Below are positions 1 through 64,000 of a DNA stretch of 64,000 bases, one piece after another. The notes beneath the pieces are model-generated. The model worked only from the letters and a program-made list of their open reading frames with translations. It searched no databases and was not told where the DNA came from. Origin of the DNA: Diphasiastrum complanatum (taxonomy: Eukaryota > Streptophyta > Lycopodiopsida > Lycopodiales > Lycopodiaceae); contig CM055095.1 of the NCBI GenBank assembly GCA_029204225.1, positions 47,256,510 to 47,320,509 on the forward strand, written 5' to 3'. The position numbers and the translations under genes are program-made. Every line of letters starts with the position of its first letter. Within the stretch, counting starts at the first letter, position 1.

Positions 1-502
1 TACCTTTAAAGCACATATTGCCACCTCTCCTTATGGAGGGTGTAGGCCTTAAGGCACACTCATAGTAGTCGAAATCTCATCCCCAATCATGTCCAACATA
101 TAAAAGGAAAAGAATGCATAATAATGAAGCAACAAGTCGAAGGGTGAGGATTTGCATGCTCCATCCGAAGTAGGAAACCAACATAAACTCGGCAATAAGT
201 CGAAACATGGACTTGTAATCCATCATAGGCTTCCACATCACTCGATAAAACTTCTTACCATAAGGACAATAGAAAGGGTACCAAACTCTTTTGGCATCAC
301 ATCCTCCCAAACCTTACCATCAATGACTTGCTCACAGAGAATAGACAATGTACCAACATCATGATGAAGAGTAAGTGTAGAACCAAAAAAATCAACAAGA
401 GGTATTGATTTTAAAGTGGCATGTGCCATTGCTTCGTAGTAAGACATTTCTTTGCTGTCCTGCAAAGTCTCCAATAGCCGACAAGGAACTGTTATGGGCT
501 GT
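1..502. other. No gene recognised at left edge
   Basis: AT-rich sequence with only short open stretches on both strands. It lies downstream, on the minus strand, of the copia gag remnant at 503-1348, so it may be further retroelement sequence. I recognise no motif in it. Confidence 0.4.
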
Positions 503-1348
503 TCAACACTTTGCTACCCAAAGTATTCTCAACATGGACCATGTTGTCCATAATCTTTTGCAGGCCGTTCCCGAAGCATAATGGACTGCTCCTGATGTAA
601 AATGGGTTTGTAAATGACCAAGACAAGATGATTGAACCTGCTGTCCAACATCTTCATCGTAAAAATTTGGCAAACTATCAAGAAATGCATCAACAATGGC
701 GTCATTAAAGCTGTCCTTGGAAGAGTTATGGGATGACATAGAAGATTCTTCAAGTAATGAAAAATTCTCTCCAAACAAATGCTCGCTCTTTACACTTTGA
801 ACAAAAGTACTAATTGACATAGACGGTTTCAAAGAGTGCTCGAATTTTTCAGCCTTTTCACTAATGCATCCATCACATGCATCAACTTGCGGCGACTTGA
901 AAAAAGAAGATTGCTTCAACAAACTTGAACTTGCAAAAGGATGATGATTCTTTACTCGGTACATCTTCAAAAGTGTTTCCCACGCACTTTTAGAAGTCTT
1001 GCAAAATCTAAGGTGTGGTAAGATAGATCTTGTTACCAATAAAGCAATCAAGGAATGGGCTTGATCATCACGCCGATTCCAAATCTTTTACTCTTCCGAA
1101 GGTGGTGATGTCGATGTAGAAGTGCTTGCACTTGAAGATGTAGAAAGAGCCAAGGTAGGTGGCCTCTCTTTGTCACCATTAACTACTTCCCATAAACCTT
1201 TGCCAATGAGTATATTTTTGAGCCTGCAGGCACAAAGAGTAGTTGGAGCCATCCAACCTATCTTCACCCAAAAAAATACCAATTGCTTCCGATTCTTTAG
1301 CCATAACATAAAAATCAGCTTGTAGTAGATAGGAAATAGACTTTCCAA
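503..1348 (-). pseudogene. Ty1/copia gag remnant
   Basis: Read on the minus strand, the stretch near 1300-1170 contains the copia-gag entry signature (DRLDGSNYSL, then KNILIGKGLWEVVNG after a frame change). The stretch near 1000-960 contains SAWETLLKMY, typical of the UBN2 gag domain. Together these are the N-terminal and central parts of a copia Gag, which would form the virus-like particle. Frameshifts split the reading frame and no zinc knuckle, protease or polymerase follows. The element's primer binding site and LTR edge lie upstream at 1916-1929 in the same orientation, with about 570 bp of leader between. This is a dead element. Confidence 0.75.
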
Positions 1349-1915
1349 GACAAAATCTACTCAAAGGGCAACAACCTTAAAGTTGAAATTATGAGCACAA
1401 TAGATTGCAATACTCCACATGCAATTTGCTCAACAAATAATGAAATAGGTGGCTGGTTTCTGCACAAAAAACAGAATGCTCACAAATAGGTAGATTTCAA
1501 ATGAAACCAAAACCAAAACCAAAAATTTGTGGCTAAAAAGAGTGCACATTATGTGCATATAGAGCTGATGATAGCGCCCTACTCCAAGCTCACCAACAGG
1601 GAAATTTCAGCAAGAAATGTGTCCAAAACACATATATCTTCATTTGTAGAAGGGCACCCTCCTACAAAGAAGTAAATTTGAAATTTTCAGCATGTAATTG
1701 AGTCAAAATCACATGCAATTGGTTTGAGCATGGGCGCCCTACTGCTAGCTCTCAAATAGGTGAAGGTGCCCTGCAATTTCCTGCAAAAAAGTTATAAGAA
1801 GATGAACAGATTCTTTTCCTGCAAAAATCAGCAGCTTGATGAGTTTTTGCTACCAAAAGGGGAAGAAGATAGCTTCCTATTGGGTGCCCTCCTGCAAGCA
1901 ATCTGATCACCTAAA

Positions 1916-2330
1916 GGCTCTGATACCATGTAGGAAATATAAGCCTAAGGATCCAAAATCTTAACTATTCAATCACACAAAGCATTTTCAAAAGAAAGAG
2001 AGAGATGGCTAGAAATCCTCTTGTAGAAACTCGTAGACAGCCAAGGAGAATAGTCAGTATTGCTTACAAAAGTATCTCATACAAATGGGATGCACAATAT
2101 ACATAGTCCAAGATGACTATCTAACTTCATGACTATTGGCTATCCAACTACTTGACTATTGACTATCCAACTTTCTATAAGTTACATAAAAAGAATAAGG
2201 TACTTCCAATATGTCAAGTTGGGGTACTTAATGTCACTATTAGGCCTAGTGGACCCACGAGTCCCTACCAAGTTAATTTCATACTAACTTAGCTAACTCT
2301 AAGTTTAGTAGGCCTAATATAATAAATGAA
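1916..2330 (-). mobile_element. copia 5' LTR edge with tRNA-Met primer site
   Basis: On the minus strand, TGGTATCAGAGCC (1928-1916) is the initiator-Met tRNA primer binding site used by most plant copia elements. The LTR edge (TG on the plus strand at 1929) directly abuts it. This orients the element leftward and pairs it with the gag remnant at 503-1348. The outer LTR end near 2330 is a guess because no second LTR copy was found. Confidence 0.65.
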
Positions 2331-2339
2331 CCATGGTTA

Positions 2340-3025
2340 CACAACTCTCGACCTCTTGGGTCAAAGTAACCTATGATAATGTAAGCAATTCCATTTACAT
2401 TCCAACAGCGTTGCTAGATCTTCTTATGAGGGTGGTCGAGGTTTTACCGCTTCATACCTCAGTTCCTCCTGCAACAAGATGTTGTGAAGATCCTCAAATG
2501 TCGGTAGCCTCTCCATTGATGCAATGCCGCTTGCAAACATTTGAATATTTCCTGATAAGCCGCTCATTGCCATGTGCACTGACTTCACATCTCTTATTGG
2601 CTTGCCAATTGCAGTTAATTGGTCTCTCAATTCCTTGATTCGTGTAAAAGATGATCCCGCACCATCATTTTTCTCTATACGAATACCATTAAGTTTGGTC
2701 CTTAGAAATATCATTTGTCAAGGATTTGTCATTTGATATTCTGCTTTGAGTGCTTCCCAAGCGCCTCTTGCTGTTACGGAATCACCAATGTGGGCAATGA
2801 CATGGTCCTTCACGGCCAAATTGATTAGGCATAGAGCCTTTTGATCCTTTTATCGTATGAGCGCTTATCTGCTAGAGTTGTGTCGGGGCGTTGTTCCACT
2901 CTAGTAACAATGTCCCAAAACTCCTTTGTCAAAATGCTTTTTATTTTAAGTATTGGAATTCTATAATTGGACAGCCTGTCCAATTTACTAGCTTCCCTAA
3001 GTGTATATTCACCCAATCTTGCCAT
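2340..3025 (-). pseudogene. Second Ty1/copia gag remnant
   Basis: The minus strand encodes a copia Gag in pieces: KSILTKEFWDIV with VEQRPD near the start, then LRTKLNGIRIE, FTRIKELRDQLTAIG, AMSGLSGN and LPTFEDLHNILLQEELRYE. These match the DUF4219/UBN2 gag architecture. The frame is broken between about 2825 and 2714 by stops. The sequence differs clearly from the gag at 503-1348, so it is a separate family. Confidence 0.8.
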
Positions 3026-3611
3026 TTTGCCAATAATAGCTTCTATGGTGCCTTTTTGAAGCTAAATGGATACCTTTAAGTGTGAATAGAAGTTCTGCAA
3101 GTCAATTTTATGGTCTGAACGAAAAGTTTCAGGCCCTCTTGCCACTTGATTTGACGTAAAATGCCAAAAACTCCCCAATTTTAGCAAATTGCTCCATTGC
3201 GACTTCACTGACCTTCCTTGCCCTTAGAATGGTCTATTTGGACCTCCAATCCACTTTCTCCCCACGATTCAGCAAGCAGTCTGTCCGGGAGTTGTACTTG
3301 CAGGCTATAGTCCTTAATTTGGACAAAATTGGCTTTCGGACGTCCCTATTCGGAGAAAAGGCAACAAAGTTTGAATCAATTTTTCAAATTGAAGTAGAAA
3401 AGCCCTTCAGGTTCCCTCATAGGCCCTTTCAAACTAAAATGTTTTAAAGAAGTTGAAGGCTGAAATCCCTTTCAATAGCCCTTGTAGATCCTACTGTGGA
3501 TTCAAATTTGGCTATTCACACTTCTTTGTCCACGACCGATGATCAAAGAGAACCTCGATCTAATGGATTTCAATCGGTTCGCACGATGAACCTCAACCCT
3601 ATGTGTGCTGA
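3026..3611. other. No gene recognised
   Basis: Between the copia gag remnant and the LTR element starting at 3612. Some short open frames exist but none shows a known motif. Confidence 0.35.
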
Positions 3612-3973
3612 GTTATGGACTTGGCTCATTACATTCGCCGTGTCCATTCTTTTATTATTATTATGCATAAGCAGGCCTAAGGGCCCTTTTTATTCATATA
3701 CTGGCCTTGGGCCCTATTTGGCTGTATTTTTAGGACTTGGTCACATTGATTTGGAGTGGGGGTCTTCCTGTTGGGAGGGCGCACTATGTTCCCTTTTCCC
3801 TCCCTTTTTTGAATCCTCCATTTGATTCAGGGAGAGGGTACAAGTAGGGCATCATTGTATTCCTTTATTCAGTTTATGATGATTGCTCCTCTTTAGCCTC
3901 CTTAAGCATTCTCTTCCTGCTTTCTAGCTTAAGTCCTGCTTTCTAGCATAGCTAGTGAATCTTAGTTTGTAAC
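3612..3973 (+). mobile_element. 5' LTR of a short LTR retroelement
   Basis: This block of about 362 bp recurs as a near-identical direct repeat at 5007-5377. Both copies run from GTTATGGACTTGGCTC to a shared end at CTTAGTTT(G/C)TAAC. The first copy is followed at once by a tRNA-iMet primer site (3975-3986), which identifies it as the 5' LTR. Exact termini are uncertain because the edges are not a clean TG...CA and I found no target duplication. Confidence 0.8.
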
Positions 3974-3974
3974 T

Positions 3975-3986
3975 TGGTATCAGAGC
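3975..3986 (+). other. tRNA-iMet primer binding site
   Basis: TGGTATCAGAGC is complementary to the 3' end of plant initiator tRNA-Met and lies one base inside the 5' LTR. It would prime minus-strand DNA synthesis. Confidence 0.8.
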
Positions 3987-3997
3987 ACTTTCCTGCA

Positions 3998-4580
3998 GAT
4001 TGGTGGAGGCTGTCAAGCGCCCTACCACCCATCACTTTCATCGATTTTTCTCCGTCAACCTTCCTGCAGATTGGTGGAGGCTGTCCAACGCCCTACCACC
4101 CATCAGTTTCATTGATTTTTCTCCGTCATTTTTGCAGATTGGTGGTGGCTGTCCAGCGCCCTACTGCCCATCACTTTCGACGATTTCTTCATCATGATTT
4201 GCAGTTTTGGTGGAGGCTGTCCAGCGCCCTGCTAACCCATCACTTTCGTCGATTTTTTCGGCAGATTTTTATTGTTTTTGCAGATTTGGTAGCTATTGCC
4301 CAGCGCCCTACTACCTCATCATTTTTGACACTTCTCATCACTGATTTGCTGTCCATTTTTGATATTGATTGGAGGCTGTCCAACGCCCTACTACCGTCTC
4401 ATTTTCAGCGGTAACCCATCACTTTCGTCGATTTTTTCGGCAAATTTTCATTGTTTTTGCAGATTTGGAAGCTATTGCCCAACGCCCTACTACCTCATCA
4501 TTTTCGACACTTTTCGTCACCGATTTGCTGTCCTTTTTTTATGTTGATTGGAGGCTGTCCAGCGCCCTACTACCGTCTCA
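3998..4580 (+). repeat. Tandem array inside the short LTR element
   Basis: About eight diverged units of roughly 66-100 bp, each with a core like GGAGGCTGTCCAACGCCCTA followed by a T-rich stretch with CATCACTTTC or CATCATTTT. Neighbouring cores are about 71 and 68 bp apart at the start (3998, 4069, 4137). Longer open frames cross the array because the units rarely contain stops, so openness here is not evidence for a protein. It sits directly after the primer binding site, where a leader is expected. Confidence 0.8.
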
Positions 4581-4955
4581 TGGTAGAGCTCAGACTTGGT
4601 GGCGTGTTTATCACTCTGAGCCTACTCGTGGGGGGTTACATATATGGCCTACTTTTCGTCATGATCTTCGTATGGCTATGATTGACCCACAGTGGTTGGT
4701 TTGCCATCGTGATCTGTTTCGTAGACTTCGCCATACTAGTGATTTGACTGCTTATATTGATCAGTTTATTGAGCTTTCCTACATTTTTACTGATCTTCAT
4801 CCTACAAAGCTTATTTTACATTTTATTGCCGGTCTTAGAACTACCTTACGATATGATGTCTCATCTTTTCGGTTCAGATGCTATCTCCTTGGCTACTACC
4901 TTGCAGCATAAGTATCCTGAGTTATCCACTTCATGCTTACATTATTATTTTAGAT
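4581..4955 (+). pseudogene. gag-like remnant of the short LTR element
   Basis: A gag fragment can be read after the array: WPTFRHDLRMAMIDPQW, then DLTAYIDQFIELSYIFTDLHP and FIAGLRTTLRYDV (quoted in parts). The pattern, an FxxxL region, a YIDQFxxLS helix and FIxGLRxxLRxxV, resembles the Ty3-type retrotransposon gag domain. There is no zinc knuckle, protease or polymerase before the 3' LTR at 5007, so the element is non-autonomous and depended on enzymes supplied in trans. The gag identification rests on pattern recognition only. Confidence 0.55.
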
Positions 4956-5006
4956 AGTCATTATGCTTGCTAGCCGGTGGAGGGCTTTGTTTTTCTGCAG
5001 AGGAGA

Positions 5007-5377
5007 GTTATGGACTTGGCTCATTACATTCGCCGTGTCCATTCTTTTATTATTATTATGCATAAGCAGGCCTCAGGGCCCTTTTTATTCATATGCTGGC
5101 CTTAGGCCCTATTTGGTTATATTTTTAGGACTTGGTCACATTGATTTGGAGTGGGGGTCCTCCCGTTGGGAGGGCGCACTATTTTCTCTCCAAATCCTTT
5201 TCCCTCCCTTTTTTGAATCCTCCATTTGATTCAGGGAGAGGGTATAAGTAGGGCATCATTGTATTCCTTTATTCAGTTTATGATGATTGCTCCTCTTTAG
5301 CCTCCTTAAGCATTCTCTTCCTGCTTTCTAGCTTAAGTCCTGCTTTCTAGCATAGCTAGTGAATCTTAGTTTCTAAC
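5007..5377 (+). mobile_element. 3' LTR of the short LTR element
   Basis: Direct repeat of 3612-3973 with few substitutions and a short insertion (CTCTCCAAATCC near 5187). A purine-rich tract (GCAGAGGAGA, about 4997-5006) precedes it, as expected for a polypurine primer. With the 5' LTR it defines an element of about 1.77 kb with an internal region of about 1.03 kb. Confidence 0.8.
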
Positions 5378-7339
5378 TTGCTGGACCCCTCAATATAGTG
5401 TACACTAATCCATCTTCACGGTTGTAGGCGCACGAGGGTCCACCCCCCTCCCTTTTGAAACCGTTGATTTTGGGTGGAGATGGTCATCTACAAAGCTGTT
5501 TATCTCTCCCCCTCTGATCCACGACACTGTATGGCCTTCTATAGGCACATTTGCCCTACCAACGTGCCCTTTTTCATCGATATACAACAACAAATTTCCT
5601 CTCTTACAAAGAAAGATTCATGCTTTTATCCACAAAAACCCTAGTTGACTGAAAGACAACGTTCTTGGGTTTCTTTCAACCTTCCTTTGAGATTTTTCTT
5701 GGACATTACTACCTCTTTGAGGTTGCCCTGCTGGTGCCTATTTGCTAGAACTAATTGCCCGTTGATTGGTATGATATCGATTGCAAACAATATACCTTCA
5801 TAGGAAAAAACCACCCATATCCCACAAACTCTGAATAATTTTGAAATTTTATTGGATTTTCACCAAATTGGTTCTCATAAATTGCCTCAAACAATGCTTT
5901 GAAGCTAAGCTGTACGCTTAATAATTTCTCAAGACCAATTTGATAGCTCAATCAATCAACCATGACAGTTCCGCAAATCCTCCTAGAATTTGGCTTCTGA
6001 TAGCTGCAAAGCTGCACCTAACCAACGTTCTAATACCATGTAAACGATCAATTTTGCAGTTTATGCTACGAATCAGACAAGCTATCAATCAATCCTGAGC
6101 TATAAAGAGCTGAAGGAAACAGGACTCCTCATCCCGAGCAACACACAAGAACGTTTTTGAATAACTAGAGAGTAAGTACATGTAGTGAGCACTCATTTTT
6201 TTGGAGTACTGCTGCATGGTAAAATGGTCCCTATCACGGGACAACAGTTTCGACTCTCTAAACTTGGGTGCCATTGACGTGGCACTCATCACTGTAGCAT
6301 GCACTAAAGATAAAAAGTTACTAATTACAACAAAAATCATGTCCATCAAGATATAAACAAGGCTTACCATATTTTAACAGAAATTTGGTGGAGAAATAGC
6401 TATGGTGGATCGCAAGCCCAACTGTCAACACAGCTGGTTACATAGTGTCATTGACCAATTTCTTGGAAGCCAGGGCCAGCTTCATCATGCGGAACAATTC
6501 ACATCATCGGATGTAGGGCGTAGAAGTGTGGACGGTTGCAATCAACCATATCAAAGGCTAGATCAATGACCATCGTTCGTGGGGCCCAAAACTTCATTGA
6601 AACAAAAAGAAGTTTGATTGCAGTTGCTTGAAGGGGGCCAAAGAGGGGAAATATCACCTTTTTCATTAAAAAAACTTCAAATTGAAATTTCAGCTCCTTT
6701 TTTTTCTTTTTCCGAGGTGGGTCCTTTGAGGGCAGTTCTACGCTACAAGGCCCTGCCCACTATCACAAATATTGCAGAAAAGTGAAAGCAGAGACTGAAT
6801 CTGACATGGAGATTGCCTCCGAAGCCGGAATCAAACGTCACAGACCTATTCTATGGAGTTGCACCCATGTTTCAAACCAAAAATCTCCAGAATTGAAGTT
6901 CAAACAAGGGAGAAACAATTCTTCAAAAGTGCCAAGGTGCACGCAGTCACTTGAAAAGGCTCCAAAGGGTCAATTTTCTCAATAGGCAATAACTTGAGAC
7001 AAAATGAGCTTTCAAAAATTGTGAAAAGTAAAGTTGTAGCATTTTTAGTACTTTTCAATGGTAGATAGAGACAATTCTCCTAATCTCCAAGAGTAGCAAG
7101 CTGGGAGGAAGAACTATCCAATATAAAAGTTCAAATGCAGAATTTACTCTTGATGATCTATGATGGATAACAATCGGAGAAGAGCAAAGATCGTCTTTGA
7201 TTTTTTAATACAAATCAAGGGTGTATTAACAAGTAATAATGCAAGTGAGTTGAGCAAGAAAGAATCGGAGGAATATTGACGAAGCAAGGTGATTGGGATC
7301 AACTAGCTACCATAGCCTTGGAAATGATAAATATGTTTG
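5378..7339. other. Intergenic, possible degenerate copia LTR edge
   Basis: No gene recognised. At 6027-6038 the plus strand reads GTTCTAATACCA followed by TG, the reverse complement of a degenerate copia primer site beside an LTR edge. A second leftward copia remnant may therefore start here, but no coding sequence supports it. The rest is AT-rich with short open frames only. Confidence 0.35.
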
Positions 7340-8800
7340 TCCATGACTACATAATTCCCACATATTTCATCATCCACTACTCCAAATGAAGCTTGGACAA
7401 TCTTGCAATCAATGCACAAAGAAGGTAATGTTACAGGGGTGCTATTTTTCAAACAAAAACTTCATACAGTCTGCATGGATGAATCATAATCAATGACATA
7501 TATCTTGACTAGGATCAAGGAGCTATGCTATCAAGAGACAGTCTCTGAAATTAATTTGATGAGCATCATGATGAATGCCTTGCCGCCACCATATGGGTAC
7601 TTATCACTACCATGATGGTATTCAAAAAGAGACTGCCTTTGATGATTTCTCGAGAATTCTACTACAGGAGGAGACAATGCGCAAGGGACACAAGAAGGGG
7701 TCATAGAATAATGATCAGGCACTTGTGGCATGGTCAAATTCTTGTCGTCATCTTATGGGTGCCTGGTCACTACCATGATGGTACATGAAAGAGACCTACC
7801 TTTGTAGATTTCTCGGGAATTCTACTACAGGAGGAGACAATGCGCAAGGGGCACAAGAACAGGTAACAAAATGATGATTAGGTGCTTGCAGCATGGTCGC
7901 ATTCACTGAGAGGTTGGGGTTATGGAAAATCAAATGGCAAAGGCAATTTCAATCAAAATGGACCCAGCTGATTACACCAAGTGCAAGGGGATAATCAACA
8001 GCAAAATCATTCCGATGCACAAAATCCTTGTGGAGGATTTGACAATCAACCATGTGATGTGAAGAAGGGGTGTGCTATTATTGCGGCAAAGATAGCCACT
8101 AGGAGAATGAATGCACTTTTTTCAATTTTAGGGCTTTCAAAAAATTGAATTTTTTTTATTTTGTAGGAAAAATTGCTCATTACTAGTTATACAATTAAAA
8201 AAGGCTACATTAAGGAGCATAGGAACATGCACAAGCTTATGATATCATTGCAAATAGGTGACAAATAAGCCACAAATAGATGTAATGGATTTTGTTTTCC
8301 AGAAAAACAAAAGCTGAAAGAAAGGTTTCAAACGTGTTTGAAACATGACGAGCTTGAAACTAGTTTGGTTCTGCAACCAAACAAGTTATATTGCTACTGT
8401 GATGAGATGTCCCTTATAGCTACTAGTAAATCCATGTCAAAGGAAGAATGGTAATCTGGATTTAGGAACTTATTGATCAAAATGACAATATCACTAAAGT
8501 TATATTGGGCGATCATAGTACTCGAAAGATTGAGGGAGTTGGAGACATCAAAGTCTAACTCACATAAGGGCAGAAAGGCAACATGACGAATGCCTTGTTG
8601 GTTCCCAAACAGGCAAGAAACAACAATGGAGCAATATGCACATATTACTAGTGAGGATGGTCAAAGTACTCTATGGCAGGAAAGACTTGGTCACGTCAAT
8701 TATGGGAGTTTGCAGCTGCTAAATGATCAAGTGATGGTCAAGAACATACCCCACCCTTATTTTCAGTTCCATCTCTTATGTTTTTACCTTCATTGATCAA
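7340..8800 (+). pseudogene. Degenerate Ty1/copia gag-protease remnant
   Basis: In broken frames the plus strand shows, in copia order: NEAWTILQSMHKEGN and LTRIKELCYQ (gag UBN2, about 7385-7530); NALPPPYGYLSL (about 7575); a CCHC zinc knuckle CYYCGKDSH-ENEC with an internal stop (about 8070-8110); a protease/pre-integrase stretch with VILGDHSTRKIEGVGDI (about 8500-8550); and LWQERLGHVNYGSLQLL, a GAG-pre-integrase signature (about 8670-8725). Several stops and frame changes separate the pieces, and nothing from integrase onward is present. A near-duplicate of about 100 bp around 7585-7690 recurs at 7765-7870. Confidence 0.75.
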
Positions 8801-9540
8801 TACATGATTCAGTCGCCTCTTGAGCCCAAAGTTATTTTGTTGTGACTTGTAAGTACATCATTTGCTCTTTTAGCACAAAAATTTCTTTCTACCTGATACC
8901 GCAAATGTCATAAGAATAGTTTGTAGTGAAAGAGGAATCACACTAGCAGCATGTAGCTACCAATCACAAAATCAAGCATACACTAGTGAGAGCCCAATAG
9001 GTATACTTATACCCTCCAAGGCCCATGCACCACTAGTAGTGCACTGTGACACACTGGACACCTCTGCAGCCTATCTGGGCCACGTCATCGAGTTCCCTAA
9101 TGACTCACTGATAGACCCATACCAACTCCACCACTAAGTGTTTAGGCCTACAACCATTAATTATGACCATGTACACATAAGGGCCCCAATTCCCTTATAG
9201 TCACAATTAACTTTTAGGTTGTTGGTCTACTGATCCCTAGCGTAGGCACGCGTCCTGAGACTAATCATGGGCATGACAATGTCCCATTTATCAATGATCA
9301 TTCCTTTTTCAGATTTCTAGGAAGGTACTGTTTTGTTCCAAATCATTCTGAAATGGTTTTTGCTGTTTTAGAACATTTTCATAACCTAAGAAAACAAATT
9401 CATGCAGATGGCTATCAGATGTAAGAATCTGAATAAAGCATCTGGTTAAGGAAAAGAAGATCAATGACAGTCAAGGGATGGCAAGTCACAGCTCTGCAAT
9501 AGAGGCAAAATTTCTGTTAGCCGGATGAGCTCATAGCTGT
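8801..9540. promoter_or_regulatory. Upstream region of the ZML-type gene
   Basis: Non-coding sequence between the copia remnant and the first inferred transcribed exon of the TIFY-GATA gene. I see no unambiguous TATA box or known cis-element cluster. Assigned as a promoter by position only. Confidence 0.3.
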
Positions 9541-9722
9541 TGGTGATTGAAAGCTTCAAGAGAGAGGGAATTGGCAGTACTTCAGAAAATTAATCTCAAA
9601 GGTAGGTTTTTTGTTTTACATTAGGTGTTAGGCTTAAGTGCAGTGTAGCATGAATCAGATACTAGTTATGTCTCTCTCTAACCAGTAATGCTCTTTTGGT
9701 GTTGTACGAAGAAATTGTGCAG
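9541..9722 (+). other. Probable 5' UTR exon end and 5' UTR intron
   Basis: A consensus donor (AAAG/GTAGGT) at 9601/9602 and an acceptor (TTGTGCAG/GGGA) at 9722/9723 would remove a 121-bp intron just upstream of the start codon at 9738. The upstream exon boundary and transcription start are not visible. Inferred from splice signals alone. Confidence 0.45.
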
Positions 9723-9737
9723 GGGAATGTGATAGAG

Positions 9738-12700
9738 ATGTCTGCAAAGGACGTCACTTCTCGTACACATCATGGTTTTCCTCATGGTTTAGTGCATGCA
9801 TATGACATCAGCCCTGTTAGCATGGAGGAGCATCCTGCCCATGTAGACAATATCCATCCTCAAGTGGATCCTGGAGCTGAGGTTCGACAAGGAGAAACTC
9901 AGAGCCAGCCTGCGCGCAGAATCTCAGAACATCGTCATACACAAGTTCACGGTCGCATCGCAGTACAATCCAATCGTGTTCATGTGGGATTTCAGCAGAT
10001 GGGACAAAATGCCCTGGACCCAGAGGGTCCTGATGAGGATCAAGGCGATGATGATGGATTGGATGAAGGAGAGATGCATTCTGACGGTGGACAGTTTGGT
10101 GATCCACCAGGAAGTATTGCGATGCGATCACATGGAACAACACAGCTCACACTATCTTATCAAGGAGAAGTCTATGTCTTTGATACAGTGCCACCTGAGA
10201 AGGTCAGAAATTGTGATATGAGTGCTTTTGTTCTTGCATTAATGGCATGATGTATGTAATTATCATGGCTTGATAGGCACCACAATGGCTTTGCGGAGTA
10301 TCTCCAGCATAGCTACCACTAGATTGATTTGAGATTAAAAGATCAAAAGTACTGAAAGAGTACAATTCATGCGAAACATAGAAAGGACATGTATTTTTTG
10401 CACAGATTCACAGTAAGGCACCTTAATGTTACCTCTGACACACATTTCTTAACTTCCAAATATATAACCTCATTTGACTATGTTTCCAAATCTATGTAAT
10501 CAAGTTCAAATTCTGGCTAGGAGTAAAACAATTTTATCTGAATCTTGCATTAACTTGAAAAAATTCAAAAAGGTAACTATGATTTCAAGCTTCTATTGGC
10601 ATCTGCAGAATTTCCCTCAATTGAAAGCAAGATAGAATGCGGTATCCATAACTTGGAACTTTGATATTTTCTAACTCCAGGCTCTGTTTTTTGAGTCTCT
10701 TATCAGTGTTTAGGATTTTCTATCACAATTGGGGGTGGTTGGTTTCAGGTACAAGCTGTGTTGCTGCTGTTAGGAGGACGTGAGGTTCCTCTCGGGATGC
10801 CAGGAGGTGGTATACCTGGTCATTACATCAAGGTGTGAATAGGTTAACAGATATAGAATAAAGCTGATGTTTGATAGTCTGATTTAGAGGAATATAATTC
10901 AATTTGTACATTTTCAAGGCTTATTACGTGCTTTTAAACATTAGGTCTCTTTGTTCTGCATTGTGTTATAAAGGGAAGCATCTGATGTTTCTTTCTTTTC
11001 AGCAGGTTGTTTCAGATGCTCCAGTGCGCATGAATTTGCCACATCGACTTGCTTCTTTGACTAGGTTTCGAGAAAAGCGAAAGGACCGCTCCTTTTATAA
11101 AAGGATTCGGTATACCGTTCGCAAAGAAGTTGCTCAAAGGTCAAGCACCAGTCTTCATTTATGTTTCGTGGCATCTTGGGGTTTTCGAGCAGAGGTTACT
11201 GCAAGTAACAAAACAAAAACATTACTATTTGGGTGGTACGTTGTAAGTCACTCAAGGTTTTAAATTTGATGGAACATTAGTACACTAACCAAGGGGTTTG
11301 TATGCAGGATGCATCGACACAAGGGTAGATTTGCTTCAACAAAAGTTTCAGAAGACGGGAAAATGAAATTGAAAGGTGATACTTCTCAGGCACATGGAAA
11401 CCAGTCAGCCTCAAATGGTTCTCAACCTGAAGCCATGTGAGTTCTCTTGAACGTATAGCAAGCATTTTTTTATAAAAAGATTGCAATCTGGACCTGGGCA
11501 CCATATCTTCCCGGGTCATCACTCCCATTCCGCATTAAAGACAGTCACGCTTTGTGTATTTGCTACTACTGCAGTTGCAACATGGCCAACTCAGGCTGGC
11601 TATTCACTTCTCAGGCTTTATGATCTGGCTTGACTTCTCGTAGCAATTGATGGTCAAATCATTGCCACTCTATAGATTCTCCTGGCATGCACTCTTTTCC
11701 TCGTGCAACCGATTGTTATTGTCGTAACTTGTTTTAGAGCATAATTTGGCCTTCATGCGCCTTTTGAATAACTGGTCTTTCAAAATCTATGCCGTGTAAC
11801 AGTCTTTCTTTGTTTTTTTTCACAATACATTTTTCTATCTTAACAAAATAATAAGCTCTCACCGCACTTTAATGCATAGGAAATTTGCTTTCTTTGTCCG
11901 GCAGTCAAACTGGCCATTGCCATTCAAGGACGGCGAATTTTTTAGACAGACTCACTCACATAGCAAAAAAAACAATCTTCCATGGGACTACCATTTTGTT
12001 CAGTCAACTTGTATCATCACAATGCTTAAGACATTCTTTACAAACCGATCAACGTTCAAAGTCTTCTTCAAGATTTGAGTCAGCACATGGAATAATCCTC
12101 TCAACCCTAGAGTAAATAGCCTCGATCAAAACTATGACACTAGTTCTTCAAAGAAACAGATTATGTCAGTTTTAAATCATGTCACGCCCATAATGAAATA
12201 GACACTCATTACATAGGTAGAGTGTATTTCAAGTCCAACAGCAAAAATAAGAACTAGGTCGAAGGTAGTCATATACTTGCATATATGTACTGAAGAAAGA
12301 TTCAGGTAAATTACCCAAGCTTCAAAATTTGACCCTATTGAGATAGCCATTTGCTTTTCATATGTTCATTTACTTGGGTTGGTCAGTTTATGTGACCTTG
12401 TTATTACGTTGTCAGGTATAACAGAAATCTGGTTTTGTTTTTACGTTCTTTAGAAAATTTTGGTTATCTAGAAATACCTAAATCTATATTTTCTACAGAT
12501 TCTGTGTCAAATCTGACAGTCTCAGATTTTCTATAGTAGTTATTAACTTGTTATTGTTCATACATGCAATGTGATATTTGAAATGTATATGGAGTCTTGA
12601 CTAGAATAGGCATAGCCTGTAAATATTGAGCCTGGACTTGTTTTTGATTATGGTGTGCACTCAAAAATTAGCACTATAGTCTGGCAGTGGTACCAACAAG

Positions 12701-15528
12701 GTCCAAGTACCCATCATCCCCAACAACGAGCACTAAAGTTGTGTTGTTGTTGAATGCTTAGAAGCCCGTTCCGAGCAAAAAGGATCGGAACGTTCCGTTC
12801 TGTCCTTTCCGGAACGTACCGGGTCGGAACGAGTTAATGTAATTGTAAATTAAAAAAAATTGATATATGACCCTGCTGGCCCGCGACTTCTGCATTTCAC
12901 AGATAGCGAGCAAGGTAGCGAGCAGGGAAAGTGCGCCTACATGCATAGATCTTCCTAAACATCAGAAAATTAACTGGACGCTTCCTAAAGTATCGTGCTA
13001 CTTCTGAAAATGATCATTCTCACCCAGTGCTTTCTGAGTACTTAAAGTCTTCGAATCCATCCGTTGAGCTTATTGCCCCAACCGCTCAAGTGGATAGACC
13101 AGATTATCTCCAACTAGGGGCAAAACTAGAGAAAGGCGAAGAAGTCTATATTACGGTTCACCAGACAGTCCAGCAGAAATTGCAGTTACTGAAGTGAAGA
13201 CAATGGTGTCGCCTGCTCCACTAAATAGTTCTCAGGGCAGTTCTCAACATGGCACTCTTAATTGCCCCCAGGGTTTAGCAAGTGCACCTCCACTTTCAGA
13301 TCCAAAAATAGAAGATGTTTCCTATTCAGTGAATTGTGATTTTGAGGTTGGAGAGTTCCTGTCTTTAGATGCCTTGGGATTTGCCAGCGACATTGATAAG
13401 TATGGACAACAAGAAGCACGAATCAAAATCAGTCATACATGATAGATCATGAACCAAAATCTGAAGAAGCACGAACCAAAATCTTCAGTTATAGATCTTC
13501 AGTTAACTCTAGGAAGCGTCCAGTTAATTTTCTGATTTTTAGGGGCAATCATGTTTTAATAATTAAATCCTTTGTAAAAGAAATACGTTTTTTTTTCAAG
13601 GCCACGTTCCGGAACGGAATGCGTTCCGTTCTGGAACGGGCAACTAGAATGTACGAAATGCAAAAAAATATATTATTTTTTACAACCCATGCAAAAACAT
13701 TATGTTTCATTAGATAGGCTGATTGTTCCAATCAAAGATGCACGTTCTGTTCTGGATTACGATCCGGAACACGATCCGGGAATTCTCGTTAGGGTTTCCC
13801 AGATTGCAAAGTTTTTTGTTTTTTGTTTTTAAAGTTGCCAATATGGGTATCATGTGAAAGGATATCCAAAAACCAATTATTATGCAGTTCTGTTGCTTGG
13901 TTTCAGATGGCTGCATTCATCAAAAATTTGGACATCACAGATCTGCAAATATTTGCTTTTGCAATCACAGATCTGCATTCACAGGCTACATTCATCAGAA
14001 ATCTGGACATCAGCAGATCAGCAAACCATTGGCATAAGGAAGACAAAATCAGATATTCATTTCAAAATCTGATATTCATTCCAATAGCAAAAGCAGCAGA
14101 TCTGGACTTTAGAAAAAAATTTGCAAATATTTTTGCGATCCGGGACCACGTTTCTGGTCCCGTATCGCTTGCGATCCAGATCGCACGATCCGGATCGCAC
14201 GATCTGGATCGTTTTTGTAGCGGATTGCGATCCGCTGCAACTCTGGCTCCAATTCATATCGGCAGGGATGATTCAGAACCAAAATGAAGCAATACTCATT
14301 TGGTTCAGAACAGGCCGACTAAAGGGTGTGATCCTTACATTTTGGTATACCATCATGGACCAAAAACTGAAAAGATTGTGAATGTGGATGATGAGCCTAG
14401 GTAAGAAAGCAGTTTGGTACTATGTTGAAAATAAGATCATAGATTAAGCATCATATGAAAACAGAAGAGACAGTGAAGTGATGGTAAAATGGTAATCTCC
14501 AACGAAGAGCACTGCATAATCACTGATTGATGGTGTGCATGGCCTCCTACCTAAAGGAACACTGCTAAGTATCTCCTACAAACATACTGGAGACATTGAA
14601 ATCCTCAGTTGTAGAACAACTTTCAGAGTTTCCACTTACTCTATTTTGGAGGTCCTTCAGGAAGCTTCCGGGAAAATATAAGATTAGGGCCAACGCCACC
14701 TCAGCACATCTTACAAGGCGGTTTGCAAATCTCTGGAAAATGCTAAAAAGCATATGACTTCAAAGAATACCCGCCCCCTAAATGATCAATGGGACAATGT
14801 GTGGTAGTATCTGTATGTGCATAACATGGCAAATTTGTTTATAGAGGTTGTGAATTGGAAGGAAAAGATTAAAAGACATTTGGTATTCGGTCTATCAACA
14901 TATTTGAAGACCATGGGAGGAAGGATGGTGTAAATATAACATTCACTATTGCAGCTGTCTTGACACGAGAACGGAGGATACATGTTTTTGATGAGGATCG
15001 GAATTGAAAACATATATTTATGTATGTAAACATGTGCCTTAAGAATTTGGAGGGACCACACCATGACCCAACACAACAGCCCAGAATTTGTTGTGACTAT
15101 AGTCATCAAAGTGGAGGGACCACACCATACAACAGCCCAGATAAATAGTGGCTCGAGGTAGGCCTACTAGTCTACCTAGTACCTAAGATGCAACAAGGAT
15201 ATATGAAACTACTTAGTGCAAGTGCTCTCTCACTACAAACTAGCACCTCAAGGTAGATCACTCGCATCTCCATATTGGAATTTGGTGACTAGCAATTCAG
15301 GACTTGAAGTTTGAAACCATTCAATAGTGACATTTTATTAAGACTCGGGGGCTTGATATAACGTTTAATAAATGACTTAATGATGAAAAGTATGCAACAG
15401 ATACACAGTATGCATTTCAAAATCTGCTAAAGCATTTTAAAACAAAGTGGCTGGGAGAAGATAATTACTGAATTCAGCATTTATTCCTCGCTGAGACAAT
15501 AATTGTTTTTTTATTATTGTATAGTCTA

Positions 15529-15584
<56 letters not shown>

Positions 15585-16765
15585 GCATATATATCTCTCA
15601 CTCTCTCTCTCTCTCTCTCTCAGCCGAACCTTCCAAAAAACGCAATCCCAGAAAACACACTCTTTTTGGAACATTCCAAAAAACGTAACTGCCATTGCCC
15701 GTCAACAGCTCTACTGCCCATCGATGAAATTTTAGGGCACACGTGGCCCAATTAATACATGGGTAGCGCGTTTTGTCCATCGCCGCAAACATCTTCATGC
15801 TTGTTTTTGAGGAAGCCTTTCCTAGATATTTCTGCATCAGGGATAAAGGCTATTTTTTAAAGTAAATTCCCTTTGAGGGGGAAAATTGTCTCGAAGTTCA
15901 AGTCTGGCATGAGTATAAAGTCTTAGTCTAATGAAGAAGGCTGCGCCTCTTGTATATCATTATTTCCTTGTGGACCTGCAAATTCCTTTTGCTGAGATGG
16001 GGCGGCGGTTCACCCCTCTTATTGACTGCATGCAACGGTGTTGTCCCTTTAGTTATCTGAGATGTCTGTCTTTTTCATTTGAGTAGTACATGTGCACATA
16101 GTACGTGTACGTCTAAGTCGCACTCATTTGCACTTATTTGGACCTATTATGTGTTCACCCTCATGAATTAGTATTGGAAGCTGGAGATCAATCTAGCCAG
16201 TAGTTGATTGAACACAGCATCAAAGCTTTCTTTTGTTGGAATCTTAAATCTCAGAGCATCAATTCTTCAAGTGCTCTTCTGACTTCACATTTCTCATGCC
16301 CCAAAAAAGCACAAAGCACTTCTGTCTCTTCTGCACCTAAAGCTTTTTGGAATCAAACCCAGATAGAGGTGATTGTCATTGTGGCAGATGTGCGCATTGT
16401 GGCACCGGTGAGCACTCTACGCCAATGATGAGACGTGGGCCAGATGGACCAAGAACACTTTGCAATGCCTGTGGATTGATGTGGGCTAATAAGGTATGAA
16501 CATATCACAGCATCATACACAAAGGATTTGGAGAGATGTTCCTTGACTTGTATTCATGTCTGGAAAAAATGGTCCTTGAAACTTGTCCAATGTTTGGATA
16601 AGCTTTTAAATATTAAGACTGTGTTTCGATTGAAAGAGTGATTTCCAAAAATCTGTCTTCTTAGTGGCAATTCCTTTCGGAAGATTAGATCTATGCTATC
16701 ATACAACGATACTGCCTTTGCAAAAAATTAAAAGCTCTATACTTTGATTTCAGAAAACAATTGTC

Positions 16766-16850
<85 letters not shown>

Positions 16851-17264
16851 ACACACAAATACACACACAAACGCGTTTTGGAGTTACAAATGTAGTGAGG
16901 ATGGATCACAGGGAATGCTCCGCGATCTTTCAAAAAATCCATCAGCAATCTTTTCACAAACTGATCATATACATCACCCGGTAAGGATTGGAACATTCTT
17001 CTCTTAACTACTTAGTCATTTGCCATTCAACTGAATGATTGGAGTAATTTACCTTAAGCTGTATGCACAGAATTCACTACATACATAGCTCCCATGATTA
17101 TATCCTCATAAAATTTGCACTTCAGATGATTTTCCGTCAGCAGTCATTGACCAATATTTGCAATAATTTTTCCTGTTTACGGTGGCTGAGAACACTGAGG
17201 CTAAGATTGGAAGCTTTTTAGCTGTCTAATGAGACTTTTCTTACTGCAGGATGTACCTAACTGA
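9738..17264 (+). CDS. ZML-type TIFY-CCT-GATA transcription factor
   Basis: Seven coding exons with GT..AG introns and matching phases: 9738-10202, 10749-10832, 11006-11139, 11308-11436, 16343-16493, 16912-16980 and 17250-17264, giving 348 residues. Residues 134-183 form a TIFY domain ([15 protein letters not shown], then LLLLGGRE). Residues about 193-236 form a CCT domain ([15 protein letters not shown], then [12 protein letters not shown]). Residues 287-314 form a GATA zinc finger with CX2C-X20-CX2C spacing (CAHC...[14 protein letters not shown]...CNAC). This order and the X20 spacing define class III plant GATA factors (Arabidopsis ZIM, ZML1, ZML2), nuclear regulators of light and growth responses. 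An acidic linker lies at residues 97-112. The usual length is about 300-360. Exon 3 could start at 11003, adding one Gln. The fifth intron (4.9 kb) is full of insertions. The start at 9738 is preferred because the earlier in-frame ATG at 9696 lies in the predicted 5' UTR intron. Confidence 0.9.
12765..12836. repeat. GC-rich palindromic block, GGAACG-type
   Basis: Clustered inverted copies of CGTTCC/GGAACG (for example GCCCGTTCC, ATCGGAACGTTCCGTTC, CGGGTCGGAACGAG) in an otherwise AT-rich intron. A related block at 13599-13643 ends with GGAACGGGC, the reverse complement of GCCCGTTCC here. The two blocks could be the ends of one small inverted-repeat element, but I see no clean target duplication. 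Confidence 0.5.
12954..13543. repeat. 37-bp inverted-repeat pair around a coding-like insert
   Basis: Left arm 12954-12990 (CCTAAACATCAGAAAATTAA... ) and right arm 13507-13543 are inverted copies, 35 of 37 positions identical by hand comparison. They enclose about 516 bp that includes the coding-like stretch at 13003-13442. The arrangement resembles a foldback or terminal-inverted-repeat element carrying captured sequence in intron 5 of the ZML-type gene. Confidence 0.7.
13003..13442 (+). pseudogene. Unidentified captured coding fragment
   Basis: Two adjoining plus-strand frames read like real protein. The first contains [19 protein letters not shown] and [17 protein letters not shown]. After a frame change near 13145 the second reads [19 protein letters not shown], then [19 protein letters not shown] and [14 protein letters not shown], ending with a stop at 13440-13442. 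Composition (Ser/Pro-rich, acidic, ending in an LSLDALGFA-like motif) suggests a plant nuclear or regulatory protein, but I do not recognise the family. It is not in phase with the flanking ZML-type exons and is bracketed by a 37-bp inverted repeat, so it is more likely a captured gene fragment than an exon of the host gene. Confidence 0.45.
13599..13643. repeat. Second GGAACG-type palindromic block
   Basis: Contains ACGTTCCGGAACGGAATGCG and GTTCCGTTCTGGAACGGGC, mutually inverted. It pairs with the block at 12765-12836 in inverse orientation. Confidence 0.5.
13735..14260. repeat. MITE-like element with GATCCGG-type palindromic ends
   Basis: Left part 13740-13790 has TTACGATCCGGAACACGATC and right part 14135-14240 has repeated GATCCGGATCGCACGATC and GCGATCCGCT motifs. 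Between them is an AT-rich stretch with repeated CAGATCTG and CATCAGAAATCTGGACATC words. Palindromic GC-rich ends around a simple CAGAT-rich centre mirror the layout of the 460-bp element at 56955-57414, so both may belong to one broad type of non-autonomous DNA transposon. I could not fix termini or a target duplication. Confidence 0.45.
15531..15621 (+). repeat. (CT)n microsatellite, two blocks
   Basis: An almost pure CT run at 15531-15579, a short spacer CCATGCATATATAT, and a second run ending near 15621. Lies in intron 5 of the ZML-type gene. Long open frames across it are products of the repeat and not coding. Confidence 0.95.
16770..16857 (+). repeat. (GA)n-(CA)n microsatellite before exon 7 of the ZML-type gene
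   Basis: About 39 GA dinucleotides (16770-16847) followed by a short CA run to about 16857. It ends 55 bp before the acceptor of the penultimate-to-last coding region (exon starting 16912), so length variation might affect splicing. Confidence 0.95.
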
Positions 17265-20200
17265 TGAAATAGAAGTGTTCTTTCTGGAAAGCCGGACTTC
17301 GAGCTTAGGATTGGTAATTGTTCGCTTCCTATGACTTATGTTGACTTTCTGTGAATGTTCTACAAATGAGGCGAGTGGGTAGTGTATCAATAGAACTCAA
17401 ACTATTGAACTTCAGTTTGCTTATGTGGGCAGTGTATCGCTAGAACAGGGAGCTCTGCCATGTTTGGCATAACTCTTTGCTGTGATGTCAAGTGTTAGAA
17501 AAACAGCTACTTTTAGTCCAATTTTTTTCAAGTGAAAATGTACTTTAAGACTGCTAATCAGCAAATTTCCTCGATGTCTTGAAGTTCTGAAATATCACAA
17601 ACTTATTGAAGCTGAGCTTTAGGAATGCTATCTGAAAGCCAATCTTTTCAATGTATGACACTTGTTCATCATTTGGCTCTGAATTTGGAAGGGCGATGCA
17701 TGTATCTCCATGAGAGTGTGAAGACGCATCTACAAGTCTTTGACATATCCCAACTGGAAGGCTGTTTCTTACCAGCTTTTATTATGTCCGTCTTGCCAGT
17801 TTCTTTGCCAATTATTTGTAGGGTACAACAGTTTATCTAGAGGGTTCTTCACAAGTTTCATATGCCTTAGATGTTTGGCTTGTCTAGAATTTGGTTATTC
17901 ATTTGTTCTTGCGCCCTCCAGTGATAGTAATTCTTAACAATGTTTTCCATTCTCTCATTTGTGGTTAAGGGCGCCATTGCTGAGAGATCCAAAGCTTTTC
18001 CTGCCTCGAAGGACAAGGAACAAGTTGTTAAAAAGAAGCTTTTTCATAGAACGTTTGTTACCTATTCCGTTGAAAGAAATCCGTCGTTTCGTTTAATTGT
18101 TCTCTATGATTTTACATCCCATGTACAAGAATGCGAGTAAAATTTCTATTTAATCTGTTTTCTCTCGCCTGTAAAGTGACAGTGCACAAAGGAATGAATA
18201 CCAATGCTTTGGTATCAGCTGGAATACATAGGTTTATCTAGCATTTATTCATTGTTTATCGAGTGTAGGGTGGGTTGATAGCTTATTTCTCTCAGCATTT
18301 TGTGATAACACATTCCTTATGTATTGGTTTGAAGCTTGGCATTATTTGGAGAAGTTCTAGCAATGTGGCTTTTTCCCCTGAAGTGGTTAACTTCCATGTA
18401 TTCTGTGAAAGGGTATTATGTAAATTGACAAGTCAAAGAAACTTTTAAGTAATTAATACAAGGCTAAAGCTATCAATATCATTCTGTGTTACATTTAATG
18501 ACAACTTTCCATATTATGTTAGTCTTTTCGTCAATACAGACGTTCCTTTTTGTTCAGAATGACTAGACAAAGGTGAATTATGAAGAAGCATTTGTAACAA
18601 TTGTAAACAAAAATCGTCACACAACCCTATTTGTATCAGATGGTATTGACTAGTTTATTGATTAAATAGCACCTTTACAATATTAAAAGTTTTTCTTAAA
18701 GGGTGCAATCGATTAAATACTTTACCTTTTCAACTCTAATTACCCATTTAGCCTCCATGTGCAAGAATTCTGAAGCTCAACATATAAATTTAATTGGTTG
18801 GAGTACAGCTTATAGGAACTATGGCCACAATCATGTTCGAAATATAGACTTTCAGAAGCTTTGTTTATATCATTCTCAGCAGAAGGATGCAAAGCGTGTC
18901 AGCAAAATATCTATGACAAGAAATTGCAACATTTGGAAGGATGATTTTTTTGTTACAAGCAAAAAGTATCTTAGAATGTCACTTGACAGCTTAACCTTAA
19001 TTCTCCAGAAAGTTCAGCACTAATACTCATCCCATTACAAATTATCATTTTGAGAGAATCAGATAATACCGTCATTGTCCTCAACACTCAACCCTCTCTG
19101 ACCTTACAAACCACTTCAAGAAGTTGTGTGAACTCCATGGATAAGCAAAATCAATAGGGACATAAGCTTGACATAAGCCAAACTATTTTGCACTTAATAT
19201 TCCTATTTATTGATCCCTAAATCCAAAAGTGAGCCTTTAATAATCTTTGAAAAGATATTTTGCTAAGCAACATCAAAGGCTTCTCTTGTAGGTGATTAGT
19301 GTGCAAACCTGCAACAATTGTAGCAATTTGTGTTTCCCAATTATCTACCAAAAGCATCTTAACATTACCATAGAACATTGTGTTAATGTTTGGCAAATCT
19401 TTCAGATTGTTCAGCATGAACAACCTCTAGTCAAATTAAAGACTCATGTAGAGATGTAGTATTGCATTTTTGAAATCTCCATTTACAATTGCAAATTATT
19501 GCCACATATGTTCATTGAAACGCTGTTGCAAAGAATCTGCATATTTTTGTAAATCTGTCGAAACGTACCACACAAAACCTCCAAAAGTAACACAAGCACC
19601 ATTTCTTTGACTTAGATTGGAATTTGCCAAGGATCCATCCAAATTTTGGTGATCTCACACGTGCCTGAGCACATCATTTCATATAGTACCCAAAATGGAT
19701 CAATTCATCATGATTTTGATCCCTTTTGATCTCAAAATCCACTTGATTGCAAACTATGTCCAAACTAGCTCTCAAAATCTTGATTTTCATGCAATTTTCA
19801 CATTAAGTTTAAAACATTCAATCCATGTCCATCCTTGGGCTGGATTTGAAATCTCAAAAAATGTGATTCTTATCTCTCACTAAGATGTGTGCTTCAAAGA
19901 GCTAGATCCACTTAGTAAGATCTTGATTACAAAGGAAAGACCAATCTCTCCACCGATGCCAATCAACTTGAGTTACTAGATCTTGCCTTTCAAAAGAGAA
20001 GGAACTCCAAGATAATTTGGATCACACACCAAACACAAGTTTCACAGACCTCTATGACTCTATTTCAAGCCAAAAAACGCTCAAGAACTGTGAGTAGGAG
20101 TGAAACAATGTGACTAGGATCTCAAAATCTCATCTAGAACTCTCAAAACCTAGATTGACAAGGCAAACTTGAGTTTTTTTAATGCAACCATCAATATTTG

Positions 20201-20579
20201 GTACTCTTTGGCAAAAGTCACCAAGTTGGGTGCCCAACCTACTTCCAAAAAAAAATGGCAATAACTTGGTCTATAGTGAACCAATTCACTTGCGATCTCT
20301 TGCACCTAAATCTACACTCAAATAGCTTTCCAACAAGTATTTACTTGCACACTTTGGATCACCACATAGAACACAACAAATTTTTAAAGTGGGGGTATCC
20401 TACACGTGCTCTGAGTACAATATTTTGTATTGTACTTTTCAGATCCAAATCATCATGATTTGGCCCCTCTTGATGCCAAAATCCCTTGGAAAACTAGTCG
20501 AGATCCTCAAATACACTCAACATCATGAATTTCACTCTCTAATCTTGATCATTGATGCATGAAGATCATACCTAAGGGT
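17265..20579. other. 3' flank of the ZML-type gene; no further gene seen
   Basis: Begins with the presumed 3' UTR. No confident polyadenylation site could be chosen. An open frame of about 106 codons at 18703-19023 (+) and one of 68 codons at 19217-19423 (-) have no recognisable motif. The part next to 20580 is probably the leader of a leftward copia element whose primer site lies at 20580-20592. Confidence 0.35.
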
Positions 20580-20893
20580 GGCTCTGATACCATGTGAAGG
20601 TTTCACACATGTGAAGACCTGCCCAACACCCACAATGATCTTCTTGTGATTGCACATAGATCTATCACATAGATTGCATCCTACAATCTTCCTAGATTGA
20701 TTCTAAGGCAAGAGCACATAATGAATCCACATTCAATTGGCACTCAAGGCAATCAAAGTACATTAAAAAACTAAGTTCCCAACACGCTTTTAGAGAGAGA
20801 AAATAGCCTACTCTCGAGTAGAGAGAGAAAGTGAGTGATCCCTCAAGTAGAGAGAGAATATGAGGAAAAACCATGTGTATCACATAGATTGCT
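20580..20893 (-). mobile_element. copia primer site and partial LTR
   Basis: GGCTCTGATACCA at 20580-20592 is the reverse complement of a tRNA-iMet primer site and abuts TGTGAAGG at 20593, an LTR edge. Similarity to an LTR ends near 20893, where an integrase fragment on the minus strand begins, so the LTR is truncated by rearrangement. Confidence 0.6.
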
Positions 20894-21215
20894 TTACAAA
20901 ACTTGTATGTACAATAAGAGAGCTCTACCACACCTATTGGATAGAAAATTAGCACACAACAAAGCTTGATCCCAAAAAGATTTAGGAAGATTATCACCTA
21001 ACCTCATGGCTTTGGCACCTTCACACAAAGTTCTATTCTTCCTCTCGGCCACTTCATTTTGTTGTGGTGTCTTTGGGCTTGTGTACTCCCTCTTGATCCC
21101 ATGCTCATCACAAAAAGCCTTGAACTTGGTAGAAATATACTCACCACCATTGTCACTCCTCAAGCACTTGATCTTTGTAGAAAATTGAACCTCCTTTGCA
21201 ATCTTGAACTTAACA
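20894..21215 (-). pseudogene. copia integrase fragment, inverted copy
   Basis: Minus strand reads KIKCLRSDNGGEYISTKF, then EYTSPKTPQQNEVAERKNRT, the catalytic-core motif block of copia integrases around the second Asp and the Glu. The fragment ends near AKSFWDQAL-type sequence (LPKSFWDQALLCANFL). It lies head to head with a plus-strand gag fragment from the same family at 21216, so the junction at 21215/21216 is a rearrangement breakpoint. Confidence 0.85.
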
Positions 21216-22424
21216 AAGATGAAGCCTGGGAAGCTTTGAAGAAGCTTTATGAATCCAAGTCTACATCAAGGGTATTAACCCTTAGGAGACAAATCTCTCA
21301 ATGTTTGAAAAAGAAGGATGAAGGTGCTCATGCTTTTGTTTTGAGGGTTAAAGCATTCAATGATGAATTAGCATGTATTGATGAGAGTATTAAGGAGGTA
21401 AAACTTGTTCAAGTTATACTTAATGGTTTGTGGATGAGCATCAAAGGGCATTTTGCTAGTGATTGCTTCAAAAAGAAGAGAGATCAAGGTGATAAACAAA
21501 GAAATCTAACTCTAGATGAGGATGGTGTTGATGTTCAAAACATAAATGATGATGCTTTTGTGATGTCTTCATGTTTGAGTTCTATTGTTGGAGATATTGA
21601 TCCTTGGTGGATTGATAGTGGAGCAAGCTCACACATGACTTTTCACAAATAATATCTCACATCTTTGTTAGAATATGGAGATGACAAGAAGGTGATCTAC
21701 ACAGCCAATGATGGTGAGTGTGCAATCAAAGGGATTGACACAATTTCTATTTCTCTCTCCACAAATAGGAATGTTCATTTGAAGGATGTTTTGTTCATAC
21801 CTTCCATTACTAAGAACTTACTTAGTATTAGCCAAATGTTAATCAAGGGTCTTAAGGCTGAGTTCGATGGTGATACATGCTTGATCAAGAAGAAGGATAT
21901 TGTGATTGCAAGAGGCAAAATGCAAGGTAAGCTATTCAAACTTGATGTTGTGTTATTGCTACCAAGTTGGATGCGTTGCAAGAGAGCAAATATCAATGCA
22001 AGAGGTTTGGCACAAAGGATGGGGCATCTCAACTTCAAGTCATTGGAGGTAATGGCAAGAAAGCAAGTTGTGATTGGTCTTCCAAGTTTCTTAACTAGCA
22101 TCAATCATGTTTGTGATCAATGTGCTTTGTCAAACTCACATAGGTTACCTTATAAAAGAGATTCTACATCTAGATCTACTATGCCTTTTCAAGTTGTGCA
22201 TTCGGATATTCATCGAGTTATTACAATTAGCAATAGTGGTGCTAAGATGTATGTAACCTTTATTGATGATTTTAGTAGATTTTGTTGGGTATATCTACCA
22301 AAGAGCAAGGATGAAATGTATGATGTCTTTGTTAAGTTCAACATTGCAAGAGAGGTTTAAATCTCTACCAAAATCAAGTGCTTGAGGAGTGACAATGGTG
22401 GTGAATATATTTCTACCAAGTTTA
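21216..22424 (+). pseudogene. copia gag end, protease start and integrase N-terminus
   Basis: Plus-strand pieces in copia order: DEAWEALKKLYESKS and LRRQISQCLKKKDEGAHAF (gag), GHFASDCFKKKR (half zinc knuckle), DPWWIDSGASSHMTFHK (protease active-site region, DSGA, about 21600-21650), a stop, GDDKKVIYTANDGECAIKG and LLSISQMLIKGLKAEFDGD (about 21670-21880), then GHLNFKSLEVMARKQVV and HVCDQCALS plus HSDIHR and FIDDFSRFCWVY (integrase zinc and first catalytic Asp). A frameshift lies near 21945. The gag middle is missing, so the piece is internally deleted. Confidence 0.88.
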
Positions 22425-22921
22425 AAGCTATTCAAACTTGATGCTTGTGTTATTGCTACCAAGTTGGATGCGTTGCAAGAGAGCAAATATCAATGCAAGA
22501 GGTTTGGCACAAAGGATGGGGCATCTCAACTTCAAGTCATTGGAGGTAATGGCAAGAAAGCAAGTTGTGATTGGTCTTCCAAGTTTCTTAACTAGCATCA
22601 ATCATGTTTGTGATCAATGTGCTTTGTCAAACTCACATAGGTTACCTTATAAGAGAGATTCTACATCTAGATCTACTATGCCTTTTCAAGTTGTGCATTC
22701 GGATATTCATCGAGTTATTACAATTAGCAATAGTGGTGCTAAGATGTATGTAACATTTATTGATGATTTTAGTAGATTTTGTTGGGTATATCTACTAAAG
22801 AGCAAGGATGAAATGTATGATGTCTTTGTTAAGTTCAACATTGCAAGAGAGGTTTAATTCTCTACCAAAATCAAGTGCTTGAGGAGTGACAATGGTGGTG
22901 AATATATTTCTACCAAGTTTA
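22425..22921 (+). repeat. Tandem duplication of a copia integrase segment
   Basis: This block repeats 21929-22424 directly and without spacer (unit 496-497 bp). Both copies begin at AAGCTATTCAAACTTGAT, and the join lies inside a shared AAGCT. Only a few substitutions separate the copies, so the duplication is younger than much of the other decay here. A one-base difference near the start (GATGTTGTG against GATGCTTGTG) shifts the frame in the first copy. Confidence 0.85.
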
Positions 22922-23085
22922 AAGCTTTTTGTGATGAGCATGGAATCAAGAGAGAGTACACAAGTCCAAGGACAACACAACAAAATGGACTGGCCAAGAG
23001 GAAGAATAGAACCTTGTGTGAAGGTGCAAAAGCCATGAGGTTAGAAGCCAATCTTCCAAAACCATTTTGGAATCAAGCCTTACTG
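22922..23085 (+). pseudogene. copia integrase core, continuation
   Basis: Continues the second copy with FCDEHGIKREYTSPRTTQQN and KRKNRTLCEGAKAMRL, matching the catalytic-core end of the integrase on the minus strand at 20894-21215. It stops at PFWNQALLA near 23085, where an unrelated copia RT on the opposite strand begins. Confidence 0.85.
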
Positions 23086-23940
23086 GCCATTCGCTTATCT
23101 TCCTCGAGAGTTTGCGGACAATCTGCCTTGCTCAGTATTTTTCCAAGTATCATGGGAGTATGCACACCTTTGCATTCGAGCATGTTGAAGTCTTCAATGA
23201 TTTTTCGAGTGTATTTTTGTTGGCGAAGATACAACTTACCACCTTCAAAGTCTCTTTCAATCTGCAAGCCTAGATAGATTTTTGCTTCTCCTAGGTCAGC
23301 GATCTCAAATATTCCAGAAATGTCTCTTTTGACATCTGAAATTAATTTATCTTTTCTTGAGAAGATAAGCGTGTCATCAACATAAACAACTAGAATGGTT
23401 ATTTCATTTTGGACATGTTTGATATAGACGTTCAATTCAGCGAATAAAGGTTCGAAGCCTAAAGAATGTAGTGCTTCGTCCTTCTTTCTATACCATTTGT
23501 CTGGCTGCTTGTTTCATACCATAGATGCTTTTATTCATGTGATATCCGAATTCTGGATATTCTTGGCTTATAAAACCAAGTGGTTGGTCCATGAATAAAT
23601 TTTCTTTTAATTCTACGTGCAAGAAAACAGTTTTCTCATCCACAATATGGATTTTGAGATCATGAGCCACTGCATAAGCAAATAACAAGCGAATTGATGT
23701 GTGTTTGACTACCGGTGAGAAAGTATCAGTGTAGTCGATTCCATATTTTTGTGAAAAACCTTTTGCAACCAACCTTGCTTTGTATCTGATGTTATCTCCA
23801 TCTGGACATGTTTTGATCTTGTAAATCCACTTGCATTTGATTGGTTTTCTTCCATCAGGTATAGGTGCAAGTGTCCGTACATTCTTCTTATATTAGATGA
23901 CATTTTGTCCGATATATTTTGCGAATCTTTCGAGGTTGAA
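23073..23940 (-). pseudogene. copia reverse transcriptase fragment
   Basis: Minus strand: KWIYKIKTCPDGDNIRYKAR with LVAKGFSQKYGIDYTDTFSP (about 23830-23700), then NKSIYGMKQAARQ (about 23500), a break, and ILVVYVDDTLIFSRKDKL (about 23380) followed by YLGLQIERDF and ECKGVHTPM. These are the copia RT palm and the conserved YVDD catalytic box. At least one frameshift separates the two halves near 23460. The sequence is diverged from the RTs at 27300-27690 and 33460-34578, so it is another family. Confidence 0.88.
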
Positions 23941-24062
23941 CACGAATAGAAATATTTCGAGTTCGAGTTCGTTTCTCATCCTTTGTCAATTAAATTGTGC
24001 ACTTTGTTAGTAGAGCCGAGATTTGTCTAATCAGGTGTTCTACAATATGATCATTTACTATA

Positions 24063-24140
24063 TTTGAGATTTGCTAGAAATCATGTTACTATTCTTCTAA
24101 TCTATGTGGATGATATCATTTTGAGTGGAGGCAAATCCAA
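24063..24140 (+). pseudogene. copia RT catalytic-box fragment
   Basis: Plus strand frame reads FARNHVTILLIYVDDIILSG, closely matching the RT at about 27480-27540 on the minus strand (NDVTILLIYVDDIILSGG). Only this short piece remains. Confidence 0.75.
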
Positions 24141-25131
24141 TCTCTATTGTTGAAAATTCTTGATTTGAGTCAACAACACTTCCAAATCCTCATAGAATTT
24201 ATGGCGCCCTCAAATCCACTTCTAGATCCAATTTGGATTACACATCTAGATTCATCAACAACATTGAAATCACTACTTTATGCATGCTAGAATCTAGAAA
24301 TGCATCAAGATCTGATCCTAACTACTTAGATATGACTCAGTACTATCCCTGTCCATATAGCAGCAATACAGTACAATACTCCACATGTGTGAAAGCTAGA
24401 TCAACAAGAAAATCAACATTCTACACATAGAAAGATATCATAAAAAAACCATAAGAGATGAACATAGAATCAACAAAGATGAATTCGCCACATTATAAGA
24501 GAATGTAATGATTTATTCTCCATGTAGGTACAACTATTTATAGCAACCAATATGTCATTTAGCCACTTTCCCTAAGTATGCCCTAAAATGGAAACGTCTA
24601 GGTACTTAACCAAAAACCTAGAAATACTAGGCCAAATGCAATGTACCAATATTGACCAATTAGAATGGGTTTGAGTTTTGAATTTTTTTTTTTTAATTTT
24701 TACAAAGGATTTTTTAAATTTTTTGGATTTTTCTTTGTTTTTTCAAAATCTGATGGGAACTAACTCTCGCAGGCTTCTATGCAGGTCTGGGACAATACCT
24801 TGGAGCTACTGCCAGTCATGCGAAGGTTCATGCCCACTGGTTTTTGAGAAATAAAAATCTGATGAGATTTTGCCTCTCTTTTTCCCTCCAAAAAAAGATT
24901 TTGAGCTTTATTTCTGATTTTTATGGATTAACGAAGGGATTGGGTGCTTGGATCTGATCCTCCCACCTCACAATCTCTCCCTACAACACTTCCAAACAAA
25001 AAATCAACACAAAAGTGGTAAAATCTCAAAAAAAATGGCAAAACAAACACTAACACACTAATCTAACCCCAACAATTTTGATTTTTTAGGTGAAAAAGGA
25101 TGGTGAGAGAGAAGAAAAGAGAGAGAGAGAG

Positions 25132-25206
<75 letters not shown>

Positions 25207-25473
25207 GAGATTAAGAAAACTATGCGGCAAAGTGAGTGTGAGACGCTCCCCGGCAACGACGCTCGTCGATGTAGCATAGGGGTCCGTCGTTGGGAGCGGC
25301 AACTTCGCCTTCACCTGTATAGCAAGAAGAGAGAGGGAGATGAGAGAGATGAGAAGGAGAGTGGAGAGAGGGAGAGAGAGAACGCCTAGGTTGAGAAAGG
25401 CTTTGGGGACTCGAGCGCCTACCCAAAGCTATTCTATCCCAACGTAGGGAGAGAGGGAGAAGAGAGAGGGAGA

Positions 25474-25505
<32 letters not shown>

Positions 25506-25917
25506 TGGAGATGGAGAAACCAAGAGAGTTTTATTAGAATGAGAATGGAAGATGATACAATACAAAGGAAATGGCTCCCTCTTATAGATTTAGAGGGCCT
25601 CTAATGTCATTTTAGAGTTTTAAGCCCCTAGTCTCTTATTCCTAGGAATTACAACTTGCTACTTGTGCTTATTGGGTTGGGCTTACAGGCGCAGGATGCC
25701 AGTGCCCTCGCATTTATTACCCTACTTACAATGTATTGTGGTGGGGCCCAATGGAAGGCTTGGCCAACATTATTTCAAGTGGTGGGACCCACTTGTTTAT
25801 TATTGTGCAAGAAATACCCACATAATGTTGTCGGATGATATGAAGATTAGATACTGGAGATCTAGGGCAATTGTGAAGATTTTGCAAAATCTAGCTTGAT
25901 TAGTTTATACTTTCATG
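24141..25917. other. Intergenic with GA-rich simple sequence
   Basis: A TGTTGAAAATTCTTG start near 24149 and CACATGTG-containing stretches resemble pieces of the copia LTRs elsewhere in this window. A nearly pure (GA)n run lies at about 25118-25202, and GA-rich sequence continues at 25325-25380 and 25441-25506. No gene seen. Arg-Glu or Ser-Leu open frames across the GA tract are repeat artefacts. Confidence 0.6.
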
Positions 25918-26533
25918 TGTGAATAATTTCAGATCATTTAAGATCTCATTCCATAACCTGACCTTTGGTTATAAATAGATCAACTCTATCAATCTTGCCA
26001 ACGTGAAAAAATCAACATCTACTTAAAGAAAGAGATGCAAAATCACTAAGAACCTGATCAAACATCAAATGATATGATGAACTTGTTGTCCATACAAAAA
26101 TAGTATCCTATTATATTTCACATGCGTGGATCCAAACATAGCATAAAATAAGCATTCTACACACAAGATTGCAAGATATCACCAATATAGTGCACCAATG
26201 GATAGATGAACCCAAAGAGAACCATGTATAGGCATGAATGAGATAAGAGAGAGAGAATGTATTCTCTTTCCATGAGTTACATCCTTTGATAACAGGTCCA
26301 AACTTTGGTTTCCCTCCATAATGAAAACCCTACTATTTTTGTGACTAGATTCAATGTCTCTACTACTGAAATTGAATCTCACCAAAACTCGTGTTCTATA
26401 GTTTCCCACACTTTCCAAAGGTATTTATTCAAATGCTTTTAGACTAATATAACTTTGAAAAGTCAAACTCTAAGTCAAATATACAAATATACAAATATGA
26501 CCAAAATAGTAAGACTAGTTGAAATTTCTCACA
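25918..26533 (-). mobile_element. 3' LTR of leftward copia element
   Basis: Starts TGTGAATAATTT and ends TTTCTCACA on the plus strand. It is homologous along its length to the solo LTR at 39358-40007. A pyrimidine tract (CTCCCTCTTCAA) at 26534-26545 is the polypurine tract of the minus-strand element whose pol remnant follows. Confidence 0.75.
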
Positions 26534-28640
26534 CTCCCTCTTCAACTAGTTTAAGCATAGATTTTGAAAACACTCCAAATGAAGTCCTATTCTTCATGAA
26601 CAAGTCCTTTTCCAATGCTTTGGTGAAAATATTAGCTACACATTCCCTTGAGGACACATCTTGAAGCTCCACCTCCTTTTTCATGACTTGCTCCCTCACA
26701 AAGTGATATGCCACCTCAATATGCTTGCTCCTAGCATGAAAGATAGGATTGGTTGCCAACCTTTGGGCTGATAGATTGTCACAAAACATGATTGGGATCT
26801 CTGAAAAATCCAGCAAGTGAAAATCCTTGATCATCCTCTTGATCCATACCGTCTCTTTTGTGCAATGTGTAAGAGCTTTGTACATATGACAATGAGATAG
26901 TGGCTTGTTTCTTCAACATCCATGATATAGCTCCATTGCCTATGAAAATAAATGAGCACTAATGGATTTCCTATCCATTTTATCTCCAACAAAGTACAAA
27001 TCTGAAAATCCAGGTAAGTTAGGTGATGATCCCTCATACAATATGCCAAAATCTTGAGTTCCAATGATGTACCTCAAAACTCATTTCCCTAGCTTCCAAT
27101 GCTCCTCACTAGGATCTTGCATGAATTGGCTCAATCTACCAACACAATAGTTTAGATATGGTCTTGTGATGGTTATATAGATGATTGAACCAACTAGCTT
27201 CCTATAGAGAGTAATGTCCTTGAAGGATCTTTCATTACCTCTTATAGTTAGCTTTACATTTGACTCCATAGGCGTATCACAAGATTTTGTATCTACCATA
27301 TGAAATCTTTCTAGAATAGAATTAGCCTACTTCTCTTGACAAATGAAAGTAGATTGAGAAGATTTAATCACTTCTATTCCTAAAATGTAATGCAAATTAC
27401 CAAGATCCTGCACCTCAAATTCCTTCTTGAGAGCACTTTTGATATCCTCCACATCTTGGTTGTCTCCACCACTCAAGATGATATCATCCACATAGATTAG
27501 CAAAATGGTAACATCATTTCCAACAAACCTATAATAAAGTGAATGATCATACTCACTCATAACAAAGCCTTGAGAGAATAAAAAAGTATTAAGCTTAGCA
27601 TACCAGCTCCTTGCCTTGATCCTTGTGGGAAATTGGTTCTCCCTTGCATTCTTGAACTTAATACTTAAGTAGGAATTAATATTTAAGTGCAATTCTTATA
27701 AATAGCCACTATAAAGCTCAAAAAGACATCATACACTTCATCCTTGCTCTTTAGTAGATAGATCCAACAAAATATACTAAAATCATCAATGAAGTGAAAG
27801 TTACATACATCTTAGCTCCACTATTGCTAGTTGTAGTAATTCCATGAATATCCGAATGTACAACTTGTAGATCTAGATGTAGATCTAGCATAAGGTAGTC
27901 TATGTGACTTCGACAAAGCACAAAGACTCACAAACATGATTGATGCTACTTAAGGATTTATTAAGACCAATCACAACTTGCTTCTTAGCCATTACCTCCA
28001 ATGACTTGAAGTTGAGGTGCCCCATCCTTTTATGCCAAACCTCTTGAATAAGTATTTGCTCACTTGCCACAAATCCAACTTGGTTAGCAATAACACAAGT
28101 ATCTAGTTTGAACAACTTCCCTTGACTTTTACCTCTTGCAATCAAGATATCCTTCCTTTTGATCATACAAGGATCTCCATCAAACTTAACTTTGAAACCT
28201 TTACTCATCAATTGACTCACACTAAGTAGATTCTTGGTAATGGAAGGTATGAACAAAACATCCTTCAAATGAACATTCCTATTTGTAGAGAGAGAAATAG
28301 GAATTGTGCCACTCCCTTTGATTGCACACTCACCATCATTAGTCGTGTAGATCATGCTCTTGTCATCTCCATATGCCAACAAAAGAAGTGAAGTACTCTT
28401 TGTGAAAAGTCATGTGTGAACTTGCTCCACTATCAATCCACCATGGATCTAGATCTCCATCATTAGCAAGCATACATGAAGACATCACAAAAACATCATC
28501 AGTTGAATTTTGAACATCCAAACCATCTTCATCATGAGTAAGATTACCTTGCTTGTCTCCTTGATTGCTCTTCTGCTTGTAGCACTCACTTGCAAAGTGT
28601 ACTTTGATGCCACAATAGAAGCACTTGAGCTTTGATCAAT
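26534..28640 (-). pseudogene. Leftward Ty1/copia element remnant, internal deletion
   Basis: In minus-strand order: half zinc knuckle (HFASECYKQKSNQGDKQG, about 28600), DPWWIDSGASSHMTFHK protease start (about 28430), GDDKSMIYTTNDGECAIKG to ARGKSQGKLFKLDTC and VWHKRMGHLNFKSLEVMAKK pre-integrase/zinc region (28370-27960), an integrase scrap with THSDIHG-type sequence near 27850, then RT from about 27640 (ARSWYAKLNTFL, LLIYVDDIILSGGDNQD, LHYILGIEV), SCDTPMESNVKL (27280), and RNase H pieces to 26529 (CDNLSAQRLATNPIFHARSK, HIEVAYHFVREQV, NIFTKAL). Most of integrase and the RT N-terminus are missing. Its protease-integrase part is close to the one at 21600-22360. Confidence 0.88.
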
Positions 28641-28683
28641 CAATTTTTGCCATTTAATTAAGCCAATTTATGAAAAAATCCCA

Positions 28684-28944
28684 GTGTGGAGTATAGGCAA
28701 GAGAGTTTTGAGATACATCTTGGGAACAAGAGATTTTGGAATTGTTTATGGAGGATCATCACCTAACTTGTTTGGATTTTCAGATTCGAACTTTGCTGGA
28801 GATCAAAGGGATATAAAATCCATAAGTGCACATGCTACTTTCATAGGTGATGGAGCTATCTCATGGATGTCAAAGAAACAAGATACTATCTCATTGTCAT
28901 CTAGTGAGGCCGAGTACAAAGTCTTAAACATTAGGGGATATTAG
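28684..28944 (+). pseudogene. copia RNase H fragment
   Basis: Plus strand reads GKRVLRYILGTRDFGIVYGG, FSDSNFAGDQRDIKSISAHA and WMSKKQDTISLSSSEAEYK, the copia RNase H block with its conserved D, E and D context. It is in the opposite orientation to the adjoining element at 26534-28640 and stops within a few residues after EAEYK. Confidence 0.85.
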
Positions 28945-29362
28945 AACTCAAAATGGGCCCTTTGTCAAGATGTTTTTGACTTTGCACGCTTTCAACGCTT
29001 ATGTGTCCCAATAAATGGTGTCCATCTGTGACGAACTGTAACAGTGGTTGACGGACGGAGATTGTATTTCCGGCCAAATTTTTGTGATTTTCAAAAATCC
29101 CGTCGGGTAGAAAAAACAATTGTGATTGGACCACAGTTACTGCCCGAATACTCTTATGCTGCCCGTCATTATCCACTCGAGGTTGATTTGACGTCAATAG
29201 TCGTAAACTATAGTTAACTAATCCTTGTAGTTTAGGAACTTCTTGTCATTCATAGGTATACATCTCATTCTCTTCATTCTATCTCTTATTTTGGATTGTC
29301 ATTCTTACCTCTCAATCTCTTCATTCTCTCTGTTCTCAGCTTGCGTATACGTATTTTCGACT

Positions 29363-30475
29363 AATGGCTACACATAATCAGAGACCAAGAGGAACCATTG
29401 ATGCAATCAATATTTGCAATGAAAAAATGCAGAAGATCAATGGATACCAAGAATATATCAAAAATATCTATGGATCTTGATGCATCTATCTGCAAAAGGC
29501 TCATTCCGGAAAAGAAAAAGATCGAATAACATATATAGAAGCTCTTGGAAAGGCAGGATAATGGATTTCAAAGTATCACGTGTCGGTCAATCTATCACGA
29601 AAGTTTTAGTTTAGCGTGCTTATTTTCACAATGAGCTCAACATTCATGATTTGAATTCAAATGATAGAAGAAAATGCAATTGTAAGTTTTCAGATTTAAT
29701 TTCTTTAGAGTTAGCATTTTTTTTTAATTATATTTTTCTTGTGATATTTTTGTTGGTTTTGCAGGTTTGTATCCATCAAATTTCGTTGAATGGCAAGCAG
29801 TTCAATCGATTGCAGGAATAATCGATGTCACGCATTCAGATATCGATATTTTACAATATAAAGGTCGTTCTCCAAAATCACTTTTAGATTCAGGAGTTTT
29901 CTTTTATGATCACACCTATTTTCCTGATATAAATGGTTTAGTTGATAGATTAGAGCCATATCCTCTACCAGATTTTTTGAGTAAGGAATGAATCTCTCCT
30001 GATGCAGCAATTTTAGAAAGTTTTCAATCTAGACTATATATTGATATTCAGAGTATATTAAAATGTAGCACTGGATCAAAGAATAATAGATTAAGTTGGT
30101 ATCTACCTTTTACAATTTTTGTTGATTTTTTTCCCAAATGCAATGTTCGGAAAACGAAAACAATGTTTATTTGTGAGGACTTGAGTGCTGAAATAATCGT
30201 CGAGTTGTTGGATGATGGTTGGGATACAAAACAAAATCAGCAAGTTGAGTGCAGAGTATGCTACTCGTCAATGACATTTAGAAATCACATCGAAAAAGAA
30301 TGCTCACTTTGATGCTGTATTATAGAAGATGGATTAAATGCAAAAATGTTTGGAAGCCACTTGATCAAGATTTTGGTATAAACCCTCAAGAGCAACTTCA
30401 AATAACAGTAAAAAGAAATGACAACATTCTTGCAATGGTTGAGGTCGAGGAAGATTGGTGTCTCAATCACATTTG
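29363..30475 (+). pseudogene. Unidentified degenerate spliced gene-like sequence
   Basis: Starts with an ATG at 29363 (MATHNQRPRGTID...) but stops appear soon after. A plausible intron (donor ATT/GTAAGT near 29681, acceptor TTTTGCAG at about 29764) joins it to an open stretch with YPSNFVEWQAVQSIAGIID and FYDHTYFPDINGLVDRLEP. After a stop at 29989 the same frame continues with SWYLPFTIFVDFFPKCN, CEDLSAEIIVELLDDGWD and a C2HC-like CRVCYSSMTFRNHIEKEC. I do not recognise the family. It could be a host pseudogene or part of a DNA transposon or integrated element. It lies between copia remnants on both sides. Confidence 0.35.
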
Positions 30476-31649
30476 ATCAGAACTAGACATGTTGTAATTC
30501 GATCTACCTCAGTACTATCAATTTCGAATGAATGGTGTAAAGATACATTATGCCATATGAAAATGTTACTTCTTTTCTTATTCTAAGTGAATCACTTTCA
30601 AAAAAATATTAACTAAAACAATTTCTCGTGCAGGTAAGAGTAAGGTAGGAAGAGCATATAAAATGCAAAGACATTGGAACATCCATCGAAATTGAAGATC
30701 CATAGATTATGAACAATGAAAGTTTTTATTATGTAATACGATTTTTTTCATACATCATTTTATATGAACCACTTTTTCTATGAGGCTCTTTCATTTCTAT
30801 AATCTCCATTTCCATGGTGCAGAACACAATGTAATTGCAACTGAATAACATGAGTTTTCGATAACAAGATTCATTGTCAGATGTAGAATCAACGCTTGCC
30901 CTTGTTGAAGTCTCGGCTGTATTTTTGGTCTTCATTACCTTGGTCTATATTGTCCTTGTCTTGGCATATTTGGATATGTTCAGAAGATGATCTGAACAAA
31001 GCTTTGCCGCAACAAATCTAAGTGAACTTATGCCGCATGTTTGGATTAGTTGTGGCAAAGGTTCGATCAGATCAGCTTTCTGAACTTATCCAAAAAAAAA
31101 ACTATGGTAAAGGCAAGGCAGACCAAGGCTATGAAAAACAAACATGTAGGAAAACCAAAGAAATTGAAGATGAATGAATAATAACCTGAATTAATAACAA
31201 GAAAACAAACATGTAAAAACAACCATAGAAAACTGTAAATATATTTCTATAAAAAAAATTTGTACATGTGTCTCATCCACATCAAGTGAGACCAACTATT
31301 TATCAGTATCAACTTTCTATGATCTCTACATCCATTTCTCCAGTTGGAAGAAGCTTGGGTGGAGAACACTTTGCCACTGCAACTGGATATGAATTTTCGA
31401 ATTAGAAAACAATAAATTTATGAGAATGAATGTGAAATCAAAATTCATATAAAAAATTCAACTTAATAAAATCTGATAGAAATACACTTACTTTGTTATA
31501 TATGGGAGCACGAGAATTGGAGTCCCTAGTCTGACGTATCATCGTGCAGACTTTTGAAATCAAGAAAATCAAAAGCAGTCATAAATTGAAGCGGAAACAA
31601 TGCTACATCTATAAATAGTGAGGTCTGAAAAAATTCCATCCAGTGTGTA
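30476..31649. other. AT-rich intergenic, nothing recognised
   Basis: Only short open frames, no motif, no obvious repeat apart from A/T runs. Confidence 0.4.
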
Positions 31650-32187
31650 TAGAGTTCTAGAAGATAAGAGTTGACCATTTTTCTTAGATCCTATTTTGTA
31701 GGAAATATTCCTATATTCTAGGAGACTAGCTCTTTGGATTTTAGCCATATTCTAGAAGGTCAACTTTGGATAAGAATCAAGGATGGATCAAATGGATAGA
31801 TCTGAGTGATGTGGCACTCTTCACATGTGTGAAGACCTGCTGGACTATACCAGACTCATGGATGTACTTGATCCATAAAAGGATCATCATTTTGCTAATG
31901 AGATTGATGGGACTTTTGCATTCTACACATTTGTGAGATTTCTAGTCAATAGAATTGTGATTTTATTGAATGATTGCTATCAAGAACCAATGTACTTGTT
32001 GTTTCAGGTGCAGGCTATACAGTGGACAATACTCCACACATGTGAGGCTGCTCTCACTTGTTTATGAAGATTTGATCCATTGCTCTTGCTTAAATCTAAG
32101 TGTAGTGAATCTAGATCAAGATCTAAAGTGTAGAACTTGATAGATCCATTGATTGATTAAGCAACCAATAACTCTCTATGATTGTTA
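31650..32187 (+). mobile_element. Truncated 5' LTR of rightward copia element
   Basis: Matches 34992-35463 of the 3' LTR, beginning at TGTATAGAGTTCTAGAAG and ending at CTCTATGATTGTTA. It lacks the first 290 bp or so of the LTR. It keeps about 80 bp (31770-31856) that are missing from the 3' copy. Integrase sequence follows immediately, without primer site, gag or protease. Confidence 0.75.
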
Positions 32188-33134
32188 GCAAAGTCACACA
32201 AAAATTCTTACAAGAGATCTTCAAGATCTCCCTCTCCCTTGGATCTCATACATTCTGATGTACATAGTTTTTCACATGCAAGTAATGGAGGTGCCTTGAT
32301 GTTTGTAACATTTATAGATGGGTTACTATCAAAGAAAAGTCTTGTATATGAAGCTTTCATTAAGTTCAAGTCTCTAGTTGAGAAGCAACTTAGTACTTCC
32401 ATCAAGACACTAAGATGTGATAATGGAGAGAGTACACCTCCAATAAAATGAAAGACTTTTGTGAGATCAATGGCATTAAATTGCAATACACTTGTTCCTA
32501 CACCCCCCAACAAAATGGGGTGGCCGAGAGAAAAAATAGGAGTCTATGTGACTGTGCAAAGTCTTTAAGACTTGCTGCATCACTTCCCATCTCATTTTGG
32601 GGAGAAGCTATAACTTGTGCTCATTACTTGTATAATAGACTTCCTAGTAGTGCTATTGATGGGATCTCACCATATCAAGCTTTGTTTGGTAAGAAACCCA
32701 ATGTAAAAGACTTTAAAATCTTTGGATGTATTTGTTATGTCCACATCCCTTTGGAGACAAGAAGGAAGGAAGATGCTACCTCCTTCAAAGAGATTTTTGT
32801 TGGCTATGGAGAAAATAGCAAGGGCTATAGGATATATGATCCTATATCCATGAAAGTAAAGGTAAGCAAGGATGTACTTTTTGATGAGTCACAATTTGCT
32901 AAAAGCTTGTCTAATGGATCTAACCCATTTTGCATTGAAGATCTTGACAAACCCGAGGAGGATCTTGACAAACTCGAGGAGGATCTTGACAAACCCGAGG
33001 ATGGAGACAAAGATCCTAGTCAAAGGGGGCCGAGAAGATCAACAAGAAGCAAGGTCGAGCCCTCAAGGCTCACCTATGTGGACAAGGGACTCTACATCTT
33101 CTACTTCTTACTCCTTCTTAGTTACATTGCTTGA
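32188..33134 (+). pseudogene. copia integrase, partial
   Basis: Begins inside integrase (KSHKNSYKRSSRSPSPLDLI, HSDVHS, FVTFIDG) then, after a frame change near 32440, continues as a long open frame: EINGIKLQYTCSYTPQQNG with VAERKNRSL, FWGEAITCAHYLYNRLP, YQALFGKKPNVKDFKIFGC and the GKGYR-type C-terminal region (GENSKGYRIYDP). The end of the frame has three direct copies of an EDLDKPE heptapeptide (about 32935-33005), a small expansion in the integrase-RT linker. The first catalytic Asp region is damaged and the gag and protease regions are gone. Confidence 0.88.
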
Positions 33135-34683
33135 AGAACCATCATCTTTTGAAGAAGCATATAGATCTAAAGTTTGGAGAGATGCAATGTAAGTAGAGTA
33201 TGATGCATTAGAAGAAAATTATACTTGGAATCTTGTAAATCTTCCAAGAGGGAATAAGCCACTTGCATGTAAGTGGATTTATAGAATAAAGTACAATCAA
33301 GATGGATCTACTAGTAAGTACAAGGCTAGGCTTGTTGCTAAAGGATTTCTTCAAGTAAAAGGATTGGATTATGAAGAAACATTTGCACCTGTAGCTAAGC
33401 TTGTAACTATTAGATTAATCATTTGCATTGCTACTTTGTTCAAGTGGGATCTCTACTAAATGGATGTGACAAATGCTTTCTTGAATGGCTTCTTAGAAGA
33501 GGATATCTACATAATGCAACCCGAGGGTTTCATCAAGGTTGGTGAGGAGCAAAAAGTGTGCTACTTAAGGAAGAGCCTATATGGCTTGAAGCAAGCACCT
33601 AGAGCTTGGTACTCTAGGTTGCATGATTTTCTCTATTCCCTTGGCTTTGTACTAATTGCTTATGAACCTTATTTATATTTTAAATGTAATGAAGGAAAGA
33701 TGATTATTTTTGTTCTTTATGTTGATGACATCATTATGACAGGAAATGATGATGAATGCATAGGCAAAGTAAGAGTTGATTTATCTAGTGAGTTCAAGAT
33801 GGTAGATCTAGGCTTCCTAAAGTTTATACTTGGGATAGAAGTGTCTAGAAGTAGCAATTGTACTTTCATAAGTCAATCTAAGTATGCTACTTCCATTCTT
33901 GAAAAGTTTGGTATGAAAGATTGTAAGGGGATTGACACCCCTATGGAGCATGTTGTGAAAGCAACTAATGAAGGTGATGAAGCATCCTTTGAGGACATCA
34001 CTCTCTTTAGAAAGCTTATAGGCTCCCTAATCTATTTAACCATCACTAGACTTGACTTAAGTTTTTGTGTAAGCAAGTTGAGTCAAAGTATGCAAGCTCC
34101 TTTAGTACATCATTGGAAAAGTGCCAAGAGAGTGCTTATATATGTTTCTAGTACTAGATTTTTTGGCATACTTTATGAAGGATCTAACTTGCACTTGAGA
34201 GCCTACTCAGATTCAGATTTTGTAGGTGACAAGATGGATAGAAAGTCCATTAGTGCATTTGCAACATTCCTTTGTAGAGGAGTAATATCTTGGCTTTCCA
34301 AAAAGCAAGATACTATCTCGCTATCTTCTTGTGAAGCCGAGTACAAGGCATTGACTTCAACAACTAAAGAGCTCCTATGGCTAAGAAGACTCTTGATGGA
34401 GCTACATGTGCTAAAGGCCGAGGAGATCCCTTACATATATTGTGACAATCAAGCTTCTCAACAAATTGCTTCCAATCCTATCTTCCATGCTAGAACAAAG
34501 CATATTGAGATAGCTCACGACTTTGTGGGAGAAAGTACAATCCAAGGAGGTGCAACTACTTCATGTACCATCATCTGAATGCATAGTTGATATCTTAACC
34601 AAGCCATTGTCCAAAGATCCATTTTACAAGTTAAGATATGCTCTTGGAATTGTAGATAGATGTACATTAGATTTGCCAAGTTA
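33135..34683 (+). pseudogene. copia reverse transcriptase-RNase H, nearly intact
   Basis: RT starts near 33150 (SSFEEAYRSKVWRDAM, then stop; WNLVNLPRGNKPLACKWIYR; KARLVAKGFLQVKGLDYEET). A second stop at 33457 precedes the longest intact piece, 33460-34578 (372 codons): MDVTNAFLNGFLEEDIY, SLYGLKQAPRAWYSRL, FVLYVDDIIMTGNDDE (catalytic YVDD), then RNase H with AYSDSDFVGDKMDRKSISAF, SCEAEYKAL and CDNQASQQIASNPIFHARTK, HIEIAHDFV. A single-base insertion near 34530 shifts the frame. The natural C-terminus continues in another frame as KEVQLLHVPSSECIVDILTK and ends with a stop at about 34683. Confidence 0.92.
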
Positions 34684-34697
34684 GAAGTGAGGAGGAG

Positions 34698-35463
34698 TGT
34701 TGAAAATTGTCACGTCTCACTTGTCATTTTTTATTGTAAATAAAGATCAATCATGAGTACAATGTTCATGATCTGATTTGACGCGTGTGGAGCCTGTTCC
34801 CACGTGTGAAAGAAAGTAATATCTACTTTGATTTTGTATCAATCAAGTCAAGTGTGAACGTGATATGACTAGATTTTGTATCAATCAAGTCAAGTGTGTG
34901 AACATGATATGACTAGTTTTTAGTCAAGTTGACTAGTCATCTAGAAGTTAGCTTATCCTTGCATGTGCTCCCACATGGCAAGTGGATGTTCACACGTGTG
35001 TATAGAGTTCTAGAAGATAAGAGCTGACCATTTTTCTTAGATCCTATTTTGTAAAGAATATTCTTATATTCTAGGAGACTAGCTCTTTGGATTTTAGCCA
35101 TATTCTAGAAGGTCAACTTTGGATAAGTACCAAACTCGTGGATGTACTTGATCCATAAAAGGATCATCATTTTGCTAATGAGATTGATGAGACTTTTGCA
35201 TTCTACACTTTTGTGAGATTTCTAGTCAATAGAATTGTGATTTTATTGAATGATTGCTATCAAGAACCAATGTACTTGTTGTTTCAGGTGCAGGCCGTAC
35301 AATGGACAGTAGTCCACACGTGTGAGGCTGCTCTCACTTGTTTATGAAGATTTGATCCATTGCTCTTGCTTAAATCTAAGTGTAGTGAATCTAGATCAAG
35401 ATCTAAAGTGTAGAACTTGATAGATCCATTGATTAAGAAACCAATAACTCTCTATGATTGTTA
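34698..35463 (+). mobile_element. 3' LTR of rightward copia element
   Basis: Preceded by a polypurine tract GTGAGGAGGAG (34687-34697) and beginning TGTTGAAAATTGTCACG. Shares its second half with 31650-32187. The right edge is placed where similarity to the 5' copy ends. No target duplication was seen. Confidence 0.75.
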
Positions 35464-35963
35464 AGTACAATCATAATGTCCTAAACTAAAATTTTATCAT
35501 CTAATGTATTCTAAAACTATTTGTGCTCTTTAATAATAACCTTGGACTTAAGTTGTTGAGGACTTCTGTCTAGTTTCGAATAGTTTGCAAATACGATTAA
35601 CTAATTGTCTATACAAACACGAATACATCGAACATTTCTCAAATCTCTGTTGACAACTTAATCAGCCGGAGTGTAGTACTTCTGTACTACTCTGATAACA
35701 TCTCACATGTAGAACACATTTCATTTGATTTGATAGAGGCAAGACTGTTGTTCTGGAATTATAAACACTACACACCCCCAACACAAGTAATACTGGTTAC
35801 TTTCTAATGTCTTTTGACAACCAGAATAACTCTCAAATCCACTTCACTCGAAATAAGTCATAATTGTACCAAATACATAACTTTCAAATGCTATCCTTTG
35901 AGGGTTCGACACTATTTACTACAAAATTTATATTAACCTTATAGTACGCCAAATACCAATTTT
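35464..35963 (+). mobile_element. Probable 5' LTR remnant of the gypsy element
   Basis: About 500 bp without coding features, directly left of a gypsy primer binding site. By position it should be the 5' LTR, but no second copy is present because the element's right end is lost. Confidence 0.45.
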
Positions 35964-35981
35964 TGGCGCCGTTGTCGGGGA
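35964..35981 (+). other. Gypsy primer binding site
   Basis: TGGCGCCGTTGTCGGGGA closely matches the TGGCGCCGTTGCCGGGGA sequence that follows the 5' LTR in many plant Ty3/gypsy elements of the Tat/Athila type. One C-to-T change in the shared core. Confidence 0.7.
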
Positions 35982-36035
35982 TAGCTTAGAAAAGTTATAA
36001 GAAAACTGACACTTCCATCTCCATTCCTAGTGTAT

Positions 36036-37690
36036 GTCAGATAGAGAATCTCGATTAGAACGATATCGTAAGCTTAGAGGGGAATGTTTATGAAGACAGA
36101 GTGAGAGTGCGAGTCGAAGAAATCTCAACGAGATCATTGTCCAATTACTTGAACTCATAATTAGCTTCGGTATGGAGGGTCCTGTTGCACATTTTACTTC
36201 TATTTCAAAAATTAAGTATGATTATTTTAAAGGGACTACTTCAGATGATGCAGATAGCTATGTCTGACAATTTGAGTCAATTGCTATTGCAAATAACGAA
36301 GGAACTGACGTAGACAAACTGTGAATCTTTCCTGGTCTGCTGAGAAAGTAGGCACGCATATGGTACAGTCAAGTTGAACCAGGCCGTGTAGGAACGTGGT
36401 TACTACTGAAAGATGCGTTTCTGAACCAATTCAGAGAAATCGGTTATAAATCTAGAATTCTCGGACATCTGGACAATGTTCAGAAGAAAACTAAAGAATC
36501 CCTTCAAAAATATACACGAAAGGTTAAGAATCTTATAGGAAAACTAACCGGTGTATATCCCGTTAATATGTAGATTGAATGGTTTTTGGCTGGTTTACCA
36601 CCAAAGATTGATCGTTATTGCAGACAAGGGGACATGAGTTCCTTAGTAGCAGTAATAGCTTGTGCTGAGAACTTTGAGACCTCGAAACTAGCACGAAAGC
36701 GACACTCAATTAAAAGATCTCGTGAGTCTAAAACTGATTCTAGTGATAGCGAAGATGATTCAGATACTGAATCAAGTTCCAGTTCTTCAAGCTCAGAGTC
36801 TGAAAGCAGTGATTCATCAGGAGGAGATAAAAGAAGTAAACGACGATCCAAATAGAAGGACGACACGAAAACTATCGAGGATAAGTCATCAACTTCTAAA
36901 GTTGAAAAGCTTTGGAAGAGTAATATGGCTGATCTTAATAAAAAATTTAATGATTTGGAAGTGCAGATCTCTAAAGTTGCAGACAAGAGACCAAAAGCTT
37001 CTTCTTTCAACTCAAGAATGTGGTGTACGAAATGTGAAACTTCTGGACATTCTAAGGAAGACTGCACCACTGTGAATGTAAAATATATCGAAGATCCTAC
37101 CCAAGAGGTACTCTTTATTTTTCAAAATGATGTGACTACTAATTATGTTTAGGGTACTACAACATCAGCTCAACAAGATAGACCAAACAAACCACGACTA
37201 AACCAGTGTCGAGCAATTGCTACAACTGTGGAGTGCTAGGACATTTTTCACCTGACTGTCCTCAGCCATGAAATCTGATTGGTTATGTACCACTATGCTC
37301 GAACTGTAGGGAGCCTTGCCATAAGTATCCTGACCACCCTCAGCCGCAGAAGCTGCGACCTAAGTACTAGTATGTAGCAACACTAGCTGTTGCAGACTTG
37401 TAAGCAAAAGCTTCGACTGATGTTGTTGTTCAAAGGATTGATATTATTGAAGGAAAATTGGCGAAGACAGAAGACCAGTCCTAGCCAAGTGACGTAGAAA
37501 AGCTATTCAAAGTCACAACAAGAAGCAAAGGCTCTTCAAAACATGAATCAAAATCTTCAACGAAGCACAAAAGCTCTTCGAAGAAGAAATCTTCAAGCAA
37601 GTCAACGAACAAATCTACAACCAAAGAAGACCTTAAAGATGACCCCGACTGTGACCGTAATGATGCAAAATTATTTGCAAAAGACATCTC
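36036..37690 (+). pseudogene. Ty3/gypsy gag remnant with zinc knuckles
   Basis: Reads from MSDRESRLERYRKLRGE with about six in-frame stops. KDAFLNQFREIGYKSRI and LQKYTRKVKNLIGKLTGVYP are gag capsid motifs (about 36410-36560). An Asp/Ser-rich tract follows (36720-36840, long DSSDSEDDSDTESSSS-type run). Then come zinc-knuckle-like boxes: CTKCETSGHSKEDC (about 37024), CYNCGVLGHFSPDC (about 37215) and a decayed third CSNCREPCHKYPDH (about 37298). This gag would bind and package the element RNA. Confidence 0.8.
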
Positions 37691-37744
37691 AGCAGAAGGA
37701 AAGAAATTATCAATATTGAACTACATTCAGCTTCTACAGAGAAG

Positions 37745-39352
37745 GTGGTCACGTTCGAGGAAGGGGACGATGAAATACCAAAGACCAAATTGTCTAATGT
37801 CGTTATTGACAAGCCAATCTCGAAATCAAATATGAAAGACTATGATATAGTGACTGATATTGGATCTCTTCATCCAAACATTACTTTTGAGCAATTGTTG
37901 GCAAACAACACTTATTACTGTAAGCAATTGAAAGGTCTTTATGTCTCTAAAAAGAAGAAAACAGTTTCTTTGCCAAATGCTGATGTACTGTCTATTGATT
38001 TAGGAGATCTCTGCGCACCTGAAATTGATGTTACCATTGCTGGTTGCTTGATTGAAAAAGTGCCGATAGTCTTTGGTTCAAGTGTGAACATAATAACAGA
38101 AGACACAACTCATGCTTTGGGGCTGACTGACATTCAATCAATACAGCGTAATATCAAGTTAGCAGATTTGACGCGACGTAAACCTGCTGGAGAATTAAAG
38201 GATGTCACTGTTCACATTCAAGCCAAGCCTTTCACAATGAATTTTATAGTTATCAAACCACCTGGTTTGCCATCTTATTCTATGCTAATTGAACGACCCT
38301 GGCTTTATCAATCAAATGCGAGATTTCAAACTGGTGAGACCAATAATCGAGGTAAGCCAGCAGAACAAATAATCATCTGGAGTCGTGACAAATACGAAGG
38401 TGAAACTCCTTTGTCTGACACCAGTTTTACCTCAGAAGATTCTTCTTATGCATTAAATATTTTCTCCAATGCATCTGATATGGAAGTGCAATATTTCGAA
38501 TGCTATGAGAATACTGACGAAGAAGAATTTTTTGATGCCTGCAACGTTGAAGCGGATGTTTTGAATAAACAAATAAAAGTTGCAGACACGAGCTCTAAAG
38601 AGTTTGATGATGATTCAAGTGACGAATTTGACGAATCTGAACAAGAATTTGGTAATAAGAACCAGGCTGACGACAAGAATATATCTATGGAGTCAACCAT
38701 GCGCGAAATTCATGGCCATACTAAGGCCAGTATGACAGAAGGTATCATTCTACCAAATTCTACTGAACTAATTGAACTTGCACATGGCAGATTTGTGCAT
38801 GTCTCAAAGTCACTTGGAGAAACAAAATTAGTTGAATTCACGGAATTGTTGAAGGAGTACCAAGATGTATTTGCTTGGTCGCTCGACAATTTAAAAGAAA
38901 TACATGTTGAATTTGGAGAGCACCATATCAATCTTAAAGAAGATGTTGTACTTGTTCGACAAAGACAATATCGTCTCAATCCAAAGCACTCCCTCATGGT
39001 TAAAGACGAACTCAACAAGCACCTTAAGGCAGGTATTATTTATCTCGTCTTAAGCAGCGAATGGGTTTCTCCCATTGTTGTTGTTCCAAAGAAGAAAACT
39101 GACAAAGTTCGAATATGTCAGGATCTCAGAAAGCTCAATGTTGTCACAAGAAAGAATCATCATCCTTTACCCTTCACTTATTCTATCTTAGATCAGGTTG
39201 CTGGTCAAGAGCGTTACAGTTTCTGTGACGGTTTCTCTGGTTATAATCAGGTTGGAGTGAGAAAGGAGTACAGATTGGGGCACTTATGCCTACAACAAAA
39301 TGCCCTTTGGTCTTTGCAACGCACCAGTGACTTTTCAGCGAATTATGATGTT
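37745..39352 (+). pseudogene. Ty3/gypsy protease-reverse transcriptase, truncated
   Basis: A long open frame. The region 38010-38330 resembles a retropepsin (DVTIAGCLIEKVPIVFGSSV, then SYSMLIERPWLY), but the expected catalytic Asp before the G-S-S-V motif is not there (IVFGSSV). An acidic linker follows. RT begins near 38900: GIIYLVLSSEWVSPIVVVPK, VRICQDLRKLNVVTRKNHHP, FCDGFSGYNQV. A frameshift close to 39270 moves the next RT block to another frame (WGTYAYNKMPFGLCNAPVTF). A solo LTR then interrupts the gene at 39358, before the YxDD box. No RNase H or integrase remains. Confidence 0.88.
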
Positions 39353-39357
39353 AATTT

Positions 39358-40007
39358 TGTGAAAGATTTCAGATCCTTAAGATCCAATCTACATGAATGA
39401 TCTTTGTTTAGAAAGAGAAATACACTACCAATTTCACCAATGTAGAAAAATCAGCATCTACACACAATTTGAGATGCAAACACTAATAGAACTTGATCAA
39501 ACTTGAATGAAATGATTATGTACTGTTGCTGTCCGTACAAAACCAGCAAGCTACTGTATTTCACACGTGTGGATCCAAAAATAGCAAATATAGATCATTC
39601 TACACATAGAATTGCAAGCAATCACCAAGATAGTGCACCAATGGATAGTAGAACCCAAGAGAACCATGTATAAGCATGAAATGAGATAGAGAAGAGAGAA
39701 GATGACTCTCTCCATGAGTTACATCCTTTTATAGCAGGTCCAAACCCTATTTGGCCACTTGGCTTTCCCACCAAAATGCTAACCCTACCAATTTTGGGTC
39801 TAGATTCAATGTACTCAGCTTATTCAAATTGAATCTACTCAAACTCGCATTCTATCTTTCCCACACTTTCAAAAAGTGTTTATTGAAATGAAATTTAGAC
39901 TAATGAACTTTGAAAAGTCAACCTCTAAGTCTAAAACAAGTTTTGGCCTCAATATGCCAAATATGAAAATATTGCAAAATGTGATGAAACTAGTTGAATC
40001 TTTCACA
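39358..40007. mobile_element. Solo copia LTR with 5-bp target duplication
   Basis: Begins TGTGAAAGAT and ends ATCTTTCACA, a perfect 10-bp terminal inverted pair. The flanking AATTT at 39353-39357 is repeated at 40008-40012, a 5-bp target duplication. Homologous to the LTR at 25918-26533. It sits in the reverse transcriptase of the gypsy element, so it inserted after that element and then lost its internal region by LTR-LTR recombination. Its orientation by homology is leftward. Confidence 0.9.
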
Positions 40008-40012
40008 AATTT

Positions 40013-40294
40013 TTGTTGCCTTCCTAAGAACTTTTCTCCCTCACTCTTCTTGATTTACTTTCAAGACCTGTATATCACTTAAAAAGGTCTTGATTTCAGC
40101 CTAGATTAATTAGATCTCATGAATCAAATTCAAATCTAATTAATGGCACTCAAACATGGTGGCCTATCCTAAGATTAGCACCAAAAATCTCATCAAGAAC
40201 TCAAAAGTTGAAATTTTTGTGGATCAAATTACTTGTTAAAAATGGATTTGCATTAGATCAATGGCTTATGCTCTTGTACTTGGCTCTCATACCA
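40013..40294 (-). mobile_element. copia leader segment and degenerate primer site
   Basis: GGCTCTCATACCA at 40282-40294 is a degenerate inverse tRNA-iMet primer site next to the LTR edge at 40295. The leader 40030-40281 shares wording such as TTAATTAGATCTCATGA with 41825-42187. About 15 bp after the target duplication at 40008-40012 may still be gypsy sequence. Confidence 0.6.
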
Positions 40295-40980
40295 TGTTAA
40301 AGTACTGTACTTTAGAACCATAAATGGATCTTAGAAAGGTCTACAAGAGTGATTGTATGCTTGCTTAACAATCTATCAAAAAACTAGTCATAAAAAAGTT
40401 GATCTAGATTGGCAATTTGACAAACAACAAGCATTAACAATCAAAAGCATTGATCAACATTTGAAATCTGAGCCCACACATGTGAACCACAGCCTGATGT
40501 ACGACCTGTAGATAGATTTTAAAGTAGAAATCAATTTGTTTTCATTTGGATCACAAAAACTCAATGTACATAGTGAACTAACTCGAGATTGCCAATGAGC
40601 TCCAAAAATAATCTATCTTCTATGGAGAGATGGAATACAGAGAAAAAGTGACTTCCTTTGTAAATTTAGGTGAATTTCCATCATGTAATAAGGAAGTTAA
40701 CTTGGCTCTCTTGCCCTAATTAGCAACCCTAGCCTCTTTCCTAGAGTCATGTCAAGTAGGTGGCTAGTTGGTCAATTTTCACGTTAAATCTAGGATTTAG
40801 GTCCTATAAACTAGGAATCACTACCAAATTGACTTAAACTACTCTTTAGACTTGATCTAACCTACACTAGGATAGGCTTCCCACGTGGATCCATGGCCTC
40901 ACACATGTGGGACCCACTTATGTATATTTTACATGATTCTACATGGTTTTTGATCAAGCTATATTTTCCAATTTTTGGCA
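40295..40980 (-). mobile_element. LTR shared between two tandem copia-type copies
   Basis: Starts TGTTAAAG and ends TTTTTGGCA, the same ends as the LTR at 42202-42861. A primer site lies on its left (40282-40294), and a purine-rich tract of the minus strand (GCAAAGGAGGAGATCAC, plus-strand 40984-41000 region) lies on its right. It therefore looks like the 3' LTR of the copy on its right and the 5' LTR of the copy on its left. Confidence 0.65.
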
Positions 40981-42200
40981 TTCATAGAGTGATCTCCTCC
41001 TTTGCCAAGTCCACACTCTCAAAAGCAACGTTAGCTTTCAAGCTAAACAATCTTTCTTCCATTGGCTTCCAGGGAAAAAATATTGCGGTACACAAAGTAT
41101 ACAAATGTGAGTTGTGATTAGAGGTGAAAACCAAGGTGTTTTCAACCTTATAGTGACTTACACAAGTTATATCAAGATCCACAAAGGTCTTGATCACTAT
41201 CTATTTCACTCTCCTCACCAATGTCAATAATGCTTGGGAAAGTTGTCTTGCCTAATTCACCAAGAATAGAGCACTCAAGCTTGAGCTAAAAATCAACTTT
41301 CTCAGATCCAAACACTACTCCTAGACTCACTTAGGTCTAATTCTCTCTCTCCTTGAGAGCTGGTAAGGATAAAAAGAGATTTGAAGCTAGACTACTTGAC
41401 AATTTTTCACTCTGCTGACTACTCTTGAGAAAATCAATCAACAAATAGTATATTGAATTTCTTGACCCTCCCTATGTTCTTTTCCAAAATTTGCCTCATT
41501 AGCAACTCACTTGATGTTCACAAAGAGACAAGTGACAAGATCCCCATGTCTTGATTCAAAATAACACTTAGGAAGGATTCTACAAAACAATGCTCGAGTG
41601 ATTTGAATCTAGAAACTCACAAAGGTTTCACTTGTCTTTATTATCTCAAATTTGACTTCTAGCCGTCTCTTTGTACTTATGGTCATAGTCCTCAGACTCC
41701 CTCAAAAAGATGGAATGGAAATAAGATGAGATTCTATCAAAAAACTATCAAATCAAGTTAATTTCTTCAATTTTTGGACAAAAACATGGCTAAATCTCTC
41801 TTCCTCTTCTTGATGGTTCTTCAAGACCTGTAAAACACATTTAAAGGGCTTGAACTCAGCCTCAGATAATTAGATCTCATGACACTAAGCCAAATCTAAT
41901 CGATGGCAAACATACTTTGATGTTTTTCCTAGAATTGGGACCAAAAAACTCATCAAGATGACATATAATGCAATTTTTTGGATCTTGTGAATAATGAAGA
42001 TCATAAATGCTGGTACAGACAAAGGTTCTCACATGTGTGGGAAGTATAGCTACTTACCCTCACCAAGTTTGGATCCCAAATCTTCAACCTAAGACTTGAT
42101 TTGAACTTGCCCTCTCAAGACTAGCTTTCTAGCAACAACTTGCTAAAACTGGATTGTCCTTTGATCAATGATTATCCTCTTGTACTTGGCTCTGATACCA
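40981..42200 (-). mobile_element. Internal region of a short leftward LTR element
   Basis: About 1.2 kb between two LTRs, with a primer site GGCTCTGATACCA at 42188-42200 and no recognisable gag or pol. It resembles the leader at 40030-40281. With its LTRs it would form a non-autonomous element of about 2.6 kb. No open frame with motifs. Confidence 0.6.
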
Positions 42201-42201
42201 T

Positions 42202-42861
42202 TGAAATTATATTACAAAGGACCATAAATGGACCTACATAAGGCTCCAAGAGTTAATTGATTGATTGATACACCTATCTATTGCAAAACTAGTCACAAGA
42301 TCTTGATCTAGAAAAGCAATATTGGATCCCACAATCAAGAGCAATCAAAACCATTGATCAAACATTGAATTACGACCCCACACGTGTGGTACGGACTCCA
42401 ATGTAGCCTATTATCATAGATTAAGTGTAATCAAGTTTAGATACCAGAGCATTCACAAAAACTCAAGACAAATGTGTAGAAACCTCAAGATTGCCAATTT
42501 GCTCCAAAAATTCTATCTCCTCACTATGGAATGATGGATTGTATGTACAATAAGCTCTTCCCCACCTCAAGTTAGGTGAAAATCCAGCATGTAGTAAGGA
42601 AGATTATTGACCATTTTTCCCTTAATTTTTCAATCTTACCTAACCCTAGAGTTTTGCCAAGTTGGTGGCTAGGTTGGTTATCCACCTCCATGATTCAAGG
42701 AATTTGGTCCTATAATTTAGGAATTATGACCAAACAAACCTAACTAACCCTATGAATGCTATCTAACCTATCTAGGGTAGCCTACACACGTGGCAACATG
42801 GACTTACATGTGTGGGACCCACCTATGTACAATCTCAAGCTAGATTTGCCAATTTTTGGCA
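42202..42861 (-). mobile_element. LTR, right copy
   Basis: Starts TGAAATTAT next to the primer site and ends CCAATTTTTGGCA. Diverged copy of 40295-40980, sharing ACCATAAATGGA near the start and GGGACCCAC(C/T)TATGTA near the end. Confidence 0.65.
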
Positions 42862-42879
42862 ATTTCTCACAAGTAGTAG

Positions 42880-43240
42880 GAAAAGACTTGTGCATTTAGA
42901 AATTTCTAGCATGCACCACATTAGTGGTGAAGGAACAGTCAATTTGAAATTTTATAATGGTATTTTCAAAACTTTTACCAATGTACTTTATGTCCCAAGT
43001 TTAACCAAGAATGCATCAGTCGGATTACTGATTTGAATAATAGAATTGCATTCAATAGTACTCTTTGTATTATGTAGGATGCCTTTGAAAAGATACTTGC
43101 TATGGATTCTAGAAGTAAATATGCAAACCATCAAGAAAATAGTGTTAAAATGTTGACTATTGGACAAACTTGTGTATTTCTGCAAGTTTCAAAATTGTCC
43201 AAGAAAATAGAAAATTGTACAAATTAAAAAGATAACTATA
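42880..43240 (+). pseudogene. copia protease/pre-integrase fragment
   Basis: Plus strand reads SMHHISGEGTVNLKFYNG, then TFTNVLYVPSLTKN and after a frame break VGLLIE. The HHI, NVLYVPSLxxNLLSVG pattern is the protease-to-pre-integrase region of copia polyproteins, from a family different from the others in this window. Confidence 0.65.
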
Positions 43241-43405
43241 CGATGGTTTTTTGGATTCTTATTCACCAAATATCCCAACACTCCTCCTTAATGAAGATCT
43301 AGGAAAATCTGAATTCTCAGATTTGATATTGTATAAAATCCGATTTGCTTTTTCTTGGTCAAGGTTGATTCTCTGCTTGAAATGTTTCTTGACCTACACT
43401 GTATC

Positions 43406-43545
43406 TTGGAATGTTGATTTGTCTTTTGGGTTGCACATTTTGTGTCTCCATAACAAGTGCAAGAATATGTAACAATTGGAATGTTGATTTGTCTTTTGTG
43501 TTGCACACTTCGTGTCTCCATAACAAGTGCAAGAATATGTAACAA
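43406..43545 (+). repeat. 70-bp tandem duplication
   Basis: Two direct copies (43406-43475 and 43476-43545) beginning TTGGAATGTTGATTTGTCTT and ending AAGAATATGTAACAA, with a few substitutions. A third partial copy starts at 43546. Open frames across it on the minus strand repeat the same peptide and are not evidence of a gene. Confidence 0.9.
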
Positions 43546-43659
43546 TTGGAATGTAATGGAATGCCTTCAAGAAATTGCTCAACTGTACGCATCTTGGATT
43601 GAATAGTAATTGTCCGACTGAAATTGATCCAGGGACAAAAAACACTTTGAACTTCTTAG

Positions 43660-45160
43660 CATAGTGCTAATACAATACATTGTCAAACAATGATATATTC
43701 GACCTCATAAATATTAATCAGTATTTTGCAGCTATTGGACACACTGATTAACATTTCTACGGTGTCTAAACATTTTCTACAAAAATACACATGATTTTTT
43801 AGACTGTCCTAAAATGGCCTAATTGCCCCAAAACACATCAATTTATTTTTTCATAATTTTAAGAACTTTTGATCGTAGAAAGCGGACTTCTCATATTCTA
43901 AAGGCAATAAGGCCCTTTCTGCATTTGTTGACATATCAATATTTCATTGTTTTTTTAAGGGAAGGAACTGGACATCACGACCCAAATAGAAAGAGAGATC
44001 AGATCAGCCGATGACAACGACAACAGATTGTGCATTAACCGATTCAAACTTTATAGAAGCTAATCTTGTAGCATTCCATGCTGCAAAAAATTCCTCTATG
44101 TGACTTGTCCTCCAAAGTCCAAATCACCATACTTTCAACTTTGGTCCTTTTAATTAAAAATAGGTTCTTCATGGTTTCGAGGGAATATATAGAGTCCCAT
44201 TTAATCTCATTTGACTCCAACAAGGCCAATAGTTGGTGTATAACCTCTAGAGATGCATCTAGTAGTAGAGACACTTCCAATAGTACAAGCAAACTAGAAA
44301 TCAAAGCTTAACTTGATCAAAACTAACACTCACTTTCAATCTAGCTTTGATACCATATTGAGGTATTAAGTAAGAAATAATAGCTTTGATACTTATCTGG
44401 TTTATTATATAAGTAAACTTAAGTAATTTAACATCATTCAAGAAATCAAATGACTCATGAATACTTGGCCACATAAAAGGGGTTACATCATTAAGACATG
44501 ACTTGGGAGCCAATATTTTTTTTGCAAAAGTTCCTTTTATTTTTACCATCAAGATGTTTGAGTCTCAAGGAGGAGACAATGTTACAACCCTTTGGGTTAA
44601 CGACCCAAATGACCTATTGTAAGGTCATGTACCTTCATGGTCAAAGACTATTGGATGGTGAAACTTTAATTCACAATCAAAACTAGGTTGACCAATAGGG
44701 AAGGGTGAATTTGAGAAAGGGAGAGAACAATTTCCCACCAAAAGAAGGAAGATGACTTTATGGAACCTTCTAGGCTATGGTTCTTGTCCACTTTAGAAGG
44801 ATGGCTATGGTTCTTCCACTTATGCACCTAAAAAATAAAGCTCATTCATGAGAGCGTGGACTATTTCATGAAATAAAAAAGTTATAAATCTATAAGAGCA
44901 TATAAAGTTGGATGAAGTTCTAGAGAAGGTTGCTAGCTTCAAGCAATTGTTGGTGCACATTCTTTTTTCTCTTAAATCTATTGGTGATTATCTTGTGTAG
45001 TGTACCACTACATGCGTCCTTTTTCATAGTGCTTCATCTAGCTCAAGGGAGAGGCCAAAAACATTAGGTCACTAGATGTTCATGGTTGGGTGGTGAGTGA
45101 TTTGCTCCTTTGCAGGATTAGAAAAGCATGCCTTGTCTCCCCTACCTAAAAACAAAGTGA
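43660..45160. other. Intergenic; possible RNase H scrap
   Basis: No gene assigned. Around 44046-44095 the plus strand reads NFIEANLVAFHAAKNSS, which resembles the helix region of a plant LINE-type RNase H, but too little follows to be sure. A degenerate primer site AGCTTTGATACCATA near 44345 hints at another copia leader. Confidence 0.3.
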
Positions 45161-45161
45161 A

Positions 45162-45193
45162 GGGGGTGGGGGGGGGGGGGGGGGGGGGGGGGG
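45162..45193 (+). repeat. Poly-G tract, G-quadruplex-prone
   Basis: GGGGG, T, then 26 consecutive G (45168-45193). Runs of this length are rare in plant DNA and prone to sequencing error, so the exact count is uncertain. Confidence 0.85.
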
Positions 45194-45356
45194 TTTCCCA
45201 AGCCCCCAACCCTACTATGATAATATTGTCCTTACCTTCACGCTTGATCGAACATGTGTGTTCGAAACTCTCTCTAAGATTGAAACATTATGCTTTTTCT
45301 TAAGTTCCAAAATGAATGAAAATTGATCTCCTTACCTATAATCTCTTGATATTAAT

Positions 45357-45388
45357 CCCCCACCCCCCCCCCCCAAAAAAAAAAAAAA
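45357..45388 (+). repeat. Poly-C/poly-A tract
   Basis: CCCCC, A, 12 C, then 14 A. Its complement has the same GnTGn layout as the tract at 45162-45193, about 165 bp away, so the two G-rich runs are in inverted orientation. Confidence 0.85.
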
Positions 45389-46839
45389 GTCTCTACTAGG
45401 CCTTAGATTTATTGTACATGGTGTACCTTTTAGACACTTGGGCTTCTCCCTAGGAACCTTGGTAACCTCACTCCATCGAAATGATGGCTTATTGAGAACA
45501 CTCCAAAGCAATGTTCGGGAAAGCCGGCATAGTTCAAGAATGGAACCGGCATTTTTTCTCAAAAACCGGCATGGCCAAAATTGTAAAGGATTTCTTATGT
45601 CATAAATCTCCGATTTTATAAAGGAAAACTGGCAAATAAGAGATTGTCACTAAATAAAGGCCGAAGAACTTTTTCACATATTCGATTTTGGAGGGAAACC
45701 TTAAAAAGGTTTCCCGAACACTGCTCCAAAGAAGATCAACAAGCAAAACAAAATTAACGGTGACTTAGTAATCAATGAAGCCCTCATACTGGATGTACTC
45801 ACAAGATCGTCAAATAGACCTAGAAATACAAATGTAGTTTTCTATGTAGGCATAGCTCTTTCAGCTTCTTGATCAAGGTTTTAGTTGAGCAGCATTAACG
45901 TTGGGTTTTCACTTTCATGAAACCTATATAATTTTTCATGCTTTATTATTTTGTTGTTCCAATAAAAAGTTACTGGTCACAATATTTATCTCGAGAAAAA
46001 AAAGATGCAATGCTTTTAATCTTTACGACCATCTATACACTCATGTGATATAGATTCCTTAAAATTTACCCAACAAGAGAAATCCTTGTCCAAGCTGAAT
46101 AGTTTATTTAATCTATTTCTAGTTGGGAGACTCTTTCACAACAATTCCAATTGTAGTTCATATTGAATAAGCACTTGAATAAGCATACGACAGCTCCAAG
46201 ACTACCCTCAAAAGTTGGACAAAACCAAATGTTCAATAATAGAAAAATGTACTCCAAATCCACTTAAACGCCTATCCATTAAAGAGGACCATCAATTAAC
46301 ATCATAGTAAACATTCATGTAATATGTTCATCTCTAAACAAATAGTGTGTACCTGGTTCACGGCCGACCTCTTTGCAAAGAAAAGGAATGAATAGTAAAA
46401 ATGCCATTTGACAAAACCTGGCAGCCATAACATACACTAGAATGTATCGAATTACTTACTGTAATTTCACATCAGTAGCCTGACATATATACAGCCTCAT
46501 ATCTTCTATATAATATTGATGTGTCATTCTTTGATCTAACATCCAACATCATTCACAGAAGGATAACACATCAAGTCTCCAAAATTAAGTGGCAGTTGGT
46601 TTGTGCTCTCTCTGATCAAAACTGTTACCATCAGCAGATTGCAATGGACTCCAAAAATGAGCTCACCATATACACAAGCATGGAATGTCCTCCAAAGCAA
46701 CTCTTGATTCTGTATTAATAATAATCTGAGAAATTATCAGCAACATAAAGCAGCTCAGTATACGTTACACAAAAGACTGATAAAACCCAAACTAATTGAT
46801 CCACGGATTTATTCAAGCATTCTATCACAGTTGAGCCAA
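45389..46839. other. 3' flank of the PBL27-like kinase gene
   Basis: Includes the presumed 3' UTR of the minus-strand kinase. A TTTATT (AATAAA on the minus strand) lies at 46808-46813, close to the stop codon. No other gene recognised. Confidence 0.4.
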
Positions 46840-49800
46840 CTATCCAAAACTACCATTGAGGCCATCCACGTCCCATAAGCCATTTTCTCGTTTCCTCTCC
46901 CTGTAGTTTTCACCCCAGATTCTTGCTTCTGCTACAGCCCTTTCATGTTCAAAAGAAGAGCCCATTGAATTATGTGCATCTTTGATAAACTTATCAGATG
47001 GGCCATAGCTGCCATGGAGATCATGCTGCTCAAAGGCATCCAAATCTCTGTTCTTGATAAAATCAGTCTCCATGGCCTCGTTATGGAGGTCATATCTTCC
47101 AACACCATTCGAGCATATCTCGGGTGAACCTTGACCATGTACAGAGGAAGATCTAGCACCCTTGTGGCGACTACGATCTTTTGGCCCTCGCTCACCTGGA
47201 GATGATGACATAGCACTATTTGCATATCGTTCACTGCTCACTTTTCTGTTCCTTTTCTCTCGAGTAGTAGTAGCTGAAGATCTGCTGTTTGCGAGTGAAT
47301 TTACAGTGGAATCATAAGTTTGTGAGGCAAGAAAATTCAAAGCTGTGACCACATCACCAATAACTGGACGAGTCGCAGCATCCTCTTGGAGACACATTGC
47401 TGCTACAGCAAGAGCCTGATACAATCCTCGCTTTGGAACTTGCCCTTTGAGAAGTGGATCTGCCATTTGTGGAAACCTTACCCGATCCTTAAATAATGGA
47501 CGAGCCTGCAAGCCACTCCAGAATACCAGCTCAGAGGCCACACGATAAGTAACACTGCAAGGAATTGCATTTTGCTTAGATTTAAGCAACCATAAAAGCA
47601 TATCTACATCCTAACAAACACAATGAAAATGGATATCTACATCTTTATCATCTAGATGGAAGAAATCAATTTATAGATGCCTGGTAAATAATAAACTTAT
47701 AAAGCTCAATGATCATCGGAGCAACAACCGTTCCGCTACTAATGGATGATTCACATTTGATAATCTTATGAAGTGACCGCTCCCCTGAAAAATATCGCTA
47801 CTTGAGAGAAAAATTGAAAAATCCTACGGCAAAGACTGGCCTGAAAGTTATTCCCTACTAAAATTTTTTCAAATAAAAAATATTAAGCCAGCATAAGAGA
47901 AAGGGTAAACTTCTAAACATCTGAAAATGTCCTTGCAAAATTATGCAAGTCCAAAAGTAAACTTGGAGGACTCAATATTAGGTCCACCGAGCTTATGGGG
48001 TGGTTGTACAGCCAACACTCAATTCACATTGATGATAACATTTACTGTTTATCTCCCCAATGTGTCCTTGGGTTTCTTTTAGCTAGTACAGCAAACACAA
48101 AACTATCCACAAAGTAACACAATTTGAGATAACCTGGTGGAGTTTTCTTGAGTCACCAAATCTGTACACAAGCTATCAAGCTCAAAGGAGGAAGCAATAC
48201 CAGCAACCTAACCCTCTTATTTGGTTGGACAAAAAATAGTTGATTTTAGGACTCACCCAAAAGAAATTCCAAAAAATGCAACCGTGTCCAAATTCTGAAA
48301 TATTATTGAGGATTTGCCCAAATCTTCAAAACTACATATAAAAGTAATCACATTACTTCAGTGGCCTCAGCCATTTCTTCCTCAACTACCAGTGCTCCAA
48401 AGACTACACAGTTGTACTCAGACTCTATAGGTGTCATTCAAAGTGTAGATTTCATGCTATATAAGCATCATGCATCAAGGCATTAGGCATGAGTAAACAG
48501 TTCATCACAATTTATTGTAGATGTAAGAATGAGAAAAGGTACCCAATAAGCTAGCTACTGCTAGTATTATAAATAATAAAAAATAAGCTAACAAGCTCCA
48601 CTAATTCAATTCAGATAATCTTTCATACATGACAGTGATGGACAAGTAATTTTAAGGCTTACAATGATATTCTAAGGCACGCTAAAACCTTCTTTTTCCC
48701 CAAATAGTTCAATAAAACATTGGGCTCATCTGGTCACTTTTGAGTCATTTGCAGGCACCAAAGATGCCAAAAGGGAACTAACCTTACTTGACCCATAGTC
48801 GACTTCGTTAAGCATCAATCACATATTATCCTCCCATTTAGGCAGTTTGCTATCAAAGAAAGAGAGCCAAGGACGGGTAGCAATCGGACATGGTTTAGCA
48901 ATATAGATCCCAACAATCCTTGGCTAGGAGCAATGGTATGTGTGTGTGTGGGCACTGGACATAATGTTGGCTTTTGCTAGGATAAAAAACTGCACATTCT
49001 GAAACCATCGTCATTAATTGTCTGTCTCTTGCTGATCGGATAGCCAGAGCATGGAACAACACTGCAGCAGTTAAACAAGTTACCTCTGGCATGACAGAAT
49101 CTTGTTGATGGTGTTCATGAACTCATTCGTAGGTCAGACTCGTAGTGATGCCCCGTCGATCCACCGAACAGAGAACTGAATAGAGTAGACAAAGCACAAT
49201 CACCAACTACTCCACCTGCCATCAGAAATCCTCACAAAATACACTGGAGGCAAAGTACCACGATCCCACTCGTGAAATTTAGAGCTAGCAGCCATCCCTC
49301 ATAGCTCTTGACAAAAAAGCAGCGAGTGCTCCAGCACCAACAATGGCTAGGCAGAGCAAGTGGGTGCAGGCTTCCTAAACTCTAGGCGGCCTTAGGCAAA
49401 CATGGCTAGGGCACGATCTCTCCATATCAAAAAAGTTACAATGGACATGATCGTGTTGGTGATGGCAAAGACCTGGTCAAGACAACCTATGTTGTGGCCA
49501 TGCATGAGATCAGGTTGAGGCAATGTGCCACACACCTAGACAATAGTAAAGAATCTCTCCTCACAATTCACCCCATCAATTTGTAGTTACGAGTGTTGTT
49601 TGTGACCACCTGCACAACATTGGCCATGCCAACATCCATGGTAGAGCACAAATCACAGTCACCAAAAAATTTGCATCACGAGACTTTGAATCGAGATTCA
49701 AATCAAGGAATTTTTTCCAAAACAATTCTAAAATTCTACAATAAGTTATAAGGGAATTGGAAAATCAGATCATGTTAAAAACTTAAATGCGAGATGGGCT

Positions 49801-52800
49801 GAATGTTCCGATTGCCAATAAATCACTGGTAAGTTGCAACTTATAATTAAACAAATTTTCAACAATCCTATTCACTATGCACAAATTTTCAGCAATCCCA
49901 CAGACACTTGAACACGAGATTTTCCAAAAAATTATCGAATTTTAATTTGAATGATGAATCGATTGTAAGAGTTTCAAATTGGCATTCTTTGTGACCATGG
50001 TGCAACACTGCAAATATAATTATTAATGTGAACTCTTTAGTCCAAGCCCTGACTCCATCTGAAGTGTCCACAACTTAAAAGAATGCGTGCCTCAGGGCAT
50101 TAATGATGGACCTTCCAGTGGACATCTATCCATCCATCGGCCATGATCGAGAGAACACGTATCACCGCCAAGCTCCCATCAACACCCAGAGCTCGTCAAT
50201 GACTCCATTAACTGCTGCCCTAAGGTTAGTTGTGTGCAACAACTTTGCCAATGGGGGCCATTGGCTGGTGTCACAAGCAGCCACCTGAGCCTTAGAATCT
50301 CTAAAGAAAGTGGTGTCAGAAAAAAGAAGGTTTCAGGCCTTAGAACACAGTACAGACTACCACCTTGGCTGCCTCCTATATCTGCCTCAACGCCGTCGCT
50401 TGCGCTGGTGTCTGTGGCCTAAAACAAGATGGCCTCACTTGCTCTCTTTGTTACAATCAGAATCGTTTTCATATTCTTTGACCATTTTCTTGAATCGACA
50501 ATTAACAAAGTTTTTATTATGTTTGATATAGTGAAGCTAGTAAAACCACTGCAACACTTTCTCTGTGTTATCAAATGTATGCATAAACTGTTAAACGATT
50601 TGTCGTGTGTAAGTGTACTTTACAAGTAGCTCGCCAGCTCATCTAGCTCCAAAATCATGTTTTTGCTTGTAAAGAGCTATGACTAGATGCAAATATATGA
50701 CCAGTAAAGGTGTTTTTTTGGCATTTTGTGACTGAACAAACTTTATGCATGTTCTTGCAATTTGCCAAAGCGACAGTGCATATGCGAGAAGGTGCACCTC
50801 TCAAAAAGATCCAACGTACACAATCCAACTTCTGCATCTAGAAAATAGAAAGTTGCTAGCAGACTAACCACACAACTATTAGCTCCATCCTAGACCTACC
50901 CCCAACTCTGAGATTCCTAATCCAACTCCAAGTTTGACTTTATGTTTACTACACCTAAATTCCATACCATAGACACTTATCCATTGAGAATGACTTCATA
51001 TAACAAACCAACTCTTGGCCTGCACCATAGTCCAAAATCTTCTTGGAAGTGCTCCTCCAAAATGAATTCTCTCTCAAGGCCCGGCATACCTATATAGCCT
51101 TGAGTGGTGACTGGTCGACATTAAGGGAACTTACAATTACAGGTAGCCCAACAAAGGTCTTGTCCTTGCTACCATGGGAACAAATATATCTATTTGTGAA
51201 ATTAGAATATATCCAATTTCACAAATTTACATAGAGAAGTTAGTGAGGTCGTAAGGCAAAGCTTAGAAACAATATACGATCAACTCAAAAAGTCGAAGGA
51301 TCTAAGTCAAAACAATAATATAAAATTCAAAAACAAAAAATCTTAGCCAAACAGCATTGCTTATGTCTCATCAATACCCAAGCATAAGTTGCTAACTGGG
51401 TTTCAAAAGAATCCGGATTCTCTTGGGTAGACCCAATGTTGACTAAGAAGCAAAAGACAACCAGTAAGAAGAAAGAAAAAAAAAATGATGATAATAATTC
51501 AAATAAGATGAAATTCAAAATTTATAATTTATAAATTTATAAATCTAACTAAAAATACAATAAATACGAACAAGGATCATAACATGTATACGAGTTACCG
51601 AAACAAAGACAAATTACTAGAAACAAAGTGGGCTCCTTAGCTCCCGACTTTTCTGAGACTCTGTTATTAATCATCTTAAACATACCATAAGCAGAAATAC
51701 CAAAGATAAAACCTCTAAAACAGTTCGAACTTTTCTCACAATTTTCTTAAACGAGTAAGAGAAGTGAACACTCCATATTTAACAAAATCTGAAATATTTG
51801 AGAAATATGAGGCATGCGAATTATTTTCAAGTTACTGTATTCTGACTGCAGCCTTTTATCAAAAATATCAACCAATAAACCTGGCCTAGCCTGGCTTATA
51901 GACAGGTCTAAAAAATTGCACTTATCATCACTAGTTGTAAAATTAAGTTCACATGAGTTTTCAGGATAGATTCCTCCACCAAAAACGTTAGGGTCTTTAT
52001 ATAGAAAACTACCAAAATTAGGGAGATCATGAACAAATAAGTGATCAATATATCTTCTAACATGAGTTAATTTATGCAATAAGATGGGACAAGTACCACA
52101 AGAAACTAATCTTTGTATATATTCAAATTCATAAGAGAAAAGATAAAAGTTAGCTAGATGAACAGCACAATTAGTACCCATGGGAATACCTATCGTATGT
52201 TGAAAAAGTGAATCACCTAGAGAAATATGCAAGTTATCCAAGAGAAAGTGCAGCCAAGAACAAACATCTTCAACATCAACTACTTTAGTAAATCTTTTCT
52301 TCTCTGAATCGACATCTTGATTTTCGTTCTTAAGCCAACAAAAGTTCAAAATGCAAAGCACTCTTTTGAACTTTTAAAGCTTTGCATCGAGTGTCCTTTA
52401 GTTTATTGCTAAAAACATCTTGAATTAGCTAACGGCACTAAATTTCGTCCTCCTCTTTCAGTAGATGCTTGCTTGTTAAAATCTATAACTACGAGTATTA
52501 ATAAGTTCATCTACCATATTGAAGAATCTTTTGGAGTCCATGTTTTGTTATTAGAATGGAAAGCTAAAGTATCAAATTATGTAACTTTGAGTTTGAAAAA
52601 AGTCTTTGTCCCATCTTCTGATATTCATACTTCATTTTCTAATGAGGAGGAAATTCTTCTTTGTACGTTTCATAGACATTTTGTCATTTCGTATGCGGAT
52701 AAATGCTAAAACAATTTTGTATTTGTTTGCAAGAAATTCTATTTGGAATCGTTATTGAATGAAGTCCATTCTCTAGTGGGAACATATAATGTTACAACCC

Positions 52801-55800
52801 CTACTTACTGCAAACCTCTAGGTGCTAGTTAACCACAAGAGACCGAACGATTCACGTTCCACCCCGCCGTAGGACCGAACGATTCACGTTCCACCCATCG
52901 TGCCCTGGCCTGTGACCATATCAAGCTAGATCCGACCTCCCTCCTAGTCGGCGTCCCATACCACCGCCTAGGCTCTTAGCCATCTCCTGCCTCACGCTAG
53001 CAAACATCTTGGCCGTGCACACACTCTCCATCCACCTTCTCCTAGGTAGATAGAATGGATGGCAAATGAGCCCTCCTACCCTTGTATACCTCCAAGGAGA
53101 GAGACTCCAAGCCATGCGCACTCCTGGATCATGACACGTGGCAACCATGCAGGTTCACGAGTCACCGGTCAAGTCTACAGGCCGTCTGGGTTTGGGACCC
53201 AAGGGAGTTGGGTCCCTAACATTCCCTCTTCCTTCAAAAATTCCTTATCTAAGGAAGAAAAACAGGGAACCTCAATTTAAGGTCATGTTCCTTTTCCCAA
53301 GTATCATCGTCCTCAGAATTTCTGTTACACACTCACTTACTGCAAACCTCCAGGTGCCGGTTAACCACAAGAGACCGAACGATTCACGTTCCACCCCGAC
53401 TTAGGACCTAATCCGGGTCCACCCTCCGTGCCCTGGCTTGTGACCGTATCAAGCTGGATCCGACCTCCATCCCAGACGGCGTCCCATACCACCGCCCAGG
53501 CTCTCAGCCATCTCCTACCTCATGCTAGCAATACATCCTGGCCGTGCACACGCTCTCCATCCACCTCCTCCTAGGTAGACAGAATGGATGGCAAATGAGT
53601 CCTCCTCCCCTTGTATACCTCCAACGAGAGAGAGACTCCAAGCCATGTGCACTCCTGGATCATGACACGTAGCAACCATGCAGGTTCACGAGTCACCGGT
53701 CAAGTCTACGGGCCCAATCATCGTCTGGTCTCAAGTCTGGGTTTGGGACCCAAGGAAGTTGGGTCCCTAACATTCCCTCTTCCTTAAAAAATTCCTCAAG
53801 GTGTTAAGGTACATCCAGTTTTTCACATTAGTCGTTTAAAGGAACGACTTGGTGGAAAGGATGACTTACTGCCTCAAGAGGACTTAGTTCGGCTGGAGGA
53901 CCTATCATCCTTTGTACCTACTGAACCACAGTCCATTGTTGATGTACGTCAACGTGGACTCAGAAACCGGCAGGTAACTGAGTACTTGGTTCGTTGGAAA
54001 GGAAGTTCCGAGGACGATGACACTTGGGAGAAGGAACTTGACCTTCAACTGAGCTTCCGATGGAGTTTCTTTACTATACGGAATGGCCCTGCATAACGAG
54101 GTGATAACTTAGGACATTTTCCAGTCCTTAGTACCTTAGAATCTTTTGGGATTCTAAGATATACCCAAGCTCCCTCCTCATAGACCCTAGGTTGTCGCTT
54201 TTGATTGGCGTAAAACTGGGCTTTGTCCTGAGCCGTTTTTACGTTTTCGCGAGCAACAAGCAACATTTCTTGCATATCATGCAGGACATCTACTGCTGCT
54301 TTAACCCTAAGGCCTTTGAGGCCCACTGAAATGGAAGCCCTAGGCTGGAAACCATACATCAGAGAAAATGGACTAAAACCCGTCACTGAGTACTTTGCGC
54401 TATTATACGCAAACTCAATCATTGGAAGGTACCTTTCCCAATCAGACTGTCTTCTAGAAACATATGCTCGAAGCATGTCTTCCATAGACTGGTTTGTCCT
54501 CTCTGTCTGACCATCCGATTCAGGATGATTTGATGAACCCAAACTTGTCTCTAATTTCTCAAAGACCGCTTGCAAGAATTTGCCAGTGAACTTCGGATCT
54601 CGATCACTAACAATGTCATTCGGCAAACCAAACAACCTGAACAACTTTTCCACGAAAAGCTGCGCAAATTCTGAAGCTTTGACAGTTTGCTTGGTTGGTA
54701 TGAACTGCACCATTTTAGTTAACCTGTCAACTATCACACCTCCTTATGTAGTCTCTATAAGCAAACATTCTAGAGACAACATTATCACTAGGGGCCAAAA
54801 AATTAGGAGTATTAAAAGTAGGATGAGGAGGTGTGATCACACCTTGTGGAATGTAGCAATCTAGAGGAGGGGGTAGATGTTGTGATATAGGTTTCCAAAC
54901 TTTCAGACCATCGGAAACGTAAGGTGTAATGCTTTTAGTTTTAGAGTGGATTCTCCACAACATGGAAGTTTTTTTGGCAAAGTTTCTACTTTTTCGTAAC
55001 TTGGACTTACCCTCAAAATTATAACCTCTAGGAAAAAAGGACTGAAGAGTTCTCATCCAAAAAAGTTCACTAAGACAGACAACCTTGAAAAACTCTTTAG
55101 AATCAGAAAAGTTTCCAGCAATTTACTCAATGGGAAAACCCGAAAGGACTCAGAACCACATTTGGCTATAGCAGTATACAGGTTTTAACTCTTCTTTAGG
55201 AAACTTGGAGCTATGTACTATTCTAGCTTCTTGAACATGTTCTTGAAAACGTACAAAAGCAGACCGAAAAGTTTGGTCAACATATACCATACTCCTATTT
55301 CATATGTTATAAATGACATAGAATACTTGGGTGGTATGGATTGGGCTAAGAGGCATAGAGGTATGCACATGTTTTTCTCTAAGACGTCTAAGGCGATTCA
55401 AAATTCTGATATGGTTATTCGTATAATGAGTACTAACAAGCAAAGACTTAAAAATAGACCATTTAATAGGACCTTTTCCAAAATTATGAAGTTTATTCAA
55501 ATTACATCCAGACAAAAAGTTAAACCTTTCTCTATGATTTCTAACATTTCTACTAGTAAACAAAGGGGTAAAGGGATGGAAGAGCAAACCTCTGAAGTGG
55601 TGATAGTAGAAGAGCCATAGATTATATTTTGAGTAGTCAGAAAATTGAGAACAGGCTCTCCTGAAGCCTATTAGTCCAAGGTCAAAATTACTGTTCACCA
55701 CACCCCTCGTTTATTTAACCGGGCTGTTGTAAAGCGGTGAGGCACCTAAATAGGTCCGCCTGTTACACTCGAAAGACACAATAGATGCGCCCGCGACTCT

Positions 55801-58800
55801 TGAAGTAACACTACTTGACTCCCTCTCACACCGAAAATCTTTCACGAACCTAACCAAAAAGCCCTTAATCCTAAAAGGACCCAAAGAAAGGAAACTTCAT
55901 GTGAGTATGGTTCAGACTCTAACATGGTGAGAGACAGTTAACTGGACCATGAGAGAGTCGATCACACGAAATTTTTTCGGAAAAGGTTTTATAGAATTTG
56001 CATAAGTGACTCTGCGTGGTAAATTACAAGGACGACCAAAGAGCCAAATGTACAAAAATTTTTACAAGAGGCACGAATTAACATAAAACTTACTTTATAA
56101 CTTTGATACCATCAAGAAAAAGAACCTAAACCTGAACATTAAGGAATATTGAAGTATTTATCTGATGAAGCACAACCGAGAAAAACTTGACTACAACGAT
56201 ACATGAAGGAATTTTTCTTTGATTTTATTTTTGTTTTTACCACTAAAGGAGTGTCCAATATTGAAAGTTGAAAAAAAAGGAAGTAGAGCATCAATTAACC
56301 TAAAGTAAAAACAATTTTATAAATTGGACTTTAAATATGAAAAGTAGATACTTAGAAGAGAATCAGAAAAATGATGAAGGTACAACACAGCTTCTTCATA
56401 AGCAATGAATCACAAACTTCAAAAACTTTTTGAGACTAGAGCTAGGTAGAGGAAAGGAGAATAACTGGATGAACTAGAAGCAAGTGATTAACCCCAAGAA
56501 CCTTACCAACATGACATCGAGTAAGAGATGTTAGAATCCGATTAGCTGTAGGGGCATGCGCACTATGCAAAATAAGAACATACAGCTAGCCACTACTTGG
56601 ACGAAAATTCATTAAAAATTTGCATCTCCGTTACAGTGACAAAAAAATATCTATTTGTGAAATTAGAATATATTCAATTTCACAAATTTATATAGAGAGG
56701 TCAGTGATGTCATAAGGTAAAGCTTAGAAACAATATACGAGCAACTCAAAAAGTCAAAGGATCTAAGTCAAAACAATAATATAAAATCCAATAAACAAAA
56801 AATCTCAGCCAAACAGCATTGCTTATGTCTCATCAATACCCAAGCATAAGTTGCTAACTGGGTTTCGAAAGAATCCGGATTCTCTTAGGTAGACCCAGTG
56901 TTGACTAACAAGCAAAAGACAACCAGTAAGAAGAAAGAAAAAATAATAATAATGCATAGAACCCACGGTTCCCAGAACCGTGGGTCCTGGGAACCGTGGA
57001 AGGAATCGTACCACGGTTCCTTGAACCGTGATACGGTTCCTCTATTTAATTAAGTAATTAATTAATTAGTTAATTACCAGATTCACAGATTTCACAGATG
57101 ATTTCATAGATTTCACAGATGATACAATCATCTGAAATCATCACTGATTTGACAGATTTCACATGATGTACAGATGATTTCACAGATGATTTCACAGATG
57201 ACACAGATGATTGACAGATTTCACAGATGATTTCACAGATTTTTTTGGCTCTTTTTTTGCATATTTTTGGGTTATTTTTGGGGGGAAACTAAAAAATTAA
57301 TTAGTTAATTAATTAATTAATCAGTACGGTTCACCACGGTTCTGGGCAAAAAATTTAAGAACCGCACGGTTCTCAGAACCGTGGTGAACCGATAAAGGTT
57401 CATTAATTCTATGTAATAATGATAATAATTCAAATGAAATGAAATTCAAAATTTATAGTTTATAAATTTATGAATTTAATTAAAAATAAAATAAAATAAA
57501 TAAAAAAAAGGATCATAATATGTATACGAGTTATCGAAACAAAGACATAATACCAGAAACGCAAAACAAGGGCCAGCTGCCACTCTGATAATATCCAATA
57601 GAAACGTTAACACACACCCACATTAGCTTTCACACATTTACACAGACCAATATATTGAGTTTCTAGAACTTCTCCAGGAGTGAAGGGCAGGCTCAGTATG
57701 ATAAAAATAAGGCTATCATGGAAGAAAACCAACTAACATTCCATCATTCCATCAGTCTCCAGCTTTATGGAGTCCACCTGGTACCCACACAGCCTTACGA
57801 CTATAAACTCCAGCATGGACCAAATACTACGAGATCCCTACTCACTTTATCATCATCCAGGAGTAGGAGCAAGTCACATGCCCAGAATTCACTTAGACAA
57901 CCCTTCAGGCATTTGTGCAGAGACCAATGAACCAAGTTTGTCGCTTCTAAAATAGAAACTAAAACCTAGTTTCTAATACATGCATTGAAAACCTAGTGCC
58001 TTTGTTTTCTCCCTCCATCCTTGACAGAAGGCTTGTAAACATTCAGAACTCTTATAAAATTTCCTAATATAACAAAGTTGAATGTTGTCCCACTCCTTTA
58101 AGTGCAAAGTCACATGCCCAAACATTTATGCATGTAGGCTTTCATGCATTTCTGCAAAAGGTGCTTGAACCAAATTATTATCACTTCCAAGAAACCTACT
58201 TGCATTAGAGCCTAGTAAATTTGTTTTCTCTCTAAATCCTCCACACAAGGCTAATAAACATTCAAACTCTCCTGTAAGAATTACTTTTGTAGCAAAGATT
58301 AAGTTATGAAATTCTCTGCCACTCCTTTAAGTGCAAATGCCAACATTCATCCATATAATATTTCATGTGTTTGATCAATGAACCGAGTTTTTATCTCTTC
58401 CTAACCTATTATCAATTACATGCATTTAGAAGCTAGTGCCTTTGTTTTCTCTCCACATCCTCCACATAAAGCTATTGAACACTCAGGCTCTTTTGTAAAA
58501 ATTGTTTTTATAACGAGTATTAGATGCTCTCCCACTCTTCAAAGTCACATGTCCACGCATTCATCCATATATGTTTGTGCACTCAATGAACCTTGCAAGT
58601 TCTTATAAATTTCTGGATAGGACCTACAAACCTAGTTTCTATTACTGGCATTTAAGAACTAGTCCTGTTTTCTTTGTCCATCCTCCACACAAGGCCAGTA
58701 AGCACTCAAACTATCTTGTAAAAATTGCTCTTATAACAAAGATTGGATGCTATCTAATCTTTTAAGTTCCCCATATCCCTTATTTTGGCCCTCCCTCTCC

Positions 58801-61592
58801 CCCTGCCTGTGGACAGGGTCTGACCAATCAACCGCGCTAGTTGTCTTGAATCAGCCTTTGATTGGATCATTGAGGCCAGCGGAATGTTCATGATCTTGAA
58901 CATTCAATCTGATATGCTACAAGTATGTGTTCTGGTGCAACTATGCCTGGAGCTCAAATGACTACAAGCATGGGTCAAAATGTTCACAACCTTGAAGTAG
59001 GATCTAAGAATTCCAGACACACACCCTGTTGCAAGCTCAAAGTAAATTCAGACATGACACCAAATGTAGCTGAGATAAGAAAAACTTGACCTTAAATTCA
59101 AATTTGCAAAGGCACACTTCTGAAAATCTCGAAGGATGTCCAACAACGAAATATAAGGTCTAAGAATAAAAGGCCTGTTGGTCAACGCATCCTTTCCTTG
59201 CCTAGAGGTATAGAATGCACCTCCTTTCAGGTATGCATGAATATTCAGACTGAGTCATAGCTATTCTATCTGGAATTTAACTAGTACAAAATGTAAAAAT
59301 TATCACATACCCAAGCAACCAAGTTGTGCTCTCCTGCAGGCCTCAAATTATCAATCGCTTTTCTCCCAGTTATCAGCTCGAGTAAAACAACTCCAAAGCT
59401 GTAAACATCTGATTTCAGTGTCAACTGTCCTGTCATGGCATACTCTGGAGCACAGTATCCATAAGTCCCCATCACACGTGTGGAAACATGTGTCTTATCT
59501 CCTACGGGACCAAGCTTGGCAAGCCCGAAATCAGACAACTTTGGCTGAAAGCCTTCATCTAAAAGAATGTTTGACGACTTGAAGTCTCTATAAATAACAG
59601 GCGGATTTGCTTGGTCATGCAAATACTCCAAACCCTGCGCAGAACCTGCCGCAATTTTCATTCTCGTCGTCCAATCAAGAGGTTCTTTATCAGGAGGAAG
59701 ATCTGAGAGCACAAATACACATACAACTCACTAAGGATGCATAAACAACTTATGTTATGTTAATCTAGACTGAATTGATGAAAATGAAAAAAACTAGTCT
59801 TGAACAAATACACTTTTGACGTATATGCCTAGTTTAAAACATAGATGTCCATAGCACAAACAAACTACACTTTGGGGTTTGTTTGAAACCCAAGACGATA
59901 ATTCAAAGCCCCACTTGAATGTAACAACTAAACCTTAAATGACCAGTTAGACTGGAAGGAGATGAGTTATCATCGCCTACAACCACCAGGGTACAGATGC
60001 TTCAAAGCTCTTGCACAAGAGCCAAGCATCTTAAACATCCTTGCAAGAAAATGATGAATATACAAAGGCACTTTCTTGTTCACTTACCATGCAAGTGATC
60101 TTCAAGGCACCCAAGTGGCATGAACTCATACACAAGTAGCCTTTGATCACCATCAGCACAATAGCCAATCAGATTAACAAGATGTGGATGATGTAGCAGG
60201 CTCAGCATTAGCACCTCTACCAAAAATTCTCTGTTGCCTTGAAGACCATTTCTGTCGAGCTGCTTGATAGCCACCACCTGTTCATGGAGAAAATCCTTAC
60301 TTTTCTATGCAAGCATTCTTGGAACGAGGCCTGAAATTAGATGAGAAAGGGGACCAGGCATTCACTATGTTTCAGAAAGGGTTGTAGTTACCTGGCCAGT
60401 GCTCTCAAGTCTCCCTTTGTACACACGACCAAAACCTCCCTCTCCTATCAGGCATTCTGGTCTGAAATTGTTGGTAGCCAATGCAAGCTCACGGAATGTG
60501 AAGGTTTGAGCCGCAATGGGGGTTGAGCCTTCGTGAGAAGAATCTTTGTAACTTTCATAGGAATTTTTTGACTTTGCTTTGTCTGCAGGAAACAAATCAA
60601 TAAGAAGCAAATCCATCTCTCACCAATCCCAAATAATGTAAATTAGGAAGAGCCCTGTGCAATGCCCATTTTAAAAAGTACAAGAAACTGACAACACTCA
60701 TGCTTTGACCAAAACAGCATATTTTCAAATTGACATAGTAGGATTTACTACAAGAAGAACCAGGAAAATTAAAAAATTCAATATATCAGAAAACAAACAC
60801 AGAAGCAAATAGATTTTCAGATAAAGAAAACAACCTGGAGATCTCAACATCTTGTGTTTCTCTCTCTAGATTTACACTTCTAGGAAGCATGGAAGTCTGG
60901 AGGGATTGTCATATATGCAAATCATACCTTCCGGACACAGATGTAACTATGTTGCCTAAGACCTGTATACTGATCGCCCTTTTTGCAATCAACCTTTTAA
61001 GTAGAAACAACAAAGAAAAGAACACTATAATGGCTTGTAATGATTGCTCGAATCTACTATGAAGACATTTTATCCAATCTTTATTTGCTTAAGATGCATA
61101 CCCACATAAGAGGAAAGTAGCTGTAACTGTTCGGTTCATTTAAGTAGAAGAATTGCTAGATTTAAAGTTTCCAGGAGAGTACAACTATATATGGAGCATA
61201 CACGCGAGAAGGGTTTTATGCACAATACAGTTCTTGACATAATATCCAGTAAAGAGTGGGTAATCTGAAAAGAAAAATCATGATCAATTGATTTGGTACT
61301 GGTAGCTACTCGCCGTGTCCGTCGGCGGAGCATCCCAAGGAAAATCGTGTGCTCTCTCTGAAAACTCTTCTAGAAAGAAAACAGAATTGTGAATGGAAAA
61401 GGCAAAGCAATTTATGAAAGCACAAAAAAAAAATTTCCCTGGAACGATCTATCTTACTGGTTCCTCACCAGACGAAACCTTGTTAAGTCGCTTCTGAGGC
61501 AAAATTGGAGACTGGCTGTCACGACCATATTCAGTCCTTTTCAAAAGCTCGCTGTCCTGGTGCCGCGCTCTGAAACAAGAAATGCAACCCAT
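46840..61592 (-). CDS. PBL27-like receptor-like cytoplasmic kinase (RLCK VII)
   Basis: Five exons, all phases consistent: 61592-61469, 60582-60392, 60277-60088, 59702-59311 and 47505-46840, giving 520 residues (Arabidopsis PBL27 is about 513). The N-terminus MGCISC is a classic N-myristoylation/palmitoylation signal, placing the kinase at the plasma membrane. Kinase features: glycine loop GEGGFG (88-93), VAIK Lys110, helix-C Glu126, YRDFKSSN catalytic loop with Asp208, DFG 226-228, activation segment [20 protein letters not shown] 253-255. The C-terminal tail (from about 380) is Ser/Arg-rich and ends with [19 protein letters not shown], a signature shared with PBL27. PBL27 links the chitin receptor CERK1 to MAP kinase signalling in Arabidopsis; the same role here is inference. 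Introns are 886, 114, 385 and 11,805 bp; the last is full of transposons yet the coding exons are undamaged. Confidence 0.93.
51186..51635 (-). repeat. PLE flanking direct repeat, left copy
   Basis: From TATCTATTTGTGAAATTAGA to ACCGAAACAAAGAC and a little beyond. Matches 56645-57575 base for base over long stretches (for example GCATTGCTTATGTCTCATCA) and lacks the MITE found in the other copy, so it preserves the empty insertion site. Confidence 0.85.
51720..52378 (-). pseudogene. PLE reverse transcriptase core
   Basis: Minus strand: [15 protein letters not shown], then [20 protein letters not shown] and [63 protein letters not shown] and, after a frame change near 51790, [10 protein letters not shown]. 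This chain of motifs ([44 protein letters not shown]-like) is the palm-to-thumb part of Penelope-like RTs, distinct from LTR, LINE and group II RTs. The catalytic YIDD box reads YIDH (Asp to His, 52041-52043), so it could not polymerise. RT motif A is missing at the upstream breakpoint near 52378. Confidence 0.9.
52418..52789 (+). pseudogene. PLE reverse transcriptase N-terminal part, inverted
   Basis: Plus strand frame reads [34 protein letters not shown], then FVISYADKC, a stop (52707-52709), [20 protein letters not shown] and SLVGTY. The FRP, ADK..NN.V.VCK.YY and TY pattern is the segment that precedes RT motif 1 in Penelope-like elements. It faces away from the RT core at 51720-52378, so one of the two has been inverted, or two partial copies lie tail to tail. 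It ends exactly where chromovirus-type sequence starts (TGTTACAACC, 52790). Confidence 0.75.
52790..53796 (+). repeat. 533-bp direct tandem repeat, probable chromovirus LTR copies
   Basis: Two copies starting TGTTACAACCCC (52790) and TGTTACACACTC (53323), 533 bp apart, sharing CTTACTGCAAACCTC(T/C)AGG, GAGACCGAACGATTCACGTT and TGGATGGCAAATGAG(C/T)CCTC. Both start with TG at an LTR-like edge. The second copy runs into chromodomain sequence near 53790. Within the first copy a shorter internal repeat GACCGAACGATTCACGTTCC occurs twice. Confidence 0.75.
53797..54057 (+). pseudogene. Chromovirus integrase C-terminus with chromodomain
   Basis: Plus strand reads [20 protein letters not shown], then [40 protein letters not shown]. 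The [10 protein letters not shown] motif is the C-terminal end of Ty3/gypsy integrases, and the YLVRWKG..D.TWE pattern is the chromodomain that guides chromovirus insertion to heterochromatin. It lies head to head with the integrase at 54045-54737 on the other strand. Confidence 0.9.
54045..54737 (-). pseudogene. Ty3/gypsy chromovirus integrase core fragment
   Basis: Open for 230 codons on the minus strand: [95 protein letters not shown]. The second catalytic Asp (SDRD) and the Glu (QTERTNQ) are present. The first Asp and the zinc-binding HHCC are cut off at 54737. Its natural continuation (the [10 protein letters not shown] block and chromodomain) is present next to it in the opposite orientation. 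The frame is open, unlike most elements here, suggesting a fairly young insertion. Confidence 0.93.
54740..55701 (-). pseudogene. PLE N-terminal region with GIY-YIG-type endonuclease
   Basis: On the minus strand a broken frame contains QVFYVIYNI, stop, [26 protein letters not shown] (about 55330-55215), and later [20 protein letters not shown] (about 55066-55019). The order Tyr (FYV), a YVGQT-like second box (here YVDQT), Arg in SAFVRF, His in QEHV, Glu in ELFW and Asn in RGYN follows the GIY-YIG nuclease pattern. The glycines of both G-I-Y and Y-I-G boxes are altered, and three stops interrupt the frame. Upstream sequence (to 55701) is open but unrecognised. Downstream sequence to 54740 leads toward the RT. 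In PLEs this nuclease nicks the target site. Confidence 0.72.
55702..56644 (-). other. Leader of the PLE, no coding motif
   Basis: Lies between the nuclease-bearing frame and the right flanking repeat. GC content is higher near 55720-55800. No motif recognised. Confidence 0.35.
56645..57575 (-). repeat. PLE flanking direct repeat, right copy with MITE
   Basis: Matches 51186-51635 from TATCTATTTGTGAAATTAGA onward. The match stops at 56954 and resumes at 57423 on the other side of the inserted 460-bp MITE. Confidence 0.85.
56955..57414. mobile_element. hAT-like MITE with 8-bp target duplication
   Basis: A 460-bp element with terminal CATAGAA...TTCTATG and flanking duplicated TAATAATG (56947-56954 and 57415-57422). 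Eight-bp duplications are typical of hAT transposons. Both ends carry nested GAACCGTGG/CCACGGTTC palindromes, and the centre is a degenerate minisatellite of ACAGATGATTTC-type words. No transposase, so it is non-autonomous. The empty site is visible in the other flanking repeat at about 51480-51500. Confidence 0.88.
57640..58770. repeat. Degenerate 220-bp tandem array in kinase intron 4
   Basis: At least four diverged units marked by (C/T)TTGTTTTCTC at 58002, 58221, 58442 and about 58665, spaced 219-223 bp. Each contains CCTCCACA(C/T)AA-type and AACTCT(C/T)-type words followed by GT(A)AAAATT. Not coding. Confidence 0.75.
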
Positions 61593-62112
61593 CCCAGACC
61601 TACTCTTCAACCGCCTGCTTGCTCTATCCTGTCAATTCACAACCAGATATGAATTCACTAATCCCCAACACCACGCAGCACCCTGTCTTCCTTTCACTCT
61701 ACAGCGCCACACTACACTGGATCTTGTATTCGAAAAGCATAACGCATTAAGCGGCGATAAGACAGCAACGCAAACATCATCAACAAGCGGATAAAAGATC
61801 CAGGCACCGAAGCATCACGTCTTGCTCGACCATTCCAGGAGCCGGAAACGTAAGCATCATGGATTCACAGCCATCCGACAGATAATAAGCCTAGAAAACA
61901 AAGGAAAACAAAGCTTTCCTTGGAACAAAACATGAACCAAATCGAATCTGTGCTCGCGATTTTGATCGCAAGCGGTGACAGAAAATTGAAGAGCCGATCG
62001 AAAACCTCCAGACGCACCAGCTACGATCCAGACAGACGAGCTCTCTCGCTCGCTCCTCTCTCTCTCGCGTTGAGAGAAAGAAGAGGGAAAGAGAGAGGAA
62101 GAAAGGGCAGGG
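61593..62112 (-). promoter_or_regulatory. Probable 5' UTR/core promoter of the kinase, CT/GA-rich
   Basis: Upstream of the MGC start codon. The segment 62035-62103 is a GA/CT-rich tract (read on the minus strand as CTCTCTCTTT... and GAGAGAGAGG...), a common feature of plant 5' UTRs and core promoters. No certain TATA box. Confidence 0.45.
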
Positions 62113-62224
62113 CTTAGTGACACGGGATATTCCAGTCTCCACCACTTAGATGTCTGCCACGTGTCTTACTTAGTGACACGGGATATTCCAGTATCCACCA
62201 CTTAGATGTCCGCCACGTGGCATA
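62113..62224 (-). repeat. 56-bp tandem duplication carrying two G-boxes
   Basis: Units 62113-62168 and 62169-62224 start CTTAGTGACACGGGATATTC and differ at about four positions. Each contains one CACGTG (62158-62163 and 62214-62219). It lies about 520 bp upstream of the kinase start codon. Confidence 0.92.
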
Positions 62225-62681
62225 CCCGCTAGCTTACGGCAATGTGGCAGAATCCCAATGGCTATAGTGAGATCCAACGGTGGAGGGCCCTAGTTGAAAC
62301 AACCAGTTCTCCACTCCAATTTTACTGAGCGCGTAATGTCGATCCTTTTCACCGCAGTCGGTAAAAGGACGGCCCACGACCTTCGGTCTTGATAGCACCA
62401 CAGCCGTTAGATTATCCCACAAACGTTCCGATTTTGCCACGTCTCTTTCAATCAGCCACTAGCAAGAGTCCAGCTGGCAGGTTTGCCACCTGGCAAAGAT
62501 CTCGTATAACATACTCCGTGCCAAAAAGTCCCTCATGACCCCCGCCCTACAGCCATCCCTACGGAGGATAGCCTCACCACGTGGCAGGACTAGAGCTGGA
62601 TATTTTACCACACTATGACACGTGGCATAGGGCCAGCCGGTGACCATGATCGGAGCTGAGCACTATGCTTCTGGACACGTG
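62158..62681. promoter_or_regulatory. Cluster of five G-boxes upstream of the kinase gene
   Basis: Perfect palindromic CACGTG at 62158-62163, 62214-62219, 62578-62583, 62619-62624 and 62676-62681, mostly in CCACGTGGC or ACACGTGGC contexts that fit ABRE-type G-boxes. G-boxes bind bZIP (ABF) and bHLH (PIF, MYC) factors. Their position upstream of the minus-strand kinase gene makes them likely regulators of it, although a gene to the right of the window could also use them. Confidence 0.8.
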
Positions 62682-62909
62682 TCCTGCGAGAAAGGGTCGA
62701 CCGGCTGCGGAAGCGAGAAAGAGCACTTGTTCTCTTGGAAACCACCTATGCTGTGTGAAAGGGATCCGGTAGTTTGTAGCTGAAATTGGACGGACAAGAT
62801 TTGTCCAAATTGATGGACCAGATTGCACCACTAAAAGGAAGATTCAATGATAAGATTCTTTGTATATTGCAATTTGCAAGCCATGCCTTAAGGGGCCATT
62901 GCTGAATTT

Positions 62910-63140
62910 GAGGCGCCTTGCTTGTCCAAGCCCCTCGAAATTCTTTCACAAAGTCAAATGTTGTTGCGAAGCAAACTCTTAAGTTCATATCTGTTTCGAG
63001 GAGACTCGTTTTGTTGTCTTTTGAGGCGCATTACTTCTCAAAGCCCCTCAAAATTCGTTCACAAAGTCAAATGTTGTTGCGAAGCTAACTCTTTAGTCTA
63101 TAGATGTTTCGAGGAGACTCTTAAGTTTATAGGTGTTTCG
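62910..63140 (+). repeat. 113-bp tandem duplication
   Basis: Two units start at GAGGCGC (62910 and 63023) and share TTCACAAAGTCAAATGTTGTTGCGAAGC (in part). A sub-repeat TGTTTCGAGGAGA occurs three times near 62992, 63108 and 63137. Confidence 0.85.
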
Positions 63141-64000
63141 AGGAGAATCGTCTTGTTGTCTTTTGTGTCCCAACATTCTTATCAAAGAGGCCTGAGAGCA
63201 AGTCAAGATGAGAATGTCAAAGCCTCCCACGGATGTACTCGCTAGCACTTCATATTTGGTTAGGCTAAGCATCCAACATGTGAATAAGTTAAAGCTTTAG
63301 ATTTGGCTAGACTAAGTCAAACTTATGGAGGACCCAACCGCTAGCTGTAAAAGTCAACTCATCTATGAAGCTCGACTCTAGGTCAGGGTTATTTTTTGTG
63401 TAGGGTTGTCGATGTGCATCTCCATCAGTCCAAAATTCTATGCATTCCCAAATTACCTTTGTATTTGGATTGAGGGAAGATGTCTAATCCCAAAGGACTA
63501 ATGAAGCAAAGCTACGCCATGTGACATGTTCCAAGCCTAGCCACAAGTCTCAGCTACCCTTATTGGGGGGTGCCAAACTTCATGCGAAGCTCGTGCTAGT
63601 TGCCTAGAATTAACCAAGTCAACGTCAAATTATGTACCCTCTACATGCTCAATGTAATGAACTCATTAAATTTAGAAACTATTAGCTCTTAAGTTTAGGT
63701 TTCCAAGGCAAGCCTACCAACATATTTTAAGGGCCAACTTTTATGTTTTTTATTGGCCTTGCCTTGCAAAGGCAATACTATGTGGTCAGGTTGGTCAATG
63801 GAGTTATGTGAAAAGTCAACATTAAAGATATGTTGTTGGTGGGAGCCCAAACTTTAAAGGACTAAACTTTTGTGATCAAGAATCGTTGTAGCCTCGTGTA
63901 AGGTTCTTGTGAAAAAAAATTTCACTTCTGTTGTCGATCTAGCTCCAATAGGTTTTACTTGGGTCTGTCATAAGTTCTTCAGTTTCTCAATTTGCTGCAG
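63141..64000. other. Right edge, no gene seen
   Basis: No open frame with recognisable motif and no clear repeat. It ends with CTGCAG. Confidence 0.4.

Follow-up and report, generated by a model that had tools for sequence, protein, structure and literature searches.

The window, a stretch of 64,000 nucleotides, contains the remains of a Penelope-like element (PLE). As the earlier note had it, the element probably sits in a plant intron, here one of a protein kinase gene. One exon of this gene is identified by Pfam at 59284-59727 on the minus strand (Pkinase, E 4.1e-24), upstream of the PLE in the orientation of the gene; the next exon is probably 47610-46843, judged by its likeness to PBS1-like kinase sequence; a Pfam scan returned no match for it. 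Fragments of the PLE reverse transcriptase (RT) and of a GIY-YIG endonuclease (EN) lie on the minus strand within a single block, 51182-57560, flanked by pseudo-LTRs (pLTRs). The 5' pLTR (56643-57560, minus strand) is interrupted by an insertion of ~470 bp at 56947-57414, forms direct repeats with its partner at 51182-51624 (94.1% over 304 bp and 85.6% over 146 bp) and is also similar to the 3' end of L039, a copy elsewhere in the host genome.

In the direction of the element, the 5' pLTR is followed by the 5' UTR, the GIY-YIG endonuclease and the start of the linker (54740-56492, minus strand; 87.8% over 1803 bp to L039 sense 363-2148), including the decayed EN domain at 54979-55368 (minus strand; 131 of 131 residues, 78% to the L039 EN). 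Between EN and RT lies a rearranged, chromovirus-like gypsy remnant (52790-54743) with an integrase-like ORF at 54743-54048 on the minus strand (rve below cut-off), a chromodomain at 53788-54096 on the plus strand (Chromo above the Pfam cut-off), an SH3_Tf2-1 match under its cut-off, and direct repeats of ~470 bp at 52790-53245 and 53323-53796. The N-terminal region of the RT (52434-52789, plus strand) is inverted with respect to the RT core and matches L039 sense 2717-3075 in opposite orientation (93.0% over 359 bp), while the core itself (51759-52430, minus strand) matches L039 sense 3510-4181 (94.2% over 673 bp). Past a deletion of ~88 bp, the RT C-terminus and the 3' pLTR occupy 51182-51758 on the minus strand, the pLTR (51182-51624) carrying a terminal hairpin (z -7.3); L039 4270-4655 aligns to window 51758-51380, and the 3' region of copy B aligns onward to its end. 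Equivalents of L039 sense 2149-2716 and 3076-3509 are absent, and with them the window copy has neither the CxC linker nor RT motif A. Since this copy is split by gypsy sequence, inverted within its RT and deprived of CxC and motif A, neither the order of its domains nor their origin in one element can be proven from the window alone.

Both coding signals read by the earlier note on the minus strand hold up. The RT core with its PLE motifs corresponds to an ORF at 52373-51747 (208 aa, NFLDLS present). Of 65 candidate database proteins, 43 match this ORF at E<=1e-3, the best with 62% identity across 88% of the query; in the host genome it has 154 matches, counting that in the window itself. The motifs of the GIY-YIG-like pattern (FYV, YVDQT, FVRF, QEH, ELFW, RGYN) are all found at 55330-55019, and the surrounding 54979-55368 matches the L039 EN at E 3.3e-59, with two TGA and one TAA in-frame stops. 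Pfam scans of four window ORFs, of the full 1071-residue L039 protein and of the excised EN of the homologue P0044 gave no match; the excised L039 EN, however, scores 21.6 bits against Pfam GIY-YIG (E 2.8e-4), one bit short of the cut-off of 22.6 and equal to the score of P0055, in which an RT is followed by a GIY-YIG match. In addition, an EN profile (A3) of five PLE sequences, one of them from the window's family, retrieved only I-TevI (1mk0/1ln0, two sequences, E 0.004) from 177,635 PDB sequences at E<=10. These profile matches, which bear out the earlier reading of the nuclease, suggest that it has a GIY-YIG fold.

Structure prediction for the EN was poor (mostly pLDDT <50 in the P0044 model; mean 38 for the window EN alone), and two fold searches with the P0044 model, in which the EN part was barely tested, yielded no GIY-YIG structure among the best 50 of each. 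No PDB sequence matched the full-length alignment A2 at E<=1 or the L039 protein at E<=10, and an alignment search with A2 found four proteins only. The telomerase-like character of the RT can be seen on P0044. In the region considered for an insertion-in-fingers domain (IFD), L039 has 98 residues between motif A (751) and the IGISMGTN motif (849), and the P0044 model shows strands and helices.

The earlier note had proposed that the nuclease lies upstream of the RT, and copies in the host genome bear this out. L039 contains one uninterrupted frame of 1071 codons in the order GIY-YIG, linker, CxC and RT, so that an N-terminal GIY-YIG nuclease and the RT share a single ORF in this family, although the window copy by itself is too broken to display it. 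The first ATG of this frame is residue 126, past the GIY motif at 114, so that translation may start at another codon or in a 5' exon. Throughout the host genome, 34 EN matches have an RT match within 12 kb; all 34 pairs are on the same strand, and the RT is downstream in 33, the lone exception belonging to a tandem array in which another RT follows 2.1 kb further downstream of the EN. The CxC motif (SPCSCGDS) is present in L039, L040 and L074, and its columns are invariant in all seven proteins of alignment A2; it was lost by deletion in L073 as in the window copy, is frameshifted in L041, and is replaced by CAY at that position in the relative P0053. A further copy, C11, resembles a mosaic (EN 96%, RT 60%), but this is apparent only and a frameshift accounts for it.

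Could the upstream nuclease belong to a preceding tandem copy of a canonical, Dryad-like PLE with a C-terminal EN? PLEs can be arrayed in tandem, and at one site (C5:28226398, 28228120, 28230244) an EN match has an RT match on either side. However, a single open frame links the EN to the downstream RT in L039, which refutes this reading barring a chance fusion, the frame stops directly after the RT with the pLTR next, and the EN comes first in 33 of the 34 pairs; we regard a canonical element as extremely improbable. Dryad of conifers, likewise a GIY-YIG-bearing land-plant PLE, belongs in the Penelope/Poseidon group according to an extract of PMC9033089, and in that group the nuclease follows the RT according to an extract of PMC11167929; the present family, as the L039 frame and the EN/RT pairs show, does not have this arrangement, and its host group is a different one.

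A different question is whether the window holds one insertion or two. Its EN and RT fragments may stem from separate insertions of one family, the EN from a 5' part and the RT from a twin-primed, 5'-inverted 3' part, brought together with the gypsy remnant between them. The inverted RT N-terminus abuts the RT core, as expected if an insertion was both inverted and truncated at its 5' end; the boundary between this inverted piece and the gypsy repeat is at 52789/52790; and divergence from L039 is greater in the EN part than in the RT core. Yet the two parts differ in L041 as well (92.0 for EN and 97.2 for RT, a gap largely due to indels), while L073 has no such gap (97.3 and 97.2), so that the divergence in the window is weak evidence and neither proves nor excludes two insertions. 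Against two events, a 5' pLTR before the EN and a 3' pLTR after the RT bracket the block in the correct order and strand, as in copy B. Two insertions are a serious possibility, albeit the less probable one. Either way, what the window holds, whether a single decayed insertion or two combined, very probably derives from a dispersed multi-copy PLE with an N-terminal EN, most likely of the Chlamys type, in a clubmoss-like genome.

N-terminal EN+ PLEs (Naiad and Chlamys) are marked by an EN before the RT in one ORF, GIY-YIG, CxC, a telomerase-like RT with IFD, pseudo-LTRs and no canonical hammerhead ribozyme, and the Chlamys branch by an EN without the CCHH motif. The relation to this permuted clade suggested by the earlier note is upheld by the domain order of L039 and of the EN/RT pairs. 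Its list of green algae and invertebrates was incomplete: in 2021, Craig et al. reportedly described permuted Chlamys elements from green algae, spike mosses and slime moulds, the clade occurring in invertebrates too. With Chlamys the family shares the N-terminal GIY-YIG, the CxC linker, the telomerase-like RT (on P0044), the pLTRs and an EN without C..C, and it probably belongs to that branch. An animal Naiad acquired horizontally would likewise have this domain order and a CxC motif; both are seen in P0048 and P0050, which from their features we take to be animal Naiads. However, the C..C pair found between the GIY and YIG motifs of P0048, P0050 and P0055 is not present in L039 or P0044 (A2, A3), the RT joins P0044, P0007, P0008 and P0010 at support 99, and the best full-length match of the L039 protein is P0044 (512 bits versus 199 for the next), making a Naiad origin very unlikely. 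Inside this group, however, the joins have low support (56, 38), and the tree divides the animal-like sequences into two groups instead of uniting them. Scans of viral contigs with P0001 and P0044 and of GTDB with P0053 found no relatives, and the P0053 family itself is absent from the host genome, where its best match, ranked by E-value, has 41% identity. Chlamys has also been reported from the brown alga Ectocarpus (in an extract of PMC12477816).

The host looks like a clubmoss (Lycopodiaceae) and not, as the earlier note had supposed, a seed plant, because two chalcone-synthase-type host proteins are closest to Huperzia serrata PKS1 among PDB sequences (L047, 678.6 bits versus 569.3 for the runner-up; L051, narrowly, 587.4 versus 582.9) and the assembly comprises 23 large scaffolds. 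This host sets the family apart from known Chlamys elements and extends a known permuted clade to the clubmoss lineage, Chlamys itself being already reported from spike mosses. Spike-moss Chlamys elements target rDNA. In contrast, 19 independent 3' flanks of the clubmoss family, compared among themselves, are all unlike one another, arguing against a single target site. As in the window, copy B has pLTRs, repeats of ~440 bp identical in 429 of 445 columns, and no target-site duplication is obvious there by eye; most sampled copies share a common 3' terminus with a hairpin of ~15 bp. A hammerhead in the pLTR, suggested on inspection by the words CTGATGAG and CGAAAC, is unlikely in the stretch scanned: the words are in the wrong arrangement, and an Rfam scan of window 51150-51700, in this decayed copy, gave one chance-level match and no ribozyme.

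The host assembly contains a second PLE family, in which a search found no endonuclease. Of its 43 matches, 22 fall within 50 kb of a scaffold end, whereas 0 of the 122 matches to the window's EN+ family do so. EN-deficient PLEs at telomeres are reported for Selaginella moellendorffii (in an extract of PMC12477314); they have a PLE RT in common with the window's family, and the second family looks to be of their kind. We propose that the EN+ family, with nuclease, CxC linker and RT encoded in one frame, pLTRs, a common 3' terminus and unrelated target sites, would insert by target-primed reverse transcription: the nuclease may nick AT-rich chromosomal DNA, and the RT may recognise the 3' pLTR/hairpin region of its own RNA and copy it from the nick, the pLTRs possibly arising from tandem or partial-tandem copies. 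Because the family without a detected EN in the same genome is concentrated at the ends, the nuclease may be what frees its EN+ counterpart from them. The window copy has been destroyed by 5' inversion, deletion and gypsy sequence.

To our knowledge, few land plants are known to carry permuted PLEs, and discussion of plant PLEs usually concerns conifers (Dryads) and Selaginella. We lean towards the view that a deep Chlamys subclade, inserting chromosome-wide, is peculiar to clubmosses and perhaps to further land plants, with an EN-lacking, end-concentrated PLE in the same nucleus. If so, one plant genome would offer a natural experiment on the role of GIY-YIG in PLE targeting, the dispersed family with its uninterrupted copy, beside the one in which no EN was found, being a system for testing how the endonuclease affects target choice. 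The relation between PLEs and telomerase could be addressed in a plant as well. Further land-plant candidates for this subclade are perhaps the relatives P0001, P0003-P0006, P0014 and P0052-P0054.

The Penelope-like element (PLE) family of the window carries its GIY-YIG endonuclease (EN) ahead of its reverse transcriptase (RT). In the window itself, a 208-residue minus-strand ORF at 52373–51747 carries [12 protein letters not shown] and NFLDLS as RT signatures, and all EN motifs named in the earlier note are present on the same strand within 55330–55019; its observation of a PLE RT and a GIY-YIG pattern on this strand was right. The RT ORF matches 43 proteins at E ≤ 1e-3 (65 candidates from a 5.8-billion-sequence collection), the closest being P0001 (62% identity, 88% coverage), and a Pfam scan of four window ORFs recognised no domain. 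The genome assembly (1.74 Gb, 5176 contigs, window included) yields at least 154 matches to the RT ORF (150 scored of 2986 loose candidates) and at least 150 to the EN of L039, a better-preserved copy (150 scored of 473 candidates). In L039 a frame of 1071 codons runs without interruption from GIY-YIG (from residue 114, with YVGQT at 128, RFQEH, ELFW at 201 and PRGYN at 213) through CxC (CSC at 468) to the RT (DFTTLY at 751, IGISMGTN at 849, RYIDD at 895). EN also precedes RT in L041, L073 and L074, all frameshifted; L074 keeps its CxC whole, L073 has lost it by deletion, and in L041 a frameshift disrupts it. Pairing each EN match with the nearest of the 150 listed RT matches, on the same contig and within 12 kb, gave 34 pairs among the matches listed, counting the pair in the window and several that are probably duplicates of assembly or segmental origin. 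Both domains share a strand in all 34, the RT lies downstream in 33, and the distance is 1.9–2.4 kb in 18; the sole exception belongs to a tandem array in which another RT lies 2.1 kb downstream. The remaining 116 EN matches have no RT nearby among the matches listed, as is to be expected when the RT list is a lower bound and many copies are fragments. The earlier note had called for a check of domain order in genome copies, and a nuclease ahead of the RT, its key inference, holds there, in the L039 frame as in the pairs. Within L039 sense 1202–1580, the first ATG of the frame (residue 126) lies beyond the GIY motif (114), so translation must begin at a non-AUG codon or in a 5′ exon, unless the original start has been lost.

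The window family fits the N-terminal EN+ clade (Naiad/Chlamys), reportedly defined in a 2021 abstract by Craig and colleagues, in its domain order, its CxC linker and its telomerase-like RT. This clade is already known from another lycophyte group, and the window family is an added member of it. The EN of the window family lacks a C..C pair, which is present in the database proteins P0048, P0050 and P0055; its absence suits Chlamys better than Naiad. In the RT tree, the window family is joined with P0001, P0003–P0006 and P0014 at 100, and this group joins P0044, P0007, P0008 and P0010 at 99, with weak joins inside the latter group (56, 38), and sequences that we take to be animal Naiads split into two groups rather than one. 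The tree lends support to a Chlamys-type placement, among relatives without named references. Chlamys is a named PLE group reported from Ectocarpus in an excerpt of PMC12477816, which cites Craig et al. on earlier PLE reports. Among the papers listed, judged on titles and abstract openings, none dealt with permuted PLEs in clubmosses.

The element probably lies, as the earlier note had proposed, inside an intron of a plant gene, here a minus-strand protein-kinase gene: exon 59284–59727 encodes a kinase domain, and downstream exon 47610–46843, which has no Pfam match, presumably continues the gene, judging by its PBS1-like sequence. The suggestion of a seed-plant host was not borne out. Two host chalcone-synthase-type proteins compared with the PDB both have 3awj/3awk as top match, L047 at 678.6 bits (next sequence 569.3) and L051 narrowly at 587.4 bits (next 582.9), and neither comparison indicates a seed plant; the runners-up, 6dx8/6dxf, are presumably from Selaginella. 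As 3awk is a Huperzia serrata protein, according to a published paper, the host is most likely a clubmoss (Lycopodiaceae). The host chalcone-synthase-type family (L047–L052) has 36 matches counted per exon, and one member has Huperzia PKS1 as by far its closest PDB match.

The window copy is broken, and its parts were resolved by alignment to L039. In element sense, on the minus strand, a 5′ pseudo-LTR at 57560–56643, split by an insertion of ~470 bp, is followed by the 5′ UTR, EN and linker start at 56492–54740 (87.8% to L039). A rearranged gypsy remnant occupies 54743–52790, with an integrase-like ORF on the minus strand, a chromodomain on the plus strand and direct repeats of ~470 bp that are 86.6% identical. 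Beyond it lie the RT N-terminal region, inverted onto the plus strand (52789–52434; 93.0%), the RT core (52430–51759, minus; 94.2%), and the C-terminus with the 3′ pseudo-LTR (51758–51182, minus). L039 segments 2149–2716 (CxC linker region) and 3076–3509 (RT motif A region) are missing, and the larger pieces of the two pseudo-LTRs are 94.1% identical across 304 bp. Relative to L039, divergence is higher in the EN part than in the RT core, a gap that is absent in L073; L041 has a similar one, mostly indels. The block may be a single insertion later damaged by inversion, deletion and invasion, or two insertions that came to lie together. Local direct repeats of 67–79% identity occur at 57952–58767, and plus-strand ORFs at 3959–4908 encode an internally repeated peptide (RPTT..HHFRRFF..).

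The ends of the element are clearest in a copy on C6, where flanking ~440-bp pseudo-LTRs that agree in 429 of 445 columns (8 substitutions) mark out a unit of 5,028 bp. A common 3′ terminus is reached by 24 of 30 loci (L009–L038, among them the window and four pairs that are probably assembly duplicates); two others end earlier, two continue past the sequence retrieved, and two give no match. This terminus is a hairpin with a stem of ~15 bp (L041 4562–4623 and equivalents; window 51182–51243; z −6.5 to −7.3 in 4/4 copies folded), possibly an RT recognition or processing signal. Among 19 independent 3′ flanks (23 loci minus four duplicates), no pair is more than 60% alike. The nuclease may nick AT-rich DNA, the element RNA would be recognised near its 3′ end, and synthesis would proceed by target priming. 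In an excerpt of PMC11167929, a purified canonical PLE, opposite in domain order to the window family, cuts both strands of AT-rich DNA, and its reverse transcription appears to begin internally.

A search with P0055 (RT part 22–513, GIY-YIG match 580–666) revealed a second PLE family in the same genome, with 66 matches that all fall inside residues 22–513 and thus outside the GIY-YIG match. Thirty of these occupy frames of 747 or 749 codons, often arranged in tandem; loci of the family at scaffold ends include L083 (C16:51437605–51439053), C17:8462–14653, C13:57601851–57622622 and C18:49246972–49262717. At L083, the one locus examined, the frame stops shortly after the RT, the following ~1.5 kb holds no ORF longer than 71 residues, and Pfam detects no GIY-YIG, a weak silence as it misses the RT there too. 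An EN+ family beside a family in which no EN was found, in one nucleus, is an unusually good setting to test what the endonuclease contributes. The assembly has 23 scaffolds of 42–102 Mb and one of 10.9 Mb, after which sizes fall to 0.39 Mb at C25. On the large scaffolds, 22 of 43 second-family matches are found within 50 kb of an end and 32 of them within 1 Mb, at 14 scaffold ends, versus 0 and 4 of 122 listed RT matches of the EN+ family (Fisher p 8e-16 for the 50-kb comparison, which is overstated as arrays are not independent). Two scaffold ends were read: C16 terminates in TTTAGGG repeats and C21 stops short of them. Telomeric PLEs have been published for Selaginella (PMC12477314).
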